Shown: in pieces, positions 1-64,000 of the stretch | Layout of the letters: every line of letters starts with the position of its first letter | Numbering within the stretch: position 1 is the stretch's first letter | Assembly (NCBI GenBank): GCA_017624115.1 | Contig: JAGANQ010000093.1 | Span: forward strand, 1-64,000 | Direction of reading: 5' to 3' | Source: Lachnospiraceae bacterium | Lineage (GTDB): Bacteria > Bacillota > Clostridia > Lachnospirales > Lachnospiraceae | Length of the DNA stretch: 64,000 nucleotides | Made by a program: the position numbers and the translations under genes | The notes under the pieces: generated by a model | What the model saw: the letters and a program-made list of their open reading frames with translations, nothing else | What the model was told of the DNA's origin: nothing | Database searches by the model: none

Positions 1-61
1 ACACTATTGGTATGAAAAGAGAAAGTGGGGATTCCCTGTTTTAAGTTGAGAGGAGGAGCTT

Positions 62-493
62 ATGAAGATTTGTAAATTAATGCTGACAGTAGTTATGTGT
101 ATCTGCGTTTTAGCTTCCTGTGCCAAGAGTGAACAGGCTCCGGAGGTAACGTATCAGACAGGTTATCCATCCGGTGAAGTTCAGCAACCACAGATTATGT
201 ATAATGGTGAAATTTATTATTATTTTGCAACAGGATTTAGTGAGCCACTGCCGGAAGGATATGAACTGGTTGGTACGATAGAGATTGTGGATAATTTGGA
301 AGAACCAACAGAAGACTTCGTAGGAGCGCGTGTGGAAGTCGGGCAGGAGATATATGACTGTGAGGAAACTGAGGACATTTATATAAAATATTCAAATGGA
401 TATGCACGGTATCAGAGGAGAGAGGAGCGTGAAGAAGAGTTGGCCTCGTCGAATGCGGAACGAGAATCGTCTTTGAGGAATAGATATCAGTGA
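62..493 (+). CDS. small secreted lipoprotein, function unknown
   Basis: Predicted 143-residue lipoprotein. A short basic start (MKICK) is followed by a hydrophobic stretch and the lipobox L17-A18-S19-C20, so the protein should be lipidated at Cys20 and held on the outer face of the membrane. The mature part is acidic and tyrosine-rich, with a segment reading GYELVGTIEIVDN and later DIYIKYSNGYARY, a pattern I associate with small Clostridia lipoproteins but cannot tie to a function. The C-terminal 25 residues are charged (RREEREEEL). An AGGAGG ribosome binding site lies 5 bases before the ATG. It stands alone; the next gene begins about 150 bases later behind its own leader. Confidence 0.75.
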   Translation: MKICKLMLTVVMCICVLASCAKSEQAPEVTYQTGYPSGEVQQPQIMYNGEIYYYFATGFSEPLPEGYELVGTIEIVDNLEEPTEDFVGARVEVGQEIYDCEETEDIYIKYSNGYARYQRREEREEELASSNAERESSLRNRYQ

Positions 494-645
494 TGTTTGG
501 TGGCATATAATCACTCACTTTCCATCACATCCTTTCAACTATTATTATAAGTGAAAGGGAAAAAAGTGTAAAGTCTATTTCATTTTCAGTTTGTATTCTC
601 CCCGTTTCTGTAGTACCATAAAATCAAACAACTACGGGAGGTTTT

Positions 646-1650
646 ATGATGTACTACACTTGTAAAGAATATTATGAGAAGAAATTCGATTCTGTAAAAC
701 GGGAATACACTTTTACAGCAGATACACAGGAGGCACATCAGGCGTGGAAGAAGGCTGCCAGAGAGCGTCTGATAGAGATTACCGGTATGAACCAGTGCGT
801 GAGGGCAGAAGCACAGGCGGAATGTAAGGAAAGTACACAGATGGACGGTTATGTGGAGGAATACTGGCTGATGCAGACCGAGCCGGGAGTCACAATGCCG
901 TTTTATTTCTTAAAGCCGGGTAATGGTGAAGCAAAAAACTGTCCGACGATGGTGAACCCTCACGGGCACGGCGGCGGAAAGGAAAAGACCTTCCGGGACT
1001 GGTTTGCGGTAGATTTGGCGAAGAAGGGTTACTGCGTGGTATGCCCGGATGCCAGAGGAAGCGGAGAGAGAAGAGAGCAGTGGCAACAGGGTGACGAGGC
1101 AGAAAAGCTGCGCATGAATTCACACCGGGAAATCCAGCAGATGATACTGGGCTTTGGCCAGTGCATGGCAGGACTTGCAGTGTGGGACTTAATGAGACTG
1201 CTTGACCTTATCTGTACATGGGATTGTGTGGACGAGAACCGTATCGGGTGTGCGGGCATGAGCGGAGGAGGACAGCAAACGGTATGGTTTGCGGCACTGG
1301 ACGACAGAATCAAGGTGGCGATTACCAGTGGATATTTCTACGGATTTAAGGACTCACTTGTGAGCCTTCCGGGCAACTGCGCCTGCAATTTTGTGCCGAA
1401 TATGTGGCGTACGATGGACATGGGCGATATGGGCGCAATGATAGCGCCGAGGCCATTTTTCGTGGAAAGCGGCGAAAAGGATCATCTGGAGGGAGCCAGG
1501 GGACTGGAAAATGTTTATCCGCAGGTGCAGACGGCAAAAAAGGCATTTGCACTGTACGGGGCAGAAGAGAAGCTGGTTCATTCCATCCATGATGGCGGTC
1601 ATGAGTGGCGGGGAAACGGAATGTTGGATTTTATTGACAGGAATTTATAA
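646..1650 (+). CDS. alpha/beta-hydrolase, acetyl-xylan-esterase-like
   Basis: Serine esterase of the alpha/beta-hydrolase fold, 334 residues, no signal peptide, so probably cytoplasmic. The nucleophile elbow is GMSGG with Ser206; Asp279 (in GEKDHL) and His319 (in GGHEW) complete a plausible catalytic triad. The oxyanion-side segment NPHGHGGG (about 104-111) and PDARGSGERR resemble the acetyl-xylan esterase / dienelactone-hydrolase-like group that removes acyl groups from carbohydrates. Substrate cannot be read from sequence and there are no neighbouring glycoside hydrolases to guide it. Two ATG codons are adjacent; the GGGAGG site is 4 bases from the first and 7 from the second (position 649), so translation may begin at residue 2. 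Confidence 0.75.
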   Translation: MMYYTCKEYYEKKFDSVKREYTFTADTQEAHQAWKKAARERLIEITGMNQCVRAEAQAECKESTQMDGYVEEYWLMQTEPGVTMPFYFLKPGNGEAKNCPTMVNPHGHGGGKEKTFRDWFAVDLAKKGYCVVCPDARGSGERREQWQQGDEAEKLRMNSHREIQQMILGFGQCMAGLAVWDLMRLLDLICTWDCVDENRIGCAGMSGGGQQTVWFAALDDRIKVAITSGYFYGFKDSLVSLPGNCACNFVPNMWRTMDMGDMGAMIAPRPFFVESGEKDHLEGARGLENVYPQVQTAKKAFALYGAEEKLVHSIHDGGHEWRGNGMLDFIDRNL

Positions 1651-1677
1651 ATTTTGCTGGTATTTATAGAAAGTGTA

Positions 1678-1686
1678 TGTTATAAT
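1678..1686 (+). promoter_or_regulatory. extended -10 promoter of the tig operon
   Basis: TGTTATAAT is a perfect extended -10 (TGn plus TATAAT). No good -35 hexamer is seen at 17-bp spacing, as is usual for extended -10 promoters. It lies in the 120-base gap before the trigger factor start. Confidence 0.6.
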
Positions 1687-1772
1687 GGTACAATGTCAAG
1701 GTGAAAATGGATAAAGTGTGTGTGGATTACATGGCTCCATCAGGTCACCAGGTAAGGAGGAAAATTAGAAAA

Positions 1773-3059
1773 ATGAGTTTACAGGTAGAAAAATTAGAAA
1801 AGAACATGGTAAAGCTGACAGTCGAGGTTTCCGCAGAAGAATTTGACAAGGCAATTCAGGAAGCATACTTGAAAAATAAAAGCAAAATCAACGTTCCGGG
1901 ATTCAGAAAGGGCAAAGTTCCATATGCAATGGTAGAGAAGATGTATGGAGCAGGCATTTTCTATGAAGATGCAGCAAATTCCCTTATTCCTTCCGCATAT
2001 GCAGACGCAGTGGAAGAAAGTGGTCTGGACATTGTTTCCCAGCCGGAAATTGATGTAACACAGATTGAAAAGGGCAAGGCATTTATCTTTACTGCTGAGG
2101 CAGCAGTAAAGCCGGAGGTAACTCTTGGTGTATACAAGGGAATTGAGGTAGAGAAGAAGGATACAGCAGTTACAGATGAAGAAGTGACGGCTGAGCTTGA
2201 CAGAGTAAGAAATCAGAATGCAAGAACTATCACTGTAGAGGACAGAGCTGTACAGGATGGAGATATGACAGTGATTGATTTTGAAGGTTTTGTTGACGGC
2301 GTTGCATTCCAGGGCGGCAAGGGTGAGAATTACGACCTTACAATCGGTTCCGGTGCATTTATCCCAGGCTTTGAGGATCAGTTAGTTGGTGCTGAGATTG
2401 GCAAGGAAGTAGAAGTAAATGTAACCTTCCCTGAGGATTACCATGCTGAAGAATTAAAGGGCAAGGCAGCAGTATTTAAGGTAACTGTTAAGTCTATCAA
2501 GGTGAAGGAGCTTCCAGAGGCAGATGATGAATTTGCACAGGATGTTTCTGATTTTGATACATTAGAGGAATACAAGGCTGATATCAGGGCAAAGCTTGTA
2601 GAGAGAAAAGAAAAAGAAGCAGCTAACGAGAAAGAAAATGCAGTAATCGAGAAGATTATCGAGGGTGCTCAGATGGAGATTCCTGATGCCATGGTTGAGA
2701 CACAGGTAAGACAGATGGCAGATAATTTCGCAAGAAGACTTCAGCAGCAGGGACTTTCCGTAGAGCAGTATTTCCAGTTCACAGGTCTTACAGCAGATAA
2801 ATTATTTGAGCAGATGAGGCCAGAGGCATTGAAGAGAATTCAGAGCAGACTGGTTCTGGAGGCAGTTGTGGCAGCAGAGAACATTGAGGCTGCAGAGGAA
2901 GACGTAGAGAAGGAATTTGAGAAGATGGCTTCCATGTATCAGATGGAGATAGAAAAGGTTAAGGAATTCATGGGCGACAAGGAAATCGCAGAAATTAAGA
3001 AAGACCTTGCTGTTCAGAAGGCAGCAGACTTTGTAGTGGCAGAGGCTGTTGAAAAATAA
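1773..3059 (+). CDS. tig: trigger factor, ribosome-associated chaperone
   Basis: Trigger factor binds the ribosome exit tunnel and chaperones nascent chains. 428 residues, the usual family length. The ribosome-binding signature GFRKGKVP is at residues 43-50, a central FKBP-type prolyl isomerase domain follows (about 150-240), and a helical substrate-binding C-terminus ends the protein. I start it at the ATG preceded by AAGGAGG because the N-terminus [10 protein letters not shown] then matches the family; an upstream in-frame GTG would add 24 unrelated residues. It begins a cluster of protein quality-control genes (tig, clpP, clpX, lon). Confidence 0.95.
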
Positions 3060-3075
3060 AGAACGGAGGCAGAAT

Positions 3076-3657
3076 ATGAGCTTAATACCATATGTCGTTG
3101 AACAGACGAGCAGGGGCGAGCGTTCCTACGATATTTTTTCAAGGCTGTTGAAGGACAGAATCATTTTTCTGGGGGAAGAGGTAAACAATACTACAGCAAG
3201 TCTGGTAGTTGCACAGCTGTTATTTCTGGAGGCAGAGGATCCGACAAAGGATATCCACTTCTACATTAACAGCCCGGGTGGCTCCGTGACAGCTGGTATG
3301 GCAATTTACGATACGATGAATTTTGTTAAGTGTGATGTATCTACTACCTGCATCGGAATGGCAGCCAGTATGGGGGCATTCTTGCTGGCAGGCGGTAAGA
3401 AGGGCAAACGTTTTGCACTTCCGAATGCAGAGATTATGATTCACCAGCCTTCCGGTGGAGCACAGGGACAGGCTACGGATATTAAGATTGTGTCCGATCA
3501 TATTATTAAGACCAGACAGAAGTTAAATGAGATACTGGCAGCGAATACAGGTCAGCCACTGTCTACTGTTGAGGTAGATACAGAGCGTGACAATTATATG
3601 ACTGCAGAACAGGCAAAAGCCTATGGACTTATTGACAGTATCATTACAAGCAAATAA
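3076..3657 (+). CDS. clpP: ATP-dependent Clp protease proteolytic subunit
   Basis: ClpP serine peptidase, which assembles as two heptameric rings and degrades substrates fed by ClpX. 193 residues. The catalytic triad is complete at the canonical numbering: Ser98 (GMAASMGA), His123 (IHQP) and Asp172. Start chosen at the ATG with CGGAGG 6 bases upstream, giving [10 protein letters not shown]; an upstream in-frame start would overlap the end of tig. It follows tig by 16 bases and precedes clpX, its partner, with a hairpin in between. Confidence 0.97.
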
Positions 3658-3668
3658 GCGATACAGAG

Positions 3669-3698
3669 AAAGCCGCCGCCTGATATGGCGGCGGCTTT
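3669..3698 (+). terminator. GC-rich hairpin between clpP and clpX
   Basis: GCCGCCGCC pairs perfectly with GGCGGCGGC around a 6-base loop; AAA and TTT extend the stem. The run of T is only three long, so this is more likely a partial terminator or an RNA-stabilising 3' end that sets clpP above clpX expression. Confidence 0.6.
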
Positions 3699-3755
3699 CC
3701 CGTATGATAGAAGGGGCTGCACAGGCTCTTATTATCAGGAAAGGAATTTGAGCGA

Positions 3756-5039
3756 ATGGCAGGAAGAATGGAAGAAAAAAAGCTTCGTTGCTCCTTTTGC
3801 AATAAAACGCAGGATCAGGTAAGAAAGCTGATTGCCGGACCAAACGGAGCGTATATTTGTGATGAATGTGTAGACATCTGTTCAGAGATTATCGAGGATG
3901 AACTGGATGATACCGTTGTAGAGAATCAGGAGATAAATCTGTTAAAGCCGAGAGAAATTAAGGCATTTTTAGACCAGTACGTAATCGGACAGGAAGAAGC
4001 CAAGAAGGTATTGTCCGTTGCAGTATATAATCATTATAAGAGAATTATGTCCGGACAGAATCTGGACGTTGAGATACAGAAGAGCAATATTCTGATGATA
4101 GGCCCTACCGGTTCCGGTAAGACTTTTCTGGCGCAGACACTGGCGAAGCTTCTGAATGTGCCTTTTGCAATCGCAGATGCCACAACGCTGACAGAAGCAG
4201 GCTATGTGGGTGAGGATGTGGAGAACATTCTGCTTAAGGTGATACAGGCTGCTGACGGTGATGTGGAGCGTGCGGAATACGGTATTATATATATTGATGA
4301 GATAGACAAGATTACGAAGAAGTCAGAGAATGTATCTATCACCCGTGATGTATCGGGTGAGGGAGTACAGCAGGCACTGCTTAAGATTCTGGAGGGGACT
4401 CTTGCCTCTGTTCCGCCGCAGGGCGGCAGAAAGCATCCGCAGCAGGAGCTGATACCGATAGATACGACGAATATTCTGTTTATCTGCGGAGGCGCCTTCG
4501 ATGGTCTGGAGAAGATTATTGAAGCAAGAATGGATCAGAAGTCCATTGGCTTTAATGTAGAGCAGGATGTGCGAAGAGAGAAGAAAATCGATGAGCTGCT
4601 GCATCAGGTGATGCCGCAGGATCTGGTGAAGTTTGGGCTGATTCCGGAGTTTGTGGGACGTGTGCCGGTGACGGTTACACTTGACCTGCTGGATGAGGAA
4701 GCGCTGGTGCGGATTCTCAGGGAGCCGAAGAATGCGATTATCAAGCAGTATAAGAAGCTGTTTGAGCTGGACGAGGTAGAGCTTGAGTTTACCGATGATG
4801 CGGTAGAGCTGGTGGCAAAGCAGGCATTGGAGAGAAAGACAGGAGCGAGAGGGTTACGTGCAATTCTGGAAAAAGCGTTGACAAGTGTTATGTTTGATAT
4901 TCCTTCCGATGATAATATCGGACGTTGTATCATTACCAAAGAGGTAATAGAAGGTAAGGCACAGCCGGAATTGATTTACAGAAATGAGAAGAAAGCGGCA
5001 CGCACATCTCAGAATAAGGGAGAGAGTGAGACCGCATAG
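3756..5039 (+). CDS. clpX: Clp protease ATP-binding subunit ClpX
   Basis: AAA+ unfoldase that recognises substrates and threads them into ClpP. 427 residues. An N-terminal four-cysteine zinc finger (C12, C15, C35, C38) is followed by Walker A GPTGSGKT (116-123), the pore loop GYVGED (149-154), Walker B with DEID (181-184), and the IGF loop (within [10 protein letters not shown]) that docks ClpP. The start has AGGAAAGGAA about 10 bases upstream; a second ATG four codons on is also possible. lon starts 15 bases after its stop, so the two are probably co-transcribed. Confidence 0.96.
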
Positions 5040-5054
5040 GCAGGAGCGAGAAGT

Positions 5055-7365
5055 ATGAGAGAAGATATGCTGACGCTGCCGGTGATTGCCCTGAGAGGCA
5101 TGACCATACTTCCGGGTATGGTGGTGCATTTCGATGTCAGCCGGCAAAAATCAGTAAATGCACTGGAACAGGCAATGGTTCTGAACCAGAAGATATTTTT
5201 AATTACGCAGAAGAATCCAGAGGAGGAAAATCCTTCTCTGGATGATTTATATAAAATTGGAGTTGTTGCCCAGATAAAGCAGCTTATCAAGCTGCAGAAC
5301 AATATCATCCGTGTTCTGGTAGAAGGTCAGGCAAGGGCAGCATTGAATTGCTTTTTAGAAGAAGAGAATTATCTGCTTGGTGAAATTGAACTGCTGAATA
5401 CGGAGACAGAACCGGAGGAAACGGTAAAGGAAGCCATGCTGCGGATTATCAAGGATTTACTGATACGCTACAGCAGTGTAAATACCAAGCTTAACAGAGA
5501 AACAGTGAGAATCCTTACGGAGACGCAGGATTTGGGGTATCTGCTTGACCAGACTGCCAATAATATGCCGTTGTCCTACGAGAAAAAACAGAAGCTTTTG
5601 GAAGCGTCAGACCTTACGGAGCGGTACGAAGAGATTGCCGTGATTCTTAATAATGAAATTGAGGTATTCCGTATCCGCAGAGAATTTCAGGAGGAAGTTA
5701 AGAAAAAGATTGACAAGAACCAGAAGGAATATATTTTTGCGTGAACAGATGAAGCTGATTCGCAGAGAGCTGGGTGAGGATGATGCCGTGTCTGACGCAG
5801 ACCACTATCTGGAAAGTCTTTCGAAGCTCAAGGCTGATAAAGAAGTGAAGGAAAAGCTGAAAAAGGAAATAGAGCGTTTCCGAACGATGGCATCGAATAA
5901 CTCTGAGGCTGCGGTGGCGCGTACTTATATAGAAACATTGCTGGAGATGCCATGGAATAAGGTATCAAAGGACAAGAAGGATATCAATGAGGCGGAGCGC
6001 ATTCTCAATGAAGACCACTATGGTCTGGAAAAGGTAAAGGAGCGTATTCTTGAATTTCTTGCTGTGAGAGCGTGGAATGAAAAGGGAGACAGCCCGATTC
6101 TTTGCCTTGTAGGACCGCCGGGAACCGGCAAGACCTCGATTGCAAAATCGGTGGCAAGGGCACTGGGTAAGGAGTATGTGCGCATCAGTCTCGGTGGTGT
6201 CCGCGATGAAGCAGAGATTCGAGGACACAGGAGAACCTATGTAGGAGCGATGCCGGGAAGAATCGCGGCCGGACTTAAGAATGCCGGTGTGAAGAATCCA
6301 CTGATGCTGCTGGATGAGATTGATAAGGTCAGCAGTGACTATAAGGGAGATACTTCGTCTGCACTTTTGGAGGTGCTGGATTCTGAGCAGAATTCAAAAT
6401 TCCGCGACCATTATATCGAGCTGCCTCTGGATTTGTCCCAGGTACTGTTTATCGCTACGGCAAATTCCGTGCAGGATATGCCCAGACCTTTGCTGGACCG
6501 CATGGAAATCATTGAGGTTACAAGCTATACAGAGAATGAGAAGCTGCACATTGCCAAAGAGCATCTGATAGAAAAGCAGCGAAAGAAGCATGGGCTTACA
6601 AAGAAGCAGCTGAGCTTTTCTGACAAAGCACTGGAGAAGCTGATACATAGCTATACCAGGGAAGCGGGTGTCCGCAGTCTGGAGAGAAAAATCGGTGAGA
6701 TATGTAGAAAAGCTGTGCGTGAGCTTATGAAAAAGAAAACAGAAAGCATAAAGATTACGGAGAGTAACCTGAAGAAGTATCTCGGGAAAGAGCTGTATGT
6801 CTTTGATGTCGCAAATGAAACAGATGAAGTAGGTATCGTGAGAGGGCTTGCATGGACAAGCGTAGGCGGTGATACACTGCAGATAGAAGTGAATGTCATG
6901 CCGGGCAAGGGCGATGTCAAGCTGACAGGAAAGCTGGGCGATGTTATGAAGGAATCTGCTCAGGCAGGCATCAGCTATATCCGCTCTGTGGCGGAGAAAT
7001 ATCAGCTTGCAGAGGACTACTTTGAGAAGCATGACATCCATATCCATATACCGGAGGGAGCAGTCCCTAAGGATGGGCCATCGGCGGGTATTACGATGGC
7101 AACTGCCATACTTTCAGCGGTAACAGGAAAGCCGGTGCGTGCAGATGTGGCGATGACGGGTGAGATTACACTGAGAGGAAGGGTGCTGCCAATTGGAGGC
7201 TTAAAGGAAAAGCTTCTGGCGGCAAAGATGGCGAATATCAAAACTGTACTTGTGCCGGAGAGAAACCGCCGCGACATTGCAGAGATTTCACAGGAAATAC
7301 TGCGCGGGCTGGAAATTGTCTATGTGGATACGATGGAGCAGGTGCTTGCAAAAGCAATGCGATAG
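5055..7365 (+). pseudogene. lon: Lon protease gene, split by a +1 frameshift
   Basis: ATP-dependent serine protease Lon in two frames. The first frame (start to the TGA at 5742-5744, 229 residues) is the N-terminal substrate-binding domain and ends ...NQKEYIFA. The next frame resumes at LREQMKLIRRELGE and carries the AAA+ module (Walker A GPPGTGKT) and the protease domain with catalytic Ser in KDGPSAG and Lys in GGLKEKL. Removing one T from the T5 run at 5734-5738 would restore NQKEYILREQ and a Lon of about 769 residues, normal length. So this is a homopolymer indel: a true mutation, or a sequence error. An ATG lies four bases after the TGA (5749), so reinitiation could make an N-truncated ATPase-protease of 538 residues, but no ribosome binding site precedes it. 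Confidence 0.85.
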
Positions 7366-7377
7366 TTGGAGGGAAAG

Positions 7378-7980
7378 ATGATAATCAAGAGCGTGAATCT
7401 GGAAATTGTATGCGGTGTGACAAGTAAGCTGCCGGATACGGTATTGCCGGAAATCGCATTTGCCGGAAAGTCAAATGTTGGAAAATCATCACTGATAAAT
7501 GCGCTTATGAACCGTAAAGCGTATGCGAGAACCTCGGCGCAGCCGGGAAAAACGCAGACGATAAATTTTTACAATATCAACCAGGCTTTATATTATGTAG
7601 ATTTGCCGGGGTACGGTTATGCCAGGGTGTCTCAGAAGGAACGGGAAAAATGGGGAAAAATGATAGAAAAGTATCTTCATACCTCCAGACAGCTAAAGGC
7701 AGTATTTCTGCTGGTTGATATCCGGCATGAGCCGTCCGCGAATGACAGGCTGATGTATCAATGGATTCTGGACAGCGGCTTCCATCCGATTATTATTGCA
7801 ACCAAACTGGATAAGATTAACCGCAGCCAGGTGGCAAAGCAGGTGAAGCTGATTCGTGAGACACTGGAAGCGGAGAAGGACACGATTATTATACCGTTTT
7901 CTGCCGAGACAAAGCAGGGCAGAGAAGAAATCTGGAAGCTGATAGAGGAAATCACAGATACAGTACCGGACGCTGAATAA
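7378..7980 (+). CDS. engB: ribosome biogenesis GTPase EngB (YsxC/YihA)
   Basis: Essential TrmE-Era-type GTPase needed for assembly of the 50S ribosomal subunit. 200 residues from the ATG with GGAGGG upstream; an in-frame TTG four codons earlier is unlikely. G motifs: G1 GKSNVGKS (30-37), G3 DLPGYGYA (from 75), G4 TKLDK and a G5-like FSAETKQG. lon immediately followed by engB is a common Firmicutes arrangement; only 12 bases separate them here, consistent with one transcript. Confidence 0.95.
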   Translation: MIIKSVNLEIVCGVTSKLPDTVLPEIAFAGKSNVGKSSLINALMNRKAYARTSAQPGKTQTINFYNINQALYYVDLPGYGYARVSQKEREKWGKMIEKYLHTSRQLKAVFLLVDIRHEPSANDRLMYQWILDSGFHPIIIATKLDKINRSQVAKQVKLIRETLEAEKDTIIIPFSAETKQGREEIWKLIEEITDTVPDAE

Positions 7981-8007
7981 GCGGCATGCAATATCGCGGG
8001 CAGGTAC

Positions 8008-8036
8008 TTGAAAATCAGGCGTGTCAGCTTTATAAT
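8008..8036 (+). promoter_or_regulatory. promoter of degV
   Basis: TTGAAA and TATAAT separated by exactly 17 bp, a near-consensus housekeeping promoter in the 120-base gap after engB. Confidence 0.75.
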
Positions 8037-8100
8037 GAAAGATAGATTAAGAGCAATAACCATACGGATAAGAATCTGAAATAAATAAAAGGAGAAGCAG

Positions 8101-8973
8101 ATGGGACGAGTAGCAATAGTTACAGACAGTAATAGTGGAATTACACAGCAGCAGGCAGAAGAGCTTGGTATCTTTGTACTTCCGATGCCTTTTTATGTCA
8201 ACGGAGAGCTGTTTTTTGAGGGAATTACACTGACACAGGAAGAATTTTATCAGAAGCTGGCTGAAGATGCAGAAATCTCTACTTCCCAGCCTTCACCGGG
8301 GGATGTGATGGAATTGTGGGACAAGCTTCTGGAGGAGCATGATGAAATCGTACACATTCCGATGTCCAGCGGCTTAAGCAGCTCCTGCGAGACAGCGATG
8401 ATGCTGGCAGAGGATTACGCAGGAAGAGTTCAGGTTGTGAATAACCAGAGAATTTCTGTTACACAGCGCCAGTCGGTAATAGATGCAAAGATGCTGGCAG
8501 ATGCTGGAAAAGGTGCGGCCGAGATTAAGGAAATATTGGAGGAATGCAAATTTGAATCCAGTATCTATATCACATTGGAAACTCTGAAATATCTCAAGAA
8601 GGGTGGAAGAATCACTCCGGCTGCTGCGGCAATCGGAACACTTCTGAATTTGAAGCCGGTACTGCAGATTCAGGGAGAAAAGCTGGATGCCTTTGCCAAG
8701 GCGAGAGGCAAGAAGCAGGCAAAGAAGATTATGGTGGATGCAATCAGACATGACTTTGAAACAAGGTTTGCGGATGCCAACGGTGCTGAGGGAATGCACC
8801 TTCAGGCTGCCTATGCAGGCAATGAGGAGGAGGCAAAGCAGTGGGCGGAGGAGCTTAAGGAGGCTTTTCCGGGATATGATTTCCATACGGATCCATTGTC
8901 ATTAAGTGTAGCATGCCACATCGGGGCAGGAGCGCTGGCGGTTGCATGTACGAGAAAAATAGAAATAAAATAG
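8101..8973 (+). CDS. DegV family fatty-acid-binding protein
   Basis: 290-residue DegV (EDD fold) protein. The start VAIVTDSNSGI, the segment ISTSQPSPGD and the middle motif SSGLSSSCETA are typical of the family. Members in Firmicutes (FakB type) bind a fatty acid and present it to the kinase FakA for phosphorylation; others are uncharacterised. No fakA lies nearby, so this could be one of several paralogues. It has an AAAGGAG site, its own strong promoter, and the next gene starts just past its stop, suggesting a two-gene transcript. Confidence 0.88.
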   Translation: MGRVAIVTDSNSGITQQQAEELGIFVLPMPFYVNGELFFEGITLTQEEFYQKLAEDAEISTSQPSPGDVMELWDKLLEEHDEIVHIPMSSGLSSSCETAMMLAEDYAGRVQVVNNQRISVTQRQSVIDAKMLADAGKGAAEIKEILEECKFESSIYITLETLKYLKKGGRITPAAAAIGTLLNLKPVLQIQGEKLDAFAKARGKKQAKKIMVDAIRHDFETRFADANGAEGMHLQAAYAGNEEEAKQWAEELKEAFPGYDFHTDPLSLSVACHIGAGALAVACTRKIEIK

Positions 8974-8986
8974 GGAGATGGTTGCT

Positions 8987-10078
8987 ATGAAGCAGGTATG
9001 TGAATATGAAGGCTCAACCATGTGGGGGATGAATGGAGGCCAGCCGGAGAGCCCTGATGGTAGGTGGCTGGTGTATGCGAAAAAGCCTGATTTGCTGGAT
9101 TCTGTAATGGAAATCTGGATTTGTGACAGGGAAACTTTGCAGGAGCAGAGAAAAGTGTTTACTGTAAAATGCGGAAATCATAACGGTCCGTCTGCGACCT
9201 TTGTGGATAATGAGCATATTGTATTCCGTGACAGTATCAATAAGCTGTCAGCATTTCGGATTTTGAACATTCATACCGGAGAAGTGAAATACGGTCCGAT
9301 TTATGGGAAGGAAAGCCATTGTGCAGAGAATGGATTTTATCCGTTTTCTATCTCAGAGCAGTTTCTGGGTAAAAATCCCGATTATCCCGAATTGGATACC
9401 TGCGGCATTTATCTGCTGGAGCTTGCAACTGGAAAAATCCGCCGGGTAGCGGATAAGGAGACTGTATATAATATGGTGGTCGAGCATGATTGTGAGCCCA
9501 ATGAATATACGACTTCTATGAGCCATGTGCAGCTCAACCCGTCGGCAACGAGGGTGATGATGCGTCTGAGTGTGGCGAACTGTCCGGTATTTGGTGCTCT
9601 GGGCTGTATTGATATTGAAACGGGAAAGACGCATGTCATTAAGGATAAGCCGGTGCATCAGCTATGGTTTGATGATGATACCTATATGGCGACAAGACAG
9701 TATCATAACGGTGAGAAGATTGAGATGGAGACGAGCCGGATTCAGAGATTTACGGTAGACGGTGAATGTCTGGAAACATTGGGCGGTATCGGCAATCATA
9801 TCGACGGCTCTCCCGACAGACAATGGTTTGTGGGCGACCGTGCATATCCTGGTTATCCGGCAGATATCTTCCTCTACAGAAGGGGCGAGACAGAGCCGGT
9901 GGCAACCTTTGGAGGACAGAATTTCCAGGATTGTGTGTGGAAGCATAAGGTACACCCGAACCCTACGTTTTCGAGGGATGGAAAGAGGATTTATTTTAAT
10001 CATCCGGTCAGCGAGACACGGACAGTGGCTTGCTTCGTGGAGATGAAGGATTTGGTGCAGGGCTGGTGTGAAAAATAA
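8987..10078 (+). CDS. beta-propeller (TolB/PD40-like) protein, oligogalacturonide-lyase-like at most
   Basis: 363 residues, no signal peptide or membrane segment. The chain shows repeated beta-blade patterns with S-P-D-G-R/K turns, for example SPDGRWLVYA near the start, SPDRQWFVGD and SRDGKRIYFNHP near the end, typical of PD40/WD40-like propellers. The HVQLNPSATRVMM segment faintly recalls oligogalacturonate lyases (Ogl), which have this fold, but metal-binding residues cannot be assigned with confidence. I prefer the second ATG because the GGGAG site abuts the first ATG (8978) but is 9 bases from this one. It lies directly after degV; function unknown. Confidence 0.6.
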   Translation: MKQVCEYEGSTMWGMNGGQPESPDGRWLVYAKKPDLLDSVMEIWICDRETLQEQRKVFTVKCGNHNGPSATFVDNEHIVFRDSINKLSAFRILNIHTGEVKYGPIYGKESHCAENGFYPFSISEQFLGKNPDYPELDTCGIYLLELATGKIRRVADKETVYNMVVEHDCEPNEYTTSMSHVQLNPSATRVMMRLSVANCPVFGALGCIDIETGKTHVIKDKPVHQLWFDDDTYMATRQYHNGEKIEMETSRIQRFTVDGECLETLGGIGNHIDGSPDRQWFVGDRAYPGYPADIFLYRRGETEPVATFGGQNFQDCVWKHKVHPNPTFSRDGKRIYFNHPVSETRTVACFVEMKDLVQGWCEK

Positions 10079-10080
10079 GC

Positions 10081-10109
10081 TTGAAAGTCCAGAATATGAG
10101 GTGTATAAT
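10081..10109 (+). promoter_or_regulatory. promoter of the OFA-family transporter
   Basis: TTGAAA and TATAAT with 17-bp spacing, directly after the propeller gene. It gives the transporter its own transcription start. Confidence 0.7.
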
Positions 10110-10187
10110 AAAACTGCTTGATTTCTGCCAGAAACAGGAAGTGGCAGTGACGTGCATAAGAAAAAACAGGAAAGGTCGTAAAGAACT

Positions 10188-11537
10188 ATGAGTGAAAATG
10201 TTAAGAAAACCGGCGGCTGGCGTACCAATAAATGGGTTCGTGCCGCAATCCCGGCGTTACTGCTTCATTGTAGTATCGGTACAGTTTATTGCTGGTCTAT
10301 TTTCAGCCAGGAAATCGCTGATTACATCGGATTTTCAAAGGGGGCAACAGAGTGGGCATTCAGCTTTGCAATTTTCTTCTTAGGAATGTCAGCAGCATTC
10401 CTGGGAAATGTTGTTGAGAAGGATATTCACAAGTCTTCACTGATTGCAGCTATCTGCTTTGCAGCAGGTATGGCAGGTACAGGTGGATTTATCTACTATG
10501 GCGGTATGCACAAGGGAAGTGCAGTTGCTCTGATTGGCATTTATATATGCTATGGTTTTATCATGGGTATCGGACTTGGTACAGGTTATCTTTCACCTGT
10601 TAAGACGCTGATGCTCTGGTTCCAGGACAGAAAAGGTCTTGCAACAGGTCTTGCAGTAGCAGGCTTTGGTGCAGCGAAGGCTATTGCAAGCCCAATTATG
10701 CAGGCAATGCTTAACGGTCTTGGCGAAGGCGGAATATATAAGATGTTCTGGATTCTTGCCGTTGTTTATTTTATTATGATGTTTGTGGGACATTTATTAT
10801 TGAAGAAGCCGGATGGCTGGCATGAGCCGCAGAAGTCTGAGAAGGCTCCTGGTATTCTGGACGTTATTAAGACAAAGCCAATCGTAAACTACATTGGTAT
10901 CTGGTTAATGTTCTATATCAATATTACCTGTGGGCTTGCTCTGTTATCTCAGGAGAAGATGATTGTTAAGTGTATCGGTCTGGCAGGCTCTGTAGGAATC
11001 ATTTCCACAATATCTGCTGTATTCAATGCAGGCGGACGTTTAGGCTTTTCAGCGTGGGCTGATACGATGAAGGACAGAAATACGATTTACAAGATAATTT
11101 TTGTTATGTCTATTGCACTTACAGGTCTCGTAATTGTGACAGGCGGTATTAAGAATGGTGCAGGAAATACAGCTCTGACGATTCTTGTTCTTGTACTGAT
11201 TATGGCTGTCAATGCAGGCTATGGCGGTGGCTACTCCAATGTGCCTACCTTGCTTTCTGACCATTACGGAATGAGCAATATCAGTGCAATTCACGGAATT
11301 ACATTATCTGCATGGGGATTTGCAGGTCTTACAGGTAACCAGCTTGCAACATGGATTGTAAATCATTTTGGTGAGACAGTTGAGGTCGACCATTATATGG
11401 TAAATCCGGTAGGTTATCAGACTGTGCTGTATGTTACAATCGTACTTTACATTGTTGCACTTGTATTAAGTCTGGTATGTGTAAAGCCAACCGATAAGGC
11501 GTTGGAAGCAAAGGCAGCTAAGAAAGCAGCAAAATAA
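10188..11537 (+). CDS. MFS transporter, oxalate/formate antiporter (OFA) family
   Basis: 449-residue polytopic membrane protein with about 12 hydrophobic segments. The start (WVRAAIPALLLHCSIGTVYC, then W-S-I-F) and the FSKGATEWAFS and GLGTGYLSP segments match the OFA branch of the major facilitator superfamily, whose founding member exchanges oxalate for formate; most other members carry small carboxylates such as pyruvate or lactate, or are uncharacterised. No oxalate-degrading genes (oxalyl-CoA decarboxylase, formyl-CoA transferase) are in the window, so the substrate is open. AGGAAAGG precedes the ATG by about 13 bases. The C-terminus is a lysine/alanine tail. Ends at a bidirectional terminator shared with the convergent deacetylase. 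Confidence 0.85.
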   Translation: MSENVKKTGGWRTNKWVRAAIPALLLHCSIGTVYCWSIFSQEIADYIGFSKGATEWAFSFAIFFLGMSAAFLGNVVEKDIHKSSLIAAICFAAGMAGTGGFIYYGGMHKGSAVALIGIYICYGFIMGIGLGTGYLSPVKTLMLWFQDRKGLATGLAVAGFGAAKAIASPIMQAMLNGLGEGGIYKMFWILAVVYFIMMFVGHLLLKKPDGWHEPQKSEKAPGILDVIKTKPIVNYIGIWLMFYINITCGLALLSQEKMIVKCIGLAGSVGIISTISAVFNAGGRLGFSAWADTMKDRNTIYKIIFVMSIALTGLVIVTGGIKNGAGNTALTILVLVLIMAVNAGYGGGYSNVPTLLSDHYGMSNISAIHGITLSAWGFAGLTGNQLATWIVNHFGETVEVDHYMVNPVGYQTVLYVTIVLYIVALVLSLVCVKPTDKALEAKAAKKAAK

Positions 11538-11560
11538 ATATACATAGCGTAGATTAAAAA

Positions 11561-11603
11561 CAACCATGAAGGCGGATATACTGCTTTCATGGTTGCTTTT
11601 TTA
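11561..11603. terminator. bidirectional terminator between transporter and deacetylase
   Basis: CAACCATGAA pairs with TTCATGGTTG, with further weaker pairing inside. T6 follows on the plus strand and a run of A before it supplies T5 on the minus strand, so it can end both convergent transcripts. Confidence 0.85.
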
Positions 11604-11613
11604 GTTTGCGAAT

Positions 11614-12393
11614 TTAATCCGCAATCTGCTTCCCTGTATGATCCATATGGAAATTTTCTTTATAAATCAGCTCTGAAATCGGCACAAATTCATAGCCGGC
11701 TTCCTTGAGTCTGGTAATCATAGTGTCTAATGCCTGCGCCGTGTACTTGGCTCCATTGTGACAGAGGATAATTGCACCGTTTCCCATGTTTTTGTGCTCA
11801 CAGACGGTTTTGATGATACTGTCGACGCCGTAATTCTTCCAATCGAGACTGTCAACTGACCATTGAATTGTATAGTAGTTTAAGGAATCTGCGGTCTTGA
11901 TAAGATCATTATCATAATCTCCGTAGGGCGGGCGGAAGAGGCACATATCTTTGCCTGTCAGCTCCTTGACCTTGTTATGTACGCTCATTAGTTCGTCTTC
12001 AATCTCGGAGCTGGTAAGCTTACTCATTTCCTTGTGATTTTCACTGTGGTTGCCAAGGTCATGTCCTGCCGCGGCAATAGCCTTTACATCCTCAGGGTAG
12101 CTTTCGACCCAGCCGCCTGTCATAAAGAACGTGACGTGTATATCGTGTTTAGCGAGAATCTCCAGTATCTGGGCAGTATCTTCGTTTCCCCATGCTGCGT
12201 CAAAGGACAGAGCGATTTTCTTCTCTTTGGTATCTACACTGTAAATCGGCAGTTCACGGTTTCCAACTGTATAGCTTACTGGCAGAAGATTTTCTGAATT
12301 GGCGAAGGCACCAAACCCCAGCAAAAGAAAACAGAACAGAACAAGGAAGAGGGACCAGTGTGAAAGTATGTATTTTTGAATAGAAGAAAACAT
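11614..12393 (-). CDS. polysaccharide deacetylase, PdaB-like
   Basis: 259 residues: short cytoplasmic start, one hydrophobic signal-anchor (about 13-31), then a NodB-type carbohydrate deacetylase domain. The first motif reads SFDAAWG, the metal-binding His pair is HSENH (H116, H120), and RPPYGDYD is the third motif. The F-D-x-x-W-G form instead of T-F-D-D-G is typical of the sporulation protein PdaB, which helps maintain spore cortex. This fits an endospore-forming or sporulation-gene-carrying Clostridia. An AAGGAG site precedes the ATG. Transcribed toward the OFA transporter and divergent from the metal island. Confidence 0.85.
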   Translation of the reverse strand: MFSSIQKYILSHWSLFLVLFCFLLLGFGAFANSENLLPVSYTVGNRELPIYSVDTKEKKIALSFDAAWGNEDTAQILEILAKHDIHVTFFMTGGWVESYPEDVKAIAAAGHDLGNHSENHKEMSKLTSSEIEDELMSVHNKVKELTGKDMCLFRPPYGDYDNDLIKTADSLNYYTIQWSVDSLDWKNYGVDSIIKTVCEHKNMGNGAIILCHNGAKYTAQALDTMITRLKEAGYEFVPISELIYKENFHMDHTGKQIAD

Positions 12394-12499
12394 AAAAACT
12401 CCTTGAAAAGCTGTTACTTGAAATATATGCGATATAAAAGAAAAATGTGCAGGAATAGTACTTTAAGATGACTGCAGAACAGGAAACTGTCCGGGCTTC

Positions 12500-12528
12500 T
12501 TGCATGATTACGGGAAAAGTGCTATACT
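12500..12528 (+). promoter_or_regulatory. promoter of the G3E GTPase pair
   Basis: TTGCAT and TATACT separated by 17 bp, about 75 bases before the first GTPase start. No obvious Zur-box palindrome overlaps it. Confidence 0.65.
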
Positions 12529-12603
12529 ATATGTTTAGTAAGCTAACAGTATGTCAAACACTTGCCTGTAAGGGACAGGCAGTATGGAAGGAGCAGAAAT
12601 AGT

Positions 12604-13629
12604 ATGACAAAGATTAATGTAATATCCGGCTTTCTTGGAGCAGGAAAGACCACATTGATAAAGAAATTATTATCTGAGGTATTTGCAGGGCAGAAAATTG
12701 TGCTGATTGAAAATGAATTCGGAGAAATTGGTATCGATGGAGGCTTCTTAAAAGAAGCAGGCGTAGAGATTACCGAGATGAATTCTGGCTGTATCTGCTG
12801 CTCTCTGGTAGGCGATTTTGGCAAGGCACTTAAGGAGGTGCTGGAGAAATTTGCACCGGATCGTATTATTATTGAGCCGTCCGGAGTAGGAAAATTATCG
12901 GATGTGACAAAGGCAATTGAGGGCGTGGCAAAGGATACTGAGGTAGAGCTTGACGGTTCTATCACTGTAGCCGATGCGACCAAGTGCAAGATTTACATGA
13001 AGAATTTTGGTGAGTTCTTCAATAATCAGGTAGAGTGCGCAGATACGATTGTACTCAGCCGTACACAGAATATGAAGGAAGAAAAGCTGGAGGCTGCTGT
13101 GAAGCTTTTGCAGGAGCATAACAGTAGGGCTGCTATCATCACAACTCCATGGGACGAGCTGGATGGCAGCATTATTCTGAAGGCGATGGACGAAAAGAAT
13201 TCCATGGCAGAGGAGCTGCTGAGAGAAGCGCATGAGCATGAGCATCACCATGACGGGGAGTGCTGCCATGATCATGAACACGAGCACGAGCATCACCATG
13301 ACGGGGAGTGCTGCTGCGGTCACGACCATGAGCATCACCATCATCATGCAGATGAAGTATTTACAAGCTGGGGCAAGGAGACACCTCACAAGTATGCGGA
13401 GGAAGATTTGAAGCAGATTCTGGAGGTACTGGCAAATGAGACAGGCTATGGTGTTATTCTGCGTGCCAAGGGCATCGTGGCAGGCACAGACGGTTCCTGG
13501 ATTCAGTTTGACCTTGTGCCGGGAGAATATGAAATCAGAAAGGGCAGCCCGGATTATACAGGCAGACTTTGTGTAATTGGCTCTCAGTTAAAGGAAGAAG
13601 AGCTTGCGAAGCTGTTCCAGCTGGCATAG
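12604..13629 (+). CDS. G3E (COG0523/CobW) GTPase with His-rich metal loop
   Basis: 341-residue P-loop GTPase of the G3E family, which deliver or allocate metal ions (Zn, Co, Ni, Fe) to client proteins. Walker A GFLGAGKT is at 9-16 and the hallmark metal-binding C-x-C-C is CICC at 63-66. A strongly metal-binding insert, residues about 210-248, carries repeated HEHEHHHDGECC units. The usual base-recognition N-K-x-D is replaced by LSRTQ near 151, unusual but also seen as drift in this family. C-terminal CobW_C-like domain follows. Start chosen at the ATG with AAGGAG 10 bases upstream. 14 bases separate it from a second GTPase, so the two form an operon next to metal efflux genes; zinc is the most likely cargo by context. 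Confidence 0.85.
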   Translation: MTKINVISGFLGAGKTTLIKKLLSEVFAGQKIVLIENEFGEIGIDGGFLKEAGVEITEMNSGCICCSLVGDFGKALKEVLEKFAPDRIIIEPSGVGKLSDVTKAIEGVAKDTEVELDGSITVADATKCKIYMKNFGEFFNNQVECADTIVLSRTQNMKEEKLEAAVKLLQEHNSRAAIITTPWDELDGSIILKAMDEKNSMAEELLREAHEHEHHHDGECCHDHEHEHEHHHDGECCCGHDHEHHHHHADEVFTSWGKETPHKYAEEDLKQILEVLANETGYGVILRAKGIVAGTDGSWIQFDLVPGEYEIRKGSPDYTGRLCVIGSQLKEEELAKLFQLA

Positions 13630-13643
13630 AATAGGAGATTAAC

Positions 13644-14597
13644 ATGGAAATACCTGTTTTTTTATTTAATGGCTTCTTAGATAGTGGAAAAACCACTTTT
13701 GTTCAGGATACTATAGAGGATGAAGAATTTCTGGCAGGCGAGAAAGTATTGCTGATTACCTGCGAGGAAGGCGAATGTGAATATGATGAGAAGGAGCTCT
13801 TAAAAAAGGGAATTCTTCTTGAAAAAGTGGAGGATGAAGAAGATTTCACACCGGAGTATCTGCAGAGCTGTCAGGTGAAATATATGCCGCAGAAGGTAAT
13901 GATTGAGTATAACGGTATGTGGCGCATGGAGAAAATTTACGGTATGAAGCTGCCAAAATACTGGGAGATTGTTCAGGTGATTACAACAGTAGATGCGTCT
14001 ACGTTCAGTCTGTATCTGAACAATATGCGTTCTCTTATCATGGAACAGTTTCAGGATACCGATATGGTTATCTTCAATCGCTGTGATGAGAACACACCGC
14101 TTGCCTCTTACCGCAGAAGCGTAAAGGCAATCAATCCGGGCGCACAGGTATATATGGAAAATGCAGATGGAAGCCAGCCTTCCGCGGAGGATATTCTTCC
14201 ATATGATATCAGTAAGGATACAATCGAGCTGGAGGATACTGATTTCGGTATATGGTATGTCGATGCCATGGACGCACCGGAGAAATACGACGGTAAGACG
14301 ATTCATATGAGAGTACAGGTCTACAAGAATATGAAGCTGCCGTCCAACGCATTTGTGCCGGGACGCTTTGCCATGACCTGCTGTGCAGATGATATCCGGT
14401 TTATCGGCCCGCTGTGTGTGGCAACACCTTCAATAGAACCGAAGGTAAAGCGACTTAAGAAACGGGATTGGATTTATCTGACTGCCAGAATCAAAATGGA
14501 GTATGCACCTTTATATAAGGGTGAGGGACCGGTTCTGTATGCAGAGAAGATCGAGCCGGCGCAGGAAGCTGCAGAGAAAGTAGTATATTTTAATTAA
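13644..14597 (+). CDS. G3E-like GTPase fused to a DUF1980-like domain
   Basis: 317 residues with two parts. Residues 1 to about 185 are a G3E-type GTPase: Walker A GFLDSGKT (10-17), a TTVDAST switch-like segment and NRCD (145-148) as base-recognition motif. The C-x-C-C motif of true CobW/COG0523 proteins is absent; CEEGECEYDEK sits near its expected neighbourhood. Residues about 195-317 resemble the C-terminal beta domain of DUF1980/TIGR03943 proteins, with GRFAMTCCADD carrying a paired cysteine (246-247). TIGR03943 proteins normally accompany a permease; no permease gene is present here. It directly follows the His-rich GTPase and ends at a hairpin. Role in metal handling is inferred from family and context. 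Confidence 0.75.
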   Translation: MEIPVFLFNGFLDSGKTTFVQDTIEDEEFLAGEKVLLITCEEGECEYDEKELLKKGILLEKVEDEEDFTPEYLQSCQVKYMPQKVMIEYNGMWRMEKIYGMKLPKYWEIVQVITTVDASTFSLYLNNMRSLIMEQFQDTDMVIFNRCDENTPLASYRRSVKAINPGAQVYMENADGSQPSAEDILPYDISKDTIELEDTDFGIWYVDAMDAPEKYDGKTIHMRVQVYKNMKLPSNAFVPGRFAMTCCADDIRFIGPLCVATPSIEPKVKRLKKRDWIYLTARIKMEYAPLYKGEGPVLYAEKIEPAQEAAEKVVYFN

Positions 14598-14606
14598 AAG
14601 GATGAA

Positions 14607-14651
14607 AAGCCAGACACTGAAGGAAGGTCTTCAAATACCAGTGTCTGGCTT
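14607..14651 (+). terminator. hairpin after the GTPase operon
   Basis: AAGCCAGACACTG pairs perfectly with CAGTGTCTGGCTT (13 bp) around a 19-base loop. No T run follows, so termination may be inefficient. Confidence 0.6.
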
Positions 14652-14697
14652 ATGTTGTATAAAAGGTCAAGATAATAATAAAAAACAGAAAAAATAC

Positions 14698-14726
14698 TTG
14701 ACTTATAAATAAAAAGTGATAATATA
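14698..14726 (+). promoter_or_regulatory. promoter of the arsR-HMA-ATPase operon
   Basis: TTGACT and AATATA at 17-bp spacing; GATAAT three bases upstream is an alternative -10. Lies immediately before the repressor operator. Confidence 0.5.
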
Positions 14727-14728
14727 AA

Positions 14729-14750
14729 CATATGAACAATTATTCATATG
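14729..14750 (+). promoter_or_regulatory. ArsR/SmtB-type operator
   Basis: Perfect inverted repeat CATATGAA / TTCATATG with a 6-base spacer, containing the TGAA...TTCA core of ArsR/SmtB operators (compare cadO). It lies just downstream of the -10 and before the ribosome binding site, the right place for metal-relieved repression by the following gene. Confidence 0.8.
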
Positions 14751-14766
14751 AAAGGATGATGAGAAG

Positions 14767-15135
14767 ATGAGGATAACGGATTCTGAACCGATTGAGCAGT
14801 GTGACTGTGTCTGCGTGCATCAGGAAATCGTGGATTTTGTCACGGCTGATATGCCGGCAGAAGAGAAGCTGTATGACCTGGCAGAGCTGTTCAAGGTGTT
14901 TGGAGATTCCACCAGGATCAAGATTCTGTATGTGCTGTTTGAGAAGGAAATGTGTGTGTGCGATATTGCAGAGCTTTTGCATATGACGCAGAGTGCTATT
15001 TCCCATCAGCTCCGTGTACTGAAGCAGAGCAGCCTGGTGAAATTCCGCAGAGAGGGTAAGACGGTATATTATTCCCTGGCCGATTCCCATGTACGCACCA
15101 TCATCAACCAGGGTATGGAGCATATTGAAGAGTGA
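14767..15135 (+). CDS. CadC-like ArsR/SmtB metal-sensing repressor
   Basis: 122-residue winged-helix repressor. Residues C12, C14, C16 (CDCVC) and C63, C65 (EMCVCDIAEL) match the thiol-rich alpha3N sensing site of CadC, which binds Cd, Pb, Bi or Zn; D106, H108 and H119 in the C-terminal helix could form an alpha5 zinc site. The recognition helix is QSAISHQLRVLKQ. Binding of metal should release it from the palindrome immediately upstream, inducing the HMA protein, the P-type ATPase and the Fur regulator that follow. I infer Cd/Zn/Pb responsiveness from the cysteine layout. Confidence 0.88.
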   Translation: MRITDSEPIEQCDCVCVHQEIVDFVTADMPAEEKLYDLAELFKVFGDSTRIKILYVLFEKEMCVCDIAELLHMTQSAISHQLRVLKQSSLVKFRREGKTVYYSLADSHVRTIINQGMEHIEE

Positions 15136-15168
15136 AAAAATAAAAAACAGAAAAGGAGATATGAGATT

Positions 15169-15387
15169 ATGAAAAAGACATTTAAGCTTGAGGAACTGGA
15201 TTGTGCAAACTGCGCTGCCAAGATGGAGCGCGCGATTAATGAACTGCCGGATGTAACATCTGCAACCGTGAATTTCATGGCACAGAAGCTGGTAATCGAG
15301 ATTCCGGATGAGAAATTCGATGCAACCATGAAGCTGGTGTAGAAGGCTATCTCAAAGGTAGAGCCGGATTGTGAAATTATTATGTAA
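15169..15387 (+). pseudogene. HMA-domain metallochaperone with an in-frame TAG
   Basis: Small heavy-metal-associated (ferredoxin-like) protein. The frame begins MKKTFKLEELDCANCAAKME, giving the metal-binding C-x-x-C at C12 and C15, and would run 72 codons to TAA at 15385, a full HMA domain. Codon 58 is TAG (15340-15342), one base from CAG (Gln), so the product stops after 57 residues and loses the last helix and strand. An AAAGGAG site lies 12 bases before the ATG. It sits between its repressor and a P-type ATPase that lacks its own N-terminal HMA domain, so it is likely the ATPase's donor protein. The TAG may be a point mutation or a base error. Confidence 0.75.
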
Positions 15388-15447
15388 ATTTAAACACAGA
15401 TACGAATAGATGCTGTTCAGAGGAAGGAACAGAGAAGCGAGGCTCAT

Positions 15448-17307
15448 ATGACGAAAAAGCAGAAAAAGGCATTATATCGTATTATAGCAGGAGCAATCTT
15501 GTTTATTGCAGCGGAGATTTTGGAAAAAACAGGTATTTTAACAGGAATATGGACATTATTTCCATTCCTGGCAGCATTTGCGGCAGTGGGTGGTGACGTA
15601 GTCACGAAGGCGTTTAAGAATGTGCTGCGCGGGCAGGTGTTTGATGAGAACTTTCTTATGTCGATTGCGACAATTGGAGCATTTTTCACAGGGGAGTACG
15701 GTGAGGGTGTAGCGGTTATGCTGTTCTATCAGGTAGGCGAGCTGTTCCAGAGCTATGCAGTAGCCAAATCCCGCCGGTCGATCTCCGATTTGATGAATAT
15801 CCGGCCGGATTATGCCAATGTGGAGCGCGATGGTGAGCTTGTGAGCGCAGACCCCGAGGAGGTTGCCATCGGTGAGGAAATTCTGGTAAAGGCAGGCGAG
15901 AAAATACCGCTTGACGGTGTAATTATCGAAGGAAGCTCCATGTTGGATACCTCGGCGCTGACCGGGGAAGCAGTTCCGAGAGAAGTGGAAAGCGGTATGG
16001 AGGTCTTGAGCGGCTGCGTGAATATGAATGGTTTATTAAGAATCCGCGTGACAAAGCCGTTTGGCGAATCTACGGTAGCAAAGATTCTTGACCTGGTGGA
16101 GAATGCCAGCAGTAAAAAATCAAAATCTGAGAACTTTATTACAAAATTTGCCCGCTATTACACACCATTTGTGGTTATTTCCGCACTGCTTCTGGCAGTG
16201 ATTCCGCCGCTTCTGACAGGGGGAAACTTCGCAGAGTGGATACACAGGGCTTTGATATTCCTGGTTATTTCCTGCCCGTGTGCATTGGTTATTTCCGTTC
16301 CGCTAAGCTTTTTCGGCGGTATAGGCGGTGCTTCCAGAGATGGTATTCTTGTAAAGGGCAGCAATTATCTTGAGGCACTTGCACAGGCAGAGATAATCGT
16401 ATTTGACAAGACGGGAACGCTTACGAAGGGAAGCTTTTCTGTCGTAGAGATACAGCCGCAGGGAAGAGAAAAGGAAGAGCTTCTTGAACTGGCGGCTTTC
16501 GCAGAGGCATATTCGAATCATCCGATTTCCCTTTCTCTGCAGGAAGCGTATGGCAGGGAAATTGACAGAGCACAGGTGGAGCAGGCGGAGGAATTGTCTG
16601 GTCACGGTGTGAAGGCTGTAGTAAGAGGAAAAACGGTTTATGCAGGGAACGAAAAGCTGATGAAGCAGCAGGGGATTGCATTTCAGATACCGTCTGAGGC
16701 AGGTACCGTAGTGCATGTGGCTGTAGACGGAAGCTATGCCGGATATATCCGCATTGCTGATGAAGTCAAGCCGGATGCAAAGAAGGCAATCGAGAGTCTG
16801 AAAGCCTGCCGTGTGAAGAAGACAGTAATGCTGACAGGCGATAATCGTGATATTGCAGAATCCGTGGCAAATAAGCTGGGGGTTGACAGAGTTTATGCAG
16901 AGCTTCTGCCGGGTGATAAGGTAGATAAGGTGGAGGAGCTGTTTAAAGAGGTATCGCCAAAGGGTAAGCTGGTATTTGCCGGGGACGGCATGAATGATGC
17001 GCCGGTGCTTTCCCGTGCCGATATTGGTATTGCTATGGGTGCACTTGGCTCGGATGCGGCAATCGAGGCAGCCGACGTAGTAATTATGACAGACGAGCCG
17101 TCCAAGATTGCTTCTGCTATCAGAATCAGCAGGCGGACACTTGGCATCGTGAAGCAGAATATTGTGTTTGCGCTTGGAGTGAAGGCATTTTTCCTGATAC
17201 TGGGTGCATTCGGCCTGGCAAATATGTGGGAAGCAGTGTTTGCCGATGTGGGAGTGTCTGTGATAGCGATTCTGAATGCGATGCGTGCTTTACAGAAGAA
17301 GGATTAA
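15448..17307 (+). CDS. Zn/Cd/Pb-exporting P1B-type ATPase
   Basis: 619-residue heavy-metal efflux ATPase of the ZntA/CadA type. The membrane metal site is CPC at 276-278; the actuator TGEA is at 172-175; the phosphorylated Asp320 is in DKTGTLTKG; SNHP contains the HP motif, and GDGMNDAP is the hinge. The last membrane segment has WEAVFADVGVSV, whose Asp, together with CPC, is characteristic of the Zn/Cd/Pb subgroup rather than Cu. There is no N-terminal metal-binding domain; the upstream HMA gene probably supplies it in trans. A Fur-family gene begins 3 bases after its stop. Confidence 0.92.
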   Translation: MTKKQKKALYRIIAGAILFIAAEILEKTGILTGIWTLFPFLAAFAAVGGDVVTKAFKNVLRGQVFDENFLMSIATIGAFFTGEYGEGVAVMLFYQVGELFQSYAVAKSRRSISDLMNIRPDYANVERDGELVSADPEEVAIGEEILVKAGEKIPLDGVIIEGSSMLDTSALTGEAVPREVESGMEVLSGCVNMNGLLRIRVTKPFGESTVAKILDLVENASSKKSKSENFITKFARYYTPFVVISALLLAVIPPLLTGGNFAEWIHRALIFLVISCPCALVISVPLSFFGGIGGASRDGILVKGSNYLEALAQAEIIVFDKTGTLTKGSFSVVEIQPQGREKEELLELAAFAEAYSNHPISLSLQEAYGREIDRAQVEQAEELSGHGVKAVVRGKTVYAGNEKLMKQQGIAFQIPSEAGTVVHVAVDGSYAGYIRIADEVKPDAKKAIESLKACRVKKTVMLTGDNRDIAESVANKLGVDRVYAELLPGDKVDKVEELFKEVSPKGKLVFAGDGMNDAPVLSRADIGIAMGALGSDAAIEAADVVIMTDEPSKIASAIRISRRTLGIVKQNIVFALGVKAFFLILGAFGLANMWEAVFADVGVSVIAILNAMRALQKKD

Positions 17308-17310
17308 ACT

Positions 17311-17715
17311 ATGGAAAATAAAGGATATCGAACCAGACAAAGGGAGGTCATTCTCGAGTTTTTGAAAAACAGCAATTCACGTCATGTTTCGATAGAGGAA
17401 GTGCTGGAGCATTTAAAAGCAGCGGGTGAGAAGGTCGGGAGAACGACAATTTACCGTTATATGGAGAAGCTGACGGAGGAGGGCGTGCTTCGGAAATATT
17501 TTATCGAGGAAGGCGCCGGAGCCTGCTATCAGTACGTGGATTCTGCACAGGGATGCCATGAGCATTTTCATCTCAAATGCCTGAAATGCGGAAAGCTGCT
17601 TCATGTAGAATGTGATTATCTGAACCAGATAGGAAAGCATATCAAGGATTATCACGGCTTTGAGGTAGATAATACAAAAACTGTTTTTTACGGAATCTGT
17701 AAAGATTGCAAATAA
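17311..17715 (+). CDS. Fur-family regulator, probably zinc- or peroxide-sensing
   Basis: 134-residue Fur-family repressor: N-terminal winged helix (TTIYRYMEKLTEEGVLR) and a C-terminal dimerisation domain with two structural Cys pairs, C90/C93 and C130/C133, plus H83, H85, H87 as possible sensor ligands. Family members sense Fe (Fur), Zn (Zur) or peroxide (PerR). Its place 3 bases after a zinc-type efflux ATPase, with AAGAAGGA as a weak ribosome site inside the ATPase end, suggests translational coupling and favours a zinc role, but the sequence alone does not settle it. Confidence 0.85.
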   Translation: MENKGYRTRQREVILEFLKNSNSRHVSIEEVLEHLKAAGEKVGRTTIYRYMEKLTEEGVLRKYFIEEGAGACYQYVDSAQGCHEHFHLKCLKCGKLLHVECDYLNQIGKHIKDYHGFEVDNTKTVFYGICKDCK

Positions 17716-17729
17716 AATATATATTTTAC

Positions 17730-17758
17730 TTGGATAATTGGCGGAAATATGGTACACT
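17730..17758 (+). promoter_or_regulatory. promoter of the lytic transglycosylase
   Basis: TTGGAT and TACACT with 17-bp spacing just before the SLT gene. Confidence 0.55.
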
Positions 17759-17791
17759 AAGTAAGAACAATCCTTGAGAGGAGCATTTTCG

Positions 17792-18487
17792 ATGATACAG
17801 ACAGTCGATTATTACCGTGTAAACACATTACAATCGAATACAGATACGAGGGCTGCTGCGGAAACTACGCAGACAGCAGACTTTGCTTCCGTGCTGGAAA
17901 CAAGTACGCAGACGGAAAAGAAAACGTCAGAAGCTTCTTCCATGGATGATGTGTTTCTTAGGGCAGCAGAAACCTATCAGGTTCCGGTGAATCTGATTAA
18001 GGCAGTGGCAAAGACAGAATCGAATTTTAATCCGAATGCAGTATCCTGCTGCGGTGCGCAGGGTGTGATGCAGCTTATGCCGTCCACGGCAGCGGGACTT
18101 GGTGTGACAGACCCGTTTGATGCAGAGCAGAATATCATGGGAGGAACAAAATACCTTTCTCAGATGATGGATTTGTATGACGGTGATGTGAAGCTGACGC
18201 TGGCTGCTTATAATGCGGGTGCAGGCAATGTAGCAAAGTATGGCGGTGTGCCGCCGTTTAAGGAAACACAGGCTTATGTGGAGCGTGTGATGGAGTATAT
18301 GGGTGAGGACATGGAGGCACCGATGTATACACAGGGTTCTGCGAAGGAACAGAATCTGGTATTTACAGTCAGAAGCTCAGATAAAACTTATACCTATGAG
18401 GATTATTCCAGGTTTATGGATATTTTCCGTGAACAGGTTACATTAAGTCAGTTAGATAAGATGTATAAAACATTTTTGAATCAATAA
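17792..18487 (+). CDS. SLT-type lytic transglycosylase
   Basis: 231 residues. Residues 1-50 are a Ser/Thr/Gln-rich, apparently disordered lead without a signal peptide; residues about 55-175 are a soluble lytic transglycosylase domain with catalytic Glu76 (KTESNFNP), GVMQLMPSTA (91-100) and the AAYNAGAGNV motif. It cleaves peptidoglycan between MurNAc and GlcNAc. Lack of a signal peptide recalls CwlQ-like Bacillus enzymes and flagellar or secretion-linked transglycosylases; no flagellar gene is nearby. The ATG has GAGAGGAG 8 bases upstream; an in-frame TTG six codons earlier is less likely. Confidence 0.88.
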   Translation: MIQTVDYYRVNTLQSNTDTRAAAETTQTADFASVLETSTQTEKKTSEASSMDDVFLRAAETYQVPVNLIKAVAKTESNFNPNAVSCCGAQGVMQLMPSTAAGLGVTDPFDAEQNIMGGTKYLSQMMDLYDGDVKLTLAAYNAGAGNVAKYGGVPPFKETQAYVERVMEYMGEDMEAPMYTQGSAKEQNLVFTVRSSDKTYTYEDYSRFMDIFREQVTLSQLDKMYKTFLNQ

Positions 18488-18492
18488 ACAGG

Positions 18493-18522
18493 ACAACACC
18501 GTCGTTCATGCTGCGGTGTTGT
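18493..18522 (+). terminator. hairpin after the SLT gene
   Basis: ACAACACCG pairs perfectly with CGGTGTTGT over a 12-base loop. The following bases are T/G mixed rather than a clean T run. Confidence 0.55.
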
Positions 18523-18554
18523 TGTCGTATACAGGGATTTTGTGGAGTACAGAG

Positions 18555-19721
18555 ATGAAACTATCAGAAAAATTATTTCTGTGGTTCTCGACGATGATAG
18601 CTGTGATACTGGTGGTTATCCTTTTGCTTGCAGCCCTGCAGAAGCAGGGAATGTTAGACTTTGCGTCAGATATGACGGCAAAAGAGGCGTGGCAGGCGCT
18701 GGGAGAGCAGATTAAGGACTGGACAGGCTTTTCGGAAACAGCAGAGAGTCCGGAGAATAGCAGTAATGTACAGGGAGAACCGGAAGAGACAGAGACACAG
18801 ACAGAAGCGGAGACACAGACAGAAACAGAGACACAGACAGAAACAGAAATGTCGACAGAAAAAGACTCACAGGCGGAAGAGATGACATCCGAAGCACAGA
18901 CAGAGACGGTTCCGTCAGCGGTCATAGATTTGTCAGATACGGAGACAGAGACAGCAGAACCGGAGGAGCCGGACCCATATCCTTATTACATAAAAGTGAA
19001 TAAAAAGCAGAACTGCATTACGATATATGAAAAGGATGAAGCGGGGGAGTATACAGTGCCGGTAAAGGCAATGATATGCTCAACCGGATATGCCACACCG
19101 CTTGGAACCTTTGATTCCAAAGCAAAATATGTGATGAAGGGACTGATACATGGGGTATTCGGGCAGTATTCTACATGGATTACAGGAAATATCCTGTTTC
19201 ATTCTGTGCCGAGTTCAAGAGCAACGAAGGACAGCGTGAGTGTCAGAAATTATAATCAGCTCGGAACAACTGCTTCAGCAGGCTGTGTAAGACTCACGGT
19301 GGCGGATGCCAAGTGGATTTATGATAATTGCGAAATCGGCACGCTGATTGAAATCTATGAAGATGAAGAGCCGGGACCGCTTGGCAAACCGGAAGCGATT
19401 AAGCTGCCTGAGGGATCAACCTGGGATCCGACAGACCCTGACCCGGAAAATCCGTGGCATGAGTGCGGACCGTCAATTACGGTGGAGGAGCAGATTATTC
19501 TTTATTATGGTCAGGAGTGGAAGCCTTATGAGGATGTGGCAGCGTTCGATACCTGCGGAAATGATATTACAGAAAAAGTGGAAGTAAACGGAGAGGTAGA
19601 CTGCTATACAACAGGAAGCTATAAGGTGAGCTTTTCTGTGACAGATGCGATAGGAAAAACGGCAGCTGCAGAATGTGAATATCTGGTGATTCCAGTGCCT
19701 TATTATATGTCAGGGCAATAG
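18555..19721 (+). CDS. membrane-anchored L,D-transpeptidase (YkuD) with C-terminal beta domain
   Basis: 388 residues. A signal-anchor (about 7-29) is followed by a disordered Glu/Thr/Gln repeat linker (about 75-140, with units like ETQTET), a YkuD L,D-transpeptidase domain (about 145-270; H216 in FHSVPS, catalytic C244 in SAGCVR, R246) and a C-terminal Ig-like or DUF5011-like beta domain (about 315-388). The enzyme makes 3-3 cross-links in peptidoglycan or attaches proteins to it. Start chosen at the ATG with TGGAG 7 bases upstream; an earlier in-frame start falls inside the preceding hairpin. Stands beside a transglycosylase, so cell-wall remodelling is the local theme. Confidence 0.88.
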   Translation: MKLSEKLFLWFSTMIAVILVVILLLAALQKQGMLDFASDMTAKEAWQALGEQIKDWTGFSETAESPENSSNVQGEPEETETQTEAETQTETETQTETEMSTEKDSQAEEMTSEAQTETVPSAVIDLSDTETETAEPEEPDPYPYYIKVNKKQNCITIYEKDEAGEYTVPVKAMICSTGYATPLGTFDSKAKYVMKGLIHGVFGQYSTWITGNILFHSVPSSRATKDSVSVRNYNQLGTTASAGCVRLTVADAKWIYDNCEIGTLIEIYEDEEPGPLGKPEAIKLPEGSTWDPTDPDPENPWHECGPSITVEEQIILYYGQEWKPYEDVAAFDTCGNDITEKVEVNGEVDCYTTGSYKVSFSVTDAIGKTAAAECEYLVIPVPYYMSGQ

Positions 19722-19747
19722 GCATTGGAAATTATTATAAAGGAAAA

Positions 19748-19960
19748 GTAACAGTTCAGCCCGCGCCATTCGCAAAGCCGTGCTAACGCACTTTGTCTAC
19801 GCTCCGCTTCGGTCCGTGCTAAACGAGCGCCACCGGCGCTCAGCACCGCTGCTTTGCAGCTACTTTGCTCATTAAATGGCGCTCTGCTCATAAGCTATAC
19901 AACAGTCAAATTCATGCAAGCATGATTTGCCTGTCATATAGCTTATGGCTGAGCTGTTAC
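19748..19960. repeat. 213-bp palindromic MITE-like element with terminal inverted repeats
   Basis: Begins GTAACAGTTCAGCC and ends GGCTGAGCTGTTAC, 14-bp terminal inverted repeats with one mismatch. Inside are further palindromes: GAGCGCC/GGCGCTC (19825-19841), and a long near-perfect one whose outer arms are CATAAGCTATA (19889-19899) and TATAGCTTATG (19937-19947). It carries no gene. A 39-bp derivative with the same ends lies upstream of the helD gene. It ends about 30 bases before the ABC exporter start codon. Confidence 0.8.
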
Positions 19961-19989
19961 GAGGAAAATAATGATACGGAGGAGAAAAA

Positions 19990-21735
19990 ATGAATAAAAA
20001 ATGGAAAAAGTTTTTTTCGTACTACAAGCCCTATAAGAAGTTATTCGCAGCAGATATGTTCTTTGCCTGCCTGGGTGCGGCAGTGACTTTGGTATTGCCT
20101 CTGATTATCCGCTATATCACAAATGATGTGATATTTCGTGAGCCAAACGAAGCATTGCGGACGATTCTGATGCTCGCAGGGATTATGGTGGCGATGATTC
20201 TGCTGGAATGCTACTGCAATTTCTTTATTGCCTACTATGGACATATGATGGGTGCGCGCATGGAGTATAACATGCGAAATGAAATATTTTCCCATTACCA
20301 GAAGCTGTCCTTCAGCTTTTATGATAACCAGAAGGTTGGACAGCTCATGTCCCGCGTGACAAACGATTTATTTGAAATCAGTGAGCTGTTCCATCACGGC
20401 CCGGAGGATATTGTTATCTCGATTATCAAGATGGCAGGCTCCCTGGCGATTCTTCTTACAGTCAATGTGAAGCTGGCGCTGGTGGCATTTTCAATTATTC
20501 CGCTGATGCTGCTATATGCAGGGTATTTTAACGTGAAGATGAAGCGTGCCTTTAAGCAGAATCGTGCGAGAATAGCCGATATCAATGCACAGATAGAGGA
20601 TAATCTGTCCGGTATCCGTGTAGTAAAATCCTTTGCCAATGAAGATATTGAGATGAAGAAATTTACCATCGGCAATGATAACTTTCTTGAAAGCAAGAAG
20701 GAAAGCTACCGCTATATGGGCTGTTATCATGCAGGTCTTGGAGCTTTTACAACCTTTATCAATATCGCCGTGATTGTGGCGGGAGCAGTGTTTATTACCA
20801 AAGACATTATAGAGGTAACAGACCTGATTACATTTTTACTTTATATCAATAACTTTACGGAACCGGTGAAGAAGCTGATTAATTTTACAGAGCAGTTTCA
20901 GAACGGTGCTTCCGGTTATGAGAGATTCTTAGAAATACTGGCAATCAACCCGGATATCGTGGATAAGCCGGATGCGAAGGTGCTTAAAAATGTCAGGGGC
21001 GATATTTCTTTTGAGAATGTATCGTTTCATTATGAGGAGACAAATGAAGAGGTATTGTCACATATCAATCTGAATGTGGAGGCTGGAAAATATATTGCAC
21101 TGGTAGGCTCCTCCGGTGCAGGAAAATCGACGCTGTGCAGTCTGATACCGAGATTTTATGATGTCAGCGAGGGCGTTATCCGCATTGACGGAACGGATAT
21201 CCGGGATGTCACGCTGAAGAGTCTGCGGGATAATATCGGCATTGTACAGCAGGATGTGTATCTGTTTGCAGGCACTGTGATGGACAATATCCGCTACGGC
21301 AAGCCGGATGCAACAGAAGCTGAGATAGTGGCGGCTGCACAGAATGCGAATGCGCATGAGTTTATTATGAGCCTGCCGGACGGCTATGATACCTATATCG
21401 GGCAGAGAGGAATTAAGCTGTCCGGTGGTCAGAAGCAGAGACTGTCGATTGCGAGAGTATTTTTAAAGAATCCTCCGATTCTGATTTTTGATGAGGCGAC
21501 CTCTGCACTGGATAATGAAAGTGAGAAGGTTGTGCAGGATTCTCTGGAGAAGCTGGCGAAGAACAGAACGACCTTTGTTATCGCTCACAGGCTGTCTACA
21601 ATTCGCAATGCAGAACGTATTCTGGTGCTGACGGAGGATGGAATTGCAGAAGAGGGTACACACAGCGAACTGCTTTCGCGCAACGGTATCTATGCAGGAC
21701 TATATAATATGCAGTTTGCGGGCAGTGGACAGTAG
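19990..21735 (+). CDS. ABC exporter, fused membrane and ATPase domains
   Basis: 581-residue half-transporter of the MsbA/LmrA (type IV exporter) class. Six hydrophobic segments in residues about 15-310, including the coupling region, then a nucleotide-binding domain with Walker A GSSGAGKST, signature LSGGQ, Walker B with FDEATSALD, and the H-loop AHR. It probably functions as a dimer. Firmicutes exporters of this class often occur as gene pairs; here there is only one, so a homodimer is likely. Exported substrate unknown. A GGAGG site precedes the ATG, and the gene's leader is largely made of the palindromic repeat upstream. Confidence 0.92.
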   Translation: MNKKWKKFFSYYKPYKKLFAADMFFACLGAAVTLVLPLIIRYITNDVIFREPNEALRTILMLAGIMVAMILLECYCNFFIAYYGHMMGARMEYNMRNEIFSHYQKLSFSFYDNQKVGQLMSRVTNDLFEISELFHHGPEDIVISIIKMAGSLAILLTVNVKLALVAFSIIPLMLLYAGYFNVKMKRAFKQNRARIADINAQIEDNLSGIRVVKSFANEDIEMKKFTIGNDNFLESKKESYRYMGCYHAGLGAFTTFINIAVIVAGAVFITKDIIEVTDLITFLLYINNFTEPVKKLINFTEQFQNGASGYERFLEILAINPDIVDKPDAKVLKNVRGDISFENVSFHYEETNEEVLSHINLNVEAGKYIALVGSSGAGKSTLCSLIPRFYDVSEGVIRIDGTDIRDVTLKSLRDNIGIVQQDVYLFAGTVMDNIRYGKPDATEAEIVAAAQNANAHEFIMSLPDGYDTYIGQRGIKLSGGQKQRLSIARVFLKNPPILIFDEATSALDNESEKVVQDSLEKLAKNRTTFVIAHRLSTIRNAERILVLTEDGIAEEGTHSELLSRNGIYAGLYNMQFAGSGQ

Positions 21736-21771
21736 AGATGTTTAAGTTTATGACTTTATGACACAAAAGCA

Positions 21772-21800
21772 TTGTTTTTGATAGTGTGATTTGCTATACT
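21772..21800 (+). promoter_or_regulatory. promoter of the aminotransferase-hisC operon
   Basis: TTGTTT, 17 bp, then TATACT preceded by TGC, so both a -35 and an extended -10 are present. Confidence 0.65.
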
Positions 21801-21858
21801 TTTAGAAAAGTTTTAACGAATTAAAGTGTAACAGACAAAAGGGAAGGGTGGTTTGGTA

Positions 21859-23043
21859 ATGATAGCAGACAAAATGGTCAGTTTTGTAAAGAACGGCTCC
21901 GCGATTCGTGCAATGTTTGAAGAGGGAAAGCGCCTGGCGTCACTTTACGGAGCAGAAAATGTATATGATTTCAGCCTTGGTAATCCGAATGTTCCGGCTC
22001 CGGCAGAGGTGGAGACAGCGATTAAGGAGATTCTTGAGGAAGAGGATTCTACTTATGTACATGGGTACATGAGTAATTCCGGCTATGAGGATGTCAGGAA
22101 GGTAATTGCACAGTCGCTTAATAAGCGTTTCGGAACAGCATTTACGGAGAACAATATTATCATGACAGTAGGCGCGGCAGGCGGTCTGAATGTGATTCTT
22201 AAGACACTGTTAAATCCGGGTGATGAGGTGCTGACATTTGCACCTTATTTTGGCGAGTACCGTGCGTATGTAGGGAATTATGATGGCGTGCTGGTAGTTG
22301 TTTCTCCGAATACAAAGGATTTCCAGCCAAATCTTGCGGAATTTGAGGAGAAGATTACGAAGAATACAAAGGCTGTGATTGTCAATACGCCGAACAATCC
22401 AACCGGTGTTGTCTATTCAGAGGATACGATTAAGAGGCTGGCAGCGATTCTTGAAAAGAAGCAGCAGGAATTTGGAACGGATATTTATCTGATTTCTGAT
22501 GAGCCATACAGAGAGCTGGTTTATGACGGGGTGGAGGTGCCGTACCTCACAAAGTATTATAACAATACGATTGTAGGATATTCCTTCAGTAAGTCTCTGT
22601 CACTGCCGGGTGAGCGTATCGGTTATCTGGTCATTCCGAATGAAGTGGCGGATTTCGAGGATGTGCTGGCGGCTGCAAATGTGGCAACGAGAATTCTCGG
22701 CTTTGTCAATGCACCATCACTGCAGCAGCGTGTGGTTGCAAAATGTATTGATGCAAAATGCAATGTGGCGGCATATAACAGAAACAGAGAATTGCTCTAT
22801 AACAGTCTGGTATCATATGGCTATGAGTGTATTAAGCCGGAGGGGGCGTTCTATCTCTTTGTGAAATCTCCGACAGCAGATGAGAAGATTTTCTGTGAGG
22901 CAGCGAAGAAACATAATATCCTGATTGTAGGCGGCAGCTCCTTTGCATGCCCGGGATATGTGAGAATCGCTTACTGTGTAGGCTATGATACGATAGTCAA
23001 GGCATTGCCGGGCTTTGAAGCACTGATAAAGGAATTTCAGTAA
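21859..23043 (+). CDS. class I/II PLP-dependent aminotransferase
   Basis: 394-residue fold-type I aminotransferase, AspB-like. The PLP lysine is in SFSKSLSLPGERIGYL; NTPNNPTG carries the substrate-binding Asn, and DEPYREL the Asp that binds the pyridine nitrogen. Such enzymes transaminate aspartate, alanine or aromatic amino acids; specificity is not readable. It is 17 bases ahead of hisC, so an amino-acid role is likely. ATG chosen with AGGGTGG 7 bases upstream. Confidence 0.9.
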   Translation: MIADKMVSFVKNGSAIRAMFEEGKRLASLYGAENVYDFSLGNPNVPAPAEVETAIKEILEEEDSTYVHGYMSNSGYEDVRKVIAQSLNKRFGTAFTENNIIMTVGAAGGLNVILKTLLNPGDEVLTFAPYFGEYRAYVGNYDGVLVVVSPNTKDFQPNLAEFEEKITKNTKAVIVNTPNNPTGVVYSEDTIKRLAAILEKKQQEFGTDIYLISDEPYRELVYDGVEVPYLTKYYNNTIVGYSFSKSLSLPGERIGYLVIPNEVADFEDVLAAANVATRILGFVNAPSLQQRVVAKCIDAKCNVAAYNRNRELLYNSLVSYGYECIKPEGAFYLFVKSPTADEKIFCEAAKKHNILIVGGSSFACPGYVRIAYCVGYDTIVKALPGFEALIKEFQ

Positions 23044-23060
23044 ACAAGGAGTATGAAAAA

Positions 23061-24122
23061 ATGAGAGCATGGGAAAAAAATATCAGAAAAGTAGTACCAT
23101 ATGTACCGGGGGAGCAGCCGAAGGTAACAGATGTTATTAAGCTCAACACGAATGAGAATCCGTATCCGCCGGCTCCGGGTGTGGAAGAAGCATTGAAGGG
23201 GATGGATGCAGACAGGCTGCGTCTTTATCCTGACCCGACGGCAGAAGCACTTGTAGAAGCGATTGCAAAGAATTATGGGCTTGATAAGGAGCAGGTGTTT
23301 GTGGGTGTTGGCTCAGATGATGTGCTTGCCATGGCGTTTCTGACATTTTTTAATTCAGACAAGCCGATATTGTTCCCGGATATTACCTATTCTTTCTACG
23401 ATGTGTGGGCAGATTTGTTTCAGATACCGTATGAGAGAATAGAGCTGGATGATAATTTCTGCATCCGGGTGAGAGATTATGATAAGGAAAATGGCGGAGT
23501 TGTCCTTGCAAATCCGAATGCGCCGACCGGTGAGGCAGTGAATCTGGCATTTATCGAGGATTTACTGCAGCATAATCAGGATGTAATTGTAATTGTGGAT
23601 GAGGCATATGTTGATTTTGGAACAAAATCAGCATTGTCATTGATTGATAAATATGAAAACCTTCTGGTGGTACAAACCTTCTCAAAGTCCCGCTCGATGG
23701 CAGGTATCCGTATCGGTTATGCGATGGGGCACAGGGATTTGATTAAGGCAATCAATGATGTAAAGTATTCCTTTAATTCCTACACTATGAACATGCCATC
23801 CATTGTTCTTGGCGTAAAAGCAGTGGAGGATAAGGAATATTTTGAGAAGACAACGGCAAAGATTATAGCTACAAGAGAGCGTGCAAAGGAAGAATTCAGA
23901 AAGCTGGGCTTTCAGTTTGGCGATTCAAAATCGAACTTTATTTTTGTGACTCATCCGAAGTATTCTGCAAATGAGATTTTTGAGTATCTGAAAACAAAGA
24001 AGATTTATGTGCGTCACTTCAGCGCAGCGCGTATCAACAACTATCTGCGTGTGACAGTTGGCACAGATGAGCAGATGGAAGCAGTATTTGCGGCACTCAG
24101 AGAATACATGAAGCAGGAGTAA
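23061..24122 (+). CDS. hisC: histidinol-phosphate aminotransferase
   Basis: 353-residue PLP enzyme. LNTNENPYPP near the start is the HisC/CobD-branch signature, NPNAPTGEAV the substrate segment, and TFSKSRSMAGIRIGYA holds the catalytic lysine. HisC converts imidazole-acetol phosphate to histidinol phosphate in histidine synthesis; related enzymes also act on aromatic amino acids. There are no other his genes in the window, so it may be a stand-alone or broad-range copy. ACAAGGAG precedes the ATG. Confidence 0.88.
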   Translation: MRAWEKNIRKVVPYVPGEQPKVTDVIKLNTNENPYPPAPGVEEALKGMDADRLRLYPDPTAEALVEAIAKNYGLDKEQVFVGVGSDDVLAMAFLTFFNSDKPILFPDITYSFYDVWADLFQIPYERIELDDNFCIRVRDYDKENGGVVLANPNAPTGEAVNLAFIEDLLQHNQDVIVIVDEAYVDFGTKSALSLIDKYENLLVVQTFSKSRSMAGIRIGYAMGHRDLIKAINDVKYSFNSYTMNMPSIVLGVKAVEDKEYFEKTTAKIIATRERAKEEFRKLGFQFGDSKSNFIFVTHPKYSANEIFEYLKTKKIYVRHFSAARINNYLRVTVGTDEQMEAVFAALREYMKQE

Positions 24123-24128
24123 ACAAAT

Positions 24129-25004
24129 ATGAGATTTTTTATGGATGTAATTCGAGGAGTATTAATTGGTGTGGCGAATGTCATTCCGGGCGTCAGCGGC
24201 GGTACAATGGCTGTCTCTCTGGGTGTATATGACAGATTGATTTCCTCGTTGACAGGCTTATTTAAGAACTTTAAGAGGAGTATGCAGACGCTTGTGCCGA
24301 TTCTGCTGGGTGCGGCACTGGGAATTGTCGGCTTTGCATTTCTGATTGAATATCTGTTTGCCACGTTTCCGCTGGCAACCTGTCTGACCTTTACCGGACT
24401 GATTCTGGGCGGACTTCCGATTCTGACAGGTTCTTTGAAGAAAGAGCTTGAGAAAAGGAATACCGGGATAAAAGCGGGGCACGTGGCAGCGTTTGTCATC
24501 CTGTTTGTGTTTGGCATCGGTATGTCTCTGGCAGGCGGAGAAGGTGCAGCAGTGGATTTGTCGCGGGTGAATGTTATCGGCATTATACTGCTGTTTGTGA
24601 TTGGCATGGTTACTTCGGCAACGATGGTGATTCCGGGTGTCAGCGGTTCCATGCTTCTGATGATTCTTGGCTATTATAATTCAATTATCAGTGCAATTAC
24701 CGATTTTATGACAGCATTGAAGGACTTTGATGTACCGGGGCTGCTGCATGGCGTGTCGATACTGATGCCGTTTGGAATCGGTGTAGTAGTGGGAATTTTT
24801 CTGATAGCGAAGCTGATTGAGTTCTTGTTTAACCGGTATGCAGCACTGACCTACAGCGCTATCTTAGGATTGATTATTTCCTCCCCGTTTGCTATTTTTA
24901 TCAATATGGGGGCAGTACAGCTCCGTCCGGCTGAAGTAATTGCGGGAGTACTTCTGCTGGCAGCGGGTGCAGTGCTGACCTGGAAAGTCGGAGATGAGAA
25001 ATAA
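24129..25004 (+). CDS. DUF368 membrane protein, undecaprenyl-phosphate recycling family
   Basis: 291 residues with about eight hydrophobic segments. Two related motifs, NVIPGVSGGTMA near the start and MVIPGVSGSMLL in the middle, reflect the internal inverted repeat of the DUF368 family. DUF368 proteins have been shown in other bacteria to help return undecaprenyl phosphate across the membrane for envelope synthesis. The start ATG lies 4 bases after hisC stop, with CAGGAG inside the hisC end, so the genes are coupled. Confidence 0.88.
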   Translation: MRFFMDVIRGVLIGVANVIPGVSGGTMAVSLGVYDRLISSLTGLFKNFKRSMQTLVPILLGAALGIVGFAFLIEYLFATFPLATCLTFTGLILGGLPILTGSLKKELEKRNTGIKAGHVAAFVILFVFGIGMSLAGGEGAAVDLSRVNVIGIILLFVIGMVTSATMVIPGVSGSMLLMILGYYNSIISAITDFMTALKDFDVPGLLHGVSILMPFGIGVVVGIFLIAKLIEFLFNRYAALTYSAILGLIISSPFAIFINMGAVQLRPAEVIAGVLLLAAGAVLTWKVGDEK

Positions 25005-25064
25005 ACATATGGGGGAAAGAGTAAGCAGATGACGTAAGTGGCGGCATAGAAGGGGGCGATTTTA

Positions 25065-26204
25065 GTGGAAGAAAAAAAGTGGGTAATGTATCTGAGAAAG
25101 TATGCCAAAATCTTTCTTAACATGGGAATCAGCATTGTGGGTATTATACTGGTAATCTGGCTGGGACCGAAGCTTCTGGGATTTTTTATTCCCTTTGTAA
25201 TAGGCTGGATTATCGCCATGATTGCCAATCCGTTAGTGCGTTTTCTGGAAAAACGGCTTAAGATAGTGAGAAAGCACAGCTCGGCAGTAATTGTGGTAGG
25301 TGTACTGGCAGCAATTATTGTATGTGCTTATCTTATTATTGCCAAGCTGGTCGTAGAGGGTGTGCAGTTTGCCAGAGATTTGCCGGGTATGTATCACAGT
25401 GCGGAGGCAGAGATACGTCTGATGCTGGAGAATATTTCTGATTTATTGCGGTTTCTGCCGAAGAATATGCAGAACACGCTGAGTGAGCTGGGAAATAATC
25501 TGAGTGAGTATATCGGGGCCGTGATTTCCGGTATCGGCGTTCCAACGATGGAAGCTGCCGGAAATGTGGCTAAGAATATTCCTAACATGCTGATACAGGT
25601 TCTGGTGACGATTTTATCCTCTTATTTCTTTATTGCTGATAAAGACAAACTTACGGAACAGCTCCATGGTATGATTCCAAAGTCAGCTGAAAAAAGTCTG
25701 GATATGCTGTCAGCATATTTCAGAGGCGTGGTTGGGGGATATTTTAAGGCACAGTTTCGCATTATGGGAATTGTGGCGGTGATATTGTTTATTGGATTTT
25801 TGATTTTGGATGTGGATTATGCAGTGCTTCTGGCGATTCTGATAGCCATTCTGGATTTCCTGCCGTTTTTTGGAACAGGTACGGCATTGATTCCATGGGC
25901 AGTGGTAAAGCTGTTTACAGGTGAATACCAGATGGCGGTAGGTCTGGTGATTACTTATCTGGTAAGCCAGCTTGTACGTCAGCTGATTCAGCCGAAAATT
26001 GTCGGTGACAGCATGGGATTAAATCCATTACAGACGCTTGTTTTTATGTATATCGGATTTAAATTCTATGGAATAGCCGGTATGATTCTGGCAGTTCCAG
26101 CAGGCTTGATTCTGATTAAGCTGTATGAGGCAGGCGTTTTCGATGATATTACCAATGGAGTGAAGGAAATAGTGAAGGATGTGAATACGTTTCGTCGGAG
26201 CTGA
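25065..26204 (+). CDS. AI-2E family transporter (YtvI/PerM-like)
   Basis: 379 residues with about eight membrane segments; the arrangement of two N-terminal helices, a soluble central part and the ILDFLPFFGTGTALIPW segment fits the AI-2E/PerM family, including sporulation-linked YtvI. Members range from autoinducer-2 exporters to sodium-proton antiporters, and most are uncharacterised. Starts at GTG with AGGGGG 8 bases upstream. It closes the aminotransferase-hisC-DUF368 run and is followed by a strong terminator. Confidence 0.85.
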   Translation: MEEKKWVMYLRKYAKIFLNMGISIVGIILVIWLGPKLLGFFIPFVIGWIIAMIANPLVRFLEKRLKIVRKHSSAVIVVGVLAAIIVCAYLIIAKLVVEGVQFARDLPGMYHSAEAEIRLMLENISDLLRFLPKNMQNTLSELGNNLSEYIGAVISGIGVPTMEAAGNVAKNIPNMLIQVLVTILSSYFFIADKDKLTEQLHGMIPKSAEKSLDMLSAYFRGVVGGYFKAQFRIMGIVAVILFIGFLILDVDYAVLLAILIAILDFLPFFGTGTALIPWAVVKLFTGEYQMAVGLVITYLVSQLVRQLIQPKIVGDSMGLNPLQTLVFMYIGFKFYGIAGMILAVPAGLILIKLYEAGVFDDITNGVKEIVKDVNTFRRS

Positions 26205-26231
26205 TATGCAGAGGGCAGATGTGACGAAAGT

Positions 26232-26266
26232 AAAAACGGTTGACATAATAATGTCAACCGTTTTTT
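26232..26266 (+). terminator. Rho-independent terminator
   Basis: CGGTTGACAT pairs perfectly with ATGTCAACCG over an AATA loop, flanked by A5 and followed by T6. Confidence 0.92.
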
Positions 26267-26342
26267 AGCATGACTACATTGTCTAGTTTACCACAGTTCA
26301 AAAGAAAAGTCTAGTAATTTTTTTCCTGTATGCTAAAATTAT

Positions 26343-26381
26343 GTAACAGCTCAGCCATAAGCTATATGACTGAACTGTTAC
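26343..26381. repeat. 39-bp deletion derivative of the palindromic element
   Basis: GTAACAGCTCAGCC at the left and CTGAACTGTTAC at the right form imperfect terminal inverted repeats. The first 28 bases match the reverse complement of the right end of the 213-bp element and the last 11 match its left end, so the middle has been lost. It ends about 20 bases before the helD start. Confidence 0.75.
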
Positions 26382-26403
26382 ATAAAATCACAGGAGGTAC
26401 AGA

Positions 26404-28548
26404 ATGGAACATTATAAGGCAAGTGACAGAAACTCAGAGGAGACATATCTGAAAGTCTGTGAGAGCATCATACAGAAAAATATCGATATGTACCTGCAGC
26501 AGTCTAAGACAATGGGAGATGAAATCAAGGAATTGTACGATAATTACCGTTCCAATAATCCCGAACTTCACAACGATTTGGTTATCAGCATTGCCATGAA
26601 GGAACAGGTGGATGAAGCACTTAAGCGGAATGAGAGGGCACTGGTAAAGCCGTATTTTGGCAGGGTGGACTATATTGACAAAGAAGATGAGGAAGGCTAT
26701 ACACTGTATCTGGGGAAGAACGGCGTAGTTAAGGATGGAACAGAGCCGCTGATTATTGACTGGCGTGCTCCGGTGTCAGGAATCTATTATGAAAACCAGG
26801 TGGGCGAAGGCTCCTATCTGGTGCCGGAGCAGGGCTGCAGACAGGTGAGGCTGGATTTGAAACGTACATATGAGATAGCAGACGGGAAGCTTCTTGATTA
26901 CTATGATGCAGATGTGATAGCCAATGATGAGCTGCTTACAAAGTATCTGGGCAAAAATAAGGAAGCAGTACTGGGAGAAATCATTGCTACGATTCAAAAG
27001 GAGCAGAATGATATTATCCGTGAGACTCCCTACCGCAATACAATCGTGCAGGGAGTAGCGGGGAGCGGCAAGACGACCGTTGCCATGCACCGGATTTCCT
27101 ATATTCTGTACAATTATGGAGAAAAATTTAAGCCTCAGGAATTTTATATTATTGGCAGTAATAAGATGCTGCTTAATTATATTACCGGTGTCCTGCCGGA
27201 TTTAGACGTGCGGGGCATCAACCAGATGGTGATGGAGGACTTTTTCATCTGGCTTCTGGACAGAGATTTTAAAGAAAAAAGTTATAAGGTAATTCGCAAG
27301 GAACCGGGTGAGGAGGAGCTTTCAGATAAAAAGCGTTCCGATCATTTCCAGAGCTTCAAATCATCGCTTGAATGGCTGGATTGCCTGAAGGGATACCTTG
27401 GAAAGCTGGAGACGCGCACGATTTCCAGAGAGCCGGTTCTGTTCCGGGAGAGGGAGGTATATACAACGCAGGCAATTGAGGATTTTCTCGAGAATAACAA
27501 GGGCTATTCGATTCAGAATAAAATTAATCTCCTGAATAAAAGAGTGCTTGTCAAGGTAAAAAACTATCTGGAAATGCTGGATGCAGAGCCGGAGGTCATT
27601 CGTGAGGAAAGCAAACGGTATAAGGAATATTTTGGCGGGCGCTCATGGAAGACATCGCTTCTTGACAGCTATATGGAATTTGTGCAGGAGCTTGCGCAAG
27701 AGCGTGAGGAGTATCGAGAGGGGCTTAATGGACTTCTCTTAAAGCTTTCAAAAAAAGAGCTGGATGTATATGACCTGGCATCGCTCTCGTATATGAAGCA
27801 GAAAATCAAGAGTACAGAGGAGATTGATGATGTTCGTCATATTGTGATAGATGAGGCGCAGGACTTTGGTACACTGGTATTTGGAGTGATGAAGGAAATA
27901 CTGGTTAAAGCGACCTATACCATTATGGGAGACGTATCGCAGAATATCAATTATGCTTCCGGTATGAATGACTGGGAGGTTCTGAAAACGGAAATATTTT
28001 CACCGGAACGTGACCGTTTTCATGTTCTGGCAAAAAGCTACCGCAATACGATTGAGATATCAAAGTTTGCGGAAAATATTCTTAAGCATGGTTCCTTTAA
28101 AAGCTATAAAATCGAACCGATTATCCGTCACGGAGCAGAACCGGAGCTTTTGATAAGCAGTTCACCGGAAGAGATGGCGCAAAGTGCGGTTCAAAGAATT
28201 CAGGGATGGCAGAAGGCGGGCTATGAAACGATTGCGGTTATCTGCAGGGATAAGGAGGAGAGCAGACAGGTTAAGAGGCTGCTGTCGGAGAATTTGAAGC
28301 TGGAGGAAACAGAAGGAGAAAATGCGGCCTTTGCAACCGGTATTATGGTTCTGCCGGTAGCACTGACTAAGGGGCTGGAATTTGATACAGTGCTTTTGTG
28401 GAATCCGACAGAGAAACAGTATCCGAAAAGTGATGCGAATGTGAAGCTTCTGTATGTGGCAGCGACCAGAGCCTTGCATGAGCTGGCAGTAGCAGTCTGT
28501 GAAGAAACTATGTCTCTTGTTCTTGCTAACGTTGGAGATTTATGGTAA
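26404..28548 (+). CDS. helD: HelD-like UvrD-family helicase (RNA polymerase recycling)
   Basis: 714-residue superfamily 1 helicase-like ATPase. The coiled-coil N-terminal arm (1 to about 85), the IIDWRAPV...YY motif (118-129) and the late Walker A GVAGSGKT (217-224) are typical of HelD, which removes RNA polymerase from stalled complexes. DEAQDFGTL is the Walker B/helicase motif II and VAATRALHEL motif VI. AGGAGG precedes the ATG. Family assignment is firm; the polymerase role is taken from Bacillus and mycobacterial relatives. Confidence 0.88.
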   Translation: MEHYKASDRNSEETYLKVCESIIQKNIDMYLQQSKTMGDEIKELYDNYRSNNPELHNDLVISIAMKEQVDEALKRNERALVKPYFGRVDYIDKEDEEGYTLYLGKNGVVKDGTEPLIIDWRAPVSGIYYENQVGEGSYLVPEQGCRQVRLDLKRTYEIADGKLLDYYDADVIANDELLTKYLGKNKEAVLGEIIATIQKEQNDIIRETPYRNTIVQGVAGSGKTTVAMHRISYILYNYGEKFKPQEFYIIGSNKMLLNYITGVLPDLDVRGINQMVMEDFFIWLLDRDFKEKSYKVIRKEPGEEELSDKKRSDHFQSFKSSLEWLDCLKGYLGKLETRTISREPVLFREREVYTTQAIEDFLENNKGYSIQNKINLLNKRVLVKVKNYLEMLDAEPEVIREESKRYKEYFGGRSWKTSLLDSYMEFVQELAQEREEYREGLNGLLLKLSKKELDVYDLASLSYMKQKIKSTEEIDDVRHIVIDEAQDFGTLVFGVMKEILVKATYTIMGDVSQNINYASGMNDWEVLKTEIFSPERDRFHVLAKSYRNTIEISKFAENILKHGSFKSYKIEPIIRHGAEPELLISSSPEEMAQSAVQRIQGWQKAGYETIAVICRDKEESRQVKRLLSENLKLEETEGENAAFATGIMVLPVALTKGLEFDTVLLWNPTEKQYPKSDANVKLLYVAATRALHELAVAVCEETMSLVLANVGDLW

Positions 28549-28551
28549 AAT
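28523..28551 (+). promoter_or_regulatory. promoter of the binding-protein/HD-GYP pair
   Basis: TTGCTA and TAAAAT at 17-bp spacing with TGG before the -10. It overlaps the last codons of helD. Confidence 0.5.
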
Positions 28552-28630
28552 TTATGTAAATAATTGGTGATGCTTTAGAGAAAACAGATATGTCTGGCTG
28601 TGTAAAACAGAGAAGGAGTCATAACGGGAA

Positions 28631-29911
28631 ATGAGAAGATTCTTAAAAAATTTTCGTGTGTCCAAGATGCTGCTGTGCGGACTTGCAGTGTTGCTTGCTT
28701 CTGCACTTTCCGGCTGTCAGGCGGAACCGGAGCTTCCGGTTGTAAAGCTGTCTGTCTGGGGTGATGAACGGAATCAGCCGCTTCTGGAGGAGGCGCTGGC
28801 AGAATTTAAGGAAGAACACAGAGATGAGGCAATATTCGAATTTACTATCAGCATGGAAAGTGAGCTGACCTGCAAGGAAACGGTACTGGCTGACCCAGAA
28901 TCGGCAGCCGATATTTATACCTTTGCGGATGACCAGTTTGAAGAACTGTGGCGTGCCGGTGCGCTTCTGGAAATTACAGACAGTGCAGAGGAAATAATAA
29001 AAGGAGTGGGCGGCAGCTCTTCCGGTGCAGCCCAGGCTTCGATGCGCGGCGGAAAGCTGTATGCATACCCGGAGACAGCAGGAAACGGTTATTTTCTATA
29101 TTATGATTCCTCCTATTTTACAGAGGACGATGTAAAGAGTCTGGACAGGATTCTGGAGATTGCGGCAGAAAATGGAAAGAAATTTGCCATGGATTTTACG
29201 AGTGGATGGTATATATACTCGTTTTTTAAAGGCGCGGGACTGGACATGTACAGTGACGGCAATGTGAACATCTGTAATTGGAATGCGTCAGATACAACGT
29301 ATACCGGTGTTGAGGTAGTGGAAGCCATGCTTGCTGTGGCAAAGCATGATGGATTTCTTTCATGCAATGATGCAAAGTTCGTAGAGGGAATCCGTGACGG
29401 CTCAATTATAGCAGGTGTCAATGGGGCGTGGAATGCAGAGTATGTCTTGACGGCATTGGGAGAACATTATGAGACGGCTAAGCTTCCTGAGTATACTTTG
29501 GCTGGTGACAGTGTACAGATGTGCAGCTTTACCGGATATAAGCTGATGGGTGTAAATGCCTACACAGACTATCCTGAATGGGCGATGAAGTTGGGACGTT
29601 ATCTGAATAGAGAAGAGATGCAGCTTAAGAGATTTCAGCAGATTGGGGAATGTCCGGCAAATGTAAATGCAGCAGCTTCAGAGGAAGTGAAGAAATCTAA
29701 GGCAGTTGCGGCGCTTGCCAGACAGTCACAGTATGGGTATACGCAGAATGTTGAAGACCCGTTCTGGGACGGTGCCTGCCTTCTTGGAACAACAATTGCA
29801 GGCGGAAACTGTGATGACAGAGATATTCAGGAGCTTCTGGATAAAGTGACGGAGATGATTACTGCTCCGTCTCGTTTGGCAGAGGGCAAGGAAACATCAA
29901 AAACAGAATGA
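28631..29911 (+). CDS. extracellular solute-binding lipoprotein (family 1)
   Basis: 426 residues. A basic, hydrophobic signal peptide ends with lipobox L26-S27-G28-C29. The mature protein has the family 1 (MalE-like, carbohydrate) binding-protein pattern: VKLSVWGDERN at the first strand, AADIYTFADDQ, and a C-terminal YLNREEMQLKRFQ / IGECPAN segment. It would capture a sugar or glycan at the cell surface. There are no ABC permease genes next to it; instead a membrane HD-GYP protein begins 21 bases later. That suggests a sensing rather than transport role. Start has GAAGGAG about 11 bases upstream. Confidence 0.85.
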   Translation: MRRFLKNFRVSKMLLCGLAVLLASALSGCQAEPELPVVKLSVWGDERNQPLLEEALAEFKEEHRDEAIFEFTISMESELTCKETVLADPESAADIYTFADDQFEELWRAGALLEITDSAEEIIKGVGGSSSGAAQASMRGGKLYAYPETAGNGYFLYYDSSYFTEDDVKSLDRILEIAAENGKKFAMDFTSGWYIYSFFKGAGLDMYSDGNVNICNWNASDTTYTGVEVVEAMLAVAKHDGFLSCNDAKFVEGIRDGSIIAGVNGAWNAEYVLTALGEHYETAKLPEYTLAGDSVQMCSFTGYKLMGVNAYTDYPEWAMKLGRYLNREEMQLKRFQQIGECPANVNAAASEEVKKSKAVAALARQSQYGYTQNVEDPFWDGACLLGTTIAGGNCDDRDIQELLDKVTEMITAPSRLAEGKETSKTE

Positions 29912-29932
29912 TTTCAGAGATGAAGGGAAAGT

Positions 29933-31285
29933 ATGAAGAGCTTAGTAAAAAATATAACCTTTCGTATTTTTATGAGTATTTTGCTGGCGGGAATAACGGG
30001 TATTGGCGGAATTGCTGTTCTGAACTATGAGATAAATCGGTTTTCCTCAAATTATCAGCAGATTATTGCAGAAAATTATGAAAATAAAGAATATATGGGA
30101 TATATCGGCAGACTGGTTTACCAGCATCAGGCATTGGTCGCCAATCATATCAGGGCAACGGATATGGAAGAAATGGACGAAATTGAGGGCAAAGAGACAC
30201 AAGTCCGCACAGAACTGAAAACAAATCTGACCGAATTTGGCAAGCGTATGGCTGGTGATGAGAGGGAGCAGCTTTACCATAATGTATACTCAAATATATT
30301 CAGCTATCTGAAGAATGTGGATGTTGTATTTGAACTCAGTAAATCCGGTGATAAAAAGACAGCAAATTATTATGTGACCTCTATGATGTCAGAGTTTATA
30401 GAGAATGTAAATGAGAGCATTATTCAGATGGAAGCATTGACAGATGATGAGCTTAACAGCGCAAAGGAGGATATGAACCGCGATATTACGATTTCGCGTA
30501 TCAGTGCATTTGTCTGTACAGTCTGTATCATTGTGGCAGTGCTGCTGTGTATGTTTTTCAGTGTGAGGATTACTGCCAGACTGGAACGGTATAAATTATC
30601 GCTGGAGCAGGAGGTTGAGCAGAAGAACAGGGAGCTGCTTAACCATAATGAAAAGATAATGAAAATTCAGGAAAATACAGTAATCGGTATGGCAAACCTC
30701 ATTGAAAACCGTGACGGTGAAACAGGCGGGCATATTAAAAGAACCAGTGCGTATGTGGAGCTTCTGGCGCGAACCGCGCAGAGTGAAGGGTATTGTAAGG
30801 ATATTCTGACAGACGGGTATATTGATTTGCTGGTAAAGGCAGCACCGATGCATGATGTAGGAAAAATCGTGGTGCCGGACAGTATATTGAAAAAGCCGGG
30901 TAAGCTGACAGATGAAGAGTTTGCAGCCATGAAAACGCACGCGGCAGAGGGTGGAAGAATCGTAAGAGAGGTGCTTGCCGGTGTGGAGGAAACAGAGTAT
31001 ATTGAGATAGCCTCGGATGTGGCTTCCTTCCATCACGAAAAATGGAACGGCAAGGGCTATCCGTTTAATAAACAGGGTGAGGATATTCCACTCAGTGCGA
31101 GAATTATGGCAGTAGCGGATGTATTTGATGCACTGGTTTCTGAACGCTGCTATAAGAAGGCAATGCCATTGGAGAAGGCATTTACAATTATAGAGGAGGA
31201 AGCCGGAGAGCAGTTTGATCCGATATTAGCAAGGCTGTTTATTGATTCCAGAAAGGATGTAGAGCGGATTATTATGCAAAGTTAG
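29933..31285 (+). CDS. membrane HD-GYP phosphodiesterase with extracellular sensor
   Basis: 450 residues: first membrane helix about 10-31, extracytoplasmic helical sensor (about 32-188, four-helix-bundle-like as in chemoreceptors), second membrane helix (189-212), a coiled coil (215-250) and an HD-GYP domain. HD is H307-D308, the HHE motif starts at H367, and GYP is 375-377, all intact, so it should hydrolyse cyclic-di-GMP. Paired with a surface binding lipoprotein, it could couple ligand recognition to c-di-GMP turnover. No response-regulator domain is present. Confidence 0.88.
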   Translation: MKSLVKNITFRIFMSILLAGITGIGGIAVLNYEINRFSSNYQQIIAENYENKEYMGYIGRLVYQHQALVANHIRATDMEEMDEIEGKETQVRTELKTNLTEFGKRMAGDEREQLYHNVYSNIFSYLKNVDVVFELSKSGDKKTANYYVTSMMSEFIENVNESIIQMEALTDDELNSAKEDMNRDITISRISAFVCTVCIIVAVLLCMFFSVRITARLERYKLSLEQEVEQKNRELLNHNEKIMKIQENTVIGMANLIENRDGETGGHIKRTSAYVELLARTAQSEGYCKDILTDGYIDLLVKAAPMHDVGKIVVPDSILKKPGKLTDEEFAAMKTHAAEGGRIVREVLAGVEETEYIEIASDVASFHHEKWNGKGYPFNKQGEDIPLSARIMAVADVFDALVSERCYKKAMPLEKAFTIIEEEAGEQFDPILARLFIDSRKDVERIIMQS

Positions 31286-31341
31286 AAAATAAACGGACTT
31301 TTGAAAAAATCAGACAGAAAAAATTTTTTTACGCAAAAATC

Positions 31342-31370
31342 TTGCAAATGGGAAATAATTATGCTAGTAT
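31342..31370 (+). promoter_or_regulatory. promoter of the T-box aspS-gatCAB operon
   Basis: TTGCAA, 17 bp, TAGTAT preceded by TGC. Transcription should begin near 31377, at the foot of the T-box leader. Confidence 0.65.
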
Positions 31371-31376
31371 GTAGAA

Positions 31377-31645
31377 CATTAAAAGAAAAAAGCAAGGAAA
31401 GAGACTCCACCTGGGGAGTAGCCGACAGGAATACAGCGTCACCGACTGAGAGCGCTGTTTGGTGAAAGCAGAATGGGGAACACTCTGGAGCTGGCAGGTT
31501 GAAAGCAGGATAATGGTCGTAGGTCTGTCCGTTGTGCGCGTTAAGCACTAAGAGGGGAAGCGAAAGCTTCAATGCGGGTGGTACCGCGGAATCGGTGAAT
31601 TGGTTCCGTCCCGGAATAGTAACATATTCCGGGGCGGATTTTTTT
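31377..31645 (+). promoter_or_regulatory. T-box riboswitch, probably tRNA-Asn-sensing
   Basis: Leader that reads the charging state of a tRNA. Seen: the distal stem I motif GAGAGC...GGTGAAAGC (31449-31469), the T-box sequence AATGCGGGTGGTACCGCGG (31571-31589), and a terminator TCCGTCCCGGAATA / TATTCCGGGGCGGA (31605-31618 with 31625-31638) followed by T7. The best specifier candidate is AAC (Asn) at 31479-31481, followed by a purine; I could not fold stem I with certainty. An Asn specifier would fit the operon, which makes Asn-tRNA(Asn) indirectly. Confidence 0.88.
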
Positions 31646-31649
31646 ATGT

Positions 31650-31816
31650 AATAGGAAATTCCGATAGAATTTCCTATTAAACAAAAAAGCCCTCTGGGCA
31701 GGAACGCACTCGCGCGTAAGGTTGGAAGTTGCTAAAGCAACACGCGCTCGGCGCGTAGAATCTCGCGAGCGAGATTCTTTATTCTAAAGGCTGCTCCGGA
31801 GATACAGGAAAGGAGC
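31650..31816 (+). repeat. array of perfect hairpins between T-box and aspS
   Basis: Several inverted repeats follow one another: AATAGGAAATTC/GAATTTCCTATT (31650-31678), GCCC/GGGC (31689-31699), then three with no linker: GTTGCT/AGCAAC (31728-31741), ACGCGC/GCGCGT (31742-31756) and AGAATCTCGC/GCGAGATTCT (31757-31778, 2-base loop). The last, followed by TTTATTCT, could be a second terminator. No coding potential is visible. An AAAGGAG site closes the region. Confidence 0.6.
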
Positions 31817-31822
31817 ATGTAT

Positions 31823-33154
31823 ATGGAATTCATCACAGGTGTAAAGCAGAAGGAAACAGTAGGGATTAAGCAAATCGCAGAGGGTGGCATGGTTGGAAAG
31901 ACTGTGAAGGTAAACGGTGCCGTGCATACAATTCGTGATATGGGTGAGGTTGCATTTATTATTTTGAGAAAAAGCGAAGGCCTGATGCAGTGCGTCTATG
32001 AAGAGGGAAAGACAGAGTTTGATTTAAAGGAGCTGAAGGAAGAAGCAGCGGTTGAAGTTGAGGGTGTAGTGGCACTCGAGGAGAGAGCACCTCAGGGCTT
32101 TGAGCTTCGTCTGACGAAAATCAGGGTATTATCTGAGCCTGCAGAAGTGCTTCCGTTGGCAATCAGCAAGTGGAAGCTCAATACTTCACTGGAGACAAAG
32201 CTTTCTTTGAGACCGGTTTCGCTTCGGAATGTCAGAGAGCGTGCGAAATTCAAGATTCAGGAGGGTATTGTCAGAGGCTTTCGTGATTATCTGTTTACAC
32301 AGGGCTTTACAGAGGTAAGGACACCGAAGATTACCGCCAAGGGTGCGGAGGGCGGCGCCAACATCTTTAAGCTTGATTACTTCGGAAAGAAGGCAGTGCT
32401 TGCACAGAGCCCTCAGTTTTACAAGCAGATGATGGTTGGCGTGTACGACCGCGTGATTGAGGTCGGCCCGGTGTTCCGTGCGGAGAAGCATAATACGACA
32501 AGACATCTGAATGAATATACCGGACTTGATTTCGAGATGGGATATATTGACAGCTTTGAGGATATCATGGCGATGGAAACCGGATTTTTGCAGTACACCA
32601 TGGCATTGCTGGAAAAGGAATATGAAAAGGAGCTGAAGCTTCTGGATATTACACTTCCTAAGGTCAATGAGATTCCTCAGGTTCGCTTCGACAAGGCGAA
32701 GGAGCTGGTATCAGAGAAATATAACAGAAAAATCAGAAACCCATATGACTTAGAGCCGGAGGAGGAAATCCTGATTGGGCGGTATTTTAAAGAAGAATTT
32801 GATTCAGATTTTGTATTTGTTACCCATTATCCTTCGAAGAAGCGCCCGTTTTATGCGATGGATGACCCTGCAGACAGCAGATTCACGCTGAGCTTTGATT
32901 TATTGTTTAAGGGTATGGAAATCACAACCGGAGGACAGCGTATCCATGATTATCAGATGCTGCTTGACAAGATTGCAGCCAGAGGCATGGAAACAGAGGG
33001 CATGGAGCCGTACCTGATGATATTCAAATACGGTATGCCGCCGCATGGCGGACTGGGTATCGGTCTGGAACGTCTGACCATGAGACTTCTGGATGAGCAG
33101 AATGTAAGGGAAACAGCGTTATTCCCGAGAGATTTGAACAGACTGGAGCCGTGA
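31823..33154 (+). CDS. aspS2: aspartyl-tRNA synthetase, archaeal-type (non-discriminating)
   Basis: 443-residue class II synthetase. An N-terminal OB-fold anticodon-binding domain (about 1-105) is followed by the catalytic core: motif 2 FRAEKHNTTRHLNEYTGLD and motif 3 GGLGIGLERLTMRLL. The compact size without the bacterial GAD insertion, and LAQSPQFYKQMMV, are typical of the archaeal/AspS2 group. Followed by gatC-gatA-gatB, it most likely charges tRNA-Asn (and perhaps tRNA-Asp) with aspartate, which GatCAB converts to asparagine. I choose the second ATG: AAAGGAG is 7 bases before it but only 1 base before the first (31817). Confidence 0.9.
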   Translation: MEFITGVKQKETVGIKQIAEGGMVGKTVKVNGAVHTIRDMGEVAFIILRKSEGLMQCVYEEGKTEFDLKELKEEAAVEVEGVVALEERAPQGFELRLTKIRVLSEPAEVLPLAISKWKLNTSLETKLSLRPVSLRNVRERAKFKIQEGIVRGFRDYLFTQGFTEVRTPKITAKGAEGGANIFKLDYFGKKAVLAQSPQFYKQMMVGVYDRVIEVGPVFRAEKHNTTRHLNEYTGLDFEMGYIDSFEDIMAMETGFLQYTMALLEKEYEKELKLLDITLPKVNEIPQVRFDKAKELVSEKYNRKIRNPYDLEPEEEILIGRYFKEEFDSDFVFVTHYPSKKRPFYAMDDPADSRFTLSFDLLFKGMEITTGGQRIHDYQMLLDKIAARGMETEGMEPYLMIFKYGMPPHGGLGIGLERLTMRLLDEQNVRETALFPRDLNRLEP

Positions 33155-33213
33155 TATATGCTGTCAGGTTAGTGTGTCAAATGCAGAGGTAGAGGAAAGG
33201 TAGGAGGTGCCGC

Positions 33214-33507
33214 ATGGCAGAGAGAATTACGGATGAAACGATTGAGTATGTTGGAATTCTGGCGAAGCTGGAGCTTTCCGATGAGGAAAAGGAGCAGGCG
33301 AAGAAGGATATGACAAATATGCTCAATTATATTGATAAATTGAATGAGCTGGACACAGACGGCGTTGAACCGATGTCCCATGTATTCCCGGTAAATAATG
33401 TGTTCCGCGAGGATGTTGTGACGAATGGAGATGAGCGTGAGAGGATTCTTGCCAATGCTCCTGCGAAAAAGGACGGAAGCTTCAAGGTTCCTAAGACTGT
33501 GGAATAG
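33214..33507 (+). CDS. gatC: Asp/Glu-tRNA amidotransferase subunit C
   Basis: 97-residue GatC, which wraps around GatA and stabilises the GatCAB complex. The HxxxLAxLxLS-like start ([15 protein letters not shown]), L-N-Y-I-D-K-L in the middle and [19 protein letters not shown] are typical. GGAGGT precedes the ATG. It is 59 bases after aspS2 and 16 bases before gatA. Confidence 0.95.
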
Positions 33508-33523
33508 GGAAGGAGGAAGAACG

Positions 33524-35005
33524 ATGGATTTGATGAAACTCACAGCGGTTGAGCTGGGGAAGAAAATAAAGGCAAAGGAAGTCACGGTAAAAGAAGCAGT
33601 GGAGGCAGCATTTGCCCGGATAGAGAAAATGGAGGGAAAAATCAACAGCTTTGTGACTACTGACAAGGAAGCGGCTCTCAGACGCGCCGGAGAGGTGCAG
33701 AAGCTGATTGATGACGGTACACTCACCGGACCGCTTGCAGGCGTACCGGTTGCTGTCAAGGACAATATGTGCACGAGTGGAATGCTTACGACCTGCAGCT
33801 CCAAAATTCTTGAGAACTTCGTGCCGACTTATACGGCAGAGGCAGTACTCAATCTGGAAAGGGCGGGAGCGGTTGTTCTTGGAAAGACAAATATGGATGA
33901 ATTTGCCATGGGAAGTACGACCGAGACCTCCGCGTATGGTGTGACAAGGAATCCATGGAACACAGAGCATGTTCCGGGCGGCTCCTCCGGTGGCTCCTGC
34001 ACGGCAGTAGCAGCGGAGGAATGCTCGTTTGCACTTGGCTCAGATACCGGTGGTTCAATTCGTCAGCCAAGCTCCTTCTGCGGAGTGACAGGAATCAAAC
34101 CTACGTATGGTACGGTGTCCCGTTACGGACTGATTGCCTACGGCTCTTCTCTGGATCAGATTGGACCGATAGCAAAGGATGTAACTGACTGTGCAGCGAT
34201 TCTTGAGGCTATTGCCTCCTATGACCCGAAGGACAGTACTTCAGTAAAGAGAGACAGCTATGATTTCACTTCGGCGCTGACAGATGATGTGAAGGGGATG
34301 CGTATCGGTATTCCGAAGGATTATTTTACAGATGGGCTGGACAGCGAGGTAAAGGATGCCATAATGAAAGCGGCAGAGGAGCTTAAGAAAAAGGGTGCCA
34401 TTGTGGAGGAATTTGACTTAAGCCTTGTGGAATATGCGATTCCGGCATATTATATTATCGCATCGGCGGAGGCAAGCTCTAATCTGGCACGCTTTGACGG
34501 TGTGAAATATGGTTACCGCACGAGTGAGTATGAGGGGCTTCACAATATGTATAAAAGAACGCGTTCGGAGGGCTTTGGCGCGGAGGTAAAGCGAAGAATC
34601 ATGCTTGGTTCGTTTGTACTCAGCTCCGGCTACTATGACGCATATTATATTAAGGCATTGAAGACAAAAGCGTTGATTAAGCAGGCGTTTGACAAGGCGT
34701 TTGAGCGGTTTGACGTGATTCTGGCACCGGCGGCACCGACGACAGCGCCGAAGCTGGGAGAAAGCTTAAGTGACCCGATTAAGATGTATCTGGGCGATAT
34801 TTATACGATTTCTGTCAACCTTGCCGGACTTCCGGGAATTACAGTGCCTTGTGGTGTGGATTCGAAGGGACTGCCGATAGGGATGCAGCTTCTGGGTGAC
34901 TGCTTCCAGGAGAAGAAGATTATCCGTGCGGCATATTCATTTGAACAGACGAGAAGCTATGTAAGATGCCCGATATGTGAGGAAGGAGGAAGCCTCGATG
35001 AGTAA
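33524..35005 (+). CDS. gatA: Asp/Glu-tRNA amidotransferase subunit A
   Basis: 493-residue amidase-signature enzyme that releases ammonia from glutamine. The Ser-cis-Ser-Lys triad is at the canonical numbers: K79 (VAVKDN), S154 (GGSSGGS) and S178 (DTGGSIRQP). Start has AAGGAGGA a few bases upstream; earlier in-frame starts would overlap gatC. The gatB start codon lies within its last codons, so the two are translationally coupled. Confidence 0.96.
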   Translation: MDLMKLTAVELGKKIKAKEVTVKEAVEAAFARIEKMEGKINSFVTTDKEAALRRAGEVQKLIDDGTLTGPLAGVPVAVKDNMCTSGMLTTCSSKILENFVPTYTAEAVLNLERAGAVVLGKTNMDEFAMGSTTETSAYGVTRNPWNTEHVPGGSSGGSCTAVAAEECSFALGSDTGGSIRQPSSFCGVTGIKPTYGTVSRYGLIAYGSSLDQIGPIAKDVTDCAAILEAIASYDPKDSTSVKRDSYDFTSALTDDVKGMRIGIPKDYFTDGLDSEVKDAIMKAAEELKKKGAIVEEFDLSLVEYAIPAYYIIASAEASSNLARFDGVKYGYRTSEYEGLHNMYKRTRSEGFGAEVKRRIMLGSFVLSSGYYDAYYIKALKTKALIKQAFDKAFERFDVILAPAAPTTAPKLGESLSDPIKMYLGDIYTISVNLAGLPGITVPCGVDSKGLPIGMQLLGDCFQEKKIIRAAYSFEQTRSYVRCPICEEGGSLDE

Positions 35006-36434
35006 ACAGTATGAGACCGTCATCGGTCTGGAGGTTCATGTAGAGCTTGCGACGAAAACAAAGATTTTCTGCGGCTGCAGCACGGAGTTTGGCGGTGCGC
35101 CGAATACCCACACCTGTCCGGTATGTACAGGTATGCCGGGTTCTCTTCCGGTGCTCAATAAGCAGGTCGTAGAATATGCGATGGCAGTCGGTCTTGCCAC
35201 AAACTGTAAGATTAACCAGTACTGCAAATTTGACCGCAAGAATTATTTCTACCCGGATAATCCGCAGAACTATCAGATATCCCAGCTTTATCTGCCTATC
35301 TGCCATGACGGCGGTATTGAGATAGAGACATCGGCAGGAAAGAAAGTAATCGGAATCCATGAAATACACATGGAGGAGGATGCAGGAAAGCTGGTGCATG
35401 ATGAATGGGAGGACTGCTCGCTGGTCGATTTCAACCGAAGCGGTGTTCCGCTTATCGAGATTGTGTCGGAGCCGGATATGCGCTCTGCAGATGAGGTGAT
35501 AGCCTACCTTGATAAGCTGAGACTGATTATCCAGTATCTCGGAGCTTCCGACTGTAAGCTGCAGGAGGGTTCCATGCGTGCGGATGTCAATCTGTCAGTG
35601 AGGGAGGCAGGGGCTTCAGAATTCGGTACAAGAACTGAGATGAAGAACTTGAATTCCTTCAAGGCGATTGCCAGAGCTATCGAGGGAGAGCGTGCCCGTC
35701 AGATTGAGCTGATTGAAGAGGGAAAGAAGGTCATTCAGGAGACAAGGCGCTGGGATGATAATAAGGAGTATTCCTATGCAATGCGCTCCAAGGAGGATGC
35801 GCAGGATTACCGTTATTTTCCGGAGCCGGATTTAGTGCCGATTGTTATCAGTGATGAGTGGCTTGAGCGTGTAAAAGCAAATCAGCCGGAGCTTAGAGAT
35901 GAGAAGAAGCTGCGTTATAAGAAGGAATATGACATCCCGGAATATGATATCAATATTCTGACCTCTTCCAAGAAGCTGGCGGATATCTTTGAAAATACGA
36001 TTGCACTCTGCAATAAGCCAAAGGAGGTTTCCAACTGGCTGATGGTGGAAACGATGCGGCTTCTCAAGGAGGAAGAGAAGGAGCCGGATGACATCTGTTT
36101 CTCTCCGGTAAATCTGGCAAAGCTTATCGGCTTAATTGATGAAGGAGCCATCAACCGTACTGTGGCGAAGGAAGTGTTTGAGGTTATTTTCCGCGAGGAC
36201 GCAGACCCGGAGAAATATATAGAAGAAAAAGGTCTGAAAACGGTTAATGATGAAGGCGCACTTCGCAGTACGATAGAGGAAATCGTCGAGGCAAATCCGC
36301 AGTCCGTGGAGGATTATCATGCAGGAAAGACGAAGGCGATGGGCTTCCTTGTAGGTCAGACGATGAAGGCGATGAAGGGGAAGGCTGACCCTGGTATGGT
36401 GAATAAAATATTGCTGGAGATTTTAGCAGAATAA
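34998..36434 (+). CDS. gatB: Asp/Glu-tRNA amidotransferase subunit B
   Basis: 478-residue GatB, the kinase/transamidation subunit that phosphorylates misacylated Asp-tRNA(Asn) or Glu-tRNA(Gln). ETVIGLEVHVELATKTKIFC opens the cradle domain, zinc ligands are in CGCS...CPVC, and DFNRSGVPLIEIVSEPD is a family hallmark; a helical and YqeY-like tail binds tRNA. The ATG, preceded by GGAAGGAGGA, overlaps gatA by 8 bases. gltX is present elsewhere in the window, so GatCAB may serve tRNA-Gln as well. Confidence 0.96.
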   Translation: MSKQYETVIGLEVHVELATKTKIFCGCSTEFGGAPNTHTCPVCTGMPGSLPVLNKQVVEYAMAVGLATNCKINQYCKFDRKNYFYPDNPQNYQISQLYLPICHDGGIEIETSAGKKVIGIHEIHMEEDAGKLVHDEWEDCSLVDFNRSGVPLIEIVSEPDMRSADEVIAYLDKLRLIIQYLGASDCKLQEGSMRADVNLSVREAGASEFGTRTEMKNLNSFKAIARAIEGERARQIELIEEGKKVIQETRRWDDNKEYSYAMRSKEDAQDYRYFPEPDLVPIVISDEWLERVKANQPELRDEKKLRYKKEYDIPEYDINILTSSKKLADIFENTIALCNKPKEVSNWLMVETMRLLKEEEKEPDDICFSPVNLAKLIGLIDEGAINRTVAKEVFEVIFREDADPEKYIEEKGLKTVNDEGALRSTIEEIVEANPQSVEDYHAGKTKAMGFLVGQTMKAMKGKADPGMVNKILLEILAE

Positions 36435-36442
36435 TACGGAAG

Positions 36443-36473
36443 ACTGTCGCAATCATTTTGCGGCAGTTTTTTT
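36443..36473 (+). terminator. terminator of the aspS-gatCAB operon
   Basis: ACTGTCGCAA pairs with TTGCGGCAGT (one G-T wobble) over a 5-base loop, followed by T7. Confidence 0.88.
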
Positions 36474-36481
36474 GTATCATG

Positions 36482-37057
36482 GGCAGCTGCATTTGGTATA
36501 GCAATAAGCCTGTGATTATTGCTATTATGGAAAGCAGTGAATCTGCATATTTTCAAATATAAGATTTGGAGAGATTGGCACGAAATTTGAGGGTTTCTTA
36601 CATCCGGAGTTTTAGAAAGCAAATTTTGTGTCTTTGATGCAACCGACAAGCCAGGGCAGATGTCCGTTCAGGGAAAGACAGACAATCAAAGTTTCTAGCC
36701 GCTCTAGGGCAGACGCCTCACAAAATCGATATAAAAGCGCGTAAATGCGAACTCGCTCCTAACCATGGTTAATACGATTAGTTTGTGAGCTCAGACACAC
36801 ATTTACGCGCTTACGTTTTGCTCGTCGTCTGCCAAGAGCGGCACGAAACTTTTCTATCATCTGTTCTTTCTCCTGACGGACAGCCTGCCCGCTGGCTTGC
36901 TCGATGCTTCGAAAGACACAAATTATAAAGGCTTTCTAAAACTCGGTGTTAGAAACACCAAATTTCGTGCTTTCTCCAAAGCTATATTTGAAAATATAGC
37001 AGATAAAACTAATTCCTATAATTATCACAACTTATAGATGCTTAAAATGTGACAGCC
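36482..37057 (+). repeat. giant palindromic repeat, copy A
   Basis: Non-coding element filling the gap between gatB and holA. The two halves are imperfect reverse complements over nearly the whole length. Inner core limits are TTTTCAAATATAAG (from 36550) and the matching arm ending at 36994; outer arms extend to GGCAGCTGCA at the left and GACAGCC at the right. Best-paired segments: GCGCGTAAATG (36737-36747) with CATTTACGCGC (36800-36810), GGCAGACG (36708-36715) with CGTCTGCC (36826-36833). Two more copies exist in the window; this one and copy C share orientation. No start codon plus ribosome site supports a gene inside. Confidence 0.88.
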
Positions 37058-37094
37058 TCTTGCTCGATGCTTCGGAATCGAATATCATTCCTTT

Positions 37095-38072
37095 TTATGC
37101 ACTATACTTAATAATCAACAGCTCCACTCCAAGCCTGTCATCCATCCGTCCGGTCTTGACCGCCTCCTCTGTCTCGACACACTCCGTAAGAGCCATTCTA
37201 AGCTCTTCCTCTGAAAATTTTTTCGCCTGCGCGATATACTTGCCAGTCAGAAAGCCCGGAAGCTTTGTAAGCTTCGCGATATCCGCTGCCGGCTTTCCTT
37301 CGCCTGAAAGCTGCTTCACCTGCATTAAAAGGTTAAACTCCCTCGCCATCAGAAAAAGAATCCGCATCGGTGGTTCCTTCAGCGTCAGCAGATCATAATA
37401 ATATTCCAGCGCCTGCTTCTGTCTGTGCTCGCTGATGGCATGTATCATCTCGAAAATCTTTCCTGTTGTCTGCACCGAGCAGACCGCTTCAATATCCTCT
37501 GCTGTAATCACATCTCTCCCCAGCGTGTACGCACTGAGCTTCAGCCATTCCTGATAGATATTCTCCATATCATTTCCGGTACGGGAAAGAAAAAGCTTCA
37601 TGTCAGACTCTGTTATCCTCTTACCATCCTTCTTCATCAGTCCCAGCACCCAGGTAATCAGCTTCGCGTCCGGCTGTCTCGTCATTTCACAGGCATAGCC
37701 CTTATCCCTGACCGCCTTAAAAAGCTTTCCCCTTTTGTCAACCTCCTCCTCCACAAAGAGCAGAACCGTACTTTCCGGTATTTCCTTCACATACTCAGCC
37801 ATCTCTTCATTCGCAGACTTAAAAAATCCCGTATTCTCCAGAAGAATCAGACGGTTGTCAGCAAAGAACGGCATCGTCTCTGCTATGTCGATGATTTCCT
37901 TTACGTTAATGCCTTTTCCTTCATAGGCATTAAAATTCATCGTATCTCCCTCAGGAATAATCGCCTGCACAAGCCGGTTCTTATAGCTTCTTTTCAGGTA
38001 AGCCTCTTCCCCATATAAAAGATACACTCTCCGAAAGGTATTATTTTTTATATCTGTCATGATATTCTGCAT
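37095..38072 (-). CDS. holA: DNA polymerase III delta subunit
   Basis: 325-residue clamp-loader subunit that opens the beta sliding clamp. VYLLYGEEAYLKR near the start, the FFADNRLILLENTGFF clamp-binding region and TESDMKLFLSRTGNDMENIYQEWLKL match the Firmicutes HolA/YqeN family. The AAA+-like fold lacks a working P-loop, as expected. I start at MQNIMTDIKN (AAAGG about 11 bases upstream); a 15-codon longer version would run into addA. It is the last gene of the addB-addA-holA run. Confidence 0.88.
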   Translation of the reverse strand: MQNIMTDIKNNTFRRVYLLYGEEAYLKRSYKNRLVQAIIPEGDTMNFNAYEGKGINVKEIIDIAETMPFFADNRLILLENTGFFKSANEEMAEYVKEIPESTVLLFVEEEVDKRGKLFKAVRDKGYACEMTRQPDAKLITWVLGLMKKDGKRITESDMKLFLSRTGNDMENIYQEWLKLSAYTLGRDVITAEDIEAVCSVQTTGKIFEMIHAISEHRQKQALEYYYDLLTLKEPPMRILFLMAREFNLLMQVKQLSGEGKPAADIAKLTKLPGFLTGKYIAQAKKFSEEELRMALTECVETEEAVKTGRMDDRLGVELLIIKYSA

Positions 38073-38088
38073 AATAGCTCTGCCTTTC

Positions 38089-41000
38089 TCACATAACAAT
38101 CTCTCGGTCCAGCTCAAAGGAATACAATATCATTTCCTTCACCGTTTTTCCTGTTATCTGCTCCAGCGCCTGTCTGTAGCATTCAAACTGCACATGATAC
38201 CGTCTGCGAAGCAGCTCTTCGCCTCTGTCTCCCACATGGTCGGTCTTGTAATCCAGAAGCACCAGCCCGCCGTCCTCTTCGAAATACACGTCGATGATAC
38301 CCTGCAGAAGAATCAGCTCCTCACTGTCCGTCTCAGGATAGAATTCCTTCGCCTTTCTTCCCAGCACGAATGGCTGTTCTCTGTACAGAGTACCATTTTT
38401 CTCTGCCCTGCACATCCTTTTTCCTGTTTCTCCGGCAAAAAATTTCCACAGCTTCCAGGGATTTATCTGCTCCCGCTCCACACTGTCAAGCTGCTTTTCT
38501 TCCTCCATTTGCCTAAGCTGCCTCTCTATGTTATCTTTTGTATCTGTCTCAGAAAGGCATATCCGCTCCAGCACACGGTGGTACAGCGTACCCCTTTCGG
38601 CTCCGCCCTTTTCCTGCTTTCCATGGATGAATTCCGGCAGAAGCGGCGGCTCCTCCTTAATCAGAATATCACTGTCCTCCGCTTCCTCTGTTTCAAGCTG
38701 CTGGCTCCTCTTCTTTATCTCTGACACAGATACCTTACCATGCAGCAGCACATCAGCGGGATAACGGTATCTGGCGGAAAAATGCTCCTCCAGCTCTTCT
38801 CTTACCGGCAAATCATAAATCCGCTCTGCATCCCATGTCCGTAAAATCTGATAATCATTCATCTGCTCCTGCTGTCTTGCCGTTTCAGCCTCTATGACCT
38901 CCGGCACACCTGTGCACAGGATTCGTACGGCTCCTGCCGCTTTTCCTTCCTCCACACCGCCGCTTCTGCATGCCGGAACAATCCAGTCCAGATAGCAGGA
39001 GGCACCCGAAAGCGTACCATAAGACAGCGTTTCTGTATGCTTTGCAGCATCCATCTCCCAGCCTAACATCTGCTTTTCCACATCTGTGACCGCACCTGTC
39101 ATAATAAGCTTTTCCTTCGCTCTCGTCATAGCCACATACAGCACACGCAGCTCCTCTGCGAGATTTTCCAGTCTCAGACTTCTTTGCAAAATCCTCTTTA
39201 CGAGTGTAACAGAACGTGTGCGGTTCTCATAATCAACATAATCGGCACCTGCCCCCATATCCGGATGCAGGATAATTTTCTCTGCAGCATCCTGCTGATT
39301 AAAGCGCCTGCCCATACCAGCCAGAAATACGACTGGAAATTCCAGTCCCTTGCTTTTATGAATACTCATAATTCTTACGGTATTCTCATTCTCACCTGCC
39401 AGTGAAGCCTCCCCATAGTCCACATCATACTTTTTCAGCTTGTCGATATAACGCAGGAACTGAAAAAGTCCTCTGTAGCTGGTAGCTTCAAAGGCATATG
39501 CCTTTTCTATGAGCATATCCAGATTCTGTCTGCGCTTCTGACCGGAAGGCATTGCCAGAATATAATCCCCATAGCCTGTCTCACGGATAACCAGACGAAT
39601 CAGCTCATGGATTGGCGTATAGGCTGCCTGACGGCGCATTTTCTCTATCATCTTAAGAAAACCCTGTACCTTCTCTGATAACGGCTGTTCCGGTGACTGC
39701 GCACATGCCGTAAGTGAATCATACATGCCGCCCTCCGGGAAGGCCGCCTTAAGCTCTGCCAGCTCCTGCTCTTTAAAGCCGCCCAGCGGAGATTTTAATA
39801 CACCTGCTAACGGAATATCCTGTCTGGGGTTATCGAGTACACTTAAAAAATTAAGCACGGTCTGTACCTCCACGGCCGTGAAATATCCGCTCTGCGACTG
39901 TGCATGTGCAGGAATTCCTTCCTCTGAAAATACCGAGAGAAAGGCATCCGCATAAGCTCCCACACTGCGCAGCAGAATTACGATATCGCGATAGCAGGCT
40001 CTCCGGTACTCCTTCTTTTCCTTATCCCAGATTAAAAGCCCATTTTCTCCGGTAAGCTCTCTGATTTGTCCGGCAATCACCTTCGCCTCCAGCTCACCGG
40101 ATGTAAACTCCTGTGTACGGCTGTCGTCCGCCTTTTTCTCTATCAGATACAGCTCCGTCGTATTATCCGGCTGGTCTGATGATATCTGCGGTTTTTCTGC
40201 AAAGGAGGCTCCCAGATAAAGCGCCTCGCTCTCATCATAATGAATTTTCCCCAGCTGCTTTGTCATAATCCGTTCAAATATGCCATTGACACTGTCTAAT
40301 ACCTCACCGCGGCTTCGGAAATTTTTATGCAGGTCAATCCTCTGATAAGCCCCGCCCTCTAAAGAATAGGTATCATATTTTTCCATAAAAAGCTCCGGTC
40401 TTGCCATACGGAACTTATAGATGCTCTGCTTTACATCACCTACCATGAATACATTGGGCTTTCCCTCGGAAATTCCCGATATACTGGTAAGAATAATCTC
40501 CTGCACCAGATTACTGTCCTGGTACTCATCAATCATAATCTGGGCAAACTGCTCCCTGTACTCCTTTGCCGTCTTCGTCGGAATCCAGCCGCCGTTTTCA
40601 TCCTTCTGAGCCAGAAGTCCCAACGCATAATGCTCTACATCATGGAAATCAATCAGATTCTTTTCCCGTTTCTTCTCTGCATAGCGCTGCAAAAACTCCT
40701 GTGCCAGCGCTGTCACCATGCAAAGCGGCTTTCTGACTGCCTGCATATCTGCCAGAAGCTCTTCCTCTGCTTTGCTGTAAAACTGTTTCAGCAGCCCCTT
40801 GATGTCCTCCTTGACACTGTCGCGGATTGCTTTTACCTGTTCTTTTTTTTCTATCAATACGGTATCTGACTTTTTCGCGGACAGACGAACAAATTCTACC
40901 GCTCGAAGTCCCGCCCCAAGCGCCCGGTAGCTGTCAGATGACGCCAGCTTTTTAATCTGCTCCCTGTCAGACAGCAACGCTTCCTCATACATGAACGGCC

Positions 41001-41727
41001 CGTCAGGCTCCCCACAGACAGCAAGTGCCTTCTCTGTCCTCTGCACACAATCAGACAACAGACGCTTCATATATTCCATAAGAAATACTGCCGCCTCTGT
41101 CTGCTCCCATTCCTCCATGGTATCCGCCTCATACTGCTTTCCTGCCGCAGCCAGCCATTTCTCTGGTTCTGGGTAACTCATAGAAAATTCATAGAGCTTT
41201 TCTATCAGCTCTTCCAGCCCTGCATCGGATTTTCCTGTCGAATAGCTCTCCACAAAGTCAAAGAATTCCTGACTGCCCTCCCGGTAATGCTCCTCCAGAA
41301 TCGACTCTGCCACATCTGATTTTAAAAGCCTCTGTTCTCCTTCATCGCCAATGCGAAACGACGGATCCAGCTCCGTTTCGTCAAAATGCTCTCTCAGCAC
41401 TCTCATACAAAAGCTGTCGATTGTGGTGATAGACGCTGTATGCACCAGCGTTGTCTGTCTCTGCAGATGCTCATTTTCCGGCTCAAGCTCCATATAGTCC
41501 TCTATACGCTGCCCGATTCGCTCTCTCATCTCAGCCGCCGCTGCATTCGTAAAGGTCACTACTAACAGTCTGTCAATGTCCAGGGGAGAGTCCTTATCCG
41601 TAACCATGGACAGGATGCGCTCTACCAGAACCGCTGTCTTTCCTGAACCGGCTGCCGCTGACACTAAGAGATTACAGTCCCTTGTCTCAATAACCTTCCT
41701 CTGTTCCTCTGTCCATGGTGTCGCCAT
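38089..41727 (-). CDS. addA: ATP-dependent helicase/nuclease subunit A
   Basis: 1212-residue AddA, the UvrD-type helicase plus nuclease of the AddAB complex that processes double-strand breaks for recombination. Walker A AAAGSGKT is at the N-terminus, IDEYQDSN is motif II, VLYVAMTRAKEKL motif VI, and the C-terminal RecB-type nuclease has GLVLLDYKTD with the catalytic Asp and Lys. Its start overlaps the end of addB by 41 bases, with AGGAGGGAG as ribosome site, so translation is coupled. Confidence 0.96.
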   Translation of the reverse strand: MATPWTEEQRKVIETRDCNLLVSAAAGSGKTAVLVERILSMVTDKDSPLDIDRLLVVTFTNAAAAEMRERIGQRIEDYMELEPENEHLQRQTTLVHTASITTIDSFCMRVLREHFDETELDPSFRIGDEGEQRLLKSDVAESILEEHYREGSQEFFDFVESYSTGKSDAGLEELIEKLYEFSMSYPEPEKWLAAAGKQYEADTMEEWEQTEAAVFLMEYMKRLLSDCVQRTEKALAVCGEPDGPFMYEEALLSDREQIKKLASSDSYRALGAGLRAVEFVRLSAKKSDTVLIEKKEQVKAIRDSVKEDIKGLLKQFYSKAEEELLADMQAVRKPLCMVTALAQEFLQRYAEKKREKNLIDFHDVEHYALGLLAQKDENGGWIPTKTAKEYREQFAQIMIDEYQDSNLVQEIILTSISGISEGKPNVFMVGDVKQSIYKFRMARPELFMEKYDTYSLEGGAYQRIDLHKNFRSRGEVLDSVNGIFERIMTKQLGKIHYDESEALYLGASFAEKPQISSDQPDNTTELYLIEKKADDSRTQEFTSGELEAKVIAGQIRELTGENGLLIWDKEKKEYRRACYRDIVILLRSVGAYADAFLSVFSEEGIPAHAQSQSGYFTAVEVQTVLNFLSVLDNPRQDIPLAGVLKSPLGGFKEQELAELKAAFPEGGMYDSLTACAQSPEQPLSEKVQGFLKMIEKMRRQAAYTPIHELIRLVIRETGYGDYILAMPSGQKRRQNLDMLIEKAYAFEATSYRGLFQFLRYIDKLKKYDVDYGEASLAGENENTVRIMSIHKSKGLEFPVVFLAGMGRRFNQQDAAEKIILHPDMGAGADYVDYENRTRSVTLVKRILQRSLRLENLAEELRVLYVAMTRAKEKLIMTGAVTDVEKQMLGWEMDAAKHTETLSYGTLSGASCYLDWIVPACRSGGVEEGKAAGAVRILCTGVPEVIEAETARQQEQMNDYQILRTWDAERIYDLPVREELEEHFSARYRYPADVLLHGKVSVSEIKKRSQQLETEEAEDSDILIKEEPPLLPEFIHGKQEKGGAERGTLYHRVLERICLSETDTKDNIERQLRQMEEEKQLDSVEREQINPWKLWKFFAGETGKRMCRAEKNGTLYREQPFVLGRKAKEFYPETDSEELILLQGIIDVYFEEDGGLVLLDYKTDHVGDRGEELLRRRYHVQFECYRQALEQITGKTVKEMILYSFELDREIVM

Positions 41728-44700
41728 GCTCTCCCTCCTCTCTGATTCTTCTTAAGAATTCTTCCTTATCAAAATCTGCCAGCCGACGGTAATGATACCC
41801 CGGCTGCGTCTCATCAAATCCACATACAGACTTATAATCACAGAAATCACATGCTGTACGGTTTCCTTTCTCATAAGGCTGCGCAGCAATGTTTCCCTCC
41901 AGCATTTCTTTGCCGATTCTTCCAATGCTTTCTCTGGCATAAGAAACTGCTTCCAGGAACTGCTCTCCGCTTATTGCAGACGACTGCTTCGACAGACTCC
42001 CATCTCTGTTATAGCTTACCGGAAGCACCTGCGACTTTTTATCAAAGCCGCTGTCCATCAGGCGGATGACATCCTCCCGGTTATTCACAAGTCCGTTCAT
42101 GCGCAGCTTATTAAGCAGCTCATTTTCCACATCCGTCCCCTCCGGCAGCTCACTGATATCCACAACCGGATCCTTGATATTGTAATAAAAGATTCCTGCC
42201 GGAACCACCAGCTTGCCCGGATGCTTTCGTTTTTCTGTTTCCATAGCGGCATCCAGATAGACCAGAAGCTGCAGCTGCAGGCCATAATACACAGACGGCA
42301 GGTCAAAGGTTGTTGAGCCGGACTTGTAATCAATAATCTTCACATAGACATTGTTTTCATCCTCATATAAATCCATGCGGTCAATCCTTCCCTGCAAACG
42401 GATATCCTCTCCATTCTCCACAGGAATTGTCAGTGCCTTCAAACCGTCCAGTCTGGAAAACGAAATCTCATAGCTCACGGGCTTAAAGCGTCCCTTCTTA
42501 AGCTGCTTCTGCAGCGCCCACACCGTTCTGTCCGTAATCCTTATCAGACGGTTGATAAAGTACTCATTTCTTGCACTGCTTGCAAGAATACTGTTTCCAT
42601 AATCCGTAGAAACCTCAGAAACACATGCCTCCACCAACGATTTCCGCTTCTGCTCCGGAACCTCGGCAAATTCCAGCCCCTCCATGGCAAGCTTTTTGGA
42701 ATAACGCTCCATGGCACTGTGAAACATATTTCCAAGATCCATGGATAAAAGCTCATACTCCTCCCGTTTTTTAAGCCTCAGGCCATAGGTCAGAAAATGC
42801 GCGAAGGCACAGGCACTGTACTGTTCAAGCCTTGTAACACTCTGTACCGGCTGCGGTCCGTACAGCCTGCCCGCTGCCGCAGCACCGATATGGCTTTCCA
42901 CTTCTCCGGCATATGCTGCCTTTACATAGCTTCTGACCTTTGTGCTAAATTCCTCCTGTTTAAGATACCAGGAATACAGCTCCTTCCACTCCGGCGAAGC
43001 CTCTCCCGGCTGCTTCAGCCCCTTAAGGAAAAATTCCAGCGATGCCTGCGGTGTTGTCAGATAATCCATCGGCTGCTCCTGCTCATCTGTTCCTGCTGTA
43101 AGTCCCGGGAAAAGCTTCATCAGCGTTCCTGTAAGGTAAGATGCCCTCAGCGCCTTTCCGTCTGACGAGGTTCTTGAAAAGCTCAGATGCAGACAGCAGG
43201 AGGGCTTTGTCAGGTTCAGATACAGATAGAACCTCTGGATATAGGCATTTTCCCTCACCGTAGGAGAAAGCGTAATCTCATTCTCCTTTAAAAATTCACG
43301 CTCCGCCTGTGACAGAATTCCACCCTTGCTTCCGCTTCTTGGAATCAGCCCGTCATTTACTCCGAGGAAGAACAATGCCTTAATATCCTTAAGACGGGTA
43401 CGCTCCATATCTCCGACAAGCACCTGATCGACCGAAGGCGGGATAATGCCGACCTTAATTTCCTCAAAGCCGGAATCCAGAATATCCGACAGCTCTCCCG
43501 TCTCTATCAGCTCATCGCCCAGAAGCGCCACGATTTTGTCAAGCAGCTCCATCACCAGCCCGTATGTCTGATGGTACTCCTTAGACAAGCCCTGTTTTCC
43601 CTCCTGTGCAAAGCCAGTCTCATACTCTGTGAGCTTCTCCTGAATACCATGCTCACGGATAAAATCATGCAAAGCGGTCATCTTCCTGCGCACATCTGCT
43701 GTCTTATCCTTCCACACCGCCGACAGTGGTTCTATGTCCTCGAATACTCTGCATCGCAGAGAATTGATGTAATCAAATTTATCCGGCGGTACCTCTCTGG
43801 TACTTCTTGTCCACAGCCTTGCCCAGCCTGCGCGGTAACGGATTCCAAGCGCCAGACAATAATTTTCCAGCACATCAATGTCTGTCTCCTCCATTCCGGT
43901 AAGCCCGGTGCGAAGATAACGGAATACACTTTCATAAGAATACTCTTCTTTAAGAATCATCAACGCACTTCGGACAAACTCCACGAACGGGTTGCCCATA
44001 ATCGTATTCTTTCTGTCAATAAAGCAGGGAATTCCCTGCCTGTCAAAGGCTTCCTTCAATATATCGCCGTATTGCTCCATATCCGCACAGATGACTGCGA
44101 TATCACGATACCGGTATCCTTTATCCCTGACCAGATGCCAGATTCGTCTTGCCGTGCAGTCCGCCTCTCTGCCCGGATTCTGTGCTTCTGTCAGCACAAT
44201 TTCCTGCTGCTTCTCCTTGTATGGTCTGTAAGGATAGCGGAACAGATTCTCTTCCAGCGCAGCCAGCGCAGGCGCATTCAAGAAACGGTACGGTCTGCCC
44301 TCCAGCCGGATATGCGGAAGCTGCTGTACTCTCATCTCATCTGCCAGTGCCCCCAGCTTCGCTATGGTTGTCTTGCTGAGATAAAACAGCTCCTGCTCTC
44401 CACAGATTTTGTGCGGATTTTCCCCTGCCGGCAGGGTGACAGTGACATAAACCATTTTCGCACATTTCATTAAAAGTCCCAGCAGCCGATACTGAACCGG
44501 CGTAAAACCGGTAAAACCATCCAGACAGATGACACTGCTGCGAATAAGCTCTGACTGCTCTGTCACTCTGCACAGCACATCCAGAAGCTCCTCCTTCGTC
44601 ACATAGTTATCTGCCATATATTCCTCAAAGCCTTGCCGGATTACCTGCAAATCCGCAAGCTTTGCCTTAAGCATCGGCTTCTTTTCCGACAGAGTCATCA

Positions 44701-45124
44701 TTTGTGCAAGCTCTTTCTCCCCGATTCCATACTGATAAAGCTCCGAGAGCATGGATTTGATTTCTGCAATAAATCCTGGCGCATTCAGCCGGGAGCCATA
44801 TACGGAAAGCTGTTTCTGGTATTTCCCCATAATTTTGCGCAGAACCAGATTCTTACCTGTGTCATCCAGCACCGGCTTCTGCCTTATCCCCAGCTCCTCA
44901 AACACACGGTAGGCAAGACGACCGAAGCTTAATACATCAATATTCATAATTCCCCTGCGCGGATGAAGCCGCACCAGGTCCTTCTGTGTCTCCATGGAAA
45001 ACTGCTCCGGAACCAGCACGAGATAATTCTCTTTTGGATATTTCATGGATTCCTCTATAATCCGCTGATAAAGCTGATAGGACTTGCCCGAGCCTGAGCT
45101 GCCCAGAATCAGTTGTAATGCCAT
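41687..45124 (-). CDS. addB: ATP-dependent helicase/nuclease subunit B
   Basis: 1145-residue AddB. N-terminal P-loop GSSGSGKS (about 8-15) belongs to the inactive-helicase-like half that recognises recombination hotspots; the C-terminal nuclease has VKIIDYKSGS. Cysteines in YSACAFAHFL plus C-x-x-C and a further Cys in CDFCDYKSVCGF are the four ligands of the AddB iron-sulfur cluster. GGAG lies 9 bases before the ATG. First gene of the addB-addA-holA operon and divergent from the small membrane protein gene at its head. Confidence 0.95.
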   Translation of the reverse strand: MALQLILGSSGSGKSYQLYQRIIEESMKYPKENYLVLVPEQFSMETQKDLVRLHPRRGIMNIDVLSFGRLAYRVFEELGIRQKPVLDDTGKNLVLRKIMGKYQKQLSVYGSRLNAPGFIAEIKSMLSELYQYGIGEKELAQMMTLSEKKPMLKAKLADLQVIRQGFEEYMADNYVTKEELLDVLCRVTEQSELIRSSVICLDGFTGFTPVQYRLLGLLMKCAKMVYVTVTLPAGENPHKICGEQELFYLSKTTIAKLGALADEMRVQQLPHIRLEGRPYRFLNAPALAALEENLFRYPYRPYKEKQQEIVLTEAQNPGREADCTARRIWHLVRDKGYRYRDIAVICADMEQYGDILKEAFDRQGIPCFIDRKNTIMGNPFVEFVRSALMILKEEYSYESVFRYLRTGLTGMEETDIDVLENYCLALGIRYRAGWARLWTRSTREVPPDKFDYINSLRCRVFEDIEPLSAVWKDKTADVRRKMTALHDFIREHGIQEKLTEYETGFAQEGKQGLSKEYHQTYGLVMELLDKIVALLGDELIETGELSDILDSGFEEIKVGIIPPSVDQVLVGDMERTRLKDIKALFFLGVNDGLIPRSGSKGGILSQAEREFLKENEITLSPTVRENAYIQRFYLYLNLTKPSCCLHLSFSRTSSDGKALRASYLTGTLMKLFPGLTAGTDEQEQPMDYLTTPQASLEFFLKGLKQPGEASPEWKELYSWYLKQEEFSTKVRSYVKAAYAGEVESHIGAAAAGRLYGPQPVQSVTRLEQYSACAFAHFLTYGLRLKKREEYELLSMDLGNMFHSAMERYSKKLAMEGLEFAEVPEQKRKSLVEACVSEVSTDYGNSILASSARNEYFINRLIRITDRTVWALQKQLKKGRFKPVSYEISFSRLDGLKALTIPVENGEDIRLQGRIDRMDLYEDENNVYVKIIDYKSGSTTFDLPSVYYGLQLQLLVYLDAAMETEKRKHPGKLVVPAGIFYYNIKDPVVDISELPEGTDVENELLNKLRMNGLVNNREDVIRLMDSGFDKKSQVLPVSYNRDGSLSKQSSAISGEQFLEAVSYARESIGRIGKEMLEGNIAAQPYEKGNRTACDFCDYKSVCGFDETQPGYHYRRLADFDKEEFLRRIREEGEHGDTMDRGTEEGY

Positions 45125-45200
45125 AATATTTCTCCATTTCTATGTCTATCTGCTGTCCACCTGACATATCCTGTAATAAAAGTAACAGGGGGACACATTT

Positions 45201-45647
45201 ATGAGTGCAAAAACCAAGCTTGTAGTATTCCAGATGAAAGAGCTGATATATACCGGTATCTTTATCGCACTGGGCATCCTGCTCATTCTGCTCTTTATAT
45301 TCATGTTCCTGCCAAAAGAAAAAAATGAGCCTTCCGCAGTAGATTCTGCCAGCCCTTATGTAGCGGGTGTATATACCTCCTCCATTGTCCTGCACAATCA
45401 GGCACTTGAGGTTGAGGTTGTCGTGGATACAGATCATATCAATTCCGTACGGCTGGTTAACCTCAATGAAACGGTCACAACCATGTACCCTCTCTTTGAG
45501 CCGGTTCTGGAAAACATCAATGAACAGCTTATAAGCGGGCAGTCCATCGATACCGTTACATATCCTGCCGAATCACAATACACCTCACAGGTACTAATAG
45601 AATCTATCCGTCTGGCTCTTAAAAAGGCGGAAGTACCATCTTACTGA
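45201..45647 (+). CDS. single-pass membrane protein with FMN-binding-like domain
   Basis: 148 residues. One hydrophobic helix (about 16-37) then an extracellular domain. GVYTSSIVLHNQALEVEVVVD at the start of that domain and DTVTYPAESQYTSQVLIESI near its end resemble the FMN_bind fold, but the flavin-attachment pattern S-G-A-T-x-T is not kept, so covalent FMN is doubtful. AGGGGG precedes the ATG. Divergent from addB, and faces nadE across a hairpin. Function unknown. Confidence 0.65.
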   Translation: MSAKTKLVVFQMKELIYTGIFIALGILLILLFIFMFLPKEKNEPSAVDSASPYVAGVYTSSIVLHNQALEVEVVVDTDHINSVRLVNLNETVTTMYPLFEPVLENINEQLISGQSIDTVTYPAESQYTSQVLIESIRLALKKAEVPSY

Positions 45648-45655
45648 TACAGTCA

Positions 45656-45704
45656 GTGCAGTATATACTCCGATGAGATTATCTCTATCCGATATATACT
45701 GCAC
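45656..45704. terminator. symmetrical hairpin between convergent genes
   Basis: GTGCAGTATATA and TATATACTGCAC are perfect 12-bp arms around a 25-base loop. No long T run on either side; it probably protects or ends both convergent transcripts. Confidence 0.6.
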
Positions 45705-45710
45705 CATCTG

Positions 45711-47624
45711 TTACATCGTCTCCAGCTCCTCCAGCCAGATTCCTGCGCAGGCATCACTCGGCATACGCAAATCTCCCCTTGGAGACACTGCCACCGAGCC
45801 GACCTTCGGTCCGTCAGGAAGGCAGGAGCGCTTGAACTGCTGTGAGAAAAAGCGGCGGTAAAAGGTCTTAAGCCACTTCAAAATTGTTTCCTTATCGTAA
45901 GCTCCTGCAAATGCCTGCAGTGCCAGCTCATAGATTTTCTTCGGGCGGTAACCAAACCTCAGAATATAATAAAGGAAGAAGTCATGCAGCTCATAAGGGC
46001 CTACAATGTCCTCTGTTTTCTGCGCAATTTTTCCGTCCTCCGGCGGCAGAAGCTCCGGGCTCACCGGTGTGTCCAGGACATCCAGCAGGACTGCTGAAAG
46101 CTCCTCATCCATACAGGTGTCTGCATAATACCGCACGAGATGACGCACCAGCGTTTTTGGTACGGAAGCATTCACTCCGTACATGGACATGTGGTCACCA
46201 TTATAGGTCGCCCAGCCTAACGCCAGCTCCGATAAATCTCCGGTACCTACTACCATGCCATTCTTCCGGTTTGCCACATCCATCAGCACCTGTGTACGCT
46301 CACGCGCCTGACTGTTTTCATAGGTCACATCATGCACATCCGGGTTCTGTCCGATATCGCTGAAATGCTGCAGCACCGCCTTCTGAATCGGAACCTCCAT
46401 AAGCGTAACTCCCAGCTTCTTCGTCAGAAGCACAGCATTCTGATAGGTCCGGTCTGACGTTCCAAAGCATGGCATCGTCACTGCCTGAATCTGCGTTCTG
46501 TCCAGCCCCAGCATATCAAATGCCCTTGCTGTTACCAGAAGTGCCAGTGTCGAGTCAAGTCCCCCGGATATACCAATAACGGCACACTTACAATTCGTAT
46601 GCTCCAGACGCTTCTTTAAGCCCATAGACTGAATTGAAAGAATCTCCTCGCACCGCTTGTCTCTGTCCTTCTTGCTGTCCGGCACAAACGGTGCCGGGTC
46701 AATATATCGTTTCAGCAACGGCTTTTCATGTCCCTCCAGCCTGAAAGGAACAACGGTATAATTTTCTCTGCCCTCCGGCGTAAAGGTTCCAAGCCTTCTT
46801 CTCTCGCTTCTAAGGCGCTCCAGGTCTACATCCGCAGTAACTCTCTGATTCTGGAAGCGCTCTGCCTCCGCAAGCACCGTGCCATTTTCGGCAATCAGAT
46901 TATGCGCGGCAAATACCAGGTCTGTGCTGGACTCGCCTTCTCCTGCATCAGCATATATATAGGCACTGAGCAGTCTTGCCGACTGTCCGCTCACCAGACT
47001 GCTGCGGTAGATATCCTTTCCTGTCGTTTCATCACTGGCAGAAAGATTTGCAATCACTGTTGCTCCCGCAAGTGCATGAAACGTACTCGGCGGACATGCC
47101 ACCCACACATCCTCACAGATTTCCACACCCAGCGTAAAATCCGGTATATTCTCGCATTTAAATAACAGCTTTCCGCCAAACGGAACCTTCTCTTCTCCCA
47201 ATGTAACCTCTACTGTCTTTTTAAAGCCTCCGGTAAAATGTCTCGCCTCATAGAACTCCGAATAATTCGGTATGTTCATCTTCGGCACCAGTCCCAGTAC
47301 TTTACCGCCGCAAAGCACTGCTGCCACATTATATAGCGCACCCTCCCACTCAAAAGGAAGTCCCGCAAGCACTGCCATCTGCATTCCTCCGGTAGCCTCA
47401 GCCAGCTCAAGCAATGCCGCTTTGGCTCCCTCCAGAAGTGCTGTCTGCAAAAATAAATCTCCACAGGTATAACCGGTAATACAAAGCTCAGGAAAAACCA
47501 GAAGCTCCACTCCCTCTGCTTCTGCCTCCTTCATAATCTGCAATAGCTGTTCCTTGTTATGGGCAGTATCTGCCACTCTTATCTTTGGTGTTGCCGCTGA
47601 TACTCTGATATAACCTTCCTTCAT
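45711..47624 (-). CDS. nadE: glutamine-dependent NAD+ synthetase
   Basis: 637 residues in two domains. N-terminal nitrilase-type glutaminase (about 1-285) with Glu in LLVFPELCITGY and the nucleophile Cys in VEICEDVWVACPP; C-terminal synthetase with GISGGLDSTLAL, the ATP-pyrophosphatase loop. It converts deamido-NAD to NAD using ammonia from glutamine. Start chosen at MKEGYIRVSA with GGAGGC upstream; an earlier ATG eight codons back lacks a ribosome site. Confidence 0.95.
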   Translation of the reverse strand: MKEGYIRVSAATPKIRVADTAHNKEQLLQIMKEAEAEGVELLVFPELCITGYTCGDLFLQTALLEGAKAALLELAEATGGMQMAVLAGLPFEWEGALYNVAAVLCGGKVLGLVPKMNIPNYSEFYEARHFTGGFKKTVEVTLGEEKVPFGGKLLFKCENIPDFTLGVEICEDVWVACPPSTFHALAGATVIANLSASDETTGKDIYRSSLVSGQSARLLSAYIYADAGEGESSTDLVFAAHNLIAENGTVLAEAERFQNQRVTADVDLERLRSERRRLGTFTPEGRENYTVVPFRLEGHEKPLLKRYIDPAPFVPDSKKDRDKRCEEILSIQSMGLKKRLEHTNCKCAVIGISGGLDSTLALLVTARAFDMLGLDRTQIQAVTMPCFGTSDRTYQNAVLLTKKLGVTLMEVPIQKAVLQHFSDIGQNPDVHDVTYENSQARERTQVLMDVANRKNGMVVGTGDLSELALGWATYNGDHMSMYGVNASVPKTLVRHLVRYYADTCMDEELSAVLLDVLDTPVSPELLPPEDGKIAQKTEDIVGPYELHDFFLYYILRFGYRPKKIYELALQAFAGAYDKETILKWLKTFYRRFFSQQFKRSCLPDGPKVGSVAVSPRGDLRMPSDACAGIWLEELETM

Positions 47625-47671
47625 GCTGCCTCCATTCCGCCGCGTCACGACCGCTAATATCCGCTGATAGG

Positions 47672-47705
47672 AAAAAAGTGTTCCAGGCTATACCTACAAC
47701 ACTTT
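47672..47705 (-). terminator. terminator of the Arg/Asn/Tyr repeat protein gene
   Basis: Read on the minus strand, AAAGTGTT pairs with AACACTTT and an inner AGG with CCT; T6 follows. Confidence 0.65.
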
Positions 47706-47742
47706 CCCATTTCTATTATTATCTCTTTCTTTTTCTTTACTC

Positions 47743-48354
47743 TTAATTTGACAGAAACATATCCATATCGTCATCATCATAGGAACCATTTTCATACTCT
47801 CTGGTCCAGTCAATATTATTACTTCTCTTCGGTCTGGCAACAGCTCTTGCAGGCTTGGAATTCTTTCTCTTTTCCTCTTCCTTTTTCTGCATCGCCTTCT
47901 TTTCCTTCTCCAGACGATTGATGATATCAAATTTATCCGGCTGCTGCTCCTTGAAGCGCGCATCCTTATCCTGCGTCTTGCGAGGCTCACTGCGTCTTCT
48001 TGGCTGCTCCTCGTCCTTATCCTTATCCATCACGTAATTATTGTTTCTCGGTCTGTCATTATTATACGGACGATTCGGTCTTCCCTCGCCATTTGCGCTA
48101 TTATATGGGCGTGCCGGTCTTCCCTCGCCATTTCCATTATTATATGGACGTGCCGGTCTTCCTTCACTGTTTCCATTATTATACGGACGCGCCGGTCTTC
48201 CCTCGCTGTTTCTGTTATTATAAGGTCTGCTCTGTCTGTACTCTCCGTTTCCTCTCTCTCTGCTTCTGTCGTCTGTGTTCCGATATTCCCGCTTAACATT
48301 TTCTCTGGAATAATTCTCTCTGCTGCGGCTTCCATCCGCACTACTGGTAGTCAC
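47743..48354 (-). CDS. disordered Arg/Asn/Pro/Tyr repeat protein
   Basis: 203 residues, low complexity, no recognised domain. Part 1 (to about residue 40) is Ser/Arg/Glu-rich (SRENYSREN). Part 2 has about four near-perfect copies of a 13-residue unit, NNGNSEGRPARPY. Part 3 is a charged helix (DIINRLEKEKKAMQKKEEEK), and the tail is DWTREYENGSYDDDDMDMF. Arg/Asn/Tyr-rich repeats with acidic tails suggest RNA binding or condensate formation, an inference only. I prefer the GTG start because GGGAGGAA lies 9 bases before it; an ATG 13 codons upstream lacks a ribosome site. It ends about 120 bases before nadE and has its own terminator. Confidence 0.6.
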   Translation of the reverse strand: MTTSSADGSRSRENYSRENVKREYRNTDDRSRERGNGEYRQSRPYNNRNSEGRPARPYNNGNSEGRPARPYNNGNGEGRPARPYNSANGEGRPNRPYNNDRPRNNNYVMDKDKDEEQPRRRSEPRKTQDKDARFKEQQPDKFDIINRLEKEKKAMQKKEEEKRKNSKPARAVARPKRSNNIDWTREYENGSYDDDDMDMFLSN

Positions 48355-48406
48355 GAATAATTTCCTCCCGATTCTCCCGCCCTCCGGCGTCATATATATC
48401 AGTTTT

Positions 48407-48434
48407 ATTTTATTATATTTTAGAACAAAGTCAA
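48407..48434 (-). promoter_or_regulatory. possible promoter of the repeat-protein gene
   Basis: On the minus strand TTGACT and TAAAAT at 16-bp spacing. Confidence 0.4.
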
Positions 48435-48538
48435 TCATTTTTTTTGTAAAAACTGCGTTTTTTTCTTGCTTTTTCTCTCCTTTACTGATACAGTAAAAGA
48501 GGAATCGTTTTCCAATAACAACACAGAAAGGAATTCTT

Positions 48539-48847
48539 ATGGACGAAAACATGAATGATGCACAGGCAACTGTTACACTTACCCTTGATGACGATACAGA
48601 ATTAGAATGTATAGTACTCACTATCTTCCCTGCAGGGGATAAGGAATATATCGCTCTGCTGCCTATGGACAGCGCTGAGGACGAAGAAGGCGAAGTATAT
48701 CTGTACCGCTACGAAGAAGATGCTGACGGCAATCCAAGTCTCTCCAACATCGAAGATGATGACGAATACGACATCGTTGCCGATGCTTTTGATGAGCTTC
48801 TGGATGAGCAGGAATATGATGAATTGGTTGGAGAGGAAGACCTGTAA
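48539..48847 (+). CDS. DUF1292 family acidic protein
   Basis: 102 residues, very acidic. ATVTLTLDDDTELECIVLTIF and the KEYIALLPMD / EVYLYRYEED strands are the DUF1292 (YrzB-like) pattern common in Firmicutes, usually near Holliday-junction and alanyl-tRNA synthetase genes; that context is not present here. GAAAGGA precedes the ATG. Its TAA stop lies within the terminal arm of palindromic repeat copy B. Confidence 0.85.
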   Translation: MDENMNDAQATVTLTLDDDTELECIVLTIFPAGDKEYIALLPMDSAEDEEGEVYLYRYEEDADGNPSLSNIEDDDEYDIVADAFDELLDEQEYDELVGEEDL

Positions 48848-49350
48848 TTATTATCGTGGAAAATAATTTAGATTTTTCAAAATAAGCTTTGGATGAAGCC
48901 AACAAAATTTGGATTTTCTAAAGCCGGGATTTTGAAAGCCCTTTATAATTTGTGTCTTTCGAAGCATCAAGCAAGCCAACGGGCATGCTGTCCGTCAGGA
49001 GAAAGAACAGACGATAGAAAAGTTTCGTGCCGCTCTTGGCAGACGGCGAGCAAAACGTAAGCGCATAAATGTGTGTTTGAGCTCTCAACCTTATCGCATC
49101 AATACGGTTAAAGCGAGTTCGCATTTATGCGCTTTTATGGCGACTTTGTGAGACGTCTCCCTTAGAGCGGCTAGGAACTTTGATTGTCTGTCTTTCCCTG
49201 AACGGACATCTGCCCTGGCTTGTTGATTGCATCAAAGACACAAAATTTGCTTTCAAAATCCCGGCTAAGAAAATCTCAAATTCCGTGCCAATTCATCCAA
49301 AGCTTATATTTGAAAATGCAGCCTTTTATTTTCCACACCAATAATTATAG
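48842..49350 (-). repeat. giant palindromic repeat, copy B
   Basis: Inverted relative to copies A and C. Long imperfect inverted repeat between two convergent genes. Arms: GCGCATAAATG (49061-49071) with CATTTATGCGC (49122-49132); AAAATAAGCTTTGG near 48890 with the matching CCAAAGCTTATATTTG near 49298. The outermost arms, CTGTAATTATT at the left and its near complement at the right end, contain the TAA stop of the DUF1292 gene and the stop of tdk. Open frames inside lack ribosome sites and follow from the sequence symmetry. Confidence 0.88.
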
Positions 49351-49929
49351 AGCTCCATCCTGTTCCTCCGACATCCGTCCTTCTCTGTAGTGCTTTCTGC
49401 ACAGCGCGATATAAGTATCATTTCCGCCCAGAACCACCTGGTCACCCTTTCTTACAATCTTTCCGTCTGCACCTATTCTTGCATTGCAGGATGCACCCCT
49501 GCCGCACCAGCAGACCGTCTTAATCTCCTCTATCTTGTCAGCCCATGCTAACAGCCACATACTGCCCTCGAACAGATTAGTCTGAAAATCAGCCCTCAAT
49601 CCATAGCAGATAACCGGTATCTCCAGATCATCTACGATATGCACCAGATGCTCCACCTGCGCCTTTGTGGCAAACTGCGCTTCATCCACGATAATACAGT
49701 CATACTGGCGTATCTCTTCATCCGGCATTGCCACCAGCTCCTCCAGAAAAGCGCCTTCCTTAGAAAGTCCTATTCTGGAGCGGATCGTTCTGTCACCATC
49801 TCTGTTATCCAGCTTCGGCTTCACCAGAAGCGCCTTCTTGCCGCGCTCGTAATAATTGTATTCTACCATCAACGCATTCGCCGTTTTGGAGCTTCCCATC
49901 GCTCCATACCGGAAATATAGCTTTGCCAT
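49345..49929 (-). CDS. tdk: thymidine kinase (type II)
   Basis: 194-residue TK1-like enzyme that phosphorylates thymidine in the salvage pathway. P-loop is GAMGSSKT near the start (Ser where the usual motif has Gly before Lys), IIVDEAQF is Walker B with the catalytic Glu, YGLRADFQ the lasso region, and zinc ligands are in CWCGRGASC and the late CRKHY. AGGAGG lies 7 bases before the ATG, inside the end of the upstream helicase gene, which indicates coupling. Confidence 0.9.
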   Translation of the reverse strand: MAKLYFRYGAMGSSKTANALMVEYNYYERGKKALLVKPKLDNRDGDRTIRSRIGLSKEGAFLEELVAMPDEEIRQYDCIIVDEAQFATKAQVEHLVHIVDDLEIPVICYGLRADFQTNLFEGSMWLLAWADKIEEIKTVCWCGRGASCNARIGADGKIVRKGDQVVLGGNDTYIALCRKHYREGRMSEEQDGAL

Positions 49930-51777
49930 CTATCTGCCCTCCTGTGCCGGTATCATGCCTGCTTCCACCAGAAATCTGGACGGCTCCAGCTGTTTATGAT
50001 ACCGCTCTCTTACATAATAAATATGAAGCCGCTCCTTTGCTCTCGTCATGCCGACATAAAGCATTCGACGCTCTTCCTCTATATCTTCATCAAGAACCGC
50101 CTTTTTATATGGTATAACAGTTTCATTCACATCTGTCAAAAATACCACTGCATATTCCAGACCTTTCGAAGCATGCAACGTAGACAGAACCACCGCATCC
50201 GTATTCTCCTCCTTCGCCTGCTGTTCCTGCTGCCTCAGTTCTTCTTTATATTCCTGAATATGAGCAAACCATTCCTCCGCTGTCTGGAACCCTTCCGCGC
50301 TCTCCTGCAGCTCGTCCAGTACTGTAAATAATTCCTCAACGGCGATATGCCTTGTCTGTGCATATTCTTTCAGATATTCCTCATAGCCTACTGCCTTACG
50401 GACATAGCTGATAGCAGCATACGGCGGCATATCGCGCATAAAGCTGATATCCTCCTCCAGCCGCTCTATCCGCTCTGCCATCCAGCGCTTATCCTCATAA
50501 TAAAACAGCAGCCTGTCAAAGGAAATCTCCGGTGTGTCCAGACAATCCCTGCTGATATAGCGCTTCGGACGATTGATAATTTTCAGGAAGTCCGCCCTTG
50601 CCCTTGAGCCCATGGCAATTTTAGTGTAAGTGATAATGTCCTTACTAATCCAATGGTCATAGATATCAGGCAGAGCCTCCTTAAGCCGGAACGGAATATT
50701 ATACTCCATCAGATATTCTACCAGAAGTCTCGCATCCGTATTCGTACGAAACAGCACTGCCATATCAGAATATCCGGTTCCCCGCTCCTGATATTCGCGC
50801 AGCTTCCTCGCCAGCTCCTTATTCTGCATCGAAGGATTTGGAAATGCCCGTACCTCTACCGGTTCTCCTGTCTTATTTTCTGTCGAAATCTGTTTTCGGA
50901 AACGCTTCGTATTACAGCCGATAACCCTGCCTGCTGCATCCACTATCGCCCGCGTGGAACGGTAGTTCTTTTCCAGTACAATCTTCACAGCCTCAGGGTA
51001 CTGTTTTTCAAATCCCAGCATAATATCCGGCTTTGCTCCCCGAAAACGGTAAATCGACTGGTCATCATCGCCCACCACAAAAAGATTCCTGTTCTCTCCC
51101 GCCAGAAGCCGCACAATATCATACTGTGTCTTATTGATATCCTGAAACTCGTCAATCAGTATATAACTATATTTTTTCTGCCATGATGACAAAATATCCT
51201 GCCGTTTTGAAAATAACTCATACGTCATAACCAGCATATCATCAAAATCAATCAGTCCGCCCTGTCTCAGCCGTCTTTCATAGCCCTGACAGAAATACTG
51301 AAATACCTCCTTAGAGCACGCTTTCGGATAATAATATTCCAGTTCTATCCGCTCACCCTTTACCAGACTGATTTCACTCTGAATACCGGCAAGAAGCTCC
51401 TTCTCATCCTCTGTCTCAAGCTTACACTCAGCGAGCATTTCCCGCAGCCAGCCATACACCTGCTCTTCCCGGACAATACTCGAACCATTGATACCGTACG
51501 CATATTTAAGTATGTTAAAAAATATGGCATGAAAGGTGCCAAAGGACACAGGCAGACTCTGACCCATCAGTCTGAAAAAACGCTCCTTCATCTCTCTTGC
51601 CGCAGCTCTCGTAAATGTCACCACAAGAATATTCGACGGGCTGACGCCATAATCCACTATTAACTTTTTCGTCCGCTGGGTAATGACAAGAGTCTTACCA
51701 GAACCGGGACCCGCAAGTACAAGTGCAGGTCCCTTAAAATGATTGATTGCCTGAATCTGAGAATGGTTAAAGCTCAT
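49930..51777 (-). CDS. UvrD/PcrA-like DNA helicase
   Basis: 615-residue superfamily 1A 3'-5' helicase. Walker A GPGSGKT near residue 25, motif Ia TFTRAAAREM, motif II IDEFQDIN, motif III DDDQSIYRFRGA, motif V LHASKGLEY and motif VI YVGMTRAKERL are all present. It is shorter than PcrA/UvrD (about 720-740) and lacks their C-terminal tail, so it is a second UvrD-family paralogue rather than clearly PcrA. I start at the sixth codon of the open frame, where AAAGG is 8 bases upstream; the first ATG abuts the gltX stop without a ribosome site. Confidence 0.85.
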   Translation of the reverse strand: MSFNHSQIQAINHFKGPALVLAGPGSGKTLVITQRTKKLIVDYGVSPSNILVVTFTRAAAREMKERFFRLMGQSLPVSFGTFHAIFFNILKYAYGINGSSIVREEQVYGWLREMLAECKLETEDEKELLAGIQSEISLVKGERIELEYYYPKACSKEVFQYFCQGYERRLRQGGLIDFDDMLVMTYELFSKRQDILSSWQKKYSYILIDEFQDINKTQYDIVRLLAGENRNLFVVGDDDQSIYRFRGAKPDIMLGFEKQYPEAVKIVLEKNYRSTRAIVDAAGRVIGCNTKRFRKQISTENKTGEPVEVRAFPNPSMQNKELARKLREYQERGTGYSDMAVLFRTNTDARLLVEYLMEYNIPFRLKEALPDIYDHWISKDIITYTKIAMGSRARADFLKIINRPKRYISRDCLDTPEISFDRLLFYYEDKRWMAERIERLEEDISFMRDMPPYAAISYVRKAVGYEEYLKEYAQTRHIAVEELFTVLDELQESAEGFQTAEEWFAHIQEYKEELRQQEQQAKEENTDAVVLSTLHASKGLEYAVVFLTDVNETVIPYKKAVLDEDIEEERRMLYVGMTRAKERLHIYYVRERYHKQLEPSRFLVEAGMIPAQEGR

Positions 51778-51792
51778 ATATAAGCCTTTCAT

Positions 51793-53247
51793 TTATTTAC
51801 TTAATAACTCGATACCGGTACGGATACGGCGCAACGTCTCCTCCTTACCCAGAAGCTCCATAATCTCAGTAGCTCCGCCCGGTGTAGACTGCTTGCCGGA
51901 TACTGCTGTACGAAGCGGCCACAGTACATATCCGTTCTTATAGCCCTTCTCTGCCACATACTCAGAAATTACCGCATACAGCGCATCATTGGAATAATCC
52001 TCCTGTGCCTCAAGAGTCGGAAGAATATCCTTCAATACCTCCAGAGAGGTTTCCTCGTTTGTCTTCATCTTCTTATGGGTATACATCGCTGTATCGTACT
52101 GCGGAAGCTCCTCAAGGAAGTCAATCTGCTCCCTGATATCCGGGAAAATCTCAATACGTGTCTTTACCAGCTCTGCGACCTTGCGAAGGTTCATCTCACG
52201 ATGAATTACTTCTTTGATATACGGCTCTGCCAGCTCATAGAAATCATCAAAATCCATTGCCTTCAGGTACTCGCCGTTCAGCCATTTCAGCTTGGTATAG
52301 TCGAATACTGCCGGAGATTTGCTCATATGGTGGTAATCGAATTTCTCCACCAGCTGCTGCAGGGACATCATCTCCTGATTGTCCTCCGGGCTCCAGCCAA
52401 GCAGTGCAACAAAGTTTACAACTGCCTCTGTCACAAAGCCCTGCTCAATCAAATCCTCAAAGGAAGAATGACCGCTTCTCTTGCTGAGCTTCTGATGATT
52501 CTCATCGGTAATCAACGGGCAATGTACGTATACCGGAACCTCCCAGCCAAAGGCATCATACAGACGGTTATACTTCGGTGAAGAGGACAGGTCCTCATTT
52601 CCTCTTACGACATGGGTAATTCCCATTAAATGGTCATCCACTACATTTGCAAAGTTATAGGTCGGATATCCGTCTGACTTAATCAGAATCATATCATCCA
52701 GCTCTGCATTATCTACAGTAATATCTCCATATATCTCATCTTTAAATGTCGTCGTGCCTGTACGCGGATTGTTCTGGCGGATAACATATGGCTTACCTGC
52801 TGCCAGATTTGCCTCCACCTCTTCCTTAGACAGGCTCAGACAATGCTTGTCATAGATTGAGATTTCCTTGCCTGCTACAGTCTGCTTCAGTCCCTCTAAA
52901 CGCTCCTTATCGCAGAAGCAGTAATAAGCCTCGCCCTTTTCTACCAGCTGCTTTGCATACTCCATATAGATGCCTGCCGCCTGGCGCTCACTCTGCACAT
53001 AAGGACCTACTCCACCGTCCTTATCCGGTCCCTCGTCATGAATTAAGCCTGTCTTTGCCAGAGTACGGTAAATAATCTCTGTAGCACCTTCGACAAAACG
53101 TTCCTGATCTGTATCCTCTATTCTTAATAAAAAGTCGCCGCCCTCATGCTTTGCAATCAGATAGGCATACAATGCTGTTCTTAAATTTCCCACATGCATC
53201 CTTCCTGTCGGACTTGGTGCAAATCTGGTTCTGATTTTCTGGCTCAT
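51793..53247 (-). CDS. gltX: glutamyl-tRNA synthetase
   Basis: 484-residue class I synthetase. The HIGH-type motif is [13 protein letters not shown] and the KMSKS-type motif is [20 protein letters not shown] and the Zn-finger region ([10 protein letters not shown]) are as in bacterial GluRS. With GatCAB in the same window, it may be non-discriminating and also charge tRNA-Gln. The downstream helicase begins right after its stop. Confidence 0.95.
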
Positions 53248-53301
53248 CCTTTTCTCTCACTTTCTTCACACAAAATTACTGGCTTTACACCATTTATACC
53301 G

Positions 53302-53330
53302 ATTATATCTCAGCCGACAAAGAAAGACAA
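53302..53330 (-). promoter_or_regulatory. promoter of gltX
   Basis: On the minus strand TTGTCT and TATAAT at 17-bp spacing. Confidence 0.6.
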
Positions 53331-53358
53331 GTTTTTTTTCCTGCTTTCCCGCTTTTCC

Positions 53359-53387
53359 TTGCTTTTTTCCCCTTCGTATTCTATAAT
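53359..53387 (+). promoter_or_regulatory. promoter of the sirtuin-like gene
   Basis: TTGCTT and TATAAT at 17-bp spacing, divergent from the gltX promoter. Confidence 0.65.
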
Positions 53388-53425
53388 AAAAGTAAATAAA
53401 TGGAAAGAAAAAAGGCGGTGATTCT

Positions 53426-54151
53426 ATGTCATATGATGTTTTAAAAAATGCTATCAACAGCCATAACAACATCGTATTCCTCAGTGGCATCGGCTTTACA
53501 AGAGAACTGGGCATCCCGTATTATACAGATGCTGACGAAGCCTATGATGTGGAAAAAAACTATCGATACTCACCAGAGGATTTGTTCAGTTCAGGCTTTT
53601 ACAGTACCCGTCCCGAGTTATTCTACCGTTACTACCGGGAACGCATTCTTCATCTGGACAAGCAGCCCAATGAAGCCTACTATGCTCTGGTACGTCTGGA
53701 ACAGTCAGGAAAGCTCAAGGCTATTGTAACACGGAGCATCTATGGTATGCACCGTCTCGCCGGCAATCATAATGTGATTGAATTATATGGAAACATTCAC
53801 CGTAATAAATGTATCCGCTGCGGTGCGGAGCATACTGCTGCCTACATAAAGGAAAGCCGTGGCATCCCGAAATGTATGTACTGCCAGGGAGCTATCCGTC
53901 CCGAAGTCAGCTTCTACGGCGATATGATTGACAATGGGCGTATTACTGCCGCTGCCGAAGCAATTTCCCACGCTGACATGCTGATTGTCGGCGGCACTCA
54001 TCTGGAGGCTTATCTGTGTGAGCGTTTTCTGCAGTATTTTCATGGAGATGAGCTGGCACTGATTAACACAGAAAAGAATTATTCTGACCGCAAGGCTACC
54101 ATTACGATTTACGATACTGTCAGCAATGTACTTCCGCTCGTCATACCGTAG
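53426..54151 (+). CDS. sirtuin-like protein lacking the catalytic residues
   Basis: 241 residues with a Sir2 fold outline: a glycine-rich start LSGIGFTRELGIP, a zinc module (C129, C132, C150, C153) and a late GGTHLEAYLCE loop. The active site differs at every key place: the family T-Q-N-x-D is TRSIYG (102-107), so Asn and Asp are Ser and Tyr, and the catalytic His of E-L-H-G is Tyr121 in ELYGN. Deacetylation by the standard mechanism is therefore unlikely; NAD or ADP-ribose binding may remain. Its promoter is divergent from gltX. AAGGCGG precedes the ATG. No obvious partner gene. Confidence 0.8.
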   Translation: MSYDVLKNAINSHNNIVFLSGIGFTRELGIPYYTDADEAYDVEKNYRYSPEDLFSSGFYSTRPELFYRYYRERILHLDKQPNEAYYALVRLEQSGKLKAIVTRSIYGMHRLAGNHNVIELYGNIHRNKCIRCGAEHTAAYIKESRGIPKCMYCQGAIRPEVSFYGDMIDNGRITAAAEAISHADMLIVGGTHLEAYLCERFLQYFHGDELALINTEKNYSDRKATITIYDTVSNVLPLVIP

Positions 54152-54204
54152 CGGAATAACTGGACTGGTAAAATAAATACAAATTGGCTATTTTGAAAAA
54201 TCCA

Positions 54205-54245
54205 CTCCTGTGTATAATGTAACACATACAGATTATACACAGGAG
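54205..54245 (+). promoter_or_regulatory. 14-bp palindrome spanning -10 box and Shine-Dalgarno
   Basis: CTCCTGTGTATAAT (54205-54218) and ATTATACACAGGAG (54232-54245) are perfect inverted repeats with a 13-base spacer. The left arm contains TATAAT, the right arm the AGGAG of the following gene. It can act as a DNA operator or, if transcribed from further upstream, as an RNA hairpin hiding the ribosome site. Confidence 0.65.
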
Positions 54246-54254
54246 GTTTTTATT

Positions 54255-54842
54255 ATGAGTACATCGGAAAATAAAAAATTTAACACAAAGAAACTGGCAC
54301 AGGCAGCCTTATGCGCCGCTCTCTGCTACATTGGCTTTTCTTTTTTCAAGATTGACATTCCCGTAGGCACCGAGAAAACAGCCTTCCACCTTGGAAATGT
54401 TTTCTGCGTGCTGGCAGCGCTTCTCACCGGCGGTTTATACGGCGGTCTTGCCGGTGCAGTAGGTATGACTATCGCAGACCTGACCAGCGGATATGTCACC
54501 AGCGCACCTAAGACCTTTTTCTTGAAGCTCTGTATCGGTCTTATCGTTGGGCTCGTGGCACACAAGATTTTCAAGCTGAATGAAGAGGAACATTCTGCCC
54601 GCTATGTAGCCGGCGTTACGGTTCTCTCTGCTGCGGCAGGCATGGTCTTTAATATCTTTGCAGACCCGATTGTCGGATACTTCTACAAGACTTATCTGTT
54701 AGGCGTACCGCAGGATTTATCCAAGGCTCTCGCAAAGATTGGTGCACTGACTACCAGTGTCAATGCGCTGATTGCCGTTATCGTAGCATCCGTTCTGTAT
54801 CTGGCAATACGTCCAGCAATGAAAAAGGCAAATCTGCTGTAA
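54255..54842 (+). CDS. ECF transporter S component
   Basis: 195-residue membrane protein with about six hydrophobic segments. HLGNVFCVLAALLTGGLYGG and the following GMTIADLTSGY match the ECF-type vitamin transporter substrate-binding subunits (DUF1393/ECF-S group). It captures a vitamin or cofactor precursor and works with a shared EcfA-EcfA'-EcfT module encoded elsewhere. Substrate unknown. AGGAGG precedes the ATG and lies in the palindrome described just upstream; an earlier in-frame ATG would run through that palindrome. Confidence 0.85.
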   Translation: MSTSENKKFNTKKLAQAALCAALCYIGFSFFKIDIPVGTEKTAFHLGNVFCVLAALLTGGLYGGLAGAVGMTIADLTSGYVTSAPKTFFLKLCIGLIVGLVAHKIFKLNEEEHSARYVAGVTVLSAAAGMVFNIFADPIVGYFYKTYLLGVPQDLSKALAKIGALTTSVNALIAVIVASVLYLAIRPAMKKANLL

Positions 54843-54869
54843 AATAAAATTGGTTAAAGCCTGTTAAGA

Positions 54870-55448
54870 GGCTGTTGCACTTGATATAGTTATATGCTGT
54901 GATAATTGCTGCTATGAGAAATGAGAAGCCTGCCTATTTCAAATATATGCTTTGGAGAGATTAGCAAGAAATTTAAGAGTTTCTTACATCCGGAGCTTTG
55001 GAAAGCAAAGTTTGTGTCTTTGATGCAATCGACAAGCCCAGGCAGATGTCCGCTCAGGGAAAAACAGACAATCAAAGTTCCTAGCCGCTCTAAGGCAGGC
55101 AACTCACAAACTCAATATAAAAGCGCATAAATGCGAACTCGCTCTGACTATCCTTAATGTGATAAGGTTGAGAGCTCAGACACACATTTATGCGCTTATG
55201 TTTTGTTCGTTTGCCTGCCAAGAGCGGCACGAAACTTTTCTATCGTCTGTTCTTTCTCCTGACGGACAACCTGCCATGAGGCTTGTTCGATGCTTCGGAA
55301 GACACAAACCATAAAGGCTTTCCAAAGCCCGGTGTTAGAAACACTAAATTTCATGCTTACTCCAAAGCTATATTTGAAAATATTGCAGATAATACACTTC
55401 TTGTAACAGCAATTATCATAACTTACGCATTGAAAAAATGCAACAGCC
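54870..55448 (+). repeat. giant palindromic repeat, copy C
   Basis: Same orientation as copy A. The outermost arms are perfect: GGCTGTTGCA (54870-54879) and TGCAACAGCC (55439-55448). Inner pairs: GCGCATAAATG (55123-55133) with CATTTATGCGC (55185-55195), and GGCAGGCAA (55094-55102) with TTGCCTGCC (55211-55219). It fills the gap between the convergent ECF S-component and GlgX-like genes. Short open frames in both strands have no ribosome sites and I do not call them. Confidence 0.9.
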
Positions 55449-55480
55449 ACTTTTATGGTAAGATACTTTTTCTACGCTAC

Positions 55481-57343
55481 CTACATTCCCACCAGAATTG
55501 CACAGCTTCGCGGAGACACCGGATATTCCTTCTGATTGTCCAATAATCTCTTTTCCTGCAAAAAACCGTCCTTGCAGGTTTCGGTAGAGACAAGCTCATA
55601 CCAGCTCTTTCCCTTCGGCAGATTCGGCAGTGCCAGTGTATGCTCCTCCCAATGAGAATTGAGTGCCACATAGTAAAAGCTTTCCGGCTCCGCCTGCGCA
55701 TATTTCGCATATTCACCGCAATACATAATACCCACGTGACGGCTGTAGGCATCCAGATCCGGATACCATGCCCGGCTCCCATGGTAAGACACGTCCGGGT
55801 AACCATTCTTTCCATAATCCATGTACTTTAACTGCTCCGGCATATGGAAAATCCTGTGTTCTCTGCGAAAAGCTATCAGAGCCTTTGTAAACGCAAGCAA
55901 TGCTGCCCTGCTCTGGCTTAATTTCCAGTTAATCCATGATATTTCATTATCCTGACACCACGCATTGCTGTTGCCGCCCTTCGTTCTGCCAAATTCATCT
56001 CCGGCTAACAGCATCGGCACGCCCTGACTTAAGAACACCAGCATCAGCGCATTTCTCACCTGCTTCTCCCTGCGCTCTACGACCTTCTTCCTTCTGGTTT
56101 CTCCCTCCTCACCACAGTTCCAGCTGTAATTGTAAGGATTTCCGTCACGGTTGTTTTCGCCGTTTTTCTCATTATGCTTTTTTTCATAAGTTACACTGTC
56201 ATGCAGTGTCAGGCTGTCATGGTTTGCTATATAATTCACTACACTGTGCCCGCATGGATTCAGATTCATCCGATGCAGCAATGACTGCAGCAGGTCTTCA
56301 TCTCCCTTAATGAATCTTCTCGCATCTACCATGAAGCCATCGTGAAACTCTGCCAGATGCTTCTTTTCCCTCTCATGTCCGGCAGGCTCCGTGTCACCCC
56401 ACCATGTACCAAACAGCTTGGTTGATGACAGCAGCGGATCCTCAGCTATCAGCTGCATCGGTGCCACATCAGCGTTTACATGAAAGCCATCAATATGATA
56501 CTCCATCACCCAGTAGCGCAGGCATTCCAATATAAAATCCTTTCTCGTTCCCGGAACAAAATAAAATTCCATACAAAGCTCGATTCCATTGCGATGAAGT
56601 TCCTTTACCAGCTCCTTAAGCTCTGTATATGCTTCTTTCTTCTCTGAGTAAGAAGCCTTCGGTGCAAAATAAAAGGCATTTCCATAGCCCCAGTAATTTA
56701 TGCGCGCTGATGGCTGCTGCTCCTCCGGTAAGCTCTGCGGATGAGACATTGGCAGCTCATCAAACTCATATGCCGGCAACAGCTCCAGCATCGTAATGCC
56801 AAGCTCCCTCAAATATGGTATTTTTTCTTTTACTCCGGCAAAGGTTCCCCTCGCTTTCACCTCGGAAGAAGCATGCTTCGTAAATCCCCTGACATGCAGG
56901 CGATACAGAATCGTATCCTCCATCGCCAGTGCAAGCGGCCTGTCCCCTTCCCAGTCAAAAGCATCTCTATAGCACAGTGCACAGTTCTCCTGCTTTGCAG
57001 GCTTGCCAAACTGCTCTCTGCCCAATATATATCTTGCATAGCTGTCTGTCACTATCCTGCCGCCAATCTGGAAATTATAGGCAAATTCCTGAGGTAATCC
57101 CTCTACCTTCATGCAGATGAGTTTTCCTGTTCTTCCTGTCTCCGGAAACAAAAGCTCTGCGATAAGCTTTCTCTTTGTATATCCCCTGTTTTCATACACC
57201 AGCAGCTTTACTTCTGCTGTTTCCGGTGCCTGCACAGATATATTGACACCGTCCGTCTCTCTTGTTACTCCCATGGGGAATGGATGCCCTGTTTTTATGT
57301 TATATGCCTGTTTGTCCATTTCTTTCGCCATCGTCCCTCGCAT
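55481..57343 (-). CDS. GlgX/isoamylase-like GH13 protein, catalytic residues lost
   Basis: Up to 620 residues: N-terminal CBM48-like domain (about 15-110), a GH13 barrel (about 140-470) and a C-terminal beta domain. Overall it matches glycogen debranching proteins, with NYWGYGNAFYFAP (216-228) and ARRFIKGDEDLLQ. In the conserved regions the usual D-V-V-x-N-H becomes MEFYFVPG, the nucleophile G-F-R-F-D is GFHVN (Asn290), and the acid-base L-I-A-E-P aligns with LFGTW (Thr313); only the transition-state Asp in NHD (374-376) is kept. Hydrolysis is unlikely; glucan binding or regulation may remain. The start is uncertain among Met codons 1, 5 and 9. Confidence 0.8.
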   Translation of the reverse strand: MRGTMAKEMDKQAYNIKTGHPFPMGVTRETDGVNISVQAPETAEVKLLVYENRGYTKRKLIAELLFPETGRTGKLICMKVEGLPQEFAYNFQIGGRIVTDSYARYILGREQFGKPAKQENCALCYRDAFDWEGDRPLALAMEDTILYRLHVRGFTKHASSEVKARGTFAGVKEKIPYLRELGITMLELLPAYEFDELPMSHPQSLPEEQQPSARINYWGYGNAFYFAPKASYSEKKEAYTELKELVKELHRNGIELCMEFYFVPGTRKDFILECLRYWVMEYHIDGFHVNADVAPMQLIAEDPLLSSTKLFGTWWGDTEPAGHEREKKHLAEFHDGFMVDARRFIKGDEDLLQSLLHRMNLNPCGHSVVNYIANHDSLTLHDSVTYEKKHNEKNGENNRDGNPYNYSWNCGEEGETRRKKVVERREKQVRNALMLVFLSQGVPMLLAGDEFGRTKGGNSNAWCQDNEISWINWKLSQSRAALLAFTKALIAFRREHRIFHMPEQLKYMDYGKNGYPDVSYHGSRAWYPDLDAYSRHVGIMYCGEYAKYAQAEPESFYYVALNSHWEEHTLALPNLPKGKSWYELVSTETCKDGFLQEKRLLDNQKEYPVSPRSCAILVGM

Positions 57344-57419
57344 TCTCGTTACAGTTTAACCATTACATCCAAAAGCTGCCCTGCGGCAGCTTTTACTGCG
57401 GCGGCAGAGCACTTTCTCC

Positions 57420-58172
57420 CTATTCTATTATCAATTCTATCGGACAATGATCCGAACCATAGATTTCGGTATGAATCACTGCATCCCTAAGACGTTCTTT
57501 CATCCCTGCGGACACACAGAAATAATCAATGCGCCATCCTACATTCTTTTCTCTTGCCTGTCTCATGTAAGACCACCAGGAATAGCATTCCTCTTTATGT
57601 GGATAAAAATAACGAAACGTATCAATAAACCCACTATTAAGAAGCTCTGTAAACTTCCCGCGTTCCTCGTCGGTAAAGCCTGCATTTTTATGATTGGTCT
57701 TAGGATTTTTCAAGTCAATTTCCTGATGAGCCACATTCATGTCACCGCAGACAATGACACCCTTCTTTTCCGCAAGCCCCTTAAGATACTGGCGGAACGC
57801 ATCCTCCCATGTCATACGGTACTCAAGCCGTGTAAGCTCTCTCTGGGAATTCGGTGTATAAACCGTCACCATATAAAAGTCCTCATATTCCAGAGTAATC
57901 ACACGTCCCTCATGGTCATGTACTTCCAGACCGATACCATAGCTGGCGGAAAGCGGCTCTTCCCTGGTAAATATCGCTGTACCGGAATACCCCTTCTTCT
58001 CCGCGTAATTCCAGTACTGATGATATCCCGGCAGATTTAATGCTATCTGACCTTCCTGCAGCTTACTCTCCTGAATGCAGAAAATATCTGCATCTATTTT
58101 CTCAAAAAAATCTATAAATCCCTTTTCCATACAGGCTCTCAGCCCATTTACATTCCAGGATATCAGTTTCAT
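57420..58172 (-). CDS. exoA: exodeoxyribonuclease III / AP endonuclease
   Basis: 250 residues. Endonuclease/exonuclease/phosphatase-fold DNA repair enzyme acting on abasic sites. Motifs: SWNVNGLRA with the metal-binding Asn, IFCIQESKL with the catalytic Glu, VCGDMNVAH (Asp, Asn), and the C-terminal GSDHCPIEL with the catalytic His. ATG chosen so that GGCGGAG lies 6 bases upstream; a longer version adds six codons. Stand-alone gene after guaB. Confidence 0.93.
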   Translation of the reverse strand: MKLISWNVNGLRACMEKGFIDFFEKIDADIFCIQESKLQEGQIALNLPGYHQYWNYAEKKGYSGTAIFTREEPLSASYGIGLEVHDHEGRVITLEYEDFYMVTVYTPNSQRELTRLEYRMTWEDAFRQYLKGLAEKKGVIVCGDMNVAHQEIDLKNPKTNHKNAGFTDEERGKFTELLNSGFIDTFRYFYPHKEECYSWWSYMRQAREKNVGWRIDYFCVSAGMKERLRDAVIHTEIYGSDHCPIELIIE

Positions 58173-58252
58173 CATTTCTCCGCCTTCCATTTACCTAATG
58201 ATTTTTATTATACCTAAAGTATATCCTTTTTTCAACCTTTCCTTCCGCATAA

Positions 58253-58295
58253 AAGGAAAAAGAGAGGCATGCCGACCTTCCGTCGGCACACCTCC
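58253..58295 (-). terminator. terminator of guaB
   Basis: TGCCGAC pairs with GTCGGCA, extended by GAGG/CCTC beyond a small internal mismatch; on the minus strand a T5 run follows. Confidence 0.82.
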
Positions 58296-58308
58296 TGTAC
58301 ACTATCAT

Positions 58309-59805
<1,497 letters not shown>

Positions 59806-59816
59806 TTAGTTTTTCA

Positions 59817-59845
59817 AGTTTAACAAATATCTTATCCAATGTCAA
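59817..59845 (-). promoter_or_regulatory. promoter of guaB
   Basis: On the minus strand the consensus -35 TTGACA, 17 bp, and TAAACT. No purine riboswitch or G-box was recognised in the short leader. Confidence 0.7.
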
Positions 59846-59866
59846 GGCAAAAAGAATATTTTTGCT

Positions 59867-60364
59867 TTACTTTATCACTTTTCTTGGGGAAGTGTTCCAC
59901 ATATCCTCCAGCATTCTCTCGCTTGGCTCAAGAATAACCTTCACCATCTCATTATTGTGGGAAGTATACATGATATATTTTTTATTCTCTGCTATTCCAG
60001 AAGAAAAATCCATTGTCTTGCAGGGAGTATTTTTATAATTATCAAGCTGATGCGCACCCTCAGGAGCAATAATCTCCGCCTGCTCCATATTAAATACTGC
60101 ACAGCGCTTTCTTCTGGACTTTGCCATAATTTTGTCGATATCTATCTCACCTTTGACAAACGTATACTCATACTCCAAATCCCAGTTCATAGATAAACGG
60201 TAAGTCAGATAGCCGACAACAACTGCCGGAATCAAAAGTATCACAAAACCCATCATGGAAAGCAGCACCAGTATAGCTGTAACAATGACTAATGCTACCT
60301 TTGCCGCAAATGCCCACGACGGCGACTTCTTCTTTACAATCCATTCTGAATATAAATCACTCAT
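59867..60364 (-). CDS. two-helix membrane protein, function unknown
   Basis: 165 residues. Two adjacent hydrophobic segments in about 20-60 with a short turn, then a cytoplasmic beta-rich part (YEYTFVKGEIDIDKI, KYIMYTSHNNEMVKVILEPS) that could fold as a PH-like domain. It may correspond to a Lachnospiraceae family listed as DUF6106, from memory only. Ends in TSPRKVIK. Monocistronic between guaB and groEL; no clue to function. Confidence 0.65.
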   Translation of the reverse strand: MSDLYSEWIVKKKSPSWAFAAKVALVIVTAILVLLSMMGFVILLIPAVVVGYLTYRLSMNWDLEYEYTFVKGEIDIDKIMAKSRRKRCAVFNMEQAEIIAPEGAHQLDNYKNTPCKTMDFSSGIAENKKYIMYTSHNNEMVKVILEPSERMLEDMWNTSPRKVIK

Positions 60365-60453
60365 TATAGCCTCCTATGTGTCTTTCATTATTCTTCTACT
60401 ATATTAGCACATTTTACATCAAGTCACAAGCAGAAGAGGCATTAAGTTTCTAT

Positions 60454-60488
60454 AAAATAATGGGACCGCCGCAATTCGCGACAGTCCC
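60454..60488 (-). terminator. terminator of groESL
   Basis: On the minus strand GGGACTGTCGC pairs over all 11 positions (with wobbles) with GCGGCGGTCCC around a 5-base loop, followed by ATTATTTTAT. Confidence 0.75.
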
Positions 60489-60556
60489 TTATCTGTATGC
60501 CCTGTGGGAACACATTCTGCTGCTTTCTTATACTTGTGTCTAATATAAGGAATGGC

Positions 60557-62189
<1,633 letters not shown>

Positions 62190-62204
62190 TAAATTTATTC
62201 TATC

Positions 62205-62489
62205 CTATTCAACGATTGCCAGAATATCATTCTGCTTTACTACGATGTATTCTTCTTCTTCGATTTTTACCTCTGTTCCGGCATATTTGGAGTAGATAAC
62301 CTTATCTCCAACCTTTACCTGCATCGTAACCTCCTTGCCGTCTACAACCCCGCCCGGCCCAACAGCTATAACTTCAGCCTGCTGCGGTTTTTCCTTTGCC
62401 TGACCCGGTAATACAATACCGGACTTTGTGGTTTCTTCTGCTACTAACTGCTTTAATACGACTCTGTCGCCTAAAGGTACTAATTTCAT
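62205..62489 (-). CDS. groS: co-chaperonin GroES
   Basis: 94-residue lid of the GroEL chamber. PLGDRVVLKQ opens the protein and the mobile-loop segment EETTKSGIVLPG is present. The ATG has AAGGAGG 9 bases upstream; an in-frame TTG two codons earlier is not the start. Confidence 0.97.
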   Translation of the reverse strand: MKLVPLGDRVVLKQLVAEETTKSGIVLPGQAKEKPQQAEVIAVGPGGVVDGKEVTMQVKVGDKVIYSKYAGTEVKIEEEEYIVVKQNDILAIVE

Positions 62490-62514
62490 ATTCAAATTCC
62501 TCCTTCATGTTTTA

Positions 62515-62541
62515 TTAGCACTCATCATTATCGAGTGCTAA
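62515..62541 (-). promoter_or_regulatory. CIRCE element (HrcA operator)
   Basis: Perfect consensus: TTAGCACTC, 9-base spacer, GAGTGCTAA, immediately upstream of groES. It binds HrcA and gives heat-shock induction. Confidence 0.97.
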
Positions 62542-62552
62542 CCGATAGTTAT

Positions 62553-62581
62553 ATATTAGTTACTTATGTCCCAATATGCAA
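62553..62581 (-). promoter_or_regulatory. promoter of groESL
   Basis: On the minus strand TTGCAT and TAATAT at 17-bp spacing; the start of transcription would fall at the CIRCE, as expected. Confidence 0.65.
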
Positions 62582-62736
62582 GTTTCCATTTTCTTCTATT
62601 ATATCTATTATCTCTTAAATCCTCTTTTATTCTCTTGTTTTCTCTTATTTTCTCGTTTTTATTCTTTTCGCAGATTTTATATTTTTTTTATATTCTGACC
62701 TCTCCTGAGGCAACAGCGTTTTGATCCTGCATTCCG

Positions 62737-63006
62737 CTACTCCCAGCAGTTTCTGCCCGGCATCGGGCACTGCTGGCTATCCTTCCGCGCCCGAGCCAGC
62801 ACAAAGCATCCACAGTACTTGCAGGTCAGACCTCCGACCAGTGCTTCACATTCGCTGCATATCGCAAGCCTCTTTTCATAGATATCATCTGCGGTCCGCT
62901 GCTCCACAGGTATATTTCTGACATAAGCGGCAATCGCTTCATACATCTGGTTCTTTTGCAGCTTTGGCGGAATTTTGCACATACAGACAGGCATATTATC
63001 GTTCAT
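62737..63006 (-). CDS. small Cys-rich, probably zinc-binding protein
   Basis: 89 residues with eight cysteines: MCK near the start, CSEC, CKYCGCF, CP and CWE. The spaced C-x-x-C and C-x-x-C-x-C groups suggest one or two zinc ribbons. It resembles the Lachnospiraceae DUF6171 group, from memory. A helix-rich part (LQKNQMYEAIAAYVRNIPVEQR) precedes the fingers. AAAGGA lies upstream of the ATG. Function unknown. Confidence 0.75.
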   Translation of the reverse strand: MNDNMPVCMCKIPPKLQKNQMYEAIAAYVRNIPVEQRTADDIYEKRLAICSECEALVGGLTCKYCGCFVLARARKDSQQCPMPGRNCWE

Positions 63007-63102
63007 ATTCTAGTCCTTTCAAAAATATCTCTTTTCTTTTTATGCAAAACGTATTACAATAGGCATATGGAAATAGTTCCATTAAAGAAAGGAGTTGCTT
63101 TC

Positions 63103-63351
63103 ATGTCAAAGAAAAGCTTTTGGAAATTTCTTGCCGCTGCAGTCATCATCGGTGCTGCTGTTGCCGGCTGTATTCTTTACTTTTCCAAATACAGAGATTT
63201 CAGAAAATCCCTTGACGAGGATTTCAATGATTTCGAAGATGACGCAGATGATTCCGACAGTAAGACAGATACAGAGGAAAATCCAGACCCTCCTGTTAAA
63301 AGGGCATATGTATCTATTCCTTTCGATACCCCTGCAGAAGCTGAAGCATAG
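63103..63351 (+). CDS. small membrane protein with acidic tail (YtxH-like)
   Basis: 82 residues. A hydrophobic helix (about 8-28) anchors the protein and the rest is acidic (EDFNDFEDDADDSD). KYRDFRKSLDEDF after the helix recalls YtxH-type stress proteins, weakly. AAAGGAG lies 8 bases before the ATG; an upstream in-frame start has no ribosome site. Convergent with the next gene across a terminator. Confidence 0.7.
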   Translation: MSKKSFWKFLAAAVIIGAAVAGCILYFSKYRDFRKSLDEDFNDFEDDADDSDSKTDTEENPDPPVKRAYVSIPFDTPAEAEA

Positions 63352-63392
63352 TCTGCCGGATTTTTGGGGTTTTGGGAATACCCGTATCATCT

Positions 63393-63428
63393 AAGGGACT
63401 GCCGTGTACGTCCACAGCAGTCCCTTTT
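63393..63428 (+). terminator. terminator between convergent genes
   Basis: AAGGGACTGC pairs perfectly with GCAGTCCCTT, followed by TT on the plus strand. Confidence 0.8.
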
Positions 63429-63443
63429 CTGTTTTATTCCCTT

Positions 63444-64000
63444 CTATTCCTCGGGCACAATGCCGTTCAGCTTTGTTAATGCCCTCGGCAGCGAGTCCTT
63501 GGCATTCTTCCATGGCTCATCCTGGTAACGATAATCAAACTTATTGATAAACCATTCCACATCATCTCTTACACGCTCCATATTGGCAAGATACAGTTTA
63601 TCGGTCATTTTTAAGAATTCCTCCATATGACTGCCGGAAAGCTGTTTTGGAGCTTCTTCCATCAGAATGCGGTAATGCTCATTACAGAGTCCTCTGCTGT
63701 TCTCATACGTTTTTCGGAAGCTTTCATCACTTCTCCAAAGATAAAAAATTGTTGCAATATAACGTCTGAAGCTGTTCTCTATTCTTCTGCACACAAAGCA
63801 GGAGCTTTCCAGCTCGTTTAAGTAATCCAGAACAGGATTCGATACTGACTTCTTAAACATTCCCTTCGGATGCTCTCTTTTCCTGCTTAATTTTTCCACA
63901 TCCTTAATTACCTTGTCCATATGTGTCTTCACCACCAGAGCCAGCCCAAGCTTATTATTCTGCTCTGAAATCATCTGCATGTGTCTCTGGCAGAACCCAA
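63444..64000 (-). CDS. DUF6062-like Cys/His protein, cut by the window edge
   Basis: Only the 3' part is in the window: the frame stays open to the right edge, and residues before the first ATG (GFCQRHMQM) continue a recurring C-x-x-H-x-pattern, so the true start lies outside. The visible part repeats the motif as CFVC and GLCNEHY, suggesting metal sites. EQNNKLGLALVVKTHMDKVI and LYLANMERVRDDVEWFINKFDYR resemble DUF6062 proteins of Lachnospiraceae, which have no known function. Confidence 0.75.
   Translation of the reverse strand, partial: GFCQRHMQMISEQNNKLGLALVVKTHMDKVIKDVEKLSRKREHPKGMFKKSVSNPVLDYLNELESSCFVCRRIENSFRRYIATIFYLWRSDESFRKTYENSRGLCNEHYRILMEEAPKQLSGSHMEEFLKMTDKLYLANMERVRDDVEWFINKFDYRYQDEPWKNAKDSLPRALTKLNGIVPEE

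Follow-up and report, generated by a model that had tools for sequence, protein, structure and literature searches.

A long palindrome in the window, the 64,000-nucleotide stretch of Lachnospiraceae DNA analyzed here, is best explained as one copy of a dispersed, non-autonomous and probably mobile palindromic element whose folded form is under selection, a reading to which we assign a probability of roughly 0.55. The copy would form a hairpin over its full length. The initial annotation had described compensated base-pair changes between the palindrome's arms at 36708-36833, comparing three copies (A, B and C); this interval is only the inner portion of an imperfect palindrome of approximately 580 nt (Table 1). 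All the bases it named in the three copies are exact at their positions, and the arms fold as it described: in predicted RNA folds each copy is one long hairpin, with an energy 17-21 standard deviations below those of shuffled sequence (z of -17.4 for A, -20.6 for B and -18.6 for C). No listed ORF of at least 100 aa lies inside A or C.

Table 1. Copies of the palindromic element in the window and features of copy A
Feature	Position in window	Strand	Description
Copy A	36482-37059 (nhmmer 36482-37058)	+	Flanked by gatB (+, ends 36434) and holA (-, ends 37095), which converge on it
Copy B	48844-49348 (nhmmer 48837-49350)	- (inverted)	Outer stem diverged, pairing kept
Site of copy B			Spans the interval from the stop codon of a + ORF (48539-48847) to that of thymidine kinase (-, ends 49345)
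Copy C	54868-55450 (nhmmer 54869-55449)	+	Flanked by the converging genes for an ECF-type transporter S component (+) and a GlgX-like protein (-)
Inner core of copy A	36691-36849	+	Conserved across six genera (models R1/R2)
Left conserved motif, copy A	36692-36706	+	TTTCTAG-CCGC-TCTA; TA 36696-36697 unpaired in every copy
Right conserved motif, copy A	36834-36848	+	AAGA-GCGG-CACGAAA; AC 36843-36844 faces the left TA
First compensated pair	36741 (left) / 36806 (right)	+	G/C in A; A/T in B and C
Second compensated pair	36713 (left) / 36828 (right)	+	A/T in A; G/C in C

The genome to which the window belongs (G000) is a 2.0-Mb MAG that is 76% complete, with the window on contig C34. It contains 17 full or near-full copies, of which one lacks its apex and one is truncated at the right. 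A further 12 partial copies sit at contig ends, and some of these may be the two halves of a single copy; at least four shorter deletion derivatives are also present (63, 69 and 137 bp, plus one of approximately 100 bp). Full copies are single continuous hairpins of 501-588 nt once an insert is removed, and the inverted-repeat ends of well-kept copies read GAGGCTGTYGCATTTKG. An insert of approximately 72 nt (TATTGTTCCGATTGC...GTGCTACTAT) is common to L051, L052 and L053 (on C68, C59 and C56), at the same position in the left arm; it is itself hairpin-prone and has no counterpart in the right arm. In some copies, clearly so in L006, L009 and L012, pairing runs past the family ends into locus-specific flanks, in L012 as far as two similar inverted terminators. 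An unbiased 176-kb sample of the genome contained zero copies, so the copies are unevenly distributed. In this assembly, breaks are caused in large part by the element, as 12 contigs end within a copy (C3, C10, C25, C31, C33, C41, C44, C46, C56, C61, C83 and C88).

Following the suggestion of the initial annotation, covariation was tested across many copies and several genomes with our own scripts and a pair-count tool, and the arms do vary together with pairing kept, well above the phylogenetic null. Within the genome, a strand-symmetric consensus of 228 pairs was derived from 15 full copies and compared with 500 simulations that preserve the tree and each column's number of changes; parsimony was used, and the tree ignores recombination among copies. 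Pairing is kept through double changes at 65 of the 228 pairs (null 25.0±3.6), and 138 cells carry such a change (null 34±6). Paired cells make up 93.0% against 86.5±0.6% in the null, a percentage favored by taking the structure from the same copies, a dependence from which the cross-genus data below are free. Approximately 61-67 double changes could be assigned to single branches; they are mostly transitions. An ordinary MITE whose terminal inverted repeats are very long, and in which shared ancestry of the copies gives the appearance of covariation, would account for the dispersed copies, the inverted-repeat ends, the short deletion derivatives and the direct repeats that flank some copies. 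It is nevertheless very improbable, as the tree-based null never exceeded 35 double-changed pairs in its 500 runs and covariation persists across genera around fixed loops.

A different source of co-varying arms would be mutational: gene conversion between arms, the alternative raised by the initial annotation, or template switching during replication could maintain complementarity without selection. Compensatory changes in hairpins have been reported to arise by template switching (PMC8794818), and such a process would be expected to yield symmetry between G.T and A.C mismatches, as described below. One copy (L053) indeed carries approximately 20 nt of right-arm type within its left arm, with the loss of two fixed internal loops, and is the sole clear copying tract among the scorable copies. 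Since it is confined to one copy, conversion is not the general cause. Homogenization would, moreover, wipe out the differences between arms, yet all of these are kept: an ATT bulge in 16/16 aligned copies, T.T mismatches in 16/16 and 17/17, single-base bulges A in 18/18 and T in 19/19, a C/TCT loop in 19/19 and a TA/AC loop in 18/18, some of them across genera. Apart from the apex, unpaired columns of the stem are invariant as often as paired ones (65% each). Finally, double changes fall into 61 runs, 57 of which consist of one isolated pair, whereas the one visible conversion spans approximately 20 nt and erases bulges. Arm-to-arm conversion is therefore not the main cause of the co-varying arms, and a purely mutational origin of the complementarity appears quite unlikely. 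The outer arms, which have no fixed asymmetries, could still owe their complementarity to template switching; in one related genome (G091) they are nearly perfect complements, yet unlike from copy to copy. As fixed bulges mark every arm, the element offers a natural test of selection versus template switching in the upkeep of long stems.

Relatives of the element were sought in other genomes. Searches by blastn of 61 relatives and of 397 genomes sampled from the family gave, outside G000, only matches of chance length; neither an exact 20-mer of the element in 84,980 species genomes nor a 21-mer in viral contigs was found. A covariance model of the inner 158 nt (R1) matched in three of 396 other family-sample genomes, namely G326 (5 copies), G111 (20) and G081 (18), with best E-values of 1e-13 to 1e-16, all of them missed by blastn. 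A second model (R2), built solely from these three genomes with G000 left out, recovered G000 at an E-value of about 1e-24 and added G091 (at least 5 copies, 1e-10) and, more weakly, G147 (at least 6 copies, 3e-5). Sequence search fails for these relatives and covariance models succeed. Carriers amount to six of 334 genera sampled, multi-copy in each; an order-level sample of 392 genomes added no genus, and the one other same-genus genome examined (G001) has no copy by blastn or covariance model. No match above the gathering score was found in Rfam for the window or the relatives.

Full hairpins in G326 and G081 are approximately 600-640 nt long, and those of G111 mostly approximately 240 nt. 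In 43 sense-strand rows the genera share a core, with TTTYTAG-NNNN-TCTA as its left part and AAGA-NNNN-CACRAAA as its right, in which the NNNN differs between genera, and from copy to copy in G081 and G111, with complementarity kept. Across genera 93.3% of cells are paired, and double changes occur at 34 of 39 pairs, against 5-15 for slid versions, in an alignment that is fitted to the model and includes 13 antisense G000 rows. Over the outer 60 bases in all six genera, the two arms of one copy match more closely than do left and right arms taken from different copies, a comparison that is approximate as end offsets differ among copies. Covariation within G000 and across genera supports the view of the initial annotation that a hairpin, of RNA or DNA, is selected; compensating stem changes and the retention of specific unpaired bases, seen in one genome and in four genera, point to purifying selection on the folded form. 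The conserved internal loops may be contacted by a protein, probably the one that mobilizes the element. In G111, loci L142-L170 combine one core with three outer stems (a GTCGTCC-type, a TTCGGATTTG-type and a CGCTCTGCCTCG-type), as if outer arms had been swapped. In 20 of 299 family genomes, the stem GGCTGTYGCA...TGCRACAGCC occurs in short palindromes whose loops are unrelated, with zero matches for a reversed-pattern control; such palindromes may be terminators, or different elements that share these ends.

Mismatches within the stems bear on which nucleic acid folds. If RNA from a single strand were under selection, G.U should be better tolerated than A.C. Among new single changes from Watson-Crick pairs in G000, G.U arises 61 times on the plus strand and 56 times on the minus strand. 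When arms are simply aligned to each other across the six genera, 415 G.T and 370 A.C mismatches are counted (p 0.12). A G.T excess is seen only in G081 (161 versus 112, p 0.004), as expected of an RNA. With the two mismatches about equally tolerated, selection on one RNA strand is little indicated, and the pattern leans towards a DNA hairpin or cruciform, or RNA from both strands, as the likelier selected fold.

A rival explanation is a functional RNA, a putatively transcribed long structured RNA that would serve, for example, as bidirectional terminator and mRNA 3′-end protector between convergent genes. Its stems covary around conserved loops as is typical for structured RNA, copies A, B and C have strong predicted RNA folds, and the ends GGCTGTYGCA...TGCRACAGCC recur in the family as short palindromes. 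The placement of copies is also suggestive: 14 of the 17 full-size copies in G000 lie between convergent genes, three between codirectional and none between divergent ones, and nearly all contig-end pieces face the 3′ end of a gene. By a crude count convergent pairs make up 18 of 179 neighboring gene pairs (approximately 10%), so convergent sites are strongly enriched. In G111, however, the share is 5 of 12 copies, and in G081 and G326 every gene orientation occurs, divergent pairs included, which weakens a terminator-only reading. Neither a sigma-70-like promoter nor a classical terminator was found in copy A, G.T is not generally in excess of A.C, and the window's other convergent sites carry ordinary terminators of approximately 30 bp, for which purpose 580 nt would be unnecessary. 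Relative to codirectional genes, the element runs in the same direction in about 15 cases and in the opposite direction in 7 by hand count, a difference that is not significant. A functional RNA is, on balance, rather unlikely. The convergent bias is better explained as a trait of some hosts, through tolerance of insertion, than by a fixed terminator role. Copies of the mobile element that we favor last in G000 almost only at gene 3′ ends, mostly those of convergent genes, and there they may also halt transcription from both directions.

Several observations indicate that the element has spread through the genome. Copies occupy many loci with unrelated flanks, and in G001 the site orthologous to that of copy C is empty, with only short ordinary sequence. 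Two short forms of 63-69 bp (L047, C12:18844-18912; L048, C36:9240-9302) have an identical junction at an ATAGC repeat and are for this reason read as deletion derivatives; the alternative of insertion into the tip of existing short palindromes was dropped on the same evidence. The shared junction of these two loci looks as though the short form had moved itself. Perfect direct repeats flank two G081 copies (8 bp, CAATTTGC, at L143; 9 bp, CTATATCAA, at L163), and over 54 copies direct repeats at the ends are near the cross-locus control and not significant overall.

Active transposition would probably depend on a protein supplied from elsewhere. No transposase linked to the element and no autonomous copy was seen, and among the end-motif matches in the 76%-complete G000 there is no IS-like pair of ends. 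One candidate partner was the Y1 transposase (PF01797), which occurs in G326, G091 and G147, as well as in 18 of the 34 genomes used for comparison. It is absent from G081 (99% complete, 18 copies), G111 (100%, 20 copies) and G000 (76%), and Y1/RAYT was rejected as partner since it is missing from the essentially complete, multi-copy G081 and G111.

The element works like a REPIN or a MITE, and it is not a REPIN by test and a MITE only in part. REPINs, doublets of REP sequences moved by RAYT, a Y1 transposase, are likewise non-autonomous, dispersed and extragenic, with a hairpin as the replicating unit, and compensatory stem changes have been reported in them (PMC3116915). REPINs are, however, about 100 nt or less, whereas the element measures approximately 580-640 nt in G000, G081 and G326; it also forms a single continuous hairpin instead of two short inverted REP hairpins, and its core motif differs. 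Length, hairpin architecture and the lack of Y1 in G081 and G111 speak against identity with REPINs. Prokaryotic MITEs have inverted-repeat ends, no gene, many intergenic copies, deletion variants and transcripts predicted to fold (PMC10969869). Terminal inverted repeats, a lack of coding capacity, many intergenic copies and deletion variants are shared by the element. In contrast to MITEs, it is palindromic over its whole length, with conserved unpaired bases and cross-genus stem covariation. Target duplications appear mostly absent, L143 and L163 being the only convincing cases, and no parental insertion sequence was seen among the end-motif matches in the 76%-complete G000.

Two further systems show partial likeness. 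Integron attC sites are reported (PMC2727003, PMC6393395) to be recognized in the form of folded ssDNA, with extrahelical bases and little conservation of stem sequence. On that description, the element resembles them in having unpaired bases in a weakly conserved stem; unlike them, it has no cassette array, is dispersed between housekeeping genes, is several times longer and has a different core. Large structured bacterial RNAs in Rfam also have covarying stems around fixed loops, but the element differs in its lack of an Rfam match, of a promoter-like site in A and of more than a weak G.U preference, if any. The literature searched, largely outside subscription journals, contained nothing matching the element, which is weak evidence of novelty. 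Apparently, this is an undescribed family of long palindromic hairpin elements in six genera, in which folding is selected.

A more specific and tentative version, which we consider doubtful as it stands, is a selfish element whose replicating or transposing form would be a giant ssDNA hairpin. Its enzyme would read the fixed bulges of the core, leaving the copy-specific tetrad (NNNN) and the outer stems free to change if paired. Should the folded form be DNA, a previously unknown hairpin-recognizing mobilization enzyme would be implied.

Two other features of the window may be recorded. A 39-bp tandem repeat at 48057-48251 lies inside a minus-strand ORF (47743-48621) that has no NCBIfam match, and the AddA encoded in the window matches the Gram-positive model.
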